Shown here in pieces: positions 1 to 49,723 of a stretch of DNA of 49,723 bases. Numbering within the stretch: position 1 is the stretch's first letter; each line of letters starts with the position of its first letter. Origin of the DNA: Propionivibrio sp. (GTDB taxonomy: Bacteria > Pseudomonadota > Gammaproteobacteria > Burkholderiales > Rhodocyclaceae); the NCBI RefSeq assembly GCF_016790145.1, contig NZ_JAEUOI010000103.1, forward strand, positions 1 to 49,723. The letters run 5' to 3'. The translations under genes were made by a program, and so were the position numbers. Below the pieces are notes generated by a model, which did no database searches, was not told the DNA's origin, and saw only the letters and a program-made list of their open reading frames with translations.

Positions 1-138
1 ATTGCGCGTCTGGGTGGGTGGAAGGGCTATGCTTCTGAAGCCAAGCCCGGCCCCATCACCATGCTTCATGGATTGCAGCGCCTCTTAGCGATCTGCCAAG
101 GCTGGAAATTGGCTACAAAAGATGTGTGCATAGATTAG
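1..138 (+). mobile_element. IS4-family transposase, C-terminal end (cut by window edge)
   Basis: Frame 1 is open from the first base to a TAG at 136-138 and encodes 45 residues beginning IARLGGWKGY, with PGPITMLHGLQRL and ICQGWKLA following. This matches the C-terminal signature of IS4-family (IS50-like) transposases, where an LGG-W-G-x-PGP segment is followed by a GL-RL-I-GW stretch. The upstream part lies outside the window. The last 19 bases (120-138, AGATGTGTGCATAGATTAG) include the stop codon and resemble an inverted-repeat end of the IS50 group, whose mosaic end also starts AGATGTGT in this orientation. Repeat R-A begins at the very next base. The family call is fairly firm; the exact element end is inferred. 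Confidence 0.7.
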
Positions 139-197
139 CCCGCAGGGCGAAGGGTGCAAACCCCCTCTCCTGCGGGGGAGGGATGGGGTGAGGGCCA
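139..197. repeat. dispersed repeat R-A, copy 1 (truncated)
   Basis: About 59 bases match, in inverted orientation, the element at 38178-38237: CCCGCAGGG, then GGGTGCAAACCCCCTCTCC, then GGATGGGGTGAGGGCCA. The longer copy continues about 20 bases beyond CTGCGGG, whereas this copy stops exactly where the transposase tail ends. That suggests the IS interrupted the repeat. R-A is GC-rich and partly palindromic, like REP elements. The rest of this gap (198-257) shows nothing I recognise. Confidence 0.7.
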
Positions 198-257
198 GAC
201 ACTCGTCAAACTTGGTGGGGCGGCGGTCTCGCTGCCGCTTTTGAAATGTGCTGGCGC

Positions 258-1157
258 TCAGCCGATACGGTGTAAATGAAGGGACACCGACAGTTGCGCG
301 CCGAGCCAGCCGAGAGCGGCGCCAATCGCCGCCATTGCCGCGATGTTGCCGGGTGACAGGCCGCGCAGAACGAAGTTGCCGCCATACAGGGCGACGAGTT
401 CGCCGACCGGCGCCGCCAGCAGCAGGCCGGCGGAGCTGACCAGCAGTGCGGCAAAGAGTCCGCCGAGCGCGCCCTGCAGGGCGCCGAAATAATGGAATGG
501 CCGGCGGATGAAGGCATCGGTGGCGCCGATCAGTCGGGCGACCTCGATCTCGGTGGCCTGCGCCAGGATCTGCAGGCGGATGGTGTTGAAGGTGACGGCA
601 ACCAGCGCAGCGGCGAGCAGACCGGCGAGCAGGGTGATCGAGAGCTTGCCGATGCGCAGGAAGGCATCGAATCGTTTGACCCAGTCGGAATCAAGCTGGA
701 CATGGGCGACTTTCGGCCAGCCCGAGAAGGTGACGGCCAGCCGCTCCAGCGAGTCCGGCTGCGTATCTTCCGGTTCGACGATGAAGGCGTCCGGCAGCGG
801 GTTTTTCGGCAGGCTGGCGATGACTTCGGCCATTCCTTCGGACGCTTGCAGTCGCTTCAGTGCGTCATCCCTGGGAACAAAGCGCCAGTGGCCCGGTCGG
901 GCTTCGCGCAGTCGCGATTCGATTTCCTCGACTTCCTTTTTGCCGGCATCAAGCGCCATGAAAATGCTGATCTGCTGAACACCGGAGGCGCTGCCGGTGA
1001 TGCCGCGCAGATTGTCGAGCACGACCCAGCCGGCACTCGGCAACGCCAGCGCGATGCCGATGACCAGAAGCGACAGGAGGGTGTTGAGCGGTGAGGCAAG
1101 CAGCCGGCGCAGGGCGTCGCGCAGGGCGGCGAGGTGCTGGGCAAAGAAGCGCTTCAT
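258..1157 (-). CDS. ftsX: cell-division ABC transporter permease FtsX
   Basis: 299-residue membrane protein. FtsX pairs with FtsE at the division septum and controls peptidoglycan hydrolase activation in the periplasm; it is a signal transmitter more than a transporter. The sequence shows a basic cytoplasmic N-terminus, a first membrane helix at about residues 22-45, a periplasmic domain to about 170, and three more helices towards the C-terminus, which is the normal FtsX plan and length. The ATG at 1157 overlaps the ftsE stop by four bases (ATGA), so translation is probably coupled. In many betaproteobacteria rpoH follows ftsX; here an insertion-sequence end and a repeat follow instead. Confidence 0.95.
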   Translation of the reverse strand: MKRFFAQHLAALRDALRRLLASPLNTLLSLLVIGIALALPSAGWVVLDNLRGITGSASGVQQISIFMALDAGKKEVEEIESRLREARPGHWRFVPRDDALKRLQASEGMAEVIASLPKNPLPDAFIVEPEDTQPDSLERLAVTFSGWPKVAHVQLDSDWVKRFDAFLRIGKLSITLLAGLLAAALVAVTFNTIRLQILAQATEIEVARLIGATDAFIRRPFHYFGALQGALGGLFAALLVSSAGLLLAAPVGELVALYGGNFVLRGLSPGNIAAMAAIGAALGWLGAQLSVSLHLHRIG

Positions 1158-1816
1158 GCGGCACCTTCGAGCAGGCGACCGCGCTCAAGTCGAAGCACTC
1201 GCGGCGCACAACTCGCCATCCACTGCGGGTCGTGCGTGGCGATGACGAGGGTGACGCCAACCTGATGGAAGGCGCGAAAGATTTCAAGGATGGCAGCCGC
1301 CGATTCGGCGTCGAGATTGGCCGTCGGCTCGTCGGCGAGCAGGATGGCGGGGCGGTTGACGACCGCGCGGGCAATCGCCAGGCGTTGCTGTTCGCCGCCC
1401 GAAAGGGCAATCGGGTGAGCCTTTTCGCGCTCGAGCAGCCCGACCTTGTCGAGTGCGGCACGCGCCCGGCTGGCGGCTTCCCTGGCTGGCAGGCCGACGA
1501 TCGCCAGCGGCAGGAGGACGTTGTCCAGCACGCTGCGATCGAAGAGCAGCTTCTGGTCCTGAAAGATCAGACCGAAGTTGCGGCGCAGGTACGGAATGGC
1601 GCTCTTGCGCAGTGCGGCGAGATTCTGCCCGTTGATCACGATGCTGCCCGACGTTGGCCGCTCGATGGCGGCCAGCAGGCGGAACAAGGTCGATTTTCCG
1701 GCCCCCGAGTGGCCGCTGATGAAGACCATTTCACCAGCGTCGATTTCGAAACTGACGTCCTTGAGCGCTTCAAGACCTTCGGGGTAGCGTTTGCTTACGG
1801 TGGAACAGGCAATCAT
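1154..1816 (-). CDS. ftsE: cell-division ATP-binding protein FtsE
   Basis: ABC ATPase of the FtsEX complex. Visible motifs are Walker A GHSGAGKST, the signature LSGGEQQR, Walker B ILLADEP and the H-loop in IATHD. I place the start at the ATG at 1816 (protein begins MIACSTVSKRYPEG, 220 residues), the family's usual start and length. An in-frame ATG upstream at 1843 would add nine residues that fall into repeat R-C. The gene overlaps ftsX by four bases and is separated from ftsY by that repeat, which may separate the transcripts or form a stem-loop in a shared one. Confidence 0.95.
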   Translation of the reverse strand: MIACSTVSKRYPEGLEALKDVSFEIDAGEMVFISGHSGAGKSTLFRLLAAIERPTSGSIVINGQNLAALRKSAIPYLRRNFGLIFQDQKLLFDRSVLDNVLLPLAIVGLPAREAASRARAALDKVGLLEREKAHPIALSGGEQQRLAIARAVVNRPAILLADEPTANLDAESAAAILEIFRAFHQVGVTLVIATHDPQWMASCAPRVLRLERGRLLEGAA

Positions 1817-1834
1817 GGGTATCGGCTTGAACAT

Positions 1835-1953
1835 CCACCGCAAAGACGCAAAGCGGCAAAGTTTCGCAAAGGATTGAAGGTGGCCGGTTGGCCGGGATTG
1901 GGCTCTGATTTACCCTGCGTCATCTTTGTGCCCTTCGCGCCTTTGCTGTGGGT
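1835..1953. repeat. dispersed repeat R-C, copy 1
   Basis: This gap element has inverted arms. The left arm at 1835-1861 is built from CGCAAAGACGCAAAG-type units. The right arm at about 1918-1950 carries the reverse complement pattern CTTTG-CGCCTTTGC, with about 55 bases between. Similar elements with CGCAGAG-type heptamers lie at 34715-34811 and 39833-39930. The structure suggests a transcribed stem-loop or a small non-autonomous element. It lies between ftsY and ftsE. Confidence 0.6.
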
Positions 1954-1962
1954 TTTAGTTCG

Positions 1963-2961
1963 TCATCCCTCGAACAGCGCATCGACAAAGTCACGAGCAA
2001 CAAAGGGTCGCAGGTCGTCGATGCCTTCACCGATGCCGATAAAGCGGATCGGCTTCGGGCACTGGCGGGCGATGGCGGCAATGACGCCGCCCTTGGCCGA
2101 TCCGTCAAGTTTGGTGACGACGAGGCCGGTAACGCTAATCGACTTGTCGAAGGCTTTGACCTGCTGCAGCGCGTTCTGCCCAAAATTGGCGTCGAGTACT
2201 AGCAAAGTCTCGTGCGGGCCGCTGGGATCGGCCTTCTGGATGACGCGGCGCACCTTGGCGATTTCTTCCATCAGATGCAACTGGGTCGGCAGGCGACCGG
2301 CGGTATCGGCCAGAACGATGTCGATTCCGCGTGCCCTGGCGGCGGCGATGGCGTCGAAGATGACGGCCGCCGGATCGCCGGACTGCTGGGAAATAACCGT
2401 CACCTCGTTGCGTTCGCCCCAGGCTTGCAACTGCTCGCGAGCGGCTGCGCGGAAGGTGTCTCCGGCGGCCAGCAATACGGACAGGCCCTGGCCATGAAAG
2501 TATTTGGCCAGCTTGCCGATCGACGTCGTTTTGCCGGCGCCATTGACGCCGGCGATCATGATGATGAAGGGGCGATGCGAGGTGATTTCAAGCGGCTGTT
2601 CGAGCGGCAGCAGAAGTTGTATCAAGGCGGCCGAGAGCGCCTGCTGGATGCCTTCCGGGGTGTCGAGCTTGTCGCGCCTGGCACGGGTTTTGAGTTCGTC
2701 CAGCAGGTGCTGCGTAGCCTCCATGCCGACATCGCTGGTCAGTAGCAGGGTTTCCAGCTCTTCAAGCAGTTCGTCATCGACCTTGCCGCGCGAGAAAATC
2801 GATTTGAGTTTTCCGCCGAATTGCGCCCGCGTGCGCGCCAGGCCCGCCTTCAGGCGTTCGCGCCAGGAGGGTTGTGGTGGGGCGGAGGCCGGTTCAGGGA
2901 GCGATGCACTGTCCGTGGCAACGCCTTTAGCGTCGGCGGACTTCTTGAGGAAACCAAACAT
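1963..2961 (-). CDS. ftsY: signal recognition particle receptor FtsY
   Basis: 332-residue SRP GTPase that docks SRP-ribosome complexes at the inner membrane. After a short N-terminal stretch (no long acidic A domain as in E. coli) come the helical N domain and the G domain: GVNGAGKTTSIGKLA (G1), DTFRAAAREQL, DTAGRLPTQ (G3), TKLDGSAKGG (G4) and GIGEGIDDLRPF (G5). The motif usually written DAN/TTGQNAL reads DANFGQNAL here, so a normally small polar residue is replaced by phenylalanine. The gene is divergent from the M16 peptidase gene, with both promoters in the 95-base gap 2962-3056. Confidence 0.96.
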   Translation of the reverse strand: MFGFLKKSADAKGVATDSASLPEPASAPPQPSWRERLKAGLARTRAQFGGKLKSIFSRGKVDDELLEELETLLLTSDVGMEATQHLLDELKTRARRDKLDTPEGIQQALSAALIQLLLPLEQPLEITSHRPFIIMIAGVNGAGKTTSIGKLAKYFHGQGLSVLLAAGDTFRAAAREQLQAWGERNEVTVISQQSGDPAAVIFDAIAAARARGIDIVLADTAGRLPTQLHLMEEIAKVRRVIQKADPSGPHETLLVLDANFGQNALQQVKAFDKSISVTGLVVTKLDGSAKGGVIAAIARQCPKPIRFIGIGEGIDDLRPFVARDFVDALFEG

Positions 2962-3056
2962 GGTACTTTCTTGTCTCTAGGTGTTACGGGGAATGAGGCG
3001 ATGGTAAGATGCCCTCGCTAATTGACCTGCTTGCCAAATTTTAACAGAAGCCCTTC

Positions 3057-4436
3057 ATGACCAAACATTACTCACGACGAATCACCGCACTGACGGCCCT
3101 GTTTCTGGCGCTGGCTGTACCGGCGGCGGCACGGGCCAACCCCTTCGAACAGCAACTGGCGAATGGCCTGCGCGTCATCGTCAAGGAAGACCGGCGGGCG
3201 CCGACAGTGGCCAGCATGGTCTGGTATCGTGCCGGCAGCATGGACGAAACCAGTGGTACGACCGGCGTCGCGCATCTGCTCGAGCACATGATGTTCAAGG
3301 GTACGCCGAGCACCGGGCCGGGCGAGTTCAGCCGTCTGGTCGCCGCTGCCGGCGGGCGCGACAACGCATTCACCAGCAAGGATTACACCGCCTACTTCCA
3401 GCAGGTGCCGAAGCAGAAGCTGGAGCAGATGATGCAGCTCGAAGCGGATCGCATGCGGCATCTGACCCTCGACCCCAATGAGTTCGCGCAGGAAATCAAG
3501 GTGGTCATGGAAGAGCGCCGGCTGCGAACCGACGATCAGCCGCAGGCGCTGCTGATGGAACAGATGAGCGCCGTGGCACTGCAGGCGCACCCCTACCGGG
3601 TGCCGGTCATCGGCTGGATGAACGATCTGGAAAGCATGACGGCGCAGGACGCACGCGACTGGTATGAGCGCTGGTATGTGCCAAACAACGCCTACCTGGT
3701 GGTGGTCGGCGATGTCGATCATCAGGAGGTGTTCAGGCTGGCCGAGAAGTATTACGGGTCGCTGGCGCCACGCGCCTTGCCCATACGCAAGCCGCAGGTC
3801 GAGCCGGAACAAACCGGTATTCGACGCCTGACGGTCAAGGCCCCGGCCGAACTGCCGGTGGTGCTGATGGCCTACAAGGTGCCGGTGATTCGCGATGTGG
3901 ACAAGGATGTCGATCCCTACGCGCTTGAAATGCTCGCCGCCATTCTTGACGGCCATGAGGCGGCGCGCTTCTCGAAGAACCTGATCCGCGAACAGCGGCT
4001 GGCGACTTCGGCGGGTGTCGGCTACGACTCGACGTCGCGCGGCCCGGGCCTTTTTTATCTGCTCGGTTCGCCGAGCGAGGGCAAAACGCGCGCCCAGCTG
4101 GAGCTTGGTTTGCGCGCCGAAATTGCGCGTATTGCCAGGGAGGGCGTAGCCGCCGACGAACTGGCGCGCGCCAGGGCGCAACTGGTCGCCAGCCAGATTT
4201 ACAAGCTCGATTCGATGTTTGCCCAGGCCATGGAAATCGGCCAGCTCGAAGCCGCCGGGATTCCCTATCAGTCGAACACGAGAATGATTGAAAAACTGCA
4301 AGCGGTGACGGCTGAACAGGTCAGGGCCGTGGCGCAGAAATATTTCCGTGACGAGCAACTGACGGTTGCCGAACTCGACCCGCAAGCCCTGCCGCAGACG
4401 CCGCGCCCACGCTCGGCGCCCGCCGGCCGGCATTGA
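3057..4436 (+). CDS. M16-family zinc peptidase, active subunit
   Basis: 459 residues with a cleavable signal peptide (about 1-27, ending AAARA), so it acts in the periplasm. The inverted zinc motif HxxEH is present as HLLEH at residues 73-77, with the distal glutamate pair at 152-153 at the expected spacing. This marks a catalytically competent pitrilysin/processing-protease-like enzyme. The next gene encodes a homologue without the motif; such active/inactive pairs form a two-subunit clamshell protease in this family. The substrate is unknown. A weak ribosome site (GAAG) precedes the ATG. Confidence 0.92.
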   Translation: MTKHYSRRITALTALFLALAVPAAARANPFEQQLANGLRVIVKEDRRAPTVASMVWYRAGSMDETSGTTGVAHLLEHMMFKGTPSTGPGEFSRLVAAAGGRDNAFTSKDYTAYFQQVPKQKLEQMMQLEADRMRHLTLDPNEFAQEIKVVMEERRLRTDDQPQALLMEQMSAVALQAHPYRVPVIGWMNDLESMTAQDARDWYERWYVPNNAYLVVVGDVDHQEVFRLAEKYYGSLAPRALPIRKPQVEPEQTGIRRLTVKAPAELPVVLMAYKVPVIRDVDKDVDPYALEMLAAILDGHEAARFSKNLIREQRLATSAGVGYDSTSRGPGLFYLLGSPSEGKTRAQLELGLRAEIARIAREGVAADELARARAQLVASQIYKLDSMFAQAMEIGQLEAAGIPYQSNTRMIEKLQAVTAEQVRAVAQKYFRDEQLTVAELDPQALPQTPRPRSAPAGRH

Positions 4437-4446
4437 GAGAATTCCG

Positions 4447-5742
4447 ATGAAACTAGCCAAACTGCTTGCTCTGCTTTGCTTTTGTCTGGCCGGCCGCATG
4501 GCCGAAGCCGGACCGAAGATCGAACACTGGATTGCTCCTTCCGGTGCCCGCGTTTTCTTTGTCGAAAACCACACCCTGCCGATTCTCGACGTGCAGGTGG
4601 ATTTCGCCGCCGGAACGTCATTCGACCCCCCAGGTCAGTCCGGTCTCGCGGCACTGACCCAGGGGCTGCTCGACATGGGTGTGCAGGGCATGGATGAAAC
4701 GCAAATCTCCAACCGCCTGGCCGATCTGGGTGCGCTACTGACCGGTAGCGCGGATATGGATCGGGCTTCGCTCAGTCTGCGTACGCTTTCGGCGGACGAC
4801 ATGCGTAACCCGGCGCTCGATGTATTGCGTGCGGTGCTGACTACTCCCCAGTTTCCGCCCAAGGTTTTCGAGCGTGAACGGGCACGCACCGTGGTGGCCT
4901 TGAAGGAAGCGCTGACGCGCCCCGAGGCGATTGCCAACAAGGCATTCTGGGCGGCGATGTACCCGCAGCACCCGTATGGGCGGCAGGCCTCGCCGGAGTC
5001 GGTAAATGCCCTGCAGCGCGCCGACCCGGCGACCTTCTACCGCAAGCACTATACGGCACAACGGTGCAGCGTGTCGATCGTCGGCGACCTCTCGCGGGCG
5101 CAGGCGGAAGCGCTGGCACAGCAGCTCACGGCAGGCTTGCCTTCGGGCGGCCCGGTGGCCGCGCTGGGTGTGCCGCAACTGCCGGCGGCGCTCGAACAAC
5201 GCATCGCCCACCCGGCCGCACAAGCTCACGTTCTGCTCGGCTTGCCGGCGCTCAAGCGCGGCGATCCCAACTTCTTTGCGCTGATTGTCGGCAACTACTC
5301 GCTCGGTGGCGGTGGCTTTGTTTCGCGGCTGATGAAGGAAGTGCGCGAGAAGCGCGGTTATGCCTACAGCGTGCATAGTTATTTTCTTCCGCTGGCACAG
5401 CCCGGGCCTTTCCAGATCGGCTTGCAGACGAAAAAGGCACAGGCCAACGATGCCTTGAAGGTGACACGCGAAGTGCTCGCCGGCTTTCTTGCCGAAGGTC
5501 CGGGCGAAGCCGAGTTGCAGGCGGCAAAACAGAACCTGGTCGGCAGCTTCCCGCTACGTCTGGACAGCAATCGCAAGATTCTTGAGAATGTGGCCGTGAT
5601 CGGTTTTTATGGTTTGCCGCTCGACTACCTTGATCACTATGCCGAAAATGTCGAGAAGGTCACGACGGCCGAGATCAAGGCGGCCTTTGCGCGCCATGTG
5701 CGGCCGGAGAACATGGTCACGGTGGTGGTCGCTGGCGAGTAA
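4447..5742 (+). CDS. M16-family peptidase-like protein, inactive subunit
   Basis: 431 residues with a signal peptide ending near MAEAG. The M16 fold is clear, but the position of HxxEH reads GLAALTQG, so the zinc ligands are gone. The C-terminal part keeps the glycine-rich GGGGFVSRLMKEVREKRG segment and the following RGYAYSV, the substrate-clamp R/Y motif of partner subunits. It starts 10 bases after the active subunit gene; I chose the ATG at 4447 because it gives the signal peptide and has GAGAG upstream. Upstream in-frame codons would add a basic tail that overlaps the previous gene. Confidence 0.9.
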   Translation: MKLAKLLALLCFCLAGRMAEAGPKIEHWIAPSGARVFFVENHTLPILDVQVDFAAGTSFDPPGQSGLAALTQGLLDMGVQGMDETQISNRLADLGALLTGSADMDRASLSLRTLSADDMRNPALDVLRAVLTTPQFPPKVFERERARTVVALKEALTRPEAIANKAFWAAMYPQHPYGRQASPESVNALQRADPATFYRKHYTAQRCSVSIVGDLSRAQAEALAQQLTAGLPSGGPVAALGVPQLPAALEQRIAHPAAQAHVLLGLPALKRGDPNFFALIVGNYSLGGGGFVSRLMKEVREKRGYAYSVHSYFLPLAQPGPFQIGLQTKKAQANDALKVTREVLAGFLAEGPGEAELQAAKQNLVGSFPLRLDSNRKILENVAVIGFYGLPLDYLDHYAENVEKVTTAEIKAAFARHVRPENMVTVVVAGE

Positions 5743-5757
5743 GGCTGAAGTCCTCTT

Positions 5758-7087
<1,330 letters not shown>

Positions 7088-7090
7088 GCG

Positions 7091-8722
7091 CTATCCGACA
7101 ACGACGAAGCTTACGCGTTCAAAATCGGGGCCTTCATCCAGTACGTGAATCAGTTTCATGCGCCAGGGTTTGTCCGCATTGATCTCGAGGATGCGTCCGG
7201 CTCGATACCAGCCCTGCGGAATGACCAGCGATTGATCGGTACCGACCGAGGGAACGGCGGGCAGCAGGAAAGCACGGCTATACCTTTCGTTGTGCACAGA
7301 GCCCTGGCCGAGCGGGCGGGCGGCAACGGCCTGCGGGATGCCGGCCAGGGCGGCGACCCCGGCAATCAGGCCGCCCTTCTGCTCCTGCATCAGCCAGGTT
7401 GTCTGTGCCAGCAGAAAACGTTCACCTTCATTTGGGCAGATGGCCAGTAACTGCCCGTGCGCCATTTTCTTGCCTGCGGCGCCGCGCATCAGACGAAAGC
7501 CGTTTGGCGATTGATTCACCACTTCCCATTGATCAAGCGTGAAACCAAGCAACTCCTGGCGCACTGCCAGTTCCTGCGTCGGGTCGACCATGTGACGGAA
7601 GGCGAACAGACTCTCGAATTCCAGTCGGGAGTAGGTGCGAACGTTTTCCGGCGTCAACTCCTTGCCGGAAATGTAGTAATACATCGCATCAAAACCAATG
7701 CACAGCTTGGCTATCCCCGAAGTGGTACGGCGGTGGAATTTTCGTTTGACGCGCGCCTGCGTCCAGGGACGGGCAAGGTGTTCGAGTAGCCGCCGGCATT
7801 GGCCTGACGAGCAATCCTCGCCGAGGCCGATCTGCGCCGGAGGGATTTTCTGCCTCAACTTCTGGCGAATCTCGCTCATATGCGTGGCCAGACGCGAGGT
7901 GTCGAGTCGGCGCAAATGCACGATCTGCTGACAGTCGGATGTCAAACGCAGGCCGACGTCCTGACTCAGGTCGATAACAAACTGTGGCAAAGGCTCGCCC
8001 GCTACGGCGGGGTGCAGGCTGACGAGATGTGACCAGTTGCTGGCCCAGCGACGAACCAGGTTCTGTTCGCGGATCGAGAGGCTGTAAGGACCGGCCAGTT
8101 CGGAGAGCAGCACACTGAGAAAGGCTGAAGTGCAATGCGTGTTGCGCCCCAGCGGATCGAGGGTGTCGAGAACGGGGAGGGTGACTACCCCCCATTTCTC
8201 GGCAGCGGCGTAATAACCATGCAGATCAAGCCACAGGCCCGGTGGCAATTCACGCCGGGCACGCTGGTGTTCGACAATTGCCAAGCCTGCATAATAAATG
8301 CTGCGGTGCAAAGTCAGCGCTATGCGTAACAGGTGCCCGGCGTCGACTGCTGCGCTGTCAAGTCTGGCGTAGTGAGCATAGGCCTTGGCCATTTTGAGCC
8401 AGGTGGCAATGACCTGACGGAAACATCCCTCCTCATTCTCGTCCAGTGGCAGAGGTTTGTTGATGTAATGTCGGGCCAGTTCTTCATCGACAAAACAGAG
8501 GGGTTCCCGTAATTGTTCGAGCAGATTGAGATAGACGTCGGCCTGGAGTGGCGACTGCAGCAGGCTATCGAGAAAGTGGTTAATCTCGTTTTCTGCCTTT
8601 TGCGGGTTGGCCAAAGTCAGGAGAGAAAGCATCTGCAGCCCGGTTTGCAGATCCGGGATGGTCATGGTGCTCGGCATCGGGTTGATCACAGTGCTCATCG
8701 ATCGGGCAACCCTTGTTGACAT
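7091..8722 (-). CDS. conserved hypothetical protein with PilZ-like motifs
   Basis: 543 residues, soluble, largely helical for the first 320 residues with no signal or membrane segment. I do not recognise the N-terminal region. The C-terminal part shows RxxxR (RKFHR, 327-331) and, much later, NxSxxG (NQSPNG, 403-408), followed by beta-rich sequence. These are the two c-di-GMP contact motifs of PilZ domains, but about 70 residues apart instead of the usual 20-30, so this is either an atypical PilZ with an insertion or chance. The second in-frame ATG, at 8698, is an equally good start. It sits downstream of a dynamin-like gene on the same strand, 231 bases away. A role in c-di-GMP signalling is a hypothesis. 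Confidence 0.6.
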   Translation of the reverse strand: MSTRVARSMSTVINPMPSTMTIPDLQTGLQMLSLLTLANPQKAENEINHFLDSLLQSPLQADVYLNLLEQLREPLCFVDEELARHYINKPLPLDENEEGCFRQVIATWLKMAKAYAHYARLDSAAVDAGHLLRIALTLHRSIYYAGLAIVEHQRARRELPPGLWLDLHGYYAAAEKWGVVTLPVLDTLDPLGRNTHCTSAFLSVLLSELAGPYSLSIREQNLVRRWASNWSHLVSLHPAVAGEPLPQFVIDLSQDVGLRLTSDCQQIVHLRRLDTSRLATHMSEIRQKLRQKIPPAQIGLGEDCSSGQCRRLLEHLARPWTQARVKRKFHRRTTSGIAKLCIGFDAMYYYISGKELTPENVRTYSRLEFESLFAFRHMVDPTQELAVRQELLGFTLDQWEVVNQSPNGFRLMRGAAGKKMAHGQLLAICPNEGERFLLAQTTWLMQEQKGGLIAGVAALAGIPQAVAARPLGQGSVHNERYSRAFLLPAVPSVGTDQSLVIPQGWYRAGRILEINADKPWRMKLIHVLDEGPDFERVSFVVVG

Positions 8723-8953
8723 GTCATGGAAATTGGCCGGGGATTGAATTCATCATGTCGCCGACGCCCCGCACTACGTATCCAATTGATCTGCTGGCGA
8801 GGGGGCAAGAAAAGAAACCTGAGGCACTTCCCTCGGGGGTGGCAAAATCCCGAAACGGGTTGTTCCACAAGTTCATGGCTAAGGCCATTTCGGCCCCTGT
8901 GAATCCATAATTTCTGATGGTGTACATTCATTGGAATTCAGGTGTTGAAACGA

Positions 8954-10909
8954 TCAGGCGGCATTCAGCAGGTTTCGTCGGCTGAGCGTTTTTTTCAAAA
9001 TGCTCTGAACGTCCTGACCGACCCTTTCGATCGCCTGGATCTGTGACACAAAATTGTTCTCGACGTGCACCAGTTCGTTGATGCGATCTTCCAGTGTCTC
9101 GGTCGCCTGATGAATTCGTTTGATGCTCTCAAGTCGCCGCTTGAGCTGGATCTGATGTTCGCGAACCTGCGTTTCCATTGGCGCCATGATCGCTTTCAGC
9201 CAGGATTCGGCGTCCCGGTTGGCGCGTTCGAAAGCTCGCCTGACCTGCGTGGCGACTTCGTCGAAGAACTTCTGGGTAAGCGTGTTCTTCTGTTGTGTCA
9301 TCAACTGGAACATGGTGTTGAGGTGCGTGTCGCACCAGAACTCAAGTCGCTCGATATCCTTCTGGTAACGCAGCAGCGACAAAGTGCTTGGGGCGCCAAG
9401 ATTGAGGCCATGTTCAACCGTGAACCGCTTGTACATCGCTTCCATCATGGTGCGGATTTCACCGATCTCGCCATCTGATTTGATCAGATTGGCGCGCGTG
9501 ATGTTGAAGAAGTTCTTCATCGAGTCCGACAGCGTTTTTGAAAACGTCGCTGCCAGCATGGTTTCGCGTGTCGATGATGTCAGTAGGCGAAGGGCATCAA
9601 GTCCAAGATGGTCAAAGAGTTTGTTGGTCAGTTGCGAAAAGACGCTACGCAGGGCGTAGTAGCGTTGCAGTCCGGACTCGAACTCTTCTTTCTCGATACG
9701 TACTTTGCCCATCATGTATTCGACTACGCCCTTGTTTTTACCACGTAGTTCGGTCAGTTCACCGAGCTGTTCGCGCAAGCCGGTGAGCCGCGATTCGACA
9801 AGGCTGTGCATGCGCAGGTAGATGTCGGAAAACTCGGCGTCGGTATTTTCGTGAATGATTTCCTGCTTGGCTGGAATCAGTTCTCCGGAAAGGGCGGCTT
9901 CGAGATCAGGCAGACGGCTGCGTTTGAGTAGTGAAGCGTCCTTGTTGATCTTGGCAACCAGCGCCTTTTGCGCCGAAACAGGAAAAATCTGGCTCTCTGG
10001 CAAATCAAGTGTCCACGCGCAATTGTTGGTCTGCCTGGTGATCTCGGCGTTGATTTCTTCTTCTGACTTTAGTTCGTCCCACATACTGTCGATCTTGTTC
10101 AGAACGACGATGCGTCCTTTTTTTCGTCCGCCGGGTGCGCCGATGTGTTCGTTCCAGATCGCAAGATCGGACTGAGTAACTCCGGTGTCGGCAGCCAGGA
10201 TGAAGAGAACGGCATGCGCATTAGGAAGCAGGGACAGCGTCAGTTCGGGCTCCGCGCCGATGGCGTTGAGACCCGGCGTATCAAGAATGACAAGTCCCTG
10301 CTTCAGCAAGGGATGAGGGAAGTTGATGATGGCGTGTCGCCAGTGCGGGATTTCGACCATTCCGTCTTCAGCAACCCGAACCACGGTGGATTCCCTGTTG
10401 CCGCTGGCAAAACCCAGCTTCTCGGCAATTTCCGGAGAAACGCGCTCTACTTCACTGACCGAACGGAGCGCCTCCTGCATCGATTCAGCCGATTTGGTAT
10501 CGAGCGGAACGACTTTCCATTCGTCGGGGTAACATTTGTATTCGCTGATGCTGGAATTGGTTGCACGGGTCTGGATCGGCAGCAGTTCGATGCCGGGTGG
10601 TTTGTTCGGGTCATACATCAGCTCGGTCGGGCACATCGTGGTACGACCGGCCGTCGAGGGCAGCATGCGGTTGCCGTAATCGGCGAAGAATATGGCGTTG
10701 ATCAGTTCCGATTTGCCGCGCGAGAACTCGGCAACAAACGCAACATGCAGGCGATCCTCGCGCAATTTTTCCAGCAACTGCCGGATACGCAGTTCAGTCT
10801 GGGCGTCGCTGAGTTCATTTTCAGACAGGCATCTGCGGAAAGCCTCTAGGCCTGCAGAAAGCTGAGTGCGCCATTTGCTGTAGGCGGCAAATTGCTGGGC
10901 AAGCGTCAT
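8954..10909 (-). CDS. dynamin-family large GTPase
   Basis: About 651 residues. Bacterial dynamin-like proteins bind and remodel membranes in a GTP-dependent way. GTPase motifs in order: P-loop AEFSRGKS (about 60-67), LDTPG (209-213) and NKID (271-274). The C-terminal half is long and helical, as in dynamin stalks, with predicted coiled coils and no obvious transmembrane helix. I take the ATG at 10909, preceded by TGGAA; a TTG at 10921 would add four residues. No second dynamin gene is adjacent, unlike the paired systems of some bacteria. The specific role (membrane repair, division, phage response) is not visible. Confidence 0.85.
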   Translation of the reverse strand: MTLAQQFAAYSKWRTQLSAGLEAFRRCLSENELSDAQTELRIRQLLEKLREDRLHVAFVAEFSRGKSELINAIFFADYGNRMLPSTAGRTTMCPTELMYDPNKPPGIELLPIQTRATNSSISEYKCYPDEWKVVPLDTKSAESMQEALRSVSEVERVSPEIAEKLGFASGNRESTVVRVAEDGMVEIPHWRHAIINFPHPLLKQGLVILDTPGLNAIGAEPELTLSLLPNAHAVLFILAADTGVTQSDLAIWNEHIGAPGGRKKGRIVVLNKIDSMWDELKSEEEINAEITRQTNNCAWTLDLPESQIFPVSAQKALVAKINKDASLLKRSRLPDLEAALSGELIPAKQEIIHENTDAEFSDIYLRMHSLVESRLTGLREQLGELTELRGKNKGVVEYMMGKVRIEKEEFESGLQRYYALRSVFSQLTNKLFDHLGLDALRLLTSSTRETMLAATFSKTLSDSMKNFFNITRANLIKSDGEIGEIRTMMEAMYKRFTVEHGLNLGAPSTLSLLRYQKDIERLEFWCDTHLNTMFQLMTQQKNTLTQKFFDEVATQVRRAFERANRDAESWLKAIMAPMETQVREHQIQLKRRLESIKRIHQATETLEDRINELVHVENNFVSQIQAIERVGQDVQSILKKTLSRRNLLNAA

Positions 10910-10999
10910 GATCAGTTCCAACGCGATAAAAGAGTCTTCACTCTATCACAAAGTCTTGCCCAATCAATCACATGGGTTTGCCATGTTGATATAAGCGAT

Positions 11000-11827
11000 T
11001 CACCGCTGACAGCGCGCACAGTAGAAAGTGGATCGACCCGCCTGACGAACACAATGCACTGGCCGCTCACAGGTCGGGCAGGGTTCCCCGTGACGATCGT
11101 AAACGGCGCATGAAAGCTGGAAACAGCCCGCACCGCCATCGCTATGCACATAGTCTCGTACGCTGCTGCCGCCAGCAGCGATGGCTGTTTCGAGTGTTGA
11201 ACGGATGGCCGGGACGAGAATCCGGTAGCGTTCGCGGCTGATGCGATGGGCCGCGCGCAAAGGCGAAATGCCGGCGCGGAACAGGCTTTCCGAGGCATAG
11301 ATGTTGCCTATGCCGACGACCAGATGGCTGTTCATCAGCAATGGTTTGATCGGCGCGCTGCGTCGGCGGGTGGCAGCGTATAGCCAATCTCCGTCAAACA
11401 CCGGGGATAGAGGTTCGATTCCGAGAACGGCGATCAGCGGGTGGCTGACAACGTCATCGCCTTCGTGCCAGAGCAGCGTACCGAAACGACGCGGGTCGCG
11501 AAAACGCAAGGTCGTGCGGGCGAAGACCAGATCGACATGGTCGTGCTTCTGTGCCGGCGTACCCGTTCTGACCAGACGCAGACTGCCGGACATGCCAAGG
11601 TGCAGGATCAGCCAGCCGCCGCCCCCGGTGTTTTCGCAGTCGAAAAGAAGATATTTTCCACGTCGGGAAATCGCGTCGACGCGCAGACCGGTGAGCCGGG
11701 TGGCAAGCCAGGCCGGGATGTCATGGCGCAGTTTTGCCGTCCGGAAAATGACGTTAACGATGCGTTGCCCGGGCAGAAAAGGCAATAATCCTAAACGGCT
11801 GACTTCGACTTCAGGGAGTTCTGGCAT
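11000..11827 (-). CDS. mutM: formamidopyrimidine-DNA glycosylase
   Basis: 275 residues. Fpg/MutM excises 8-oxoguanine and formamidopyrimidines and then cleaves the strand (base-excision repair). It has the catalytic N-terminus MPELPEVE (Pro2 nucleophile, Glu3), the conserved lysine of RRGKYLL at 58, the helix-two-turn-helix region GIGNIYASESLF, and a C-terminal zinc finger CPTC...CARC ending in QR. Length and motifs are complete. It is divergent from the TPR gene with a 97-base gap. Confidence 0.96.
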   Translation of the reverse strand: MPELPEVEVSRLGLLPFLPGQRIVNVIFRTAKLRHDIPAWLATRLTGLRVDAISRRGKYLLFDCENTGGGGWLILHLGMSGSLRLVRTGTPAQKHDHVDLVFARTTLRFRDPRRFGTLLWHEGDDVVSHPLIAVLGIEPLSPVFDGDWLYAATRRRSAPIKPLLMNSHLVVGIGNIYASESLFRAGISPLRAAHRISRERYRILVPAIRSTLETAIAAGGSSVRDYVHSDGGAGCFQLSCAVYDRHGEPCPTCERPVHCVRQAGRSTFYCARCQR

Positions 11828-11924
11828 TGCTGCTACCGATAAAAGCCCATACCATGCGTAAAACCATTATGAAGCAAATGACTCTAAACTAACGTGTGAT
11901 CTGTTTGATAAAAGCAAGGAATCC

Positions 11925-13676
11925 ATGAAACCCATTCGAAGCACCCTCTGTTTTGCCGCGCTGTCCATGGTCTTCAGCCTGCCGGTAGTGGCGGCTGATG
12001 GGGCGGCACCGGCCCGGAAACGTACGCCGGTAGTGCGTGAGGCCAAACGCCCGGCGTCCCCTGAACTACGGCCAGGCGATACGCAGTACGCAAATCAGCC
12101 CGGGCAGGTGATCTATCAGGTATTGCTGGCCGAAATCGCTCTGCAACGCGGTGATGCCAATCTGGCCAGCCAGGCTTACGCCGATCTCGCCTTGCGTACT
12201 CGTGATCCGCAAGTCCTGGAGCGGACAGTCGAAGTGGCGGGCTATGCCCGTCGCTTTGATCTGGCGCTTGAAGCGGCGCGCCTGTGGCTTGATGTTGAGC
12301 CCACGTCGAAACGCGCACAGCAAATGATGGTCAGTGTAATGATTCTTTCCAATCAGCTTGACGATCTGGCCCCCGGCCTGATTCGCATGCTTGAAGTCGA
12401 CAAGGAATCGCTCGCCGATAACCTCCTCGGGCTGAACCGAATGTTTGCCCGTAATCCGGATCGTCAAGCCGTTTTCCGACTGATCGACAAGGTCGCCAGG
12501 CCCTTTTTTGGTGTCGCTGAAGCGCATTACGCCGTGGCCCTGGCGGCGGCTTCGGCCGGGGTTAATGAACGTGCGCTGGCTGAGGTACGGCGGGCGCTCG
12601 AGTTGCGAGCGGATTGGGAAATGGCGGCCTTGTTGCAAGCGCAACTGCTGTCGCGTGAGTCGCCTGCTGAAGCAATCAGTTTCATGCAGGGCTTTGTCGA
12701 GCGCAACCCGAAAGCGTTTGACGTTCGCTTGTATCTGGCACGAGCGCTGATTGGCGAAAAGCGTTATGGCGAAGCCAGAATCCATTTCGATCAGTTGCTG
12801 GCGGCCTATCCTGAGCGAGCGGAAGTTCTTTATCCGGCTGCCATACTGGCGCTGCAACAGGACGACAGAATGCTTGCCGAAGCCCGCTTGAAGCTTCTGG
12901 TGACGCTGGATATTCCGGACAAGAGCCTCGCCTATTATTATCTTGGGCAGATAGCCGAAGAGGACAAACGCAGCGCCGAGGCGCTGTCCCATTACGCGCT
13001 GGTCGGTGCCGGCGAACATTACCTCCCGGCGCAATTGCGCAGCGCACAACTGCTGGCTGGTCAGGGGCAGCTTGACGCTGCACGCAAACAGCTCGCTAAA
13101 GCAAAGCCTGGAACGCCCGAAGAGCGAGTGCAACTGTTGATCGCCGAAGCCGGCTTGCTGCGTGAGGCCAGACAGACGCAAGCAGCGTTCGATCTGCTCG
13201 ATCAGGCGCTGGCCGTCCAGCCCGAGCAGCCCGAATTGCTCTATGAAAGTGCTCTGCTTGCTGAAAAACTCGGACGCCTGGACCTTCTCGAAAGCCGCTT
13301 GCGCAAGCTCATCGAATTGCGCCCGGAGAGTGCGCAGGCCTACAACGCCCTGGGATATTCCTATGCCGAGCGTAATCTTCGTCTGCTTGAAGCGCGTGAG
13401 TTGATTGAAAAGGCACTCAAGCTGGCGCCGGAGGATAGTTTCATTCTCGATAGCCTGGGCTGGGTGCTCTACCGGCAGGGTGATTTGCCCGGCGCTTTGG
13501 CCATCCTTGAACGAGCCTATGCAAAACGATCCGATCCCGAGATTGCGGCGCATCTGGGCGAAGTGCTGTGGGAACTCGGGCGCAAGGAGGAGGCGGGACG
13601 CATCTTGCGCGAGGCGCATCAGAAATTCCCAAGCAATGAGGCCTTGGCGGATGCGCTCAAGAAGTTCTCTCCCTGA
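11925..13676 (+). CDS. exported tetratricopeptide-repeat protein
   Basis: 583 residues: a signal peptide at about 1-24 (ending VVAADG), then almost entirely helical repeats. TPR-like units are clearest in the C-terminal half, for example around AYNALGYSYAERN, DSFILDSLGWVLYRQG and AHLGEVLWELGRKEEA. It probably acts as a periplasmic scaffold. A homologue at this position upstream of lolB-ispE is common in betaproteobacteria, which suggests a link to outer-membrane assembly, but that is inference. The start has a good AAGGA ribosome site. Confidence 0.88.
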   Translation: MKPIRSTLCFAALSMVFSLPVVAADGAAPARKRTPVVREAKRPASPELRPGDTQYANQPGQVIYQVLLAEIALQRGDANLASQAYADLALRTRDPQVLERTVEVAGYARRFDLALEAARLWLDVEPTSKRAQQMMVSVMILSNQLDDLAPGLIRMLEVDKESLADNLLGLNRMFARNPDRQAVFRLIDKVARPFFGVAEAHYAVALAAASAGVNERALAEVRRALELRADWEMAALLQAQLLSRESPAEAISFMQGFVERNPKAFDVRLYLARALIGEKRYGEARIHFDQLLAAYPERAEVLYPAAILALQQDDRMLAEARLKLLVTLDIPDKSLAYYYLGQIAEEDKRSAEALSHYALVGAGEHYLPAQLRSAQLLAGQGQLDAARKQLAKAKPGTPEERVQLLIAEAGLLREARQTQAAFDLLDQALAVQPEQPELLYESALLAEKLGRLDLLESRLRKLIELRPESAQAYNALGYSYAERNLRLLEARELIEKALKLAPEDSFILDSLGWVLYRQGDLPGALAILERAYAKRSDPEIAAHLGEVLWELGRKEEAGRILREAHQKFPSNEALADALKKFSP

Positions 13677-13860
13677 CGGCCGTGGATTTGGCGAACCCCT
13701 GCATCATGAGAAGAGTCAGCCTGGCCGTTTCGCTTAGCTCGTATTCCAATGATCGATCAAGCAGCCGCACGGCCATTCGCCCAGACCGTCACGTCGCTGC
13801 TTGTCCTGTAGGGCTAGGGAAGTGTTGTGCGTCGCGAGCGCAACATTCGCGTTAAACAGG

Positions 13861-14469
13861 ATGCAGTCGAAACCTCTTTTCATGCGGTCTTGCCACTACA
13901 TCGGGGTTCTTCTCGGCGTACTGCTTATCGGTGGCTGCGCCAATCTTCCTTCGTCGTCAAACACAGCGCCGCCGCGTGATGCGCTGCTCGCCTTCACGCT
14001 TGAAGCGCGGTTTTCCCTGCGTCATGAAGACAAGAGCTACTCCGGACGTTTGAGTTGGCGGCATGACGGGATGAACAACGAGTTGCTGCTATCTTCGCCG
14101 TTCGGTCAGGGAATGGCTGAAATTGTTACCAGCGAAAGCGGAGCACGGCTGACGAGCAGCGATGGCAAGGTGTATGAGGCGTCAGATGCCGAAACGCTGA
14201 CCCGTCAGGTTCTCGGTTACCCGCTGCCTCTGGATCAACTCACCGACTGGGTGCGCGGGTGGGGTGCTGCGGCCGGGATTTCCGAGCGGGATGACCTTGG
14301 ACGTCCCTTGCGCCTGCGTCATGAGGGCTGGCTCATTGACTACGGCTATGCCAGCGATGATCCACAGGCACCGCCCGATCGCATCTTCGCCGAACGCACG
14401 GGTGGCTTCGAATTGCGCCTGCGCATCGACGAGTGGAACAGCACGCTGCCGGGAAAGCGGGAGCCATGA
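13861..14469 (+). CDS. lolB: outer-membrane lipoprotein receptor LolB
   Basis: About 202 residues. LolB takes lipoproteins from periplasmic LolA and inserts them into the outer membrane, and is itself a lipoprotein. A basic N-terminus and hydrophobic stretch end in the lipobox LIGGC (Cys26). The mature part has the family's pattern, including FSLRHEDKSYSGRLSWRHDG and the ELLLSSPFGQGMAEI segment. In-frame starts exist at 13801 (TTG), 13861 and 13882; either ATG gives a plausible lipoprotein signal. The stop overlaps the ispE start (ATGA). The 184 bases before it (13677-13860) hold no gene I can support. Confidence 0.9.
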   Translation: MQSKPLFMRSCHYIGVLLGVLLIGGCANLPSSSNTAPPRDALLAFTLEARFSLRHEDKSYSGRLSWRHDGMNNELLLSSPFGQGMAEIVTSESGARLTSSDGKVYEASDAETLTRQVLGYPLPLDQLTDWVRGWGAAAGISERDDLGRPLRLRHEGWLIDYGYASDDPQAPPDRIFAERTGGFELRLRIDEWNSTLPGKREP

Positions 14470-15332
14470 GCAACGAAGTGTCATTGAAGGAGTGGACCTG
14501 GCAGAGCATCTACCTGGCACCGGCCAAGCTGAATCTGTTTCTTCACGTAACCGGACGGCGCGCCGACGGTTACCATCTGCTGCAAACCCTGTTCCGCTTT
14601 ATCGATTTTGGTGACCGTCTGCGCTTTGTCGCGCGCGATGATGACAAAGTGATTTTGACCAATCCGCTGCCGGGCGTGCCGGTGGAAAACGATCTGACGC
14701 TGCGCGCAGCGCGTTTGTTGCAGGCTGAAACCGGCTGTCGCAACGGAGTCGAAATCTGCATCGACAAGCGCCTGCCGATGGGCGGTGGCCTGGGGGGGGG
14801 CAGCTCGGATGCCGCCACCGTGTTGCTGGCCCTCAATCATCTCTGGCAGCTTGGCGTGTCGCGCCAGCGCTTGCAGGAAATCGGCCTGACGCTCGGAGCC
14901 GATGTGCCGGTCTTCATTTTCGGGCGCAATGCGTTTGCCGAGGGGGTCGGTGAAAGCCTGCAGCTGGTCGAACTGCCAGCGGCCTGGTATGTCGTTCTGG
15001 AGCCGCCTGTCCAGGTGTCAACCGCAGCAATATTTGGCGCGGCGGAACTCAAGCGCGACAGCGCGCCGATGCGTGCGGCCGACTGGAAACCCGGCGTCGG
15101 CGGCAACGATCTGGAAGCGGTGGCGGTATCCCGTTTCCCTGTTGTCGGCGAGCATCTTCGCTGGCTATCCGCTTTTGGCGAGGCGCGCATGAGCGGCTCC
15201 GGCGCCTGTGTCTTTGCCGAGTTCGGGACGCAGGAAGCGGCTGTGGCGGTTATCCGCCATTTGCCTGCCGGAATGCGCGGCTGGATCGCCGCCGGGCTGG
15301 ATTGCCATCCCCTGCACAAACTCGCGGCGTGA
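14466..15332 (+). CDS. ispE: 4-diphosphocytidyl-2-C-methyl-D-erythritol kinase
   Basis: 288-residue GHMP kinase that phosphorylates CDP-methylerythritol in the non-mevalonate isoprenoid pathway. It shows the N-terminal APAKLNLFLHVTGRRADGYH motif, the GHMP ATP-binding loop PMGGGLGGGSSDA, and the C-terminal MSGSGACVF. The ATG at 14466 overlaps the lolB stop by four bases and has GGGAG upstream; upstream in-frame codons lie inside lolB. In many betaproteobacteria tRNA-Gln and prs follow directly; here three other genes intervene. Confidence 0.96.
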   Translation: MSNEVSLKEWTWQSIYLAPAKLNLFLHVTGRRADGYHLLQTLFRFIDFGDRLRFVARDDDKVILTNPLPGVPVENDLTLRAARLLQAETGCRNGVEICIDKRLPMGGGLGGGSSDAATVLLALNHLWQLGVSRQRLQEIGLTLGADVPVFIFGRNAFAEGVGESLQLVELPAAWYVVLEPPVQVSTAAIFGAAELKRDSAPMRAADWKPGVGGNDLEAVAVSRFPVVGEHLRWLSAFGEARMSGSGACVFAEFGTQEAAVAVIRHLPAGMRGWIAAGLDCHPLHKLAA

Positions 15333-15374
15333 ATGCGCCTGTAACGGACAGGCACCGCTACCGGGAAAATTCAA

Positions 15375-15923
15375 TCAATATGCCGGCTTTTCCTTGGCGT
15401 CGTTGAAGCGCTTGACGCCGGTCATGATCTCCTGCTTTGCTTCTTCGACACCGAGCCAGCCCTTGAGCTTGACGAACTTGCCGGGCTCCAGATCCTTGTA
15501 GTGCGCGAAGAAATGGGAGATCTGATCGAGGATGATCGGCTGCAGGTCGCGCTGGCTTACGACGTCGCGATACATTGTTGTCAGCTTGTCCACCGGGACA
15601 GCGAGCAGTTTGTGATCGCCTCCGGCCTCATCTTCCATCTCCAGCATGCCGATCGGGCGGCAGCGGACGACCACCCCCGGCGGCAGAGGGAACTGAGCCA
15701 GTACCAGGACATCAACCGGGTCGCCATCATCAGAGATGGTGTGCGGAATATAGCCGTAGTTGCAGGGGTAATGCATGGCCGTGGACATAAAGCGATCGAC
15801 GAATATCGCCCCGCTGGCCTTGTCGACCTCGTATTTCACCGGGTCGGCGTGCATCGGAATCTCGATAATGACATTGAAATCGTTGGGGAGGGAGATGCCG
15901 GAAGGGACGTTGTTCAGGGCCAT
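15375..15923 (-). CDS. ppa: inorganic pyrophosphatase
   Basis: 182-residue family I soluble pyrophosphatase, which hydrolyses PPi and so drives biosynthetic reactions. The signature DDGDPVDVLV carries the metal-binding aspartates, with upstream YEVDKASGAIFVDR and downstream KFVKLKGW motifs conserved. Length fits the prokaryotic hexameric type. It is convergent with ispE, with 42 bases between them. The ATG at 15923 has GAGAAA upstream. Confidence 0.97.
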   Translation of the reverse strand: MALNNVPSGISLPNDFNVIIEIPMHADPVKYEVDKASGAIFVDRFMSTAMHYPCNYGYIPHTISDDGDPVDVLVLAQFPLPPGVVVRCRPIGMLEMEDEAGGDHKLLAVPVDKLTTMYRDVVSQRDLQPIILDQISHFFAHYKDLEPGKFVKLKGWLGVEEAKQEIMTGVKRFNDAKEKPAY

Positions 15924-16088
15924 GATGGTTTCTCGTGAAAGAGTGATTGAAAATCGTCGGGTGTCTTACGCTAGTGTAGTGCCTGATCCTGCCCATGCCA
16001 AGCTGATATGCGCAACGTACTTCGCCATTGAAGGCAAAGGGAGACAGTGCCGATCACGGAGGCATCGGGGTCGCCTGTACGACAGTCC

Positions 16089-16811
16089 TCAAGCGACATC
16101 CCGGCCAGGGGTAGCGAACACCGCACGGAACCAGGTCTCGATGTCGCGCAACTCTTCCATGCAGACACCATGCTCGGCATGGTAGGTGTGCCACTGCAGC
16201 GGGTAGCCCATGGCCTGCAAGCGTTCGCCCGAGCGCTGCCCCAGTGCGCAGGGGATCACCGTATCGCCGCGGCCGTGTGCCATGAAAATCGGTACTGCAC
16301 GGTTGGCCGCGTGCGCTTCGGCCGGCAGCGTATCGGCCAGCGGCAGGTAGGTCGACAGGGCCAGGATGCCGGCCAGTCGCCGTTTGTGACGCAAACCGGC
16401 ATGCAATGCAATGGCTCCACCCTGCGAGAAACCGGCGAGCACAATGTGCTCGTCGGCGACGCCACGCGTATTTTCGTGAGCGATCAGAGCCTCGATCTGC
16501 ATGGCCGATTCGCGCACACCCTGCGGGTCTTCACGCCGGTCCGAGAAATCCGGCGAGACGATGTCGTACCAGGCGCGCATCACATAACCGCCGTTGATCG
16601 TGACCGGACGCATCGGCGCATGCGGGAAAACGAAGCGGATGGCCGGCAAGTCAGAGAGATCGAGTTCATCGACGATCGGCTCGAAATCGTGTCCATCGGC
16701 CCCCAGACCATGCAGCCAGATCACAGCGCAGGCCGGGTGAGCGCCGGTTTCGATTTCGACGGCAGGCAGCAAGGAACTGGCGTTTGCAGAAAGGTTTTCG
16801 CGGTTGGTCAA
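16089..16811 (-). CDS. alpha/beta-hydrolase, carboxylesterase/lysophospholipase type
   Basis: 240 residues of the EstB/acyl-protein-thioesterase-like family. The catalytic triad is visible: Ser129 in GFSQGG, Asp183 in GRGDTVIP and His214 in AEHGVC; the oxyanion-hole region is LHGLGADGHDFEP. These enzymes hydrolyse short carboxyl esters; the natural substrate is not evident. The start is a TTG at 16811 with AGAGG seven bases upstream. It is cytosolic, with no signal peptide. Confidence 0.9.
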   Translation of the reverse strand: MTNRENLSANASSLLPAVEIETGAHPACAVIWLHGLGADGHDFEPIVDELDLSDLPAIRFVFPHAPMRPVTINGGYVMRAWYDIVSPDFSDRREDPQGVRESAMQIEALIAHENTRGVADEHIVLAGFSQGGAIALHAGLRHKRRLAGILALSTYLPLADTLPAEAHAANRAVPIFMAHGRGDTVIPCALGQRSGERLQAMGYPLQWHTYHAEHGVCMEELRDIETWFRAVFATPGRDVA

Positions 16812-16980
16812 GGCAGGCCTCTTGAGTTGAGTGGACGGACTCTATTGTACCCAAGCTGCCGTCTCAAGAACGGACAGGCGCAAGCGTTCAAAACAGACGG
16901 TCACGTTCTGTGTATCCTATATGCTCTTTCATGGGGGTGGAATCCTGAAATGTACCCAGCGATTACCAAGGATAATTTTA

Positions 16981-17318
16981 TGCAATTCGGAAAATTTAAG
17001 TTACTGCTCGGCGGATTGGCCCTGGGGCTGGCCTTGATCGGCTGCTCGCCCACACCGGAAACGGTTGGCGAGATGGCCAGAACGTCGATCCAGGATGTAC
17101 TGCGTGTCGATCGGCGCTTCCAGGGCACCGGCGTCGAGGTGGTTCGGGTTCAGCTTGTTGCGGACGGCGACAAGCAATACAAGGGGATTGCCAGCATCAG
17201 ACACAATGGCGTGGTACACGAAATACCGGTGAACGTTCAGGTCGATGGCCTGAGCATCCAGTGGAGTACAGCCCCGGATGCTTTTTCGTTTATTCCGCAA
17301 ACCAGGCCGCCGCTATAG
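16981..17318 (+). CDS. small lipoprotein of unknown function
   Basis: 112 residues. The N-terminus has one lysine-flanked hydrophobic stretch ending in the lipobox ALIGC (Cys22), followed by SPTPE, so it should be lipid-anchored. The mature domain of about 90 residues has alternating charged and beta-prone segments (for example YKGIASIRHNGVVHEIPVNV) and resembles no domain I can name. The ATG has AAGGA nine bases upstream; an earlier in-frame ATG at 16951 would spoil the signal. It lies alone between the divergent esterase and tRNA-Gln. Confidence 0.75.
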
Positions 17319-17440
17319 GCACTCGAGCAATTATCGCAGTCAACTAAAATGCGGATAATTCTCCGCCTGTAAAGCCGGCCAGGTCTGAAATCCCTTGACG
17401 GCAGTACTCCCGGATCGCATGCTTGTTCCTTGTCACGCCC

Positions 17441-17469
17441 TGTTTTTTTCGGCAAAAGCCCTGTATAAT
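17441..17469 (+). promoter_or_regulatory. probable sigma-70 promoter of tRNA-Gln
   Basis: A perfect -10 box TATAAT at 17464-17469 is followed by a GC-rich discriminator, as is usual for stable-RNA promoters. At 17-bp spacing the -35 is the weak TGTTTT at 17441-17446. The tRNA begins 40 bases downstream. Confidence 0.5.
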
Positions 17470-17508
17470 CCGCGCCTCGCTCGCTAGGCTCATCAAGCGG
17501 GTGACTGC

Positions 17509-17585
17509 TGGGGAGTCGCCAAGTTGGTTAAGGCACCGGATTTTGATTCCGGCATTCGAAGGTTCGAATCCTTCTTCCCCAGCCA
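17509..17585 (+). tRNA. tRNA-Gln (anticodon TTG)
   Basis: A 77-base tRNA with encoded CCA. The acceptor arms TGGGGAG and CTTCCCCA pair, the anticodon stem CCGGA/TCCGG encloses a loop with TTG, and the T arm carries GGTTCGAATCC. It reads CAA codons, and CAG by wobble. Its place just upstream of prs is conserved in proteobacteria. Confidence 0.97.
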
Positions 17586-17675
17586 TTCGGTTTATTTCGA
17601 TACGGGCAAGCAGCCACCCTGCCGGCCCGCATTGTATTCATACGGCGTTTTTTTCAGCGTCACGGGATGCGCGAT

Positions 17676-18626
17676 ATGGCCTACGACAGCCTGATGGTAT
17701 TTACCGGTAACGCCAATCCCAAGTTGGCAGCCGATGTGGTCAAGCGCCTGAATATTTCGCTCGGACGAGCCAATGTCGGGCGCTTCTCGGACGGTGAAAT
17801 TACGGTCGAGATCCAGGAGCATGTGCGCGGCAAGGATGTTTTCATATTGCAATCGACCAGCGCGCCGGCCAATGAAAACCTGATGGAGCTGCTGGTGATG
17901 GTCGATGCGCTGAAGCGTGCCTCGGCGACTCGTATTACCGCCGCCATCCCGTACTTTGGCTATTCCCGTCAGGACCGCCGCGTACGCTCGGCACGCGTGC
18001 CGATTGCCGCCAAACTGGTGGCCGACCTGCTGACCGCCGCCGGCGTACACCGGGTGCTGACCATGGATCTGCACGCCGAGCAGATCCAGGGCTTTTTCAA
18101 TATCCCGGTGGACAACATCTATTCGCTGCCGATCATGCTGGCGGATGTGTGGAAAAAGGATTTCGAAGACCTGATGGTCGTTTCTCCCGACGTCGGCGGC
18201 GTGGTGCGCGCCCGCGCACTGGCCAAGCGTCTCGAATGCGACCTGGCAATCATCGACAAGCGTCGTCCGAAAGCCAATGTCTCTGAAGTCATGAATATCA
18301 TCGGCGAGGTCGAAGGCCGTACCTGCGTGATCATGGATGACATGGTCGACACCGCCGGCACATTGTGCAAAGCGGCCGCCGCACTCAAGAAAAACGGTGC
18401 GAAACAGGTGTTGGCTTACTGCGTGCACCCGGTTCTTTCCGGGGCGGCCGTTAGCCGCATCAACGATTCGGTGCTCGACGAGCTGGTCGTTACCGATACC
18501 ATTCCGCTCAGTGATGAGGCGCGGAAGTCGCCACGTATTCGTCAATTGTCAGTGGCCGACGTGCTGGCCGAAACGATTCGCCGGATCAGCAACGAGGATT
18601 CGGTTTCTTCACTGTTTATTGAGTAG
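17676..18626 (+). CDS. prs: ribose-phosphate pyrophosphokinase
   Basis: 316 residues. Prs makes PRPP from ribose 5-phosphate and ATP for nucleotide, histidine, tryptophan and NAD synthesis. Conserved elements are SRQDRR, the metal-binding [24 protein letters not shown] and the PRPP loop [11 protein letters not shown] chose the ATG at 17676 (MAYDSLMVF) because it gives the standard length and has GGGA upstream; an ATG at 17667 adds three residues. It lies 90 bases downstream of tRNA-Gln and may share its transcript. Confidence 0.97.
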
Positions 18627-18637
18627 TTTTATTAACC

Positions 18638-18664
18638 CCCTGCCTGGTCGCGGGCAGGGTTTGC
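18638..18664 (+). terminator. hairpin between prs and rplY (weak terminator or attenuator)
   Basis: CCCTGCC at 18638-18644 pairs with GGCAGGG at 18653-18659 around an eight-base loop, followed by only TTT. With so short a T-run it may only partly terminate, or may protect the upstream message. Confidence 0.45.
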
Positions 18665-18681
18665 ATCAACCAGGAGCAGCC

Positions 18682-19308
18682 ATGAAATTTGAACTTAATG
18701 CACAAAAGCGCACACTGCAGGGGTCCGGAGCGAGCCGCCGCCTGCGTCGCGCCGACAAGGTCCCGGGAATCATTTACGGGGGCACAGCCGCCCCGACCCT
18801 GATTCAACTCGATCACAATCCCCTGCTGCTTGCCTTGCGCAAGGAAGCCTTCCATGCCTCCGTATTGACGCTCAAGATCGACGGCGTTATGGAAACCGTG
18901 CTGCTGCGTGACTCGCAGATGCATCCCTACCGTCCGCTGGTTCAGCACGTCGATTTCCTGCGTGTCGATGCCACCCATGTCATTCACCAGAAAATTCCGC
19001 TGCACTTCATCAACGCCGACATCTCGCCAGGCGTCAAACTCAATGACGGCCATGTTTCGCCGGCGATGAATGAAATTGAAGTGAGCTGTCTGCCGCAGGA
19101 TCTTCCGGCCTTCATCGATGTCGATCTGAAGGATCTGGAAGCAGGTCATTCGATCCACGTTTCGCAGATGGTTTTCCCGAAGGGTGTCAAGCCGATTACG
19201 CATGGCAATGACGATGCCGTCGTGGTGTCGATCTCGGTCAAGAAGGCTGTTGTTGTCGAAGAAGCCGATGGCGAAGCCGCTCCTCCCGCTCCTGCGGCGG
19301 CCCCCTGA
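18682..19308 (+). CDS. rplY: 50S ribosomal protein L25, CTC form
   Basis: 208 residues. L25/Ctc binds 5S rRNA in the large subunit. The N-terminal L25 domain includes the SGASRRLRRADKVPGIIYG motif, followed by the C-terminal CTC beta domain (about 95-185) and an Ala/Pro-rich tail. The longer two-domain form is usual in betaproteobacteria, unlike the 94-residue E. coli protein. A ribosome site AGGAG precedes the ATG. A strong terminator follows. Confidence 0.96.
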   Translation: MKFELNAQKRTLQGSGASRRLRRADKVPGIIYGGTAAPTLIQLDHNPLLLALRKEAFHASVLTLKIDGVMETVLLRDSQMHPYRPLVQHVDFLRVDATHVIHQKIPLHFINADISPGVKLNDGHVSPAMNEIEVSCLPQDLPAFIDVDLKDLEAGHSIHVSQMVFPKGVKPITHGNDDAVVVSISVKKAVVVEEADGEAAPPAPAAAP

Positions 19309-19327
19309 GCTTCGCTGTCTGATTGAC

Positions 19328-19369
19328 CGGCCGCCGTCTGGAGCTTGAACTCCCCGGCGGCCGTTTTTC
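19328..19369 (+). terminator. intrinsic terminator after rplY
   Basis: A perfect 9-bp stem, CGGCCGCCG (19328-19336) with CGGCGGCCG (19355-19363), encloses an 18-base loop and is followed by TTTTTC. This ends the prs-rplY unit and means pth needs its own promoter in 19370-19479, where I see no clear boxes. Confidence 0.85.
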
Positions 19370-19479
19370 AAGAAAACTGACACCTGACAACTGGCGCAAT
19401 GTCGCATGGTGGCATGGGGCCGGCAAAGACAGACGGCTTCCTTTGCTGCTTTGCGGTGGATTCTGGATGCTAAAACGCA

Positions 19480-20049
19480 ATGACCGTTCCGCGCCTGATC
19501 GTCGGCCTCGGTAACCCCGGAAACGAGTACGCCGACAATCGGCACAACCTCGGTTTCTGGTTCATCGAGCGTCTGGCGCGCGATCTCAAGGTGCCGCTCG
19601 CGCCGCAGGGCAGGTTCTTCGGCGTCAGTGGCCGCATCGGTGAGCAGTGGCTGTTGCAGCCGATGACCTACATGAACCGATCCGGACAGGCAGTGGCTGC
19701 CCTGGCGCACTTTTACAAAATTACACCGGAAGAAATACTGGTGGTGCATGACGATCTTGACCTGGAACCCGGCAGCATCCGCCTTAAGCAGGGCGGTGGC
19801 AACGGCGGGCATAACGGGCTGAAGGACATCCAGGCGCATCTGTCCGTGCCGGATTTCTGGCGGCTGCGTCTGGGCATCGGGCACCCGGGCGAGCGCAACG
19901 AAGTCATCAATTACGTGTTGAAAGCGCCACGCCGTGAAGAGCAGGAACTGATTGACCACGCGCTTGACCGCTGCCTGCTGGCCTGGCCGAAACTCGGTGC
20001 CGGCGATTACGCGGTCGCACAACGTCAATTGCATACCAAAGCTGTTTAA
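19480..20049 (+). CDS. pth: peptidyl-tRNA hydrolase
   Basis: 189 residues. Pth releases peptides from peptidyl-tRNAs dropped by ribosomes. Family motifs are complete: [15 protein letters not shown] with catalytic His22, [20 protein letters not shown] and GGNGGHNGL. It is followed 26 bases later by ychF, the usual partner order. Confidence 0.97.
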
Positions 20050-20075
20050 CGATTGCCACAAAGCGGAATACCATC

Positions 20076-21167
<1,092 letters not shown>

Positions 21168-21375
21168 TTCTTCGGATTCTGCCGATCTTCGACGGATATT
21201 AAAAATCCCGTATCCTGGCAATCCTAGGTATGCAGGCGTGGGTCGTTCAGGTAACCCAGTTACCCAGATCGCACGACTCCTGTCCCGGCGCACAAGTAGC
21301 GGTAGCGTTAATACACGATACTTCAACGTTTTGGTGCTGCCCTCAAACGTGTAAAAACGTAACAAATTGATTATA

Positions 21376-21412
21376 TTGACAAAATACTGCTAACGCCGAC
21401 TATAGTCGGCGT
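21376..21412 (+). promoter_or_regulatory. promoter with a perfect 20-bp palindrome over the -10
   Basis: TTGACA at 21376-21381 is a consensus -35. After 19 bp comes TATAGT at 21401-21406, or ACTATA at 17-bp spacing. The -10 sits in the centre of ACGCCGACTATAGTCGGCGT (21393-21412), an exact palindrome. A repressor bound there would block the promoter completely. Transcription would begin around 21413, at the start of a hairpin. Confidence 0.6.
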
Positions 21413-21545
21413 GGAGCTTCCCCCCAAACGAGGGGTGGCTCCACCTGGAGTAGAACTCTCTACCTCGCTTGGAAAGCTGGCATCCCCTCACGCTGAAGGC
21501 GCCCGTCCGCCAGTCCGGGTCACTCTCCGAATCACATGCTGCCCA
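21411..21545 (+). ncRNA. candidate structured leader or small RNA
   Basis: No ORF is evident here, but several stems can be drawn. GTGGAG (21411-21416) pairs with CTCCAC further on, with an inner CCCC/GGGG pair. GTAGA-ACTC-TCTAC forms a tight hairpin near 21452-21466. CCCG/CGGG flank a small loop near 21508-21525. It follows a good promoter directly and lies upstream of the AbiEi-like gene. I do not recognise a known RNA family; it could also be the 5' leader of the antitoxin mRNA. Confidence 0.35.
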
Positions 21546-21548
21546 TGA

Positions 21549-21602
21549 TGTTCAGAATGATTTGTTTGTTCACGATCCGTGAACGATAATATTTTCTGAA
21601 CA
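21549..21602. promoter_or_regulatory. operator-like array, unit 1
   Basis: The unit is TGTTCA, 13 bases, the inverted repeat GTTCACGATCCGTGAAC (21568-21584), 12 bases, then TGAACA. Four GTTCA/TGAAC half-sites are thus arranged as a larger palindrome. Unit 2 repeats the design about 79 bases downstream, including the spacer pattern TAA-wTTTw after the core. Confidence 0.6.
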
Positions 21603-21628
21603 GATGATTTGCCGGCGCGCCATTAATG

Positions 21629-21681
21629 TGTTCAAATAAAACTGCCGTTCATTAACTGTGAACGGTAAATTTTATTGAACA
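21629..21681. promoter_or_regulatory. operator-like array, unit 2
   Basis: Same layout as unit 1: TGTTCA, 12 bases, GTTCATTAACTGTGAAC (21647-21663), 12 bases, TGAACA. It ends seven bases before the first ATG of the AbiEi-like gene, so a bound protein would block transcription or initiation. AbiEi antitoxins are known to repress their own operon by binding inverted repeats, so autoregulation is the natural reading. Confidence 0.6.
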
Positions 21682-21687
21682 ACGACG

Positions 21688-22728
21688 ATGGGCAATACGA
21701 TGGACTTCCCTGATCTGGCTAACCGTGTCTGTGATGCTTTCCGACAGCAGGTCGGAAAGCAGGCCAAGCTGCATGCCTTGCCTGCCACTGATGAAAACCC
21801 GCAGCCGACGCTGGTGTTCTGCCCAAAAGGTGGAAAGGCTGAGCGCATCTACGCTGCCGTGCCGGTTCCCGTACCTGATGCAGCGACAATTACCCGCCTG
21901 ATTCGGGATTGGCAACGAAACACACGGAAAATAGTGATTACGCCCCATGTCACTATCGACATTGCCAACAGATTGAAAGCGAATGAAATCCCGTTTCTCG
22001 ATGCCGCCGGAAATGCCTATCTCGCTGAACCGGGGTTCTTTCTGTTCATTGCTGGCTGCCCTCTTCCGGACGGGCTGGAGATTCCCAAGCCAATTCGAGC
22101 GCCACGACTTTTCAGGGGAACCGGTCTGAAAATTCTCTTCGTGCTGCTTGCACGGCCCGAGTACGTGCAGCGTCCTTATCGCGACATCGCCGAGGCGGCT
22201 GATGTTGCCTTGGGTACGGTTGCGGGCATAGTGGGCGAGATGAGGGAACTCGGTTATCTGCTTGATCTGGGCAAGAACGGCAAACGCCTGCAACAACGAG
22301 AACATCTCATCGACGAATGGGTGGGTGCCTATGCACGCGAAATCACCCGGCGTCGCAAGGTGCGCCGTTACCGCGCCGAAAATCCGGATTGGTGGAAGAC
22401 CGCCGATCTCCGCCAGTTCGATGCGCTCTGGGGCGGGGATGTGGCTGCCGACCGCTTGACGGGCTATCTCAAGCCGGGTGAGATTACCGTCTATGCCAAA
22501 GGAATACCTGGTGCACTGTTGCAGGCACAGCGGATGCGGCTGGACCCGAACGGGGATGTGGCAGTAATTGAGAAGTTCTGGAACTTCCCTCCCATTGAGG
22601 CCGAAGGAGACACCGTGCCACCGCTGCTCGTCTATGCGGACCTCATGGCTAGCGGCGACCCACGCGCCATCGAAACCGCAGGATTGATCCATGAACGCTG
22701 CCTTGCCAGACCTGACGGCGCAGCTTGA
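21688..22728 (+). CDS. type IV AbiEi-family antitoxin / transcriptional regulator
   Basis: 346 residues, or 342 if translation starts at the second ATG (21700), which has GGGC upstream. It fits the AbiEi_2-type antitoxins. An N-terminal region holds a nuclease-like beta pattern (RKIVITPHVTIDIANRL, FLDAAGNAYL). A winged-helix segment lies near residues 155-190 (RDIAEAADVALGTVAGIV). The C-terminal signature is VYADLMASGDPRAIETAG. In the family the protein represses its operon and neutralises the AbiEii nucleotidyltransferase toxin, whose gene normally overlaps the antitoxin's 3' end. Here only a 32-codon stub follows. The region looks acquired: it interrupts the ychF-gluQ neighbourhood and its upstream DNA is AT-rich. 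Confidence 0.75.
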   Translation: MGNTMDFPDLANRVCDAFRQQVGKQAKLHALPATDENPQPTLVFCPKGGKAERIYAAVPVPVPDAATITRLIRDWQRNTRKIVITPHVTIDIANRLKANEIPFLDAAGNAYLAEPGFFLFIAGCPLPDGLEIPKPIRAPRLFRGTGLKILFVLLARPEYVQRPYRDIAEAADVALGTVAGIVGEMRELGYLLDLGKNGKRLQQREHLIDEWVGAYAREITRRRKVRRYRAENPDWWKTADLRQFDALWGGDVAADRLTGYLKPGEITVYAKGIPGALLQAQRMRLDPNGDVAVIEKFWNFPPIEAEGDTVPPLLVYADLMASGDPRAIETAGLIHERCLARPDGAA

Positions 22729-22789
22729 TCCCGTCCATCAACAGGCGCTACGCACGGTCGCCCGTGCCGCTGCACTTCGAAGCCGATGA
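22691..22789 (+). pseudogene. remnant of the AbiEii toxin gene (5' end only)
   Basis: An ATG at 22691 lies inside the 3' end of the antitoxin gene in another frame, where AbiEii genes usually start. It encodes 32 residues (MNAALPDLTAQLDPVHQQAL, then RTVARAAALRSR) and stops at 22787-22789. About 90 bases later gluQ begins, so the nucleotidyltransferase body is absent. A deletion that removed the toxin is the simplest explanation. The identity of so short a stub rests mainly on position. Confidence 0.45.
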
Positions 22790-22880
22790 CGTAAGCCAGC
22801 GATGAATCTGCTTTGTAAAATCTCGAACTCATCGCGGGCAATAGTCTGCGTTGAAAACGCTTGCCAGCAGGCTTTTCAGA

Positions 22881-23816
22881 ATGGATAAAGCATCCCCCGC
22901 AGCTTTGCCGGTCCCTTACCGCGGCCGCTTTGCCCCTTCGCCAAGCGGCCCGCTGCATTTCGGTTCGCTCGTTGCGGCGCTGGGCAGTTATCTCGACGCA
23001 CGTGCCCACGGTGGCGAGTGGCTGTTGCGCATCGAGGACGTCGACCAGCCGCGCACGGTACCCGGAGCGGCTGACGGAATGCTGCGCACGCTGGAAGGTT
23101 TTGGCCTTGAGTGGGACGGCGAGGTCATTATCCAGAGCCGCCGCCTTGACCTCTACCACGCCGCGCTGGTCCGTATGCAACTTGATGGCGACGTCTATCC
23201 CTGTGCCTGTTCGCGTAGCGAGATCGCGGCGGCAAGCCGCCTCTCCTCGGTCGACGGCGGGCTGCTCTATCCCGGCACATGCCGGGCCGGTCTTGCCGAC
23301 GGCAAAGCCGCGCGCTCCTGGCGACTGCGCGTCCCCGATCGGGAATCATCTTTCGTCGATCGCGTTCAGGGCCAAGCCTGGCAGAATCTGCAACGCGAGG
23401 TTGGTGATTTCGTCCTGCTGCGTGCAGACGGGCAGTATGCCTATCAACTGGCAGTAGTCATTGACGATGCGGCGCAGGGCGTCAATGCGGTGGTGCGCGG
23501 CGTCGACCTGCTCGATTCGACGGCCCGCCAGATCTGGCTGCAACAGCGTCTCGGCCTGCCGACGCCGAGTTACGCGCATCTGCCGGTGGTGGTCAATTCC
23601 GTCGGCGAAAAACTCTCCAAGCAGACGCAGGCGGCGGCTGTCGACCCGGCGGACGGCAGCACGGTTCTGGCTTGCGCACTGGAGTTTCTCGGACATCCCG
23701 TGCCGGTCGAAATGCATAGGGAGCCGGTGGCCGACTTCTGGCGCTGGGCGATTTCAGTCTGGTCGATGGAGCGCGTGCCGGCAGTGCGCGGCATCTTTCC
23801 GGCTCAGTGGCTGTGA
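22881..23816 (+). CDS. gluQ: glutamyl-Q tRNA(Asp) synthetase
   Basis: 311 residues. GluQRS activates glutamate and attaches it to queuosine at the wobble position of tRNA-Asp. It resembles the catalytic half of glutamyl-tRNA synthetase without an anticodon-binding domain. Motifs: RFAPSPSGPLHFGSLVAAL (HIGH-like), a zinc site using CAC and YPGTC, and GEKLSKQT (KMSKS-like). I use the ATG at 22881; a TTG at 22851 in frame would add ten residues. A dispersed repeat follows. Confidence 0.93.
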   Translation: MDKASPAALPVPYRGRFAPSPSGPLHFGSLVAALGSYLDARAHGGEWLLRIEDVDQPRTVPGAADGMLRTLEGFGLEWDGEVIIQSRRLDLYHAALVRMQLDGDVYPCACSRSEIAAASRLSSVDGGLLYPGTCRAGLADGKAARSWRLRVPDRESSFVDRVQGQAWQNLQREVGDFVLLRADGQYAYQLAVVIDDAAQGVNAVVRGVDLLDSTARQIWLQQRLGLPTPSYAHLPVVVNSVGEKLSKQTQAAAVDPADGSTVLACALEFLGHPVPVEMHREPVADFWRWAISVWSMERVPAVRGIFPAQWL

Positions 23817-23840
23817 ATCAATCGATAAACACCTCACAAT

Positions 23841-23988
23841 CCGTGGCCCGAGGCCAGGCTTCGCGCTCATTCCGGCGAACGCCGGAATCCAGTACCTTCC
23901 TCTGATATCAATAAATACAATTAGATAAACGAGCTGGACCACGGCTTTTGCCCCGGCGGAAACACTGCTTGAGTGCGCCGGGGTGACG
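23841..23988. repeat. dispersed repeat R-D, copy 1
   Basis: This begins CCGTGGCCCGAGGC, then GCTTCGCGCTCATTCCGGCG and CGCCGGAATCCAG, an AT-rich middle, and ends GCGCCGGGGTGACG. The left 50 bases are nearly identical to 47796-47845, and the AT-rich middles are also related (GATAAACGAGCTGG against GATCAACGAACTGA). The ends are imperfect inverted repeats, giving a MITE-like unit. It fills the gap between gluQ and clsB. Confidence 0.65.
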
Positions 23989-24027
23989 AGCATGGAAATC
24001 GGGCAGTGATGATCTTTTCACAGACGC

Positions 24028-25194
24028 TCAGTGCTTGCCGCCATAACCGGTGAAGCCGATGGCGATGCGCAGGAGGTTGTAGCTGGCCGAGCGGAGCAGG
24101 CGGGAATACCACGGCAATCGTTGCCAGTGCTGTGGCGACAGTTCGCTGGCGCCGGCCTGCATGGCCTGGCCGAGGCTGCGGCGTAATTCTTCGGCAAATT
24201 TTCCGTCGAGGACGACGAGGTTGGCTTCCCTCGACAGCAACAGGCTGAAGGGATCGATGTTGGACGAGCCGACGGTCGCCCACTGTTCGTCGATGACCGC
24301 CACCTTGGCGTGCAGGAAGCTGTGCCGGTATTCGAAAATGCGTATCCCGGATTTCAGCAGTTTGTCATAGAGCGCCTGCGTCGCGTAATGCAGTAGCCGG
24401 TACTCGATGCGCCCCTGGAGCAGGATGCTGACCTGCACTCCGCGCTGCGCTGCCTTGTTCAGTGCGCGCCGGAAGCGTCGACCGGGAAGGAAGTAGGCGT
24501 TGGCGATCAGGATGCTGTCGCGTGCGCCGGCAATCGCTGCCAGATAGGCTTGCTCAATATCCCGACGATGCCTGATGTTGTCGCGTACGAGGAAAGCCGC
24601 CTGCTGTTCTCCGCATGGCGCCGTGGTGCTTTTTTCGACAGGCGCCAGGCGGTAACGACGCTTGAAGTTAACCCAGACGAGCACTTCCCAGAGCCGGCGC
24701 ATGGTCTGCCGGATCGGCAGGAGCACCGGGCCTTCAACCCGTACCGCATAGTCGTAGCGCCCCGGCGACTGGTCAGCGGTGTTGAGGTCGTCGATGATAT
24801 TGATTCCGCCGACGAAGGCGATCTCGCCGTCGATGACCGCCAGTTTGCGGTGCAGGCGGCGCAGGCGGTGGCGGCGCAGCTTGAAGCGAGCGTACTCGGG
24901 GCGATAGACCAGCGCCATGACGCCGGCGTCGGTCAGAGCGGGCATCAGCGTTGTGGAAAATGCCGGAGCGCCAAAACCGTCGACCAGAACGCGTACGTCG
25001 ACGCCGCGCCGTGCGGCCGCCATCAATGCGCCGGCAACGTCCCGGCCGGTGCGGTCATCCTCAAAGATATAGCTTTCAAGATGCACTTCATGGCGTGCTT
25101 CGTCGATCGCGGTGAGCAGCGCCGGAAAAAATTCGGCACCGCTGTTCAGTAGCGTCAAGCGGTTGCCCGGCAGAAACCTAGCGTGCGTGGCCAC
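24028..25194 (-). CDS. clsB: cardiolipin synthase B-type phospholipase D-family protein
   Basis: 388 residues with two HKD motifs: HRKLAVIDGEIAFVGGIN near 115-132 and HAKVAVIDEQWATVGSSNID near 295-314. There are no N-terminal membrane helices, which distinguishes the ClsB type from ClsA. The family joins phosphatidyl groups to make cardiolipin, and E. coli ClsB can also make phosphatidylglycerol. It overlaps the upstream phosphatase-family gene by 17 bases; the same pair (ybhP-clsB) occurs in E. coli. Confidence 0.88.
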   Translation of the reverse strand: MATHARFLPGNRLTLLNSGAEFFPALLTAIDEARHEVHLESYIFEDDRTGRDVAGALMAAARRGVDVRVLVDGFGAPAFSTTLMPALTDAGVMALVYRPEYARFKLRRHRLRRLHRKLAVIDGEIAFVGGINIIDDLNTADQSPGRYDYAVRVEGPVLLPIRQTMRRLWEVLVWVNFKRRYRLAPVEKSTTAPCGEQQAAFLVRDNIRHRRDIEQAYLAAIAGARDSILIANAYFLPGRRFRRALNKAAQRGVQVSILLQGRIEYRLLHYATQALYDKLLKSGIRIFEYRHSFLHAKVAVIDEQWATVGSSNIDPFSLLLSREANLVVLDGKFAEELRRSLGQAMQAGASELSPQHWQRLPWYSRLLRSASYNLLRIAIGFTGYGGKH

Positions 25195-25960
25195 CGGAAC
25201 TGTGCCGCAGATGGGCCGAGAGCGCGGCGTGATCGGAAATTTTCGACCACGGATCGCCGCAATGCATTTCGGCGTTCATGACCGAAAAGCCGCGCACGTA
25301 GATGCGATCCAGGCGCAGGACGGGCCGCTTGGCCGGATAGCTGCGTCCCGGTGAGCCCAGGCTGCCGCAGGCGCCGCCAAAGGCTTCGGAGAGGCCGAGG
25401 CGTTGCGCCAGCAATTCGTCGGCTTCGTTTCGCCAGTCGTTGAAGTCGCCGGCAATGATCAGGGGGGAGTCGGGTTCGGCTATGTCTTCCAGATAGCGAG
25501 AAAGCGCATCCAGTTGCCGGCGTCGCGAGCGGGCAAACAGCGAGAGATGGACGCAGACACAGTGCAGTGCCTTTTTCAGCCCCGGTACCTTGATCGCGCA
25601 GTGCAACAGGCCGCGCCGCTCGAAGCGCAGGTGGGTGACATCCTGATTATGCGCATGTTCGATCGGGAAGCGCGCCAGAATCGCATTGCCGTGGTGTCCG
25701 TGGTCGTAGATGACGTTGCTGCCATAGGCCGTGGACTGCCAGACATCTTCGGCGAGAAAGTCCTGCTGCGGCTCGTCCGGCCAGTTGTCAATTCTCCTGG
25801 CATGGCGGCTATGCATTCCCTGGACTTCCTGCAGGAAGACGATGTCCGGCCCCAGCGCACGCAACTGTTCGCGCAGTTCATGCACCATCATGTGCTGGTT
25901 GAACTGCGAGAATCCCTTGTGGATGTTGTAGGTGACAACGTGGAGCTGTGTGCGTTTCAT
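25178..25960 (-). CDS. endonuclease/exonuclease/phosphatase family protein (YbhP-like)
   Basis: About 260 residues. Conserved elements of the EEP fold are visible: VVTYNIHKGFSQ at the start, DIVFLQEVQG with the metal-binding glutamate, PLIIAGDFNDWR, and ISDHAALSA with the C-terminal catalytic Asp-His. No signal peptide. The substrate (nucleic acid or phospholipid-like) is unknown, but coupling with clsB suggests lipid metabolism. The ATG at 25960 starts MKRTQLHVV; a GTG at 25969 overlaps the nadA stop as GTGA and is an alternative. Confidence 0.85.
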   Translation of the reverse strand: MKRTQLHVVTYNIHKGFSQFNQHMMVHELREQLRALGPDIVFLQEVQGMHSRHARRIDNWPDEPQQDFLAEDVWQSTAYGSNVIYDHGHHGNAILARFPIEHAHNQDVTHLRFERRGLLHCAIKVPGLKKALHCVCVHLSLFARSRRRQLDALSRYLEDIAEPDSPLIIAGDFNDWRNEADELLAQRLGLSEAFGGACGSLGSPGRSYPAKRPVLRLDRIYVRGFSVMNAEMHCGDPWSKISDHAALSAHLRHSSGGHAR

Positions 25961-25965
25961 GGCGC

Positions 25966-27063
25966 TCACGATACCGCGAGCATCCTCTCCAGTGCCAGCC
26001 TGGCGAGCCCGGCTTCATGTTGCGGTACGCTGATCTGGTTGACCACCTTGCCTGCGGCCAGATTTTCCAGTGTCCATGCCAGATGCTGCGGGTCGATGCG
26101 CTGCATCGTCGAGCACATGCAGACGGTTGGCGACATGAACTGGACGATTTTGCCTTCGGGCTTGACCTCTTCGGCCAGCCGGTTGACCAGGTTCAGTTCG
26201 GTGCCGACCAGCCAGCGCGTGTTCGGGGCAGCTTCCCTGATCGTTTTGACGATATGTTCGGTCGATCCGACGTAGTCAGACTGCTTGCACACCTCGAAGC
26301 TGCACTCAGGGTGCGCGATGACCAGACCGTCCGGGTGCTGGTTGCGGAACTTGAGGATGTGCGCCGGCTGGAACATCTGATGCACCGCACAGTGGCCTTT
26401 CCAGAGCAGCAGCCGGGCTTTGTGGATTTGTTCCACAGTCAAGCCGCCGAGTTCGAGGTCAGGGTCCCAGACCATCATCTCGTCGAGCGGGATGCCCATC
26501 GTGTAGCCTGTCCAGCGGCCAAGATGCTGGTCGGGGAAAAACAGGATCTTCGGGCGTTGCGCGAAGGCCCATTGGGCGATCGTACCGGCGTTCGACGAGG
26601 TGCAGACAATACCGCCATGCTCGCCGCAGAACGCCTTGAGGTCGGCGGCCGAGTTGATGTAGGTTACCGGAGTGAATGCTTCCTCGGCGTTGAGTACCTC
26701 GTTCAGTTCGCGCCAGCAGCGTTCGACTTTGGCCAGATTGGCCATGTCGGCCATCGAACACCCGGCCGCCAGGTCGGGCAGAATGGCTTTCTGGTGGGGT
26801 TTCGACATGATGTCGGCGACCTCGGCCATAAAGTGCACGCCGCAGAAGACGATGTATTCGGCGTCGGCTTGCGAGGCCAGACGCGAGAGTTTTAGCGAAT
26901 CGCCTGTCAGGTCGGCGTACTGATAGACATCGGCGCGCTGATAGTGGTGGCCGAGCAGGACGGCCCTGTCGCCCAGCCTGGCGCGGGCAGCGCGAATTCG
27001 TTCGTGGCAGGCGTCGTCGTGCAGTTGGTTGAATCGGTCAAAGGCGATGGTTGCGGTTTGCAT
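25966..27063 (-). CDS. nadA: quinolinate synthase A
   Basis: 365 residues. NadA condenses iminoaspartate with dihydroxyacetone phosphate to quinolinate in NAD synthesis using an oxygen-sensitive [4Fe-4S] cluster. Cysteines in the expected contexts include FCGVHFMAEVADIMS, GGIVCTSSNA, PECSFEVC and SPTVCMCSTMQRIDP. LLGHHYQRADVYQYAD at the N-terminus is also typical. It is followed directly by ybhP, with the stop overlapping its possible GTG start. No nadB or nadC is nearby. Confidence 0.96.
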   Translation of the reverse strand: MQTATIAFDRFNQLHDDACHERIRAARARLGDRAVLLGHHYQRADVYQYADLTGDSLKLSRLASQADAEYIVFCGVHFMAEVADIMSKPHQKAILPDLAAGCSMADMANLAKVERCWRELNEVLNAEEAFTPVTYINSAADLKAFCGEHGGIVCTSSNAGTIAQWAFAQRPKILFFPDQHLGRWTGYTMGIPLDEMMVWDPDLELGGLTVEQIHKARLLLWKGHCAVHQMFQPAHILKFRNQHPDGLVIAHPECSFEVCKQSDYVGSTEHIVKTIREAAPNTRWLVGTELNLVNRLAEEVKPEGKIVQFMSPTVCMCSTMQRIDPQHLAWTLENLAAGKVVNQISVPQHEAGLARLALERMLAVS

Positions 27064-27137
27064 GGCTTGATCTCAAATCGTGACCGTAAATGGTTTAGAA
27101 GACTGCCAGGGCAGGAATAGGTTTCAACTAAGAGACT

Positions 27138-27587
27138 TCAGCTTGTCCACGGAAGGCCTGCCTGGCGCCAGCCGCCGGTTTTGCCGCGTTGCCCGCTGGC
27201 GTCCTTGTCGCCCTCAAAGCCCTCAAGCACGTTGTAGCTCCCGCTGTAGCCGGCCTGGCTTGCGAGACAGGCCGCCTGGTGCGAGCGCATGCCGCTGCGG
27301 CAGATAAACATGACCAGCGCTTCCGGGTCAACCTGCTTCTTCAATTGCGCGAGGAAATGACTGTTGGGCTGATTGCTCGGGTAGCTCATCCATTCGATTT
27401 CCTCGGCGCCAGGAATGCGGCCAACCCAGTCCCACTCGGCGCGGGTGCGAACGTCGACGAGCCGGGCGCCGGGTGCCAACTGCCAGATCTCGCAGGCCTC
27501 CTTTGGCGTCAGTGCGCCGGCATAGGGTAACCCGAGTTCGCGAGCACGCGTCTGGGCGAGATTCAGGAGATCGGTCAGTTTTCCCAT
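27138..27587 (-). CDS. rhodanese-like domain protein
   Basis: 149 residues, a single rhodanese domain. The start region carries LTPKEACEIWQLAPGARLVDVRTRAEW. The active-site loop CRSGMRS (Cys96) has the six-residue length typical of sulfurtransferases. The end, GFEGDKDASGQRG...GWRQAGLPW, is characteristic of a common proteobacterial single-domain group. Persulfide transfer is likely but the acceptor is not known. I use the ATG at 27587; earlier in-frame codons reach into the glnA control region. It is divergent from glnA. Confidence 0.87.
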   Translation of the reverse strand: MGKLTDLLNLAQTRARELGLPYAGALTPKEACEIWQLAPGARLVDVRTRAEWDWVGRIPGAEEIEWMSYPSNQPNSHFLAQLKKQVDPEALVMFICRSGMRSHQAACLASQAGYSGSYNVLEGFEGDKDASGQRGKTGGWRQAGLPWTS

Positions 27588-27677
27588 GGGCGGTAGCGCT
27601 ATCCGGATAAAGAGATTCAAGTATAAAACACTTGCATCACGTATGCAGTTCCTTGATGTGTTTGAATATGCGCTGAC

Positions 27678-27716
27678 ATGGTGCAATCAACCAACAAATT
27701 GCACCAATTTAGTGCA
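27678..27716. promoter_or_regulatory. NtrC-binding-like sites upstream of glnA
   Basis: TGCACCAATTTAGTGCA at 27700-27716 closely matches the GCACC-N5-GGTGC form of NtrC enhancer sites. TGGTGCAAT at 27679-27687 and ATTGCACCA at 27698-27706 form an overlapping inverted pair. They lie 64-100 bases upstream of the sigma-54 promoter, a normal enhancer distance. A further palindromic TGCATCACGTATGCA is at 27633-27647. Confidence 0.7.
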
Positions 27717-27779
27717 TATAAAATCTCTGGATTAGCCAAAATACCTTATGTCACAATTGCTGGTTCGTGGTGCATGGAG

Positions 27780-27795
27780 TGGCATGGTTTCTGCT
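27780..27795 (+). promoter_or_regulatory. sigma-54 promoter of glnA
   Basis: TGGCATGGTTTCTGCT has the invariant GG (-24) and GC (-12) at 10-bp separation. The glnA ATG is 67 bases downstream. With the NtrC-like sites upstream and ntrBC nearby, this gives a classic nitrogen-limitation circuit. Confidence 0.75.
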
Positions 27796-27862
27796 AATAG
27801 CCATCGCACCTTTTTTTTCTATCTTCGCCGGAATCACCGGCACCCGCTGAGGAGACTTTGCA

Positions 27863-29278
27863 ATGGCAAGCCCGCAAGATGTTATCAAGATGGTCAAGGA
27901 AAACGACGTCAAGTTCGTCGACTTCCGTTTTACCGATACCCGTGGCAAGGAGCAGCATGTCACCGTTCCGGTCAGCGCTTTTAGCGAAGACAAGTTTGAG
28001 AACGGCCACGCTTTCGACGGTTCTTCAATTGCCGGCTGGAAGGGGATTCAAGCCTCCGACATGCAGTTGATGCCCGACCCTTCGACGGCCTACATTGATC
28101 CCTTCTTCGACGAAACTACTCTGGTTCTGACCTGTGACGTCGTCGATCCGGCTGACGGCCGCGGTTATGACCGCGACCCGCGCTCGATCGCCAAACGCGC
28201 CGAAGCCTATCTGAAGTCTTCCGGAATTGGCGACACCGCCTATTTCGGCCCCGAACCCGAATTCTTCATTTTCGATTCGGTCGACTGGAGCGTCGACATG
28301 TCCGGCTGCAGCCTGAAAATCTATTCTCAGGAAGCGGCGTGGACTTCCGGTGAAAAGAGCGATAGCGGCGGTGGCTCGGGTCACCGTCCGACAGTCAAGG
28401 GCGGCTACTTCCCGGTTCCCCCGGTCGACAGCCTGCACGACATCCGTTCCGCCATGTGCCTGGCGCTCGAACAGCTTGGAGTGCCGGTCGAAGTTCATCA
28501 CCACGAAGTAGCCACGGCCGGTCAGTGCGAAATCGGTACCCTGTTCAGCACATTGGTCAAGCGCGCCGACTGGACGCAGATCCTCAAGTACGTGGTGCAT
28601 AACGTTGCGCACCAGTATGGCAAGACCGCGACCTTCATGCCGAAGCCCATCGTTGGCGACAACGGTTCGGGAATGCACGTGCACCAGTCGATCTGGAAGG
28701 ACGGCAAGAACCTGTTCGCCGGCAACGGCTACGCCGGCCTGTCCGAAATGGCGCTCTTCTACATCGGCGGCATCATCAAGCACGCCAAGGCGCTGAATGC
28801 CATCACCAACCCCGGTACCAATTCATACAAGCGCCTGGTTCCGCACTATGAAGCTCCGGTCAAGCTGGCGTACTCGGCGAAAAACCGTTCCGCTTCGATC
28901 CGCATCCCGCACGTGGCCTCAGACAAGGCGCGGCGTATCGAAACCCGCTTCCCGGATCCGATCGCCAACCCGTACCTGTGTTTCACGGCGCTGCTGATGG
29001 CCGGTCTGGACGGTATCCAGAACAAGATTCACCCCGGCGATGCTGCCGACAAAAATCTCTACGATCTGCCGCCGGAAGAGGATGCAAAGATCCCGACCGT
29101 TTGCGCCAGCCTCGAAGAAGCGCTGGCCGCACTCGACAAGGATCGCGAGTTCCTGACCCGTGGCGGTGTATTCTCCAGCGACTGGATCGATGCCTACATC
29201 GAACTGAAGATGGACGAAGTCAACAAGGTTCGCATGACAACTCACCCGGTCGAATTCGACCTCTACTACAGTTGCTGA
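27863..29278 (+). CDS. glnA: glutamine synthetase, type I
   Basis: 471 residues, dodecameric GS-I-beta type. It makes glutamine from glutamate, ammonia and ATP. Visible motifs: [12 protein letters not shown] near residue 50, the metal-binding [28 protein letters not shown], the ATP region [19 protein letters not shown], and the adenylylation site NLYDLPPEE near the C-terminus, so activity should be controlled by GlnE. The ribosome site is GAGGAG. It is transcribed from a sigma-54 promoter and ends at a strong terminator, so ntrBC are separately expressed. Confidence 0.98.
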
Positions 29279-29302
29279 TACTCCGTTAGTGCTGCATTCA
29301 GG

Positions 29303-29330
29303 AAAGGACGGGCTTGCCCGTCCTTTTTTT
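29303..29330 (+). terminator. intrinsic terminator after glnA
   Basis: AAAGGACGGGC and GCCCGTCCTTT form a perfect hairpin with a tiny loop, followed by a run of seven T. It begins 25 bases after the glnA stop. Confidence 0.92.
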
Positions 29331-29438
29331 GTGCACCGAAAACAGGTGTGTTGCGTTTGTAATTCATTGGGGCATCCAATACACTGATACACGTGATTGA
29401 CCCCGGAATGCTGGCTACAACCAACGAATAGGAACGCG

Positions 29439-29942
29439 ATGAATTGCCAAAGGCTTTATTTCCCTGTCGTATTGCTCTTTCTGGCGGCGCTGCCGGTACA
29501 GGCGGATACCATGTATCAGTGCGTCGATGAAAGCGGACACAAATCGTTTTCAAACATGAAGTCCGGCCCCAAGGGAGCCAAGTGCACCCCCATGGATCTG
29601 GGTGCTCCGATTTCGGTTCCTGCAAATAGAGGGGCGACAAAAACACCGACTCCCTCCACTTTCCCGAAGGTTGATGAGAATGCGCAGAAGGCGCGCGATA
29701 CCGATCGTCGGCGTATTCTCGACAGTGAACTGACGGCCGAGCAGAGGAATCTCGAACAGGCGAAGAAGGATCTCGCCGAACAGGAAGCCATCGTGTTGCC
29801 GGAAGAACGCATGCAATACAAAGGCGGTGGCGGTATCAGCGGCGGCAAGGTTGAAGAGCGTTTGCAGCCTTACCGGGACAAGGTGGCCTTGCACGAACGC
29901 AATATCGAGGCCATCCAGAAAGAAATTTCCAAACTCCGCTGA
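29439..29942 (+). CDS. exported DUF4124-domain protein
   Basis: 167 residues. A signal peptide (about 1-22, ending VQADT) is followed by a DUF4124-like motif MYQCVDESGHKSFSN, with C-x(n)-C continuing to AKCTPMD. The C-terminal half is a charged coiled coil (SELTAEQRNLEQAKKDLAEQEA and on). Such proteins are common near ntrBC in betaproteobacteria; their function is unknown. AGGAA precedes the ATG. It probably shares a transcript with ntrB, 27 bases downstream. Confidence 0.8.
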   Translation: MNCQRLYFPVVLLFLAALPVQADTMYQCVDESGHKSFSNMKSGPKGAKCTPMDLGAPISVPANRGATKTPTPSTFPKVDENAQKARDTDRRRILDSELTAEQRNLEQAKKDLAEQEAIVLPEERMQYKGGGGISGGKVEERLQPYRDKVALHERNIEAIQKEISKLR

Positions 29943-29969
29943 TCCGGACTCAAGCAACTTTTCTGCCCG

Positions 29970-31052
29970 ATGCGCATGCCTGATATTGTGCCCAACCCCT
30001 TTGGCGGGCTGGATCTGCTGTCCTCGCCGGTCATTCTGCTTGACAAGAGTTTTGCCATCCGTTACATGAATTCCGCCGCAGAGAATCTGCTCGCCATCAG
30101 CAGCAGAGCCGCTGTCGGATGCCGCCTCGAAAGTGTCGTTGAATGCCCCCTTGCCTTCCAGGAAGCGCTCGATAATACCTTGACGCTGGGCTGGAGCTAC
30201 ACCGGGCAGAGCATCAAACTTGAACGTAGCGATGGCGTGGTCCTGCATCTGAACTGTACGGTCAGCCCGACCGATACTCTTGAGGCGCGTTTACTGGTCG
30301 AGCTGTGGCCGATCGATCAGCAGTTGAAAGCAACGCGCGAAGAGCGCCTGCTTGAACAGCAACTCGCCAGCCGCGAGTTGATCCGCAATCTGGCGCACGA
30401 AATAAAGAACCCGCTGGGTGGCATTCGCGGAGCGGCACAGTTGCTCGAACATGAACTCAACAACCCAGGCTTGCGCGAATATACGCAGGTCATCATCAAG
30501 GAAGCCGACCGCCTGCAGGAATTGATGAAGCGGTTGCTTTCGCCACATCGGCCGATGCAGCCGGGTCCGGTCAATATTCACGAAATACTTGAACGAGTGC
30601 GCAGCCTGCTGTCCGCTGAATTCCCGCAAACGCTCACGGTGATCCGCGATTACGATACCAGTTTGCCCGAGTTGGTGGGCGATCGCGAGCAACTGATTCA
30701 GGCCGTTCTCAATATCGCGCGCAATGCAGCGCAGGCCATCAAGGGGCAGTCGGACAGCGTGCCCGCAACAGGGCAGATCACGCTGCGCACCCGGGTCGAC
30801 CGGCAGGTCACGCTGGCCAAGCGGCGTTACCGTCTGGCACTTGAATTGCAAGTGATCGACAACGGCCCGGGCATACCTGACGATGTTCGTGAGCGCATGT
30901 TTTTTCCGCTGGTTTCCGGTCGCCAGGGAGGTAGCGGCCTCGGCCTGACGCTGGCCCAGAGCTTTGTTCAACAGCATCAGGGAACCGTCGAGTGCGAGAG
31001 TCGCCCGGGGTACACCTGCTTTACGATCCGGATGCCGCTGATTGCCGGGTGA
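29970..31052 (+). CDS. ntrB: nitrogen regulation sensor histidine kinase NtrB
   Basis: 360 residues, soluble. NtrB phosphorylates or dephosphorylates NtrC under control of PII. An N-terminal PAS domain (about 12-115) precedes the H-box NLAHEIKNPLGG (phospho-acceptor His143). The kinase domain shows the N box LNIARNAAQAI, the G1 box DNGPGIPD and the G2 box GGSGLGLT. There is no membrane segment, as expected. Unusually, it is separated from ntrC by 162 bases that include dispersed repeat R-B. Confidence 0.95.
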   Translation: MRMPDIVPNPFGGLDLLSSPVILLDKSFAIRYMNSAAENLLAISSRAAVGCRLESVVECPLAFQEALDNTLTLGWSYTGQSIKLERSDGVVLHLNCTVSPTDTLEARLLVELWPIDQQLKATREERLLEQQLASRELIRNLAHEIKNPLGGIRGAAQLLEHELNNPGLREYTQVIIKEADRLQELMKRLLSPHRPMQPGPVNIHEILERVRSLLSAEFPQTLTVIRDYDTSLPELVGDREQLIQAVLNIARNAAQAIKGQSDSVPATGQITLRTRVDRQVTLAKRRYRLALELQVIDNGPGIPDDVRERMFFPLVSGRQGGSGLGLTLAQSFVQQHQGTVECESRPGYTCFTIRMPLIAG

Positions 31053-31060
31053 TGGCAACT

Positions 31061-31130
31061 GCCTGCGAAGCGTAGCCGACTTATTGCGAAACGTCGGCTT
31101 ACGCTTCGCTAACCCGACCTGCCAGCTACC
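31061..31130. repeat. dispersed repeat R-B, copy 1 (between ntrB and ntrC)
   Basis: Repeated units of the TCGGGTTAGCG type: in reverse complement it reads GGCAGGTCGGGTTAGCG, AGCGTAAGCCGACGTTTCGC, then a second arm. It matches 42070-42150 in inverted orientation. The arms can pair, so the ntrB-ntrC message would carry a strong hairpin. Confidence 0.65.
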
Positions 31131-31214
31131 CATACTTTACTTTCTTGTATAGGTTGATAATGGCAAGCTATTTGCTAAAGGGTATTCATTCAATTCATGA
31201 AGTCTGGAAAATCA

Positions 31215-32639
31215 ATGAAACCGGTCTGGATCGTCGACGACGACAAGTCGATTCGCTGGGTACTGGAAAAGACCCTGGCCCGCGAGCAGATCCCCTTCAA
31301 GAGTTTTGCCTCGGCCAGCGAAGCCCTTTCGCAGCTTGATCTGGGCGTTGAGCCCCCGCAGGTGCTGGTATCGGACATTCGCATGCCGGGCGAGTCGGGC
31401 CTTGATCTGCTGAAACAGGTGAAGGAGCGTTTTCCTTCCCTGCCGGTCATCATCATGACCGCTTACTCGGATCTGGACAGCGCGGTCGCGGCCTTCCAGG
31501 GCGGCGCTTTCGAGTACATGCCCAAGCCCTTCGATGTCGATCAGGCGATGGAGTTGATTCGCCGCGCCATTGACGAGAGCTCGCACCAGGTCGGTGCGTC
31601 GGCAGAGATCGGTCTGGTACCAGAGATTCTCGGTCAGGCACCGGCCATGCAGGAAGTCTTTCGTGCCATAGGTCGCCTGAGTCAGTCGAACGCGACGGTG
31701 ATGATCACCGGCGAATCGGGTTCGGGCAAGGAACTGGTGGCACGTGCCGTGCATCGGCACAGTCTTCGTTCCGACAAGCCGTTCATTGCCATCAATACGG
31801 CAGCAATCCCCAGGGATCTGCTTGAATCCGAGCTTTTCGGCCATGAGCGCGGTGCCTTTACCGGCGCCGCTACGCAGCGGCGCGGTCGTTTCGAGCAGGC
31901 TGAGGGGGGCACGCTCTTCCTCGACGAGATCGGTGACATGCCTCCCGAATTGCAGACACGCCTGCTGCGCGTCCTTTCCGACGGTAACTACTATCGCGTT
32001 GGCGGCCATTCACCGATCAAGGCCAATGTCCGCATCATCGCCGCCACGCATCAAAACCTTGAGACGCGGGTCAAGGAAGGCCTGTTTCGCGAGGATCTGT
32101 TTCATCGGCTCAACGTTATTCGCCTGCGTTTGCCGAGCTTGCGCGAGCGCGGTGAGGATATCCCGATCCTGGCGCGTCATTTTCTTCAGAAGAGCGCGCA
32201 CGATCTGGGGGTCGAGGCCAAGCGGTTTTCCGATGCGGCGCTCAGTCATCTGGCATCTCTTGATTTTCCGGGCAACGTGCGTCAGCTGGAAAACATCTGC
32301 CACTGGCTTACCGTGATGGCGCCGGGGCAGCAGGTTGATCTAGCCGATCTGCCTGCAGAACTGCGTGATTCGACACAGGTTTCCTTGGGCGTCGACTGGG
32401 AGAGCGCGCTGGCACAAGAGGTTGACCGCTTGCTGGCGGGCGATGACGGCAAGGTTCACGATAAACTGACCAACAGTTTTGAGCGTGTCCTGATTACCCG
32501 TGCGCTGGCCCATACCGGGGGGCGGCGGATCGAGGCGGCGCTGGCCCTGGGCATTGGCCGCAACACCATCACGCGCAAGATCCAGGAACTGGGCCTCGGC
32601 GCCGGGCGCAGCAACGATGCGGAGCATGCGCCGGAATAA
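31215..32639 (+). CDS. ntrC: nitrogen regulation response regulator NtrC
   Basis: 474 residues. NtrC is the sigma-54 activator for nitrogen-limitation genes. The receiver domain has D10, phospho-acceptor D54 and K104. The AAA+ domain has GESGSGKE (166-173), the sigma-54 contact loop GAFTGA (213-218) and DEIGD (237-241). A Fis-type helix-turn-helix ends the protein (EAALALGIGRNTITRKIQEL). I use the ATG at 31215, with GGAAA upstream; an ATG at 31197 adds six residues. It should act at the NtrC-like sites in front of glnA. Confidence 0.96.
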   Translation: MKPVWIVDDDKSIRWVLEKTLAREQIPFKSFASASEALSQLDLGVEPPQVLVSDIRMPGESGLDLLKQVKERFPSLPVIIMTAYSDLDSAVAAFQGGAFEYMPKPFDVDQAMELIRRAIDESSHQVGASAEIGLVPEILGQAPAMQEVFRAIGRLSQSNATVMITGESGSGKELVARAVHRHSLRSDKPFIAINTAAIPRDLLESELFGHERGAFTGAATQRRGRFEQAEGGTLFLDEIGDMPPELQTRLLRVLSDGNYYRVGGHSPIKANVRIIAATHQNLETRVKEGLFREDLFHRLNVIRLRLPSLRERGEDIPILARHFLQKSAHDLGVEAKRFSDAALSHLASLDFPGNVRQLENICHWLTVMAPGQQVDLADLPAELRDSTQVSLGVDWESALAQEVDRLLAGDDGKVHDKLTNSFERVLITRALAHTGGRRIEAALALGIGRNTITRKIQELGLGAGRSNDAEHAPE

Positions 32640-32676
32640 TCGGCCATAATGGCGGCATTCGATAGATGCCGTTGCA

Positions 32677-33489
32677 ATGACTGACTCTCCTCCATCCCTG
32701 CTGATCGACCCGCTTCGACTGTCCGCCCTGCTCGGGGATGCGAACGGGCGTTTCGATGTCGATTCGCTCGCCGAGTGTGAATCGACCAGTACCCTGTTGC
32801 TCAAGCGTGCCGCACAGGGGGCGCCGGTCGGCAGCGTCATCGTTGCCGACCGGCAAACCGCCGGACGCGGCAGTCGCGGGCGGCGCTGGCTCGCCGCGCC
32901 GGGAGCTAGCCTGACTTTTTCCGTACTCTGGCGCTTCGACGGTGGTCTCGAACGGCTGGCCGGACTCTCGCTGGCAGCCGGGGTCGCCGTGGTGCACGCG
33001 CTTGATTTCTGTGGTGCTGCGGGCATTCTGCTCAAGTGGCCGAATGATATCCTGCATGACAACGCCAAGCTGGGCGGCATACTTGTCGAGTTGCAGAGCG
33101 CTCGGGATGGCGCACTCGCGGTCATCGGCGTCGGCCTCAATCTGCGCCTGCCCGACAGCCCCGTCGATTGCGAGGGTTTTGCGCTCCCTCCTGCCGCACT
33201 GGATGGAATCATCTCGCCGCTGCCGGAACGCCATGTCTTGTTCGCACAACTCCTGATCGAACTGGCTCATGTTTTTGATCGCTTCACGCAGGGGGGCTTT
33301 GCCGTGCTGCGTGATCAGTGGCAGGCGCGGAATGCCTGGCAGGACAAGCCGGTACAGGTGCTGCGCGACGGATGCCTGGAGAAGGAGGGCGTCTGCCGCG
33401 GTGCCGATATCGACGGTGCCTTGCTGGTGCAGACGGCAGCAGGCGTCGAGCGCTGCCTGTCCGGCGACCTTTCCTTGCGTGCGGCATGA
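32677..33489 (+). CDS. birA: biotin-[acetyl-CoA-carboxylase] ligase, no DNA-binding domain
   Basis: 270 residues. It activates biotin to biotinyl-AMP and attaches it to the acetyl-CoA carboxylase carrier protein. Key motifs are AGRGSRGRRW (the GRGRRG loop), the KWPND motif and GVGLNL, with a C-terminal beta domain. About 30 residues precede the catalytic core, too few for the winged helix of E. coli BirA, so it should not repress biotin genes. It overlaps coaX by four bases (ATGA). Confidence 0.94.
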   Translation: MTDSPPSLLIDPLRLSALLGDANGRFDVDSLAECESTSTLLLKRAAQGAPVGSVIVADRQTAGRGSRGRRWLAAPGASLTFSVLWRFDGGLERLAGLSLAAGVAVVHALDFCGAAGILLKWPNDILHDNAKLGGILVELQSARDGALAVIGVGLNLRLPDSPVDCEGFALPPAALDGIISPLPERHVLFAQLLIELAHVFDRFTQGGFAVLRDQWQARNAWQDKPVQVLRDGCLEKEGVCRGADIDGALLVQTAAGVERCLSGDLSLRAA

Positions 33490-34205
33490 TCATCGCCATC
33501 GATGCCGGCAACACGCGCATCAAGTGGGGTGCCCACGACGGGACGGCCTGGCTCGCGCAAGGCGCCCTGCCGAGCACTGAAGCTGCAGGCCTAGCCGGGC
33601 TGGCCGCCGGGTGGCCGGATGCCGCACGCATTGTCGCCTGCAACGTGGCCGGCGAGGCGGTTGGAGAAGCGATCGGTGCGGCGCTCGCACCGCGCTTTGC
33701 TCAGCCGCTGTGGCTGCGCTCCAGCGCCGGGGTCTGTGGTGTGCGCAATGCTTATGAGCAGCCCGAACAACTTGGAGCCGACCGCTGGGCGGCACTGATC
33801 GGTGCCCACGGTCTGACCACCAGTGCCTGCCTGGTCGTTTGTGCGGGAACGGCGACCACTGTTGACTGGCTCGATGCCGGCGGCGATTTCCTCGGCGGCC
33901 TGATCATGCCCGGGGTTGACCTGATGCGCGCGTCGCTGGCGCGCAACACGGCGCAACTACCGCTGGCGGAAGGCGAGTTTCGCTCTGCGCCGCGCACGAC
34001 CATGGATGCCATTGTCAGCGGCTGTCTGTACGCCCAGATCGGTGCCATCGAACGCATGTTCTGCGCTCTGGCTGACCAGCCGGGGGCGATCTGCCTGTTG
34101 ACCGGCGGTGCCGCACAGCGCATTGCACCGCACTTGAACATACCGTGCCAACAGGTGGAGAATCTGATTCTCGATGGTCTGGTGCGTTTTGGCACTTCGC
34201 AGTAA
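33486..34205 (+). CDS. coaX: type III pantothenate kinase
   Basis: 239 residues. CoaX phosphorylates pantothenate in the first step of coenzyme A synthesis; unlike CoaA it is not feedback-inhibited by CoA. ASKHA-fold motifs: DAGNTRIKWG at the N-terminus, GADRWAALIGA in the middle and AGTATTVDWLD. The ATG at 33486 overlaps the birA stop, and the birA-coaX pair is common in betaproteobacteria. A different unit starts after a 77-base gap. Confidence 0.95.
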   Translation: MIIAIDAGNTRIKWGAHDGTAWLAQGALPSTEAAGLAGLAAGWPDAARIVACNVAGEAVGEAIGAALAPRFAQPLWLRSSAGVCGVRNAYEQPEQLGADRWAALIGAHGLTTSACLVVCAGTATTVDWLDAGGDFLGGLIMPGVDLMRASLARNTAQLPLAEGEFRSAPRTTMDAIVSGCLYAQIGAIERMFCALADQPGAICLLTGGAAQRIAPHLNIPCQQVENLILDGLVRFGTSQ

Positions 34206-34282
34206 TCTTGCACATGGTGTGGCCGGATCAGTCCGGTGGCGTTTGCGTGCTGGATCCTGTTGCAGCGATTTGGAGAAATCTC

Positions 34283-34687
34283 ATGTTGCCTAAAATGTTG
34301 TCCCTGCTGCCTGCTTTTTTGTCCTACTTCGCAGTAGCCGTGGCCTTGCTTGCCGTATTTTATCTGGTTTATGTCAACGTCACGCCGTATGACGAAATGG
34401 CCTTGATCCGGCAGGGCAACACGGCGGCGGCGGTGAGCCTCTCCGGCGCCCTGATCGGGTTTGCCATGCCGGTTGCCAACGTCATTGCCCATAGTGATAC
34501 GCTGGCCGATCTTGCCGCCTGGGGAGCGATTGCCGGCGTCATACAGATCCTGACGTACCTGGTGGCGCGCTTTGCACTGCCGCATATGACCCAGGATATT
34601 CCCGCCGGCAAAGTGGCGCCGGCAACCTTTCTTGCCGGTCTTTCGCTTACCGTTGGCTTGACCAATGCGGCCTGCATGACTTATTGA
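34283..34687 (+). CDS. DUF350-family (YjfL-like) membrane protein
   Basis: 134 residues with four hydrophobic segments (about 9-31, 48-70, 78-100, 114-131). Two DUF350 units are recognisable, with polar TPYDEMALIRQGNTAAAVSLSG between the first two helices. DUF350 proteins recur in operons with SPFH proteins, polyamine-type synthases and SpeD; their function is unknown. GGAG lies seven bases before the ATG. It is the first gene of a co-directional cluster that runs to 42040. Confidence 0.85.
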   Translation: MLPKMLSLLPAFLSYFAVAVALLAVFYLVYVNVTPYDEMALIRQGNTAAAVSLSGALIGFAMPVANVIAHSDTLADLAAWGAIAGVIQILTYLVARFALPHMTQDIPAGKVAPATFLAGLSLTVGLTNAACMTY

Positions 34688-34714
34688 CCGGCAGATGCTG
34701 TTGCAAGGGCTTCA

Positions 34715-34811
34715 AACACGGAGAGCACAGAGAGTACAAAGAACACATAGAAAAAGGGGCTCACCGTGAGTTGGCGTTCTAGAAACAGTCCCGGTGTTCT
34801 CTTGTGTCAAG
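34715..34811. repeat. dispersed repeat R-C, copy 2
   Basis: Arms built from CACGGAGAGCACAGAGAG-type heptamers at 34717-34750 and GGTGTTCTCTTGTGTCAAG at 34793-34811 can pair. It is related in design to the elements at 1835 and 39833. It separates the DUF350 and SPFH genes. Confidence 0.5.
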
Positions 34812-34858
34812 TGATGTATTCAGAATTCATACGGTAGCATTCCTTTAGGGAGATCGAC

Positions 34859-35911
34859 ATGGCACTCATGGATTTCATCAAGAAACAGTTTATCGACGTC
34901 ATTCAATGGACAGAGGAAAGCGATGGCGTACTGGCCTACCGCTACCCGATGCAGGACTTCGAAATCCAGAACGGCGCCCAATTGACGGTGCGCGATTCGC
35001 AGATGGCGGTGTTCGTCAACGAAGGCCAAGTGGCCGACGTCTTCGCCCCCGGACTGCACAAGCTGACGACCCAGACGCTTCCGGTCCTGACCAACCTGAA
35101 AAACTGGGACAAGCTGTTCGCCTCGCCCTTCAAGTCCGACGTCTATTTCTTCTCGACCCGCCTGCAACTCGACCGCAAGTGGGGAACGCCGAATCCGATC
35201 ACTATCCGCGACAAGGACTTCGGCATGGTGCGGATGCGTGCCTTCGGCATCTATTCGTACAAGCTCACCGATCCGGGCAGGTTCTACAAGGAAATCTCCG
35301 GAACGCGCGAGCAGTACGGCGTTGACGATCTTGACGGCCAGTTGCGCAGTCTGGTGATCGGCACCATGACCGACCTGTTCGGCGACTCGGGCGTTCCTTT
35401 CATCGACATGGCGGCCAATCAGGAAGCACTGAGCGAAGCGTTGAAATGGAAGATGAAAACGGTGTTCGAGCGCTATGGCCTTGAACTCGACAGTTTCGTC
35501 GTGCAGAACGTCTCGTTGCCGGAAGAGTTGCAGAAGATCCTCGATACCAAGATCGGCATGAACATGATCGGCGACATGGGGCGCTTTACCCAGTATCAGG
35601 TGGCTAACAGCATTCCGCTGGCGGCGCAGAACGAAGGCGGGTTGGCTGGCATCGGTGCCGGTCTGGGCGCTGGCTTGAGCATCGGGCAAGGCATGGCGCA
35701 GGCCATGACGCAAGCCATGCAGCCGGGCGCGGCACCCGCCGCAGCGGCCTTCGCACCTGCTCCTGCACCGGCCACTGCGGCTGCGCCACCCGTCAGTGCC
35801 GATGAGGTGGTCTCTACGCTGGAGAAGTTGCACGGACTGGTGGCCAAGGGCATCCTTTCGCAAGCCGAATTCGATACCAAGAAAGCCGAGTTGCTGGGCA
35901 AGCTGGGCTGA
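34859..35911 (+). CDS. SPFH-domain protein with C-terminal SHOCT domain (YdjI-like)
   Basis: 350 residues. An SPFH/band-7-like region spans about 25-240 (VFVNEGQVADVFAPGLHKL, RAFGIYSYKLTDPGRFYKEI). It is followed by a Gly/Ala/Met-rich linker (GAGLGAGLSIGQGMAQAM), a Pro/Ala stretch and a C-terminal SHOCT domain (EVVSTLEKLHGLVAKGILSQ, then AEFDTKKAELL). No transmembrane helix is obvious, so membrane association would be indirect or via the N-terminus. These proteins form oligomeric scaffolds. Clustering with DUF350 and DUF4178 genes is typical of this subgroup. A GGGAG ribosome site precedes the ATG. Confidence 0.87.
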   Translation: MALMDFIKKQFIDVIQWTEESDGVLAYRYPMQDFEIQNGAQLTVRDSQMAVFVNEGQVADVFAPGLHKLTTQTLPVLTNLKNWDKLFASPFKSDVYFFSTRLQLDRKWGTPNPITIRDKDFGMVRMRAFGIYSYKLTDPGRFYKEISGTREQYGVDDLDGQLRSLVIGTMTDLFGDSGVPFIDMAANQEALSEALKWKMKTVFERYGLELDSFVVQNVSLPEELQKILDTKIGMNMIGDMGRFTQYQVANSIPLAAQNEGGLAGIGAGLGAGLSIGQGMAQAMTQAMQPGAAPAAAAFAPAPAPATAAAPPVSADEVVSTLEKLHGLVAKGILSQAEFDTKKAELLGKLG

Positions 35912-35943
35912 AACGACAGCTTTTCAACCCACTCCGGCCTTCC

Positions 35944-37890
35944 GTGAAAACCGCCAACTGTCCTTCCTGCGGCGCTCCGGTCGGCTTCCGCTCGGCGGCC
36001 TCGGTTTATGCCGTGTGCGAGTTCTGTCGCAGCACTCTGCTGCGTGATGGCGAGGATCTGAAAAACCTCGGGCGCATGGCCGATCTGATGGACGACCCGA
36101 CGCTGATCCAGATCGGCAGTGAGGGAAGCTACCGCGGGCTGCACTTTGTCGTCATCGGGCGTATCCAGCTCAGGCACGAGTCGGGCCTCTGGAACGAGTG
36201 GCACATCCTCTTCGACGACGCGCGCAGCGCGTGGCTATCGGAGGCGGGAGGCGAATACGTGGTCAGTTCGCTGGTGCCGGTGACTGAAACACTGCCGGCA
36301 TTCGAAACGCTGGCACCGGAAATGCAGATCAGCGTTGCCGGACGCCCCTTTACCGTCACCGATCTCGAATCGGCGCGCTGCATCTCCGGGCAGGGCGAAC
36401 TGCCGTTCAGGGTCGAGGCCGGCTACGACGTCAACACCGCCGACCTGAGAAGCAGCGACCGCTTTGTCACCATCGACTACAGCGAAACGCCGCCACTGGT
36501 TTTTGTCGGCTATCCGGTGACCTTCGACGAACTCAAGCTCAGCCATCTCAAGGATTCCGCTGCGGCGACGGCGGGCGGCACGCCAAGTGTCAAGGCCCGT
36601 GCTTTCAACTGCCCGCATTGCGCGTCGCCGCTCAGTGTGCACTCCGGCGCCATTGAAAGCGTCGCCTGTGACAGTTGCGGCTCGATCATCGGCATCGACA
36701 ACGAGAACGTGCAATTGCTGGCGCGCGCCGCGCAGTCGATGCGCATCGAGCCGTGGTTGCCGCTCGGCAGCAAGGGCAAGCTGCACGACATCGAGTGGGA
36801 AGCCATCGGTTTCCTGCGTCGCAGTACGCAATCGGGTGGCATAGACTTCGCGTGGTCCGAATACCTGCTGTTCAACGCCGAACAGGGCTTTGCCTGGCTG
36901 ACGGAATATCAGGGGCACTGGAACTTTGCACGTACCCTGTCCAGTCCGCCGCCGGTCAGTCGCGGGCAGGCTTCATTCAAGCGCAAGGACGGTGAGTTCA
37001 AGCTGTTCAATTCTGGCAAGGCGGAAGTCGTCTACGTCGTCGGCGAATTCTACTGGCGTGTCGCCGTTGGCGAATCGTGCCTGGTCGAGGACTACATCTG
37101 TCCGCCGCTGATGCTCTCGCGCGAGGTGACTGACAAGGAAGCCAGTTGGTCGCTGAGCGAGTATCTGGAGCCGGAAGATCTGTGTGCCGCGTTCAAGATC
37201 AGCTTTACGCCGCCGGCACGGATCGGCGTCTTTGCCAACCAGCCCAACCCGCTGAGCGAACGGCATCGCGGTGTATGCCGGCTGTTCTGGAAGCTGGCGC
37301 TGGCGGCAACGCTGGTGCAACTGGCTTTCGTTTTCATATTCTCCTCGCATCTTGTCCTCAAACAGCAGGTGGTTCTTTCGCCGCACAATGAGGACGCGAC
37401 GCTGACCACGCAGGAATTTACCCTGCAAAGCCGGGCGCGAACGCTGCGCGTGCGTCACAGCACCGACGTCGATAACAACTGGGTCGATATCACCACCACA
37501 CTGGTCGAGAAAAAAACCGGAGAAGCCTATCAGGGCGCGCAGGAAGTCAGCTATTACCGGGGTGTCGATGATGGCGAAAGCTGGTCGGAAGGAACCAGGG
37601 ACGATGCCATCGCCTTCAGGGACGTCCCGCCCGGAAACTACTACCTGACCATCGAGTACGAACTGGGCAAGGACAGGCGGGCCGCCGTGTTCGATACGAT
37701 TGAAGTCGTACGCAATCCGGTGACCTGGTCCAACTATGTGCTCCTGATGATCTTTCTTGTCGTTTTCCCGCTCTATTCACGCTGGCGGCGCAATGCCTTC
37801 GAAGCGCGACGCTGGAACGAAAGCGATCTCGGCGGGGGTGATGAAAGCGAGATTGATTTTGGTGACTCGGGAAGCGATGGGGACGATTAG
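35944..37890 (+). CDS. DUF4178 protein with two zinc ribbons and C-terminal membrane segments
   Basis: 648 residues from a GTG start. A zinc ribbon opens the protein (CPSC at 6-9, CEFC at 25-28) and is followed by a DUF4178 domain. A second ribbon (CPHC...CDSC, about 222-242) is followed by a second DUF4178 domain, so the first 430 residues look like a tandem duplication. A membrane helix lies at about 447-466, then an exposed beta-rich domain of about 130 residues, then a second helix near 598-616 and an acidic tail ending in aspartates. Function unknown. The ribbons suggest cytoplasmic binding to a partner or nucleic acid. The stop abuts the next ATG. Confidence 0.85.
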   Translation: MKTANCPSCGAPVGFRSAASVYAVCEFCRSTLLRDGEDLKNLGRMADLMDDPTLIQIGSEGSYRGLHFVVIGRIQLRHESGLWNEWHILFDDARSAWLSEAGGEYVVSSLVPVTETLPAFETLAPEMQISVAGRPFTVTDLESARCISGQGELPFRVEAGYDVNTADLRSSDRFVTIDYSETPPLVFVGYPVTFDELKLSHLKDSAAATAGGTPSVKARAFNCPHCASPLSVHSGAIESVACDSCGSIIGIDNENVQLLARAAQSMRIEPWLPLGSKGKLHDIEWEAIGFLRRSTQSGGIDFAWSEYLLFNAEQGFAWLTEYQGHWNFARTLSSPPPVSRGQASFKRKDGEFKLFNSGKAEVVYVVGEFYWRVAVGESCLVEDYICPPLMLSREVTDKEASWSLSEYLEPEDLCAAFKISFTPPARIGVFANQPNPLSERHRGVCRLFWKLALAATLVQLAFVFIFSSHLVLKQQVVLSPHNEDATLTTQEFTLQSRARTLRVRHSTDVDNNWVDITTTLVEKKTGEAYQGAQEVSYYRGVDDGESWSEGTRDDAIAFRDVPPGNYYLTIEYELGKDRRAAVFDTIEVVRNPVTWSNYVLLMIFLVVFPLYSRWRRNAFEARRWNESDLGGGDESEIDFGDSGSDGDD

Positions 37891-38037
37891 ATGATCAAGA
37901 CCAACCTCGTCATCGGGCTGCTTGCGCTGGCTTTCTTTACCCACGCCCAGTATCAGGGCTGGAACCTCTTCGAGCAAAGTGCCGCCGCACAGACTTCGCG
38001 GCTTTCAGGGAGCTCAAGCCGGGCGTATCACAAGTAA
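37891..38037 (+). CDS. 48-residue small membrane or secreted protein
   Basis: The ATG follows the DUF4178 stop with no gap. The product has a short basic start (MIKTN), one hydrophobic helix (LVIGLLALAFF), then HAQYQGWNLFEQ and a Ser/Ala-rich tail ending AYHK. It could be a single-pass small subunit or a cleaved peptide. Direct coupling to the upstream gene and clean composition argue that it is real. I do not know a named family for it. Confidence 0.65.
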   Translation: MIKTNLVIGLLALAFFTHAQYQGWNLFEQSAAAQTSRLSGSSSRAYHK

Positions 38038-38177
38038 GTCCAGCATTTTATGTGCCGTGGGTGTGCCAGAAAAATCTGATTGGCATATAAAAAACAACGA
38101 TTGAAGATCCCTGAATGAACCTGAAAACCTTAGTTAAGCGCGACGAATTGGCCGCAACAACAAGGTTGGCCAGTTTT

Positions 38178-38257
38178 TGGCCCTCACCCCATCCCTCTCC
38201 CGCAGGGAGAGGGGGTTTGCACCCTTCTCCCTGCGGGAGAAGGGCTGGGGATGAGGG
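38178..38257. repeat. dispersed repeat R-A, copy 2 (complete)
   Basis: The 80-base element reads CCCTCACCCCATCCCTCTCC, CGCAGGGAGAGGGGGTTTGC, ACCCTTCTCCCTGCGGGAGA, AGGGCTGGGGATGAGGGC. Outer ends (CCCTCACCCC / GGGGATGAGGG) and inner blocks are palindromic. Copy 1 at 139-197 lacks the last 20 bases of this form. The rest of this gap (38038-38177) shows nothing I recognise. Confidence 0.75.
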
Positions 38258-38296
38258 CTTACGATATTGGCAGCACGCCATATTGCGGTTTTAAGG

Positions 38297-39796
38297 ATGA
38301 ATCAGGCTCTCCTCTTTTCCGTCTTCATCATCGCTTCCTGCGGCCTGGCTTACGAGCTGATCGCCGGTGCGCTGTCGAGCTATCTGCTTGGCGATTCGAT
38401 CACCCAGTTTTCCACCGTCATCGGCACCTACCTGTTCGCCATGGGCATCGGTTCGTGGCTGTCGCGCTATGTCGAGCGCAATCTGGTGGCACGTTTTGTT
38501 CAGATCGAGCTGATGGTCGGCGTGCTCGGCGGGTTTTCTGCGGCGGCGCTTTTCTTCATTTTCGTCTGGTTCACGACGCCTTTCCAGGTGGCGCTGTATC
38601 TCGCGGTATTCGGCATCGGTGTGCTGGTCGGGCTGGAAATACCGCTCATCATGCGTATTCTCAAGCGCGACCTGAGCTTCAAAGATCTCGTTTCGCAGGT
38701 GCTCACCTTCGACTATCTTGGCGCGCTCGCCGTCTCCATCCTCTTTCCCTTGCTGCTGGTGCCACAGCTCGGGCTGGTACGCAGCGGCCTGCTCTTCGGC
38801 CTGCTCAACGTGTTGGTAGCACTATGGGCGCTGTGGATTTTCCGCGAGCAACTGCGCAATACCTTCTGGCTGAAGACGCAGGCCTTTGTCTCGCTTGGCG
38901 TACTGGCTATCGGCTTTGCCGCTGCCGGCCAGTTCACCTCGCTGGCCGAGGCGCACCTCTATGCCGACGAGATCGTGTACAACGAAACCTCGCCCTACCA
39001 GCACATCGTGATTACCCGCTGGAAGGACGATCTGCGCCTGTTTCTGAACAACAACCTGCAATTCAGTTCGCGCGACGAATACCGCTACCACGAGGCTTTG
39101 GTGCATCCGGGTTTGTCTACGCTGCCCGTAGCGCGACGCGTGCTGGTGCTCGGTGGTGGCGACGGCCTGGCCGTGCGCGAGATTTTGAAGTATCCGCAGG
39201 TCGAGTCAATAACGCTGGTCGACCTCGACCCGGCGATGACACAGCTTTTCTCGACGGCCGCTGCGCTACGCAAGCTTAACGAGGATGCGCTGCATTCGCC
39301 AAAGGTCAAAGTGATCAACGCCGACGCCCTGAAATGGCTGGAAGACAACGCGGAACTTTTCGACTTCGTGGTGGTGGATTTCCCCGACCCCTCCAACTTC
39401 GCCATCGGCAAACTCTACAGCGCGGCCTTCTATCGTCTGCTTGAAAAGCACCTGACGGCGGGTGCGCTGGCCGTCATCCAATCCACCTCACCGCTCTACG
39501 CCCGGCAATCGTTCTGGTGCGTCGTCAGCACACTGGAGAGCGTGGGTTTCGTTACCACGCCCTATCATGCGCTGGTGCCGTCTTTTGGCGAATGGGGCTT
39601 CGTGCTGGCCGGTCGCCGTGCCTATCGGCCCCCCGCCAGCTATGCCGTTGCAACACGCTTCCTGACGCCTGAAGCCACCCCGGCGCTGTTCCAGTTTCCC
39701 AAGGACATGGCGCGTGTCGATGCCGAAGTCAACCGGCTCAACAACCAGGTGCTGGTGCGCTACTTCGAAAGCGAGTGGCGGCAGGTCATCCGCTGA
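38297..39796 (+). CDS. membrane-anchored spermidine synthase-like aminopropyltransferase
   Basis: 499 residues in two parts. The first 212 residues hold seven predicted membrane helices (about 3-27, 38-56, 68-92, 97-117, 137-155, 163-183, 193-212). The rest is a spermidine synthase fold: YQHIVITRW (234-242), LFLNNNLQFSSRDEYRYHEA, the cofactor loop LGGGDG (285-290) and DFPDP (361-365) at the catalytic DxxDP position. It should bind decarboxylated AdoMet, made by SpeD encoded in the same cluster, and transfer an aminopropyl group to an acceptor near the membrane. The acceptor is unknown. The ATG at 38297 has AAGG unusually close; an earlier start at 38267 adds ten residues. Confidence 0.88.
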   Translation: MNQALLFSVFIIASCGLAYELIAGALSSYLLGDSITQFSTVIGTYLFAMGIGSWLSRYVERNLVARFVQIELMVGVLGGFSAAALFFIFVWFTTPFQVALYLAVFGIGVLVGLEIPLIMRILKRDLSFKDLVSQVLTFDYLGALAVSILFPLLLVPQLGLVRSGLLFGLLNVLVALWALWIFREQLRNTFWLKTQAFVSLGVLAIGFAAAGQFTSLAEAHLYADEIVYNETSPYQHIVITRWKDDLRLFLNNNLQFSSRDEYRYHEALVHPGLSTLPVARRVLVLGGGDGLAVREILKYPQVESITLVDLDPAMTQLFSTAAALRKLNEDALHSPKVKVINADALKWLEDNAELFDFVVVDFPDPSNFAIGKLYSAAFYRLLEKHLTAGALAVIQSTSPLYARQSFWCVVSTLESVGFVTTPYHALVPSFGEWGFVLAGRRAYRPPASYAVATRFLTPEATPALFQFPKDMARVDAEVNRLNNQVLVRYFESEWRQVIR

Positions 39797-39832
39797 ACCA
39801 GGGCGACTATGAATTTTAAAATCTACCTCTTT

Positions 39833-39930
39833 CGACGCAGAGTACGCAGAGACGCAGAGCGCGCCGAGAAAATCGTTGGTGTAACAGAATCTTTCCCTTC
39901 TCTGCGTCTCTGCGATCTCTGCGTTGAGAG
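39833..39930. repeat. dispersed repeat R-C, copy 3
   Basis: GACGCAGAGTACGCAGAGAC at 39834-39853 and the complementary CTCTGCGTCTCTGCGATCTC at 39899-39918 make long pairing arms built from CGCAGAG heptamers, with about 45 bases between. It is the clearest of the three R-C copies and lies between the aminopropyltransferase and amine-oxidase-like genes. Confidence 0.65.
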
Positions 39931-40001
39931 CGTTTTGTCCTGGTTTTTCACACCCTGCCAATTTTGCTTCGCGGGCCTGCGACCGAGTTGTATGCCACGC
40001 A

Positions 40002-41639
40002 ATGGATAGACGCGATTTCCTCGCTTCGCTGGCCGCCGCCGGTCTGGCGTCGCTGACCGGGTGCGACGCGCCGGCCAGTATCCCCTTGCCGCCAGGCGAA
40101 CTGCTCGGCACGGCACTGGAAACCGGTCACCGTCTGCGCCAAAGCAATCTGCCGCCAGCGTCTGAAACCCGGCGCGTTCCGGTGCTCATTGTCGGTGCCG
40201 GCATCGGCGGACTGTCAGCCGGATGGAAACTTGCCAAAGCGGGCTTCAATGATTTCCTGATGGTCGAACTGGAAGCCGGGCCGGGAGGAAATTCCCGGGC
40301 CGGCCGCAACGAAGTCAGTGCTTACCCGCTCGCCGCGCATTACCTTCCATTGCCGACGCTTGAGGCTACTGCGGTGCGCGAGTTGCTGGCCGAACTCGGC
40401 GTCCTGCACGGCGATGCGCGTGCCGCACGCCCGATCTATGACGAACGCTACCTCTGCGCCATGCCGCAGGAGCGCTTGTACCGCAACGGCTGGTGGCAGG
40501 ATGGCGTCCTGCCGCAGAACGGCGTGAGTGCTGCAGAGCGCGAACAGTACCGGCGCTTTTATGTCCTGATGGATGCCTTCAAGCAGCGACGCGATGGTCA
40601 ACAGCGCGCCTTTGCCCTGCCCATGGAACTCTCCAGCCGCGCTCCCGACCTGCTGGCGCTCGACCGGCTCACCCTACGCGACTGGCTGCTGGCGCAAGGT
40701 CTGGATTCGCCACACCTGCACTGGTACGTCGACTATGCCTGCCGCGACGATTACGGAACGGGCAGCGCCGAAGTATCGGCGTGGGCCGGCATCCACTACT
40801 TTGCTTGCCGCAACGGCGAAGCGCAGGACGCGGCGAGCGACACCGTGCTCACCACGCCGGGCGGCAATGGCTGGCTGGCGGAAGGCCTGGCGCAAGGCAT
40901 CAAGGCACGCGCCGGTGATCGCCTGCTGGGCGGGACGCTGGCTTTCCGCGTTGCCGAAGTGGACGGGCAGATGCACGTCGACCTTTGGCGGCCGGCAGAA
41001 CAGCGCACACTGCGCGTGATCGCAGAGCAACTGATCTGGGCGGCGCCGCTCTTTCTCGTGCCTCATGTCCTTGTCGGGAACGACTCGCTGAAGGCCGCCG
41101 CCCGCCGCTATTCCCACGCCCCCTGGCTGGTCGCCAACCTGACGCTCTCGCGCTTTCCGGGGGAAAGAGCCGGCAGCGCAATGGCCTGGGACAATGTGCT
41201 TTACGACAGCCCCGGTCTGGGCTACGTTGTGGCTACGCACCAGCAGATGCGCATGCGTCCGGGCGCCACCGTGTTCACCTACTACCGTGCGCTGGCCGGC
41301 ATGTCACCGCAACAGGGCAGGGCGGCCTTGCAGGACACCTCACGCGAGGCCTGGGCCGAGCAGATTCTTGCCGAACTCGAACGGCCGCATCCCGACATCC
41401 GGCAGGTGACAACGCGCCTCGATATCTTCCGCAACGCGCACGCCATGGCGCGCCCGCTACCGGGGCTGATCTGGGGTGACGCACGCCGGATGTTTGCCGC
41501 CGATGGCGCGCGCCTGCGCTTTGCCCACGCCGACGTCAGCGGCTTCTCGCTGTTCGAGGAAGCGCAGTATCGCGGGGTACTGGCGGCAGAAAGAACGCTG
41601 CGCCGAATGGGCAAAAACTTTGTAACTTCGCTAAGCTGA
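40002..41639 (+). CDS. Tat-type lipoprotein, FAD-dependent amine-oxidase-like protein
   Basis: 545 residues. The N-terminus MDRRDFLASLAAAGLASLTGC combines a twin-arginine motif (RRDFL) with a lipobox (LTGC, Cys21), so it is probably folded with its cofactor, exported by Tat and lipid-anchored. Next comes the FAD-binding VLIVGAGIGGLSAGWKLAKA (GAGIGG at 65-70) with an acidic residue ending the second strand (VELEAGPGGNS). The rest fits the flavin amine oxidase/NAD(P)-binding Rossmann group. Context with SpeD and an aminopropyltransferase suggests oxidation of a polyamine or aminopropylated product. The start is the ATG at 40002; earlier in-frame codons lie in repeat R-C. Confidence 0.82.
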   Translation: MDRRDFLASLAAAGLASLTGCDAPASIPLPPGELLGTALETGHRLRQSNLPPASETRRVPVLIVGAGIGGLSAGWKLAKAGFNDFLMVELEAGPGGNSRAGRNEVSAYPLAAHYLPLPTLEATAVRELLAELGVLHGDARAARPIYDERYLCAMPQERLYRNGWWQDGVLPQNGVSAAEREQYRRFYVLMDAFKQRRDGQQRAFALPMELSSRAPDLLALDRLTLRDWLLAQGLDSPHLHWYVDYACRDDYGTGSAEVSAWAGIHYFACRNGEAQDAASDTVLTTPGGNGWLAEGLAQGIKARAGDRLLGGTLAFRVAEVDGQMHVDLWRPAEQRTLRVIAEQLIWAAPLFLVPHVLVGNDSLKAAARRYSHAPWLVANLTLSRFPGERAGSAMAWDNVLYDSPGLGYVVATHQQMRMRPGATVFTYYRALAGMSPQQGRAALQDTSREAWAEQILAELERPHPDIRQVTTRLDIFRNAHAMARPLPGLIWGDARRMFAADGARLRFAHADVSGFSLFEEAQYRGVLAAERTLRRMGKNFVTSLS

Positions 41640-41650
41640 GAACAACTGAA

Positions 41651-42040
41651 ATGAATGGTCTGCACCTCATCGCCGAACTCCATGACTGTCGCTGCGAGCC
41701 ACGCCTGCTGCGCAGCGTCGACGCGCTGCGCGAACTGTGTCTGGCGGTGTGCATGGCACCCGGCCTGACGCCGGTCGGGCAGATCTTCCATCAGTTCGGT
41801 AGCGACGCGGAACCGGCCGGCGCCACCGGCGCGGTGATTCTCGCCGAATCGCATCTGGCAGTGCATACCTGGCCAGAACTGAACGCCGTCACGCTCGACC
41901 TCTACGTCTGCAACTTCAGTCAGGACAACAGCATCGCCGCGCGTGCCGCCTGCGGGCAACTGATCGCCGCCTTCGCCCCGAAGCGGGTGGAGAGACGCGA
42001 GGTCGAGCGCGGAACGTGCTCGAAAACACCCGCGACTTGA
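41651..42040 (+). CDS. speD: S-adenosylmethionine decarboxylase proenzyme
   Basis: 129 residues, prokaryotic class 1B type. The proenzyme cleaves itself at Glu66-Ser67 in LAESHLAVHTWPE, turning Ser67 into the pyruvoyl cofactor. His72 and Cys87 (DLYVCNF) correspond to the His and Cys needed for processing and catalysis (T. maritima Ser63, His68, Cys83, all offset by four). It supplies decarboxylated AdoMet, the aminopropyl donor. It starts 12 bases after the flavoprotein stop and is the last gene of the cluster. The extra C-terminal tail is basic. Confidence 0.9.
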   Translation: MNGLHLIAELHDCRCEPRLLRSVDALRELCLAVCMAPGLTPVGQIFHQFGSDAEPAGATGAVILAESHLAVHTWPELNAVTLDLYVCNFSQDNSIAARAACGQLIAAFAPKRVERREVERGTCSKTPAT

Positions 42041-42069
42041 TCTGCCCCAGCGCTATCCGCTTCAGACTT

Positions 42070-42150
42070 GGCAGGTCGGGTTAGCGACAGCGTAACCCGA
42101 CGTTTCGCCAGCGTGTCCGGGTTATGCCTTGCGCTCTAACCTGACCTACA
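42070..42150. repeat. dispersed repeat R-B, copy 2
   Basis: GGCAGGTCGGGTTAGCG then AGCGTAACCCGACGTTTCGC, followed by GTCCGGGTTATGCC and GCTCTAACCTGACC. Its first 45 bases match the element between ntrB and ntrC in inverted orientation. It ends the polyamine-type cluster. The rest of this gap, to 42261, holds the trpB2 promoter region; I see no convincing boxes. Confidence 0.65.
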
Positions 42151-42261
42151 GGGCTCCGGTGCAATTCAAATGCAATCGCTCAAGCTACGCTTGCTGCATG
42201 ACGCTCTGGCCCCGGCTATACTTGCAGCTTTCCAACCAATAACAAGTTTCAGGGAACTTCA

Positions 42262-43626
42262 ATGGAGTCGCTTCGCTTCGTCCTGCCCCAATCCGAAATT
42301 CCGACGCATTGGTACAACGTGGTGGCCGACATGCCGAATCCGCCCTTGCCGCCGCTCGCGCCGGACGGCAAACCGGCGACGCCGGAGCAGATGGGGGCGA
42401 TCTTCCCGATGGCCATTCTCGAGCAGGAAATGTCGAGCGAGCGCTGGATACAGATTCCGCAGCCGGTACGCGAAATCTATCGCCTGTGGCGCCCCTCGCC
42501 GCTGGTGCGCGCCGCGCGGCTCGAAGAGATGCTCGGTACTCCAGCCCGAATCTATTACAAGAATGAAGGCGTTTCGCCGGCCGGTTCGCACAAGCCCAAT
42601 ACCGCCGTGGCGCAGGCCTATTACAACAAGCAGGCGGGGATCAAACGCATTACCACCGAGACCGGCGCCGGGCAATGGGGGTGTTCGATGGCGCTGGCCG
42701 GGCAGATGTTCGGGCTTGAAGTGCGCGTCTACATGGTCAAGATCAGCTACCAGCAGAAGCCTTACCGCCGCTCGATGATGCAGACCTGGGGTGCCGAGGT
42801 GTTCGCCAGTCCGTCGGCGATGACGCAGACCGGACGCGCTGCACTGGAAAAGGACCCGGACAATAAGGGTTCGCTCGGACTGGCGATTTCCGAGGCGGTC
42901 GAGGAGGCGGCTTCACGCGCCGACACCAACTACGCGCTCGGCTCGGTGCTCAATCACGTTGCCCTGCATCAGACGATCATCGGGCTGGAAGCCAGAAAGC
43001 AGTTTGAACTCGCCGGCGACTGGCCGGACATCGTCTTCGCGCCCTGCGGTGGCGGTTCCTCGTTTGCCGGTATCGCCTTTCCGTTCATTGCCGACAATGC
43101 GGCCGGCGGGCGCAATGGCAAGCCGGTGCGGTTGGTGGCGGTCGAGCCCTCGTCCTGCCCGTCGCTGACCAAGGGCCAATATGCCTACGACTTTGGCGAT
43201 GCGTCCGGCTTCACGCCGCTGATGAAGATGTTCACCCTCGGCCATGACTTCATGCCGCCGGGAATCCATGCCGGCGGTCTGCGCTATCACGGCGCTTCGC
43301 CGCTCGTCTCGCAGCTTTACAAGGAAGGGCTGATTGAAGCGATGGCCGTTCCGCAACTGGCGACCTTCGAAGCCGGCGTCAGGTTTGCCCATGCCGAAGG
43401 CATTATACCGGCACCGGAGTCGAACCATGCCATCCGTGCCGCCATCGACGAGGCGCTACGCTGCAAGGAGAGCGGCGAGGCGAAGACCATCCTCGTCAAC
43501 CTGACCGGCCACGGCCATTTCGACATGGCATCCTATGACCGTTATTTCTCGGGTGAACTGGAAGACTTCGACTATCCTGAAGAAGCGATCAAGGCCTCAC
43601 TGCAGCATTTGCCGAAGTTCGGCTGA
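42262..43626 (+). CDS. TrpB2-type tryptophan synthase beta-like protein
   Basis: 454 residues, PLP-dependent. It belongs to the longer TrpB2 group (N-terminal extension with WYNVVADMPNPPLPPLAPDG), distinct from ordinary TrpB. The cofactor lysine is in GSHKPNTA, the catalytic glutamate in TETGAGQWG, and the phosphate loop is PCGGGSSFAG. No trpA is adjacent. TrpB2 proteins can condense serine and indole alone and often salvage indole; that role here is inferred. GGGAA precedes the ATG. Confidence 0.9.
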   Translation: MESLRFVLPQSEIPTHWYNVVADMPNPPLPPLAPDGKPATPEQMGAIFPMAILEQEMSSERWIQIPQPVREIYRLWRPSPLVRAARLEEMLGTPARIYYKNEGVSPAGSHKPNTAVAQAYYNKQAGIKRITTETGAGQWGCSMALAGQMFGLEVRVYMVKISYQQKPYRRSMMQTWGAEVFASPSAMTQTGRAALEKDPDNKGSLGLAISEAVEEAASRADTNYALGSVLNHVALHQTIIGLEARKQFELAGDWPDIVFAPCGGGSSFAGIAFPFIADNAAGGRNGKPVRLVAVEPSSCPSLTKGQYAYDFGDASGFTPLMKMFTLGHDFMPPGIHAGGLRYHGASPLVSQLYKEGLIEAMAVPQLATFEAGVRFAHAEGIIPAPESNHAIRAAIDEALRCKESGEAKTILVNLTGHGHFDMASYDRYFSGELEDFDYPEEAIKASLQHLPKFG

Positions 43627-43646
43627 CGCAAAGGAAAACCCGTCAT

Positions 43647-44333
43647 ATGCGCGCCTTTGTATTTCTGTTGATACTGGCCAACCTGTTCTTTCTGGCGTGG
43701 ACGCACGGCTATCTCGGTTCCTCGTCCAATCCTGATTCCCTGCGTGTGCAGCAGCAACTGCTGGCCGATCAGATCCGCATTGTTGCACGCGACGAAGCGC
43801 CGGCAGAAAAGATCAAGACTGACAGTGTGGCAAAGGCTGTTGAAAACAAGACCGTACAGACCTGCATCCTGTTGAGCGATTTGCCGATTGTGGAAATTGT
43901 CCGCCTGGAAAGTCTGCTGGCTGAAAAATGGCCGGCATTCAAGGCAGAGCGCACCAAGATCGCGGGCAGTGCGAGCTACTGGGTCTTTATTCCTCCATTA
44001 GCCAGCAAGCAGGAGACCGACAATAAAGCGGCCGAGCTGAAAAGACTCGGCATTCCCGAGTTCTTTGTCGTGCAGGAGAGCGGGCCGAACAACCGGGCCA
44101 TTTCACTGGGCTTGTTTTCGAGCCGGGAGGCAGCCACGGCGCATCTCGAAATCCTGCGTGCCAAGGGCGTCAAGTCCGCCCGGGTGGCCGAACGCAATCT
44201 CAAACCGCTGTCGGACTCGCTCGAAATTAACGGTCCGGTAGCGCAGACCGAAGCGCTGCGCCAGGCCCTTGCCGAAGCGCTCCCGGGAAGCAAGCCGGGA
44301 GCCTGTAACAATCAGGCGAAGACGGCGCAATGA
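43647..44333 (+). CDS. SPOR-domain-like membrane protein
   Basis: 228 residues. An N-terminal membrane helix (about 3-24) is followed by a short linker and a region at about 108-185 with the SPOR pattern: ASYWVFIPPLASKQETDNKA, then LGLFSSREAATAHLEILRAK. SPOR domains bind denuded peptidoglycan at division sites. Sequence similarity is weak, so this is a fold-level call. It overlaps coaE by four bases and precedes zapD, also a division gene. Confidence 0.7.
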   Translation: MRAFVFLLILANLFFLAWTHGYLGSSSNPDSLRVQQQLLADQIRIVARDEAPAEKIKTDSVAKAVENKTVQTCILLSDLPIVEIVRLESLLAEKWPAFKAERTKIAGSASYWVFIPPLASKQETDNKAAELKRLGIPEFFVVQESGPNNRAISLGLFSSREAATAHLEILRAKGVKSARVAERNLKPLSDSLEINGPVAQTEALRQALAEALPGSKPGACNNQAKTAQ

Positions 44334-44968
44334 GTTTCGTCGTTGGCCTGACCGGTGGTATTGGCAGCGGCAAGAGTACGGTGGCCGATATTTTTGCAGA
44401 TCTCGGTGCGCGGGTCGTCGATACCGACGTCATCGCCCATGAACTGACTGGGTCGCAGGGCGCAGCGATACCAGAAATCGCTGAGGTGTTTGGTCATTCC
44501 GTATTGCGCGCAGAGGGGGGGCTGGATCGTGCCGCGATGCGCCGCCTGGTTTTTTCCGATCCATCGGCCAGATCACGGTTGCAGGCCATTCTGCATCCGA
44601 TGATCCGCCGCGAGAGCGAGGCGCGTTGCCTTTCTGCAAGCGGGGCGCCTTATGTGCTGCTGGTGGTGCCCTTGCTCCTTGAGTCTGGCGGCTACCGGCA
44701 GCGGGTTGACCGGATTCTGGTGGTCGATTGCGACGAGGGGGTGCAGGTTACACGCGTCATGGCGCGTAGCGGCCTCACGGATGAAGAAGTCCGTGCGATC
44801 ATGACCACACAGGCTTCGCGGGCTGAACGACTGGCGGCCGCCGATGACGTTCTTGAGAATACCCAAGGCCGGGAAAATCTGCGCGCACGGATTGATACCC
44901 TGCATCAGCGCTATCTTGAACTTGCCGGCGCACGACATAATGCAAATATACTTAACGCAGACCGTTGA
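44330..44968 (+). CDS. coaE: dephospho-CoA kinase
   Basis: 212 residues. CoaE phosphorylates dephospho-CoA in the last step of coenzyme A synthesis. The P-loop GGIGSGKST is at 9-17, followed by ARVVDTDVIAHEL, the HPMIRRES lid region and VVPLLLESG. The coaE-zapD-yacG order (usually after pilD) is widespread in beta- and gammaproteobacteria; pilD is not here. The ATG overlaps the preceding stop as ATGA. Confidence 0.96.
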   Translation: MSFVVGLTGGIGSGKSTVADIFADLGARVVDTDVIAHELTGSQGAAIPEIAEVFGHSVLRAEGGLDRAAMRRLVFSDPSARSRLQAILHPMIRRESEARCLSASGAPYVLLVVPLLLESGGYRQRVDRILVVDCDEGVQVTRVMARSGLTDEEVRAIMTTQASRAERLAAADDVLENTQGRENLRARIDTLHQRYLELAGARHNANILNADR

Positions 44969-45028
44969 GATTTTGCTGCAAATGCCTCAGAATGATCTCA
45001 ATTTTTCGTTTTCTGACCTGGCGGCGGC

Positions 45029-45784
45029 GTGATTACATACGAATATCCTTTCAATGAGCGCATACGCACGCTGTTACGCCTTGAGGATTTGTTCGACAAG
45101 GCGATCTACTTTGTAGAGCAGGAGGGGCCGCGCGAACATCACGTTGTTCTGCTGGCACTGTTCGAGATTCTGGAGGTCGCCGGTCGTGCCGACCTCAAGA
45201 TGGATCTGATTCAGGAGCTTGAACGCCAACGCCAGTCCCTGCTGGTCTTTCGCAATAATCCGGAGATATCCGAAGAGGCACTTTCCGGTGCACTCTACGA
45301 AATTGAACAGTCCTCAGCGGCGATGCTCGGTATGACCGGCAAGATTGGGCAGTATCTCCGTGATAACGACTGGCTGATGGGGATCAAGAGTCGTGCGGCC
45401 ATCCCGGGCGGTGTTTGCGAATTCGATTTGCCCTCTTACCACTACTGGCAGCACCAGACACCCGATGCACGTCGCGAGGCGCTACTCGCATGGCTCCGGC
45501 CATTCATGCCATTGCGTAGCGGATTGGCTATCGTTCTCAGGCTGTTGCGCAGCAGCGGACGTATGGAGCATAAGGTCGCCGAAGGCGGCTCTTTCCAGTT
45601 GATGCTGGGTGGAATCAATGCTCAGATGGTGCGCGTTTCACTCAGCAAGCCGGTGGCGTTTGTTCCGGAAATCAGCGCCAACAAGTATGCGCTGAATATC
45701 CGTTTTACCTGTCCCGACTACGATCATCGATCGCCTCAAGCCGAGACGGATGTAGCATTTGACATGCTCTTCTGCACGCTTTGA
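45029..45784 (+). CDS. zapD: cell division protein ZapD
   Basis: 251 residues from a GTG start. ZapD crosslinks FtsZ filaments in the division ring. The family opening [20 protein letters not shown] is fully conserved, followed by a helical domain and a C-terminal beta domain. Length matches the family. The stop overlaps the yacG start by one base (TGATG). Confidence 0.95.
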
Positions 45785-45978
45785 TGTCAATGGGTTTAAC
45801 CATCGTGCGCTGCCCGCAATGTGGCGGCGAGTCGGAATGGAGTGTAGCCAACCCCTTTCGTCCGTTCTGTTCGGAGCGCTGCAAACTGATTGATCTCGGC
45901 GCCTGGGCGTCCGAAGCCTACCGGGTGCCGGTACTGGAAACGAGTGATCGGCTTTCCGCACCCCCTCCCGTCGAATAG
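45784..45978 (+). CDS. yacG: DNA gyrase inhibitor YacG
   Basis: 64 residues. A small zinc protein that binds GyrB and inhibits gyrase in E. coli. Its ligands are C10, C13, C29 and C33 (CPQCGGE, FCSERC), followed by [13 protein letters not shown], as in the family. It is coupled to zapD by TGATG; an internal ATG at 45790 is possible. Confidence 0.94.
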
Positions 45979-46082
45979 TTCATCATGCGTTGCCTGCCGT
46001 TGGTTAACCAGGCGCAGTGAACAAAAAGTCGCCCCGTAGCGAATCCCCATGCTGAAACTCTGTGTGCTTGCGTAACAAGGAA

Positions 46083-46475
46083 ATGACATGGGATGAGGAG
46101 CGGCTGTGGCGCACTTTTACGATGCTGACCGATCTGGAGAACGTGTTTCGTAGCCTGAAGAGCGAACTGTGCTTGCTCCCGGTATTTCATCAGTAGGAGG
46201 GTCGCTCGGATGGGCATCTGTTTATCACCGTACTGGTGTATCAGTGCGTGCAGGTGCTGCGCACACAACTGAAGAAGGCCGGGATCAATGAGTCCTGGGC
46301 GACCCTGAGAAAGACGCTTTCGGTTCAGCTTCGGGTGACAAGCAGTCTGCGGCGCAAGGACGGGCGCGCAATACATGTGCGCAAGAGTACGGTGGCCGAA
46401 TCCGCGTTGATGGCAATCTATCAGGCGCTGACCATCAACCCGACGCCGGGAGGAACAAAAAAACTGATCTGCTGA
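46083..46475 (+). pseudogene. decayed IS1634/IS4-type transposase, C-terminal fragment
   Basis: One frame reads WDEERLWRTFTMLTDLENVF, RSLKSELCLLPVFHQ, an in-frame TAG at 46194-46196, then EGRSDGHLFITVLVYQCVQV and a tail ending PTPGGTKKLIC. This is the C-terminal region of IS1634-type transposases, in which a lysine codon usually follows FHQ; here it appears changed to TAG. Upstream the frame closes within about 30 bases (TGA at 46053), so the catalytic core is gone. No flanking inverted repeats are visible. Confidence 0.8.
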
Positions 46476-46596
46476 TCATGATATTACGAGCAAAACTGGG
46501 GGCAGAAACACCAGCACGCGTTAATAGCATGATTTGTATAGAAGATTTTTGGTGGTTGTTAAATTTCTGTTATGCCTTCGACATCTGAGGAGTCGC

Positions 46597-46668
46597 GTCG
46601 TCCTGGCGCAAGCCGGGATCCATTAGCGGGGAAGCCATTGTGGACACCGACCTACGCCGGTGTGACCA
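46597..46668. repeat. dispersed repeat R-D, short copy
   Basis: GTCGTCCTGGCGCAAGCCGG, GATCCATTAGCGGGG, then TGGACACCGACCTACGCCGG and TGTGACCA. The two halves are imperfect inverted repeats like the ends of the longer R-D copies. Around it, 46476-46596 is AT-rich with no gene, and 46669-46750 shows nothing I recognise. Confidence 0.5.
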
Positions 46669-46750
46669 GCTTTGGCGAATAGTCGGTCGATGGGTTCAAG
46701 CCAGTGCCATTGGCCCCTGGACCTTTTGCTACGTATCGAGCGGTGTTACC

Positions 46751-47683
46751 TCAACTCCAGCGCGGGTCGGCGGTAAACAGGATGCTGAGCCAGGCCTGCT
46801 CGAGCGGCAGGCCGATCACGTCCCAGATTCGGGCGCGCAACTCGTCGAGTTCGGGAACGCCGCGTGGCTTGAAGTCGGGCCCGACCACCAAGTTGATCTC
46901 GATGAAGTGGATGCGCCCGGTCTTGGCAATGTGCGCGCTGTACTCGGCGATATCGTGTTCGGCCCGGATCTGTTGCATCACTTCTTCAACGCGCTGCACG
47001 ATCTCGTTGTCGGGACTGGTAATGAGCAGCACCTCGCGCAGGTTGCTGTGCAGGATCTTCAGCGGCAGCGGAATCAGCAATAGCGCCATCAGCGCCAGTA
47101 CCGCGCTGTCGGCGTAGCGCGCCCACCAGCCGCGATAGGGTTCGGGCAACACCCAGACCATGGCGAAACCAAGCAGCGTGACGAGGCTGAAACCCATACT
47201 GATCATCCACTCGCGCGCGTCGTTGCGGATCAGTTGCGAGCAGGTGCGTTTCGCCACGCGCTTCTCGTAGATCCATACGAGGGCGCAGACGACGGCGCTG
47301 ACCAGGCTGTAGAGCACCACGCTGAGCGCGTCCACCTCATTGCCGCCGGTGCGCAGGCCTTCGAGACCGTTGCACAGGGCATAGAGCAGGACGACCAGCA
47401 GGATCAGATTGTTGAAGCTGTTGACCAGCGGCTCGATGTGCGCATAGCCATACTGGAAGCGCCGGTCGGCCGGTTTCTCGACGACCCGCGCGGCCAGCAG
47501 ATAGAGGCCTGAGCCGACCAGGCTGGTCAGCGCATAGAAGCCGTCGAGCATGACCGCCTCGGAGCCGATGTAGAGACCGTAGCCAATGCCGGCGATCGCC
47601 AGGCCGATGATCGTGAACAGCGACAATCGCAGCGTGCGCTGCTCAAGCCGGTTGGACTGCTGCCTGGAAAGTTTGCGGTACAT
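46751..47683 (-). CDS. cation diffusion facilitator family transporter, atypical metal site
   Basis: 310 residues with six predicted membrane helices and a C-terminal cytoplasmic ferredoxin-like domain (about 215-305, SPDNEIVQRVEEVMQQI and on), the CDF architecture. FQYGYAHIEPL matches the conserved loop after helix 2. The canonical zinc site (two Asp in helix 2, His and Asp in helix 5) is altered: Asp47 is kept, but the residue four later is Ala51, and helix 5 reads NDAREWM. Transport of a different ion or a degenerate site is possible. It is isolated between an IS remnant and a repeat. Confidence 0.8.
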   Translation of the reverse strand: MYRKLSRQQSNRLEQRTLRLSLFTIIGLAIAGIGYGLYIGSEAVMLDGFYALTSLVGSGLYLLAARVVEKPADRRFQYGYAHIEPLVNSFNNLILLVVLLYALCNGLEGLRTGGNEVDALSVVLYSLVSAVVCALVWIYEKRVAKRTCSQLIRNDAREWMISMGFSLVTLLGFAMVWVLPEPYRGWWARYADSAVLALMALLLIPLPLKILHSNLREVLLITSPDNEIVQRVEEVMQQIRAEHDIAEYSAHIAKTGRIHFIEINLVVGPDFKPRGVPELDELRARIWDVIGLPLEQAWLSILFTADPRWS

Positions 47684-47795
47684 GAGCAGAAGAAAGGGGT
47701 TGGGTCGGCGGATTGTACTTCAAGTGGCTGAGTGTTCCGGTTCCCCAGAGGGAAGTCAAACCGGATTTGCAGGGTAAATTTGTTCTAACAGTCCT

Positions 47796-47922
47796 CCGTG
47801 GCCCGAGGCCGGGCTTCGCGCTCATTCCGGCGCAAGCCGGAATCCAGAGTCGTTTATCTGATAAAGATGTAAATAGAACAGTTTGATCAACGAACTGATT
47901 CCTGGTCAAGCCCGGAATGACG
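47796..47922. repeat. dispersed repeat R-D, copy 3
   Basis: It begins CCGTGGCCCGAGGCCGGGCT, TCGCGCTCATTCCGGCG, and CAAGCCGGAATCCAG, has an AT-rich middle (GATAAAGATGTAAATAG), and ends GTCAAGCCCGGAATGACG. It is nearly identical at its left end to 23841-23890. The remaining gap (47684-47795, 47923-48063) holds no gene I can support. Confidence 0.65.
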
Positions 47923-48063
47923 GCGGCGATGTGCCCTGCAGGATTGTCGCATTGATGCAACAGCATAATTTGGACAATGCGGGTACGACGTGAATCTCGA
48001 CTCGCTTGCACGCTGGTCAACGTTATCATTCAGGCCGTCTGACACATAGCGAAGGAGATCCTG

Positions 48064-48975
48064 ATGAATTCAAATTTATGGCGCGTTCCGACCCTGATGG
48101 CGCTTGCCACGCTGTTGCTGGTCGCGGGTTCTGTGCACGGTGACGAAACGAGTAACTGGCAAGGATTCGTATCGCTCACGCCGGTCTACCAGGGCAGCGC
48201 CGACCTCGACCATGGGGGTGATTTCAGCGTTGGCGGCGCGATCCTGCGCGGTGGGGTTTCCAAAGACCTTGGCGGAGGCAATCGTGCGGGGGTCACACTC
48301 ACCTACGACTACCTCGACTATTCGTTCTCCAACACGGGCGCTTTCGGCCGGGTAGCGCCGTGGGACGTTGTTCAGCGTTACGGCGTGTCGGTACCGCTCT
48401 CGTTTGCGGTGGGAGACGGCTGGAGCGTTGGCGTCTCGCCCTCGGTAGACTGGTTCAAGGAAAATGGGGCGAACACCGGCGATTCGCTTACGTGGGGCGC
48501 CACGGTCTCCGGAACCAGGCGCTTCGAGGATGGCAATCGTCTCGGCCTTGGCGTCGGCGTGTTCTCGCAGATCGAGAAGACCAGCGTCTTTCCTTTCCTG
48601 ATCGTCGATTGGCGCCTCAATGACCGCTGGCGCCTGATCAACCCCCTCGCCAGCGGCCCGACCGGCCCGGCCGGCCTCGAACTTGACTACCGCTTCGATG
48701 GTGGCTGGACGGCCGGTGTCGGCGCCTCCTACCGGGTCCTGCGTTTTCGCCTGAGCGATAGCGGCCCGGTGCGTAACGGCGTCGGCCAGGAGAGCGGCGT
48801 GCCGGTGTTTCTGCGCGTGACGCGTAACTTCACCGACCAGATGGCGCTGCACCTCTATGGCGGCGTCGTGGCCGGCGGCAAGATGCGCGTTGAAACCTCG
48901 TCCGGCAACAAGCTGCGCGAGGAGGACTTCGACCCGGCGCCGCTCTTCGGCGCGACTTTCATCGGACGCTTCTGA
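48064..48975 (+). CDS. outer-membrane beta-barrel protein of unknown function
   Basis: 303 residues. A signal peptide (about 1-26, ending VHG) is followed by alternating amphipathic strands rich in Gly, Tyr and Trp (for example GVTLTYDYLDYSFSN, YGVSVPLSFAVGDGWSVGVS) and a terminal GATFIGRF ending in Phe, the outer-membrane barrel signal. It is DUF6268-like in pattern but I do not recognise a specific family. GAAGGAG lies upstream of the ATG. No transporter or lipid genes are adjacent. Confidence 0.8.
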   Translation: MNSNLWRVPTLMALATLLLVAGSVHGDETSNWQGFVSLTPVYQGSADLDHGGDFSVGGAILRGGVSKDLGGGNRAGVTLTYDYLDYSFSNTGAFGRVAPWDVVQRYGVSVPLSFAVGDGWSVGVSPSVDWFKENGANTGDSLTWGATVSGTRRFEDGNRLGLGVGVFSQIEKTSVFPFLIVDWRLNDRWRLINPLASGPTGPAGLELDYRFDGGWTAGVGASYRVLRFRLSDSGPVRNGVGQESGVPVFLRVTRNFTDQMALHLYGGVVAGGKMRVETSSGNKLREEDFDPAPLFGATFIGRF

Positions 48976-49073
48976 GAAGCGTGCCCGAAGCCGTTATTCG
49001 ATTTGTTTAATTTGTTGGACAGCGACCCTCGTCGGTTGCTGGCCGGCGACGAAAGTTGAGCAAAGGAGTATCA

Positions 49074-49723
49074 ATGAATCTTTTTCCCTCCAGCACGCGA
49101 ACAAACCATGCCTTGCTTGCCGCCATGGCCCTCTCTTTTGGCGCGCTTGCCAGCGGCAACGCCATCGCCGGTGGCATAATCGTTTATGAAGTCGGCACCG
49201 AGGACGTCGGCCTCGCCGCCGCCGGCTACGCCGCGCGCGCGCAGGATGCGACCACGGTATTGACCAATCCGGCGGGCATGGTGCGACTTGACGGCACCCA
49301 GGTTCAGCTCGGCACGCAGTTGCTCTACAGCGACATGAAGTTCTCCAACAGCGGCGCCAGCTCGCCCAGACTTGGCAATGTCAGCAGCGGTAAGGTCATC
49401 GGCGACAACGGCTGGTTTCCTGGCGGCGGACTGTTCCTCAGCTACAGCGTCTCGCCCGATTTGAAACTCGGCCTGGCCGCGACCAGCACTTTCGGTTCGG
49501 TGCTCGACTATAACGACAACTGGGCCGGTCGCTACTACGTTCAGCAAGCGACCCTGATCGGTGCTTCGCTGCTGCCTTCGATCGCCTTGCGCGTCACTGA
49601 CAAGCTCTCGCTTGGCGCCAGCGTCAATGCGATGTACGGATACCTGAAGAACGAGACAGGAATAAACAACATCTTCGGCGCCGACGGCAAGCTCAGCATG
49701 AGTGACGGCACGTGGGGCTGGGG
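49074..49723 (+). CDS. FadL/OmpP1-family outer-membrane channel (3' end off window)
   Basis: The frame is open from ATG 49074 to the window edge (216 codons). A signal peptide ends near GNAIAG. The mature start GIIVYEVGTEDVGLAAAGYA and the TNPAGM motif (about residues 69-74) are the hallmarks of FadL/TodX/OmpP1 barrels, which let hydrophobic molecules such as fatty acids or aromatics through the outer membrane. A strong AAGGAG ribosome site precedes it. Confidence 0.92.
   Translation, partial: MNLFPSSTRTNHALLAAMALSFGALASGNAIAGGIIVYEVGTEDVGLAAAGYAARAQDATTVLTNPAGMVRLDGTQVQLGTQLLYSDMKFSNSGASSPRLGNVSSGKVIGDNGWFPGGGLFLSYSVSPDLKLGLAATSTFGSVLDYNDNWAGRYYVQQATLIGASLLPSIALRVTDKLSLGASVNAMYGYLKNETGINNIFGADGKLSMSDGTWGW

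Follow-up and report, generated by a model that had tools for sequence, protein, structure and literature searches.

In Propionivibrio sp., seven co-directional genes lie on the + strand between positions 34283 and 42040 of the window (the whole stretch of 49,723 nucleotides that was analyzed), an arrangement that had been read from the DNA in a first-pass annotation and was borne out by the coordinates and by Pfam matches. The first gene (34283..34687) encodes a small membrane protein of 134 amino acids from the DUF350 (YjfL) family (PF03994, E = 2.7e-37), and the second (34859..35911) a protein of 350 amino acids that combines an SPFH/Band_7_1 domain (PF13421, E = 9.6e-79) with a C-terminal SHOCT domain (PF09851, E = 2.1e-7), as had also been proposed. 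The third (35944..37890) starts with GTG and encodes a protein with two DUF4178 stretches (PF13785, E = 6e-31); by eye, it also has CxxC pairs and, at its C-terminus, two hydrophobic segments. Next come a small gene (37891..38037), the ATG of which follows straight after the DUF4178 stop codon; an inverted repeat with 22-nt arms (38193..38243); and the genes for a membrane aminopropyltransferase (38297..39796), a Tat-type lipoprotein with a flavin amine-oxidase fold (40002..41639), and the S-adenosylmethionine decarboxylase SpeD (41651..42040).

The reading frame of the aminopropyltransferase opens with a TTG at 38267, from which it would encode 509 amino acids, and its likely start is the ATG at 38297. 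Its product scores 695.9 bits against NF002956 (PRK03612, membrane polyamine aminopropyltransferase; cut-off 472), and residues 272–446 of the fused protein match Spermine_synth (Pfam, E = 6.8e-36). The predicted model (pLDDT 91.0) has seven membrane helices, and the fusion of these to a spermidine-synthase domain, already noticed in the first-pass annotation, is thus visible in the model and in Pfam. The model has the spermidine-synthase fold, with aminopropyltransferases as its Foldseek matches; for the membrane part, no known transporter fold appeared among the 50 matches listed, which cover the spermidine-synthase domain. In an alignment of the last 295 synthase residues, to which the N-terminal segment of soluble SpeE does not belong, the equivalents of E. 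coli SpeE Q33, D59, Y63, H64, E65, D88, D110, D140, D158, D161, and Q191 are kept in the synthases. The membrane enzyme therefore shares the donor-site and catalytic residues of soluble SpeE but differs from it in the seven transmembrane helices that precede the domain, in an inserted K382 (99% conserved) after the catalytic loop, and in a loop before the conserved Trp that is two residues shorter. Judged from the alignment, the acceptor side differs from that of soluble SpeE. In addition, the helices contain the conserved acidic residues E30, E81, E124, and D149, and the charge distribution would place the synthase domain in the periplasm.

SpeD (129 amino acids; AdoMet_dc, PF02675, E = 2.6e-27) scores 81.2 bits against TIGR03330 (cut-off 75.65). 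Its ESH..HTWPE motif is intact and aligns with the solved AdoMet decarboxylases 2iii and 1tlu, which assigns it to class 1b and agrees with the earlier claim that the catalytic residues for a supply of decarboxylated AdoMet (dcAdoMet) are present. It is the only SpeD of its genome, in which TIGR00417 (speE) has no match over its cut-off and three Spermine_synth matches of 27–45 bits occur besides the synthase. Among the Pseudomonadota sampled (about 298–299 genomes, 32 of them with a membrane synthase), the SpeD family was found in 26/32 synthase genomes vs. 44/266 others. Three of the six synthase genomes without it have a class 2 AdoMet decarboxylase; neither type was found in G304 (71% complete), nor in G174 (99% complete) and G193 (100%), and these genomes count against the scheme proposed below. 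Most membrane-aminopropyltransferase genomes of this sample have an AdoMet decarboxylase and no ordinary spermidine synthase over the cut-off, and 4 of 31 carry a second sizeable spermidine-synthase match, either of the soluble type or apparently fused to SpeD.

The N-terminus of the flavoprotein, MDRRDFLASLAAAGLASLTGC, shows by eye a twin-arginine signal and a lipobox, the TAT signal of Pfam being below its cut-off. By sequence, the protein matches general FAD/NAD-binding families only (NAD_binding_8, E = 6.3e-10). Its model (pLDDT 94.8) has a MAO/PAO-like fold and matches monoamine oxidase, putrescine oxidase, and spermidine dehydrogenase in Foldseek, and the protein can be regarded, as first suggested, as an exported lipoprotein resembling flavin amine oxidases.

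The small gene encodes a protein of 48 amino acids with one membrane helix and a short tail that ends in ..SSSRAYHK. No family match was found for it in Pfam or NCBIfam. An ORF at 37922 had been considered for this protein and is in the wrong frame, the true gene being 37891–38037. A chance ORF was rejected, as homologues occupy the same place, between DUF4178 and the synthase, in phyla far apart. In all five usable pairs, dN was below dS (seven pairs were tried, and dS was saturated in the other two). This protein, listed in the first-pass annotation simply as a small protein, is a specific candidate substrate of the synthase.

Its terminal Lys is shared by its counterparts. At 83 loci, tails were picked by position and hydrophobicity with the last residue ignored, using composition and hydrophobicity thresholds that were fixed after the loci had been viewed, though not on the last residue. 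Standalone counterparts adjoining DUF4178 ended in Lys in 56/56 of these loci. In some relatives, the C-terminus of DUF4178 itself forms a helix with a ..GGGHK tail, and 22 of the 24 tails called fused to DUF4178 end in HK; the two exceptions (L059 and L106) each have a standalone protein with a terminal Lys, as do three loci in neither class (L074, L076, the tail of which was read by eye, and L105). One identical protein, obtained from two collections (L036 and L052), is counted twice in this set. In PspA-linked relatives (PspA was confirmed by Pfam in L039, L040, L042, and L043 only), the tail sits on a lipoprotein ending in GK, and all six lipoprotein homologues retrieved by sequence search, query excluded, have the same ending. 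At L038, an acetyltransferase is encoded beside the tail protein.

These two counts, the 83-locus set and the lipoprotein-homologue search, were blind to the last residue. In the Pseudomonadota sample, a Lys tail was found in 30/32 membrane-synthase genomes with a filter that required a Lys ending, so that this count is not blind; in three of the 30 the tail lay outside the fetched neighborhood and was located by family or sequence search. The filter missed L134, L140, and L141, whose tails end, by eye, in THK, RIK, and RIK. In the two genomes without a tail, either the contig ends inside the cluster (L136 in G299) or the match is partial, covering positions 248–423 only (L155 in G143). Among the other cluster proteins, a terminal Lys occurs in 4/420 (SPFH 0/69, DUF350 0/95, synthase 2/118, flavoprotein 1/71, SpeD 1/67), which rules out this ending as a general trait of cluster proteins.

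The cluster recurs in records named Beta- and Gammaproteobacteria, Acidobacteria, Gemmatimonadota, Verrucomicrobia, Fibrobacteres, and one Vampirovibrio MAG. Among 298 Pseudomonadota sampled, all 20 genomes with a DUF4178 match (19 over the cut-off) fall among the 32 with a membrane synthase. The linkage of the cluster families is far beyond chance, and the conserved linkage expected from the first-pass annotation is confirmed. That such groupings recur, as stated there, was already in print: PspA/CesT-Tir and band-7 polyamine operons have been described with the 7TM-spermidine-synthase fusion, DUF350, DUF4178, and a lipoprotein (Ravi et al., 2024; PMC11237479). The same source lists, under its ATP-grasp group, a variant with band-7 + 2TM + SHOCT, DUF350, AdoMet decarboxylase, and polyamine oxidase. 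The cluster could represent this variant; it has band-7/SHOCT, DUF350, AdoMet decarboxylase, and an amine-oxidase fold, and its seven proteins gave no ATP-grasp match. In the portion of that text available to us, neither a C-terminal Lys tail, nor a standalone small protein, nor a pairing of end residue with enzyme is mentioned; what is new relative to the published neighborhood is the tail protein with a terminal Lys as candidate substrate.

A sister system is found in the YjfC/YgiC ligases and DUF1190 (YjfM) of E. coli, which has DUF350 and, in E. coli, PspA in common with the cluster, and in which the gene beside that of a polyamine-conjugating enzyme likewise encodes a protein whose tail is rich in Ser and Gly. 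However, this enzyme is an ATP-grasp-type ligase (GSP_synth) and not an aminopropyltransferase, and the tail ends in GG (27/30 DUF1190 proteins), whereas the cluster tail ends in Lys. A YjfC relative, annotated as peptide--spermidine ligase, is encoded at 26/30 DUF1190 loci and at 0/118 synthase loci. The seven proteins of the cluster have no match to an ATP-grasp family in Pfam and do not belong to the YjfC/YgiC system, genome G000 has no DUF1190 match, and the families of the two systems were found together in none of about 298 genomes. We infer that an amine acceptor is paired with the aminopropyltransferase and a carboxylate acceptor with the ligase. According to the accessible text of PMC12506659, YgiC has no glutathionylspermidine synthase activity, and in the literature available to us in part no protein substrate of the E. 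coli YjfC/YgiC ligases was found named.

Taken together, the cluster may make a polyamine-type group on a protein tail, with the C-terminal Lys as acceptor, a reading to which we give an even chance; the presence of this Lys in nearly all genomes examined suggests that the group is built on the tail rather than released as free spermidine. SpeD, given its family and intact motif, would decarboxylate AdoMet to dcAdoMet in the cytosol, and the seven-helix synthase would transfer the 3-aminopropyl group to an amine. This amine would be the epsilon-amine of the terminal Lys, the side chain of which resembles putrescine, and the product N-epsilon-(3-aminopropyl)lysine or a longer chain. Transfer would probably occur in the periplasm, on the same side as the lipoprotein-borne tails and the Tat flavoprotein; if the synthase domain is periplasmic, the seven-helix part may carry dcAdoMet across the membrane, an export for which we know of no precedent. 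YjfC needs ATP; should the sister tails be modified in the cytosol, the periplasmic placement would be either not common to both systems or wrong. DUF350 with DUF4178 or PspA, often together with SPFH (present in 7/30 stretches of the Pseudomonadota sample), could form a membrane scaffold, and the connection with PspA hints at envelope stress. Where a lineage has it, the amine-oxidase-fold protein may trim or oxidize the group. It occurs in 68/88 stretches of the first set vs. 9/30 of the Pseudomonadota sample; absent from so many clusters, it must be dispensable for the scheme. Hence, of the earlier proposal that a membrane or peptide substrate is aminopropylated and then oxidized, peptide aminopropylation is the most likely reading and oxidation becomes an accessory step.

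Polyamine-type chains on protein lysines are known from hypusine/deoxyhypusine and from the lysines of silaffins, which involve other enzymes and donors; in neither case is the modified residue a C-terminal Lys on the membrane tail of a bacterium. A literature search with aminopropyl-lysine terms gave no match. Li et al., in Biochem J in 2019, reportedly described AdoMet decarboxylase together with a membrane spermidine-synthase fusion, under a title that gives the decarboxylase a polyamine-independent role. This pair of enzymes seems to match that of the cluster, for which we know of no substrate and for which the tail is proposed here.

An ordinary spermidine operon is not favored and is retained as a rival. 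The cluster could serve the synthesis of free polyamine (spermidine or a related compound, perhaps exported), with the flavoprotein oxidizing polyamines in the periplasm and the Lys tail playing an accessory part, structural or regulatory. The conserved donor and catalytic residues, the NCBIfam family name, and a flavoprotein fold akin to those of putrescine oxidase and spermidine dehydrogenase all agree with this. So does the own genome: the first-pass reading stood to be refuted were the cluster the only spermidine route, with free spermidine as its sole product; as to the first half, the sole SpeD and sole strong spermidine-synthase-like gene do lie within it, which leaves no other candidate route, so that free spermidine may be a product. 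However, this explanation gives no account of why tails on three different anchors share a C-terminal Lys, other sizeable spermidine-synthase matches exist in the 4/31 synthase genomes mentioned above, and the title of Li et al. speaks against it; we consider it unlikely.

The C-terminal Lys has other uses: in Braun's lipoprotein (Lpp), it is linked to peptidoglycan. The lipoprotein or membrane anchor, the flexible Ser/Gly tail, and the terminal Lys resemble Lpp, and L,D-transpeptidases could tether the tail in the same way while the polyamine enzymes act elsewhere or block attachment. Yet the constant companion of the tail is the aminopropyltransferase, joined in most of the genomes by an AdoMet decarboxylase, and the DUF1190 GG tails beside a ligase fit a logic of polyamine conjugation instead, which makes such a tether improbable. 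Quite improbable, too, is a lipid or other small amine (for example, an aminolipid) as acceptor, with the tail merely docking or sensing the product: the membrane-embedded synthase, its conserved acidic helix residues, and its acceptor side unlike that of soluble SpeE would suit such a substrate, but neither the terminal Lys of the tail nor its GG counterpart in the ligase system would then have a reason.

Returning to aminopropylation of the tail, we hold more tentatively, below an even chance, a wider proposal: a new system of extracytoplasmic C-terminal-Lys aminopropylation with a dcAdoMet-moving synthase, an amine-oxidase eraser in some lineages, and a general two-chemistry scheme that includes the YjfC/YgiC-DUF1190 GG tails. 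To our knowledge, aminopropylation of a C-terminal Lys has not been described as a protein modification, and a conserved, tiny substrate candidate in the same operon makes the question of the product testable. If true, our reading would add a new protein modification, suggest a logic common to this cluster and the E. coli YjfC/YgiC ligases, and tie polyamine chemistry to the envelope-stress (PspA/SPFH) machinery.

Between 34283 and 42040 all seven genes are found, reading in one direction and bearing the assignments made in the first-pass annotation. Two details are corrected: the small protein occupies 37891-38037 on the forward strand, its ATG directly following the DUF4178 stop, and the flavoprotein gene, on the same strand, opens at 40002. 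Among named organisms, the membrane synthase has its closest relatives in a Candidatus Propionivibrio (89%), a beta proteobacterium (88%) and Accumulibacter (83%), which makes a relative of these the probable source of the window. The cluster exists as described and was known before: operons of a 7TM-spermidine synthase with DUF350, DUF4178 and a lipoprotein are reported by Ravi et al. (2024; PMC11237479), who cite Li et al. The recurring groupings named in the annotation are therefore in print, and the neighbourhood is not new. Two inverted repeats, at 38193-38243 (22-nt arms) and 39829-39930 (31-nt arms, CGCAGAG-type), flank the synthase gene in its intergenic gaps and could represent either mobile repeat elements or terminators. 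Upstream of the cluster, at 29970-32639, Pfam identifies an NtrB/NtrC-like histidine kinase and sigma-54-activating response regulator; the bac operon of Pseudomonas aeruginosa, a related operon, appears sigma-54 dependent (PMC10948618).

Linkage of these families recurs in two separate sets of loci. The first, 88 stretches (the best 80 loci of one named-genome scan plus eight from a class sample), was searched using profiles made from the window's own proteins. Many of these stretches are truncated at contig ends; the families detected were DUF350 (72 stretches), SPFH (62), DUF4178 (73), the flavoprotein (68) and SpeD (54). In the second, an evenly drawn sample of Pseudomonadota, the membrane synthase was present in 32 of 299 genomes, and the 30 neighbourhoods fetched contained DUF350 (23), DUF4178 (18), SpeD (14), the flavoprotein (9) and SPFH (7). 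DUF350 and either DUF4178 or PspA thus accompany the synthase more steadily than the flavoprotein and SPFH do. Pfam detected DUF4178 in 20 of 298 Pseudomonadota genomes, all 20 among the 32 with a synthase, and outside this phylum also in the control Corynebacterium glutamicum. Gene order varies, the arrangement of the window being one of several: most loci of Acidobacteria and Gemmatimonadota place SpeD behind SPFH, and the synthase is preceded there by a DUF350 of two-helix length; in Massilia, Cupriavidus and their relatives the cluster is divided into two divergent units. In many of the loci L057-L123, a short DUF350 (~70 aa) ending AAA[IV]H(G) precedes the synthase, following the small protein or DUF4178; the window differs from these relatives in having a 134-aa DUF350, first in the operon.

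The candidate acceptor is a small membrane-anchored, Ser/Gly-rich C-terminus ending in Lys, of which no description was found in the literature searched, including the available text of PMC11237479. A profile search with the small protein returned 28 homologues, all Lys-ending (18 HK, 10 GK). In a second pass over 83 loci (82 distinct, L036 and L052 holding the same protein), candidates were chosen solely for their length, their hydrophobicity and their location downstream of DUF4178; standalone tails were found at 56 loci and every one ended in Lys (32 HK, 22 GK, 2 IK). The two IK cases, L140 and L141 from one genus, end RIK and are the sole penultimate departures. At 24 loci the tail was called as fused to the C-terminus of DUF4178, with an HK end in 22, as in SSGGSYGGYSSGGGHK; at the other two, L059 and L106, the tail is really a standalone protein, ending YHK and GGK respectively. 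Among the three loci left without assignment, L074 and L105 have profile matches ending GGK, and L076 has a protein ending TGK. As a control, Lys was the last residue in 0/69 SPFH, 0/95 DUF350, 2/118 synthase, 1/71 flavoprotein and 1/67 SpeD sequences. Pfam and NCBIfam models matched none of the small proteins tried (sets of two, five and one) and none of the tail lipoproteins tried (one and two). Charge bias around the helix of the standalone proteins is weak, with 1.2 Lys/Arg before it and 0.8 in the 12 residues after.

Similar tails are borne by lipoproteins. At five of six further loci of the class sample (L038, L039, L040, L042 and L043), a neighbouring protein has a Ser/Gly/Arg-rich tail ending SRGK, GGGK, RRGK, FRGK or KSGK; a lipobox was recognized by eye in all except L040, and PspA is encoded nearby in all except L038. 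In L038 (genome G001), a GNAT acetyltransferase gene (11857-12687, reverse strand) directly adjoins the tail lipoprotein and synthase, and its product might modify this tail amine as well. The tail lipoprotein lies away from the synthase in G056 (the sixth locus), G188 and G193. A search with the G177 lipoprotein gave homologues in 7/7 genomes asked, with a GK end in all six besides the query, and in G342 the DUF4178 absent from the neighbourhood was found ~10 kb off, ending SGGGHK. Altogether, among the 32 genomes of the Pseudomonadota sample that carry the synthase, 30 have a Lys tail: 25 in fetched neighbourhoods (22 by a filter that required a Lys ending, and so was not blind, and three read by eye), the window genome, G139, and three by family or sequence search elsewhere. 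None was found in G299, which is cut by a contig end, or in G143, where the synthase match is only partial.

An alignment compared the C-terminal 295 residues of the synthase family with a set of 20 soluble proteins, E. coli SpeE among them. Conserved in the family are the positions equivalent to E. coli Q33, D59, Y63, H64, E65, D88, D110, D140, D158, D161 and Q191, which we take to serve donor binding and catalysis. Its own features are P373 between the two loop aspartates, an inserted K382 (99%) just after that loop which, as a guess, may bind the peptide carboxylate, and a second loop, before the conserved Trp, that is two residues shorter. The predicted structure (pLDDT 91.0, pTM 0.70) bears out the seven membrane helices claimed earlier, with seven long helices followed by the SpdSyn domain, and all 50 Foldseek matches listed were aminopropyltransferases. 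Across 89 synthase sequences, loops after helices 2, 4 and 6 carry ~9 Lys/Arg (hand-summed) versus ~2 after helices 1, 3 and 5, which predicts an inside N-terminus and an outside SpdSyn domain. The signals on the Tat flavoprotein and on the lipoprotein-borne tails likewise place these proteins outside. With this orientation the 7-helix part would have to pass decarboxylated AdoMet (dcAdoMet), and this topology and passage are the least secure part of the model. The flavoprotein model (pLDDT 94.8) was closest in Foldseek to monoamine oxidases, putrescine oxidase and spermidine dehydrogenase (14-18% identity), supporting the amine oxidase fold suggested for it; with 9 of 30 Pseudomonadota neighbourhoods, it is not a constant cluster member.

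The window's genome (4.05 Mb, 99.82% complete) has a single SpeD, inside the cluster, and its three Spermine_synth matches besides the synthase are weak (27-45 bits). In the Pseudomonadota sample, SpeD (PF02675) occurs in 26/32 synthase genomes versus 44/266 others; a second search of the remaining six again found none. Three of these have a class 2 AdoMet decarboxylase (PF01536), which takes its place and maintains dcAdoMet supply. Neither family was found in G174, G193 and G304 (71% complete), an absence that is either evidence against a strict need or a detection limit. One of 31 synthase genomes (G143 left out) has a protein scoring above the speE cut-off of TIGR00417, and three more have another sizeable SpdSyn match (215, 199 and 148 bits); for the first two, the frame holding this match and the SpeD frame are equally long. 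The equal-length SpeD and SpdSyn frames of G218 (C1:3827656-3828891, 448 aa) and G331 (C50:2711-3928, 451 aa) look like SpeD-SpdSyn fusions separate from the cluster. Three rival explanations remain: free polyamine synthesis, tethering to peptidoglycan, and a lipid rather than the tail as acceptor.

Aminopropylation of the tail is nevertheless the best reading of the cluster, at a probability of about one half. The low flavoprotein and SPFH shares weaken only an accessory step, and comparison with a sister system strengthens the pairing of end residue with enzyme, so that our estimate is unchanged. The E. coli yjfIJKLMC operon has DUF350 and a PspA relative in common with the synthase clusters. 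Its YjfC is annotated as a peptide--spermidine ligase in RefSeq (GSP_synth in Pfam) and, since it needs ATP, must act in the cytosol, on the other side of the membrane from the predicted place of the SpdSyn domain; the activity of such ligases is reportedly the subject of a 2023 paper by Pederick et al. The DUF1190 protein YjfM ends SSARGHWGG. DUF1190 occurs in 39/298 genomes of the Pseudomonadota sample, and the best 30 proteins by score (L172-L201) end in GG (27), GS (2) or GT (1), with a YjfC relative encoded within a ~3.5-kb stretch at 26 of them; GG-ending tails are thus candidate substrates of peptide-spermidine ligases. No YjfC relative was found in 118 synthase loci, and synthase and DUF1190 share 0 genomes (32 and 39 of ~298), with ~4 expected under independence, uncorrected for kinship. 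Across these distributions, then, the ligase joining a carboxylate to spermidine goes with tails ending in Gly, and the aminopropyltransferase with tails ending in Lys.
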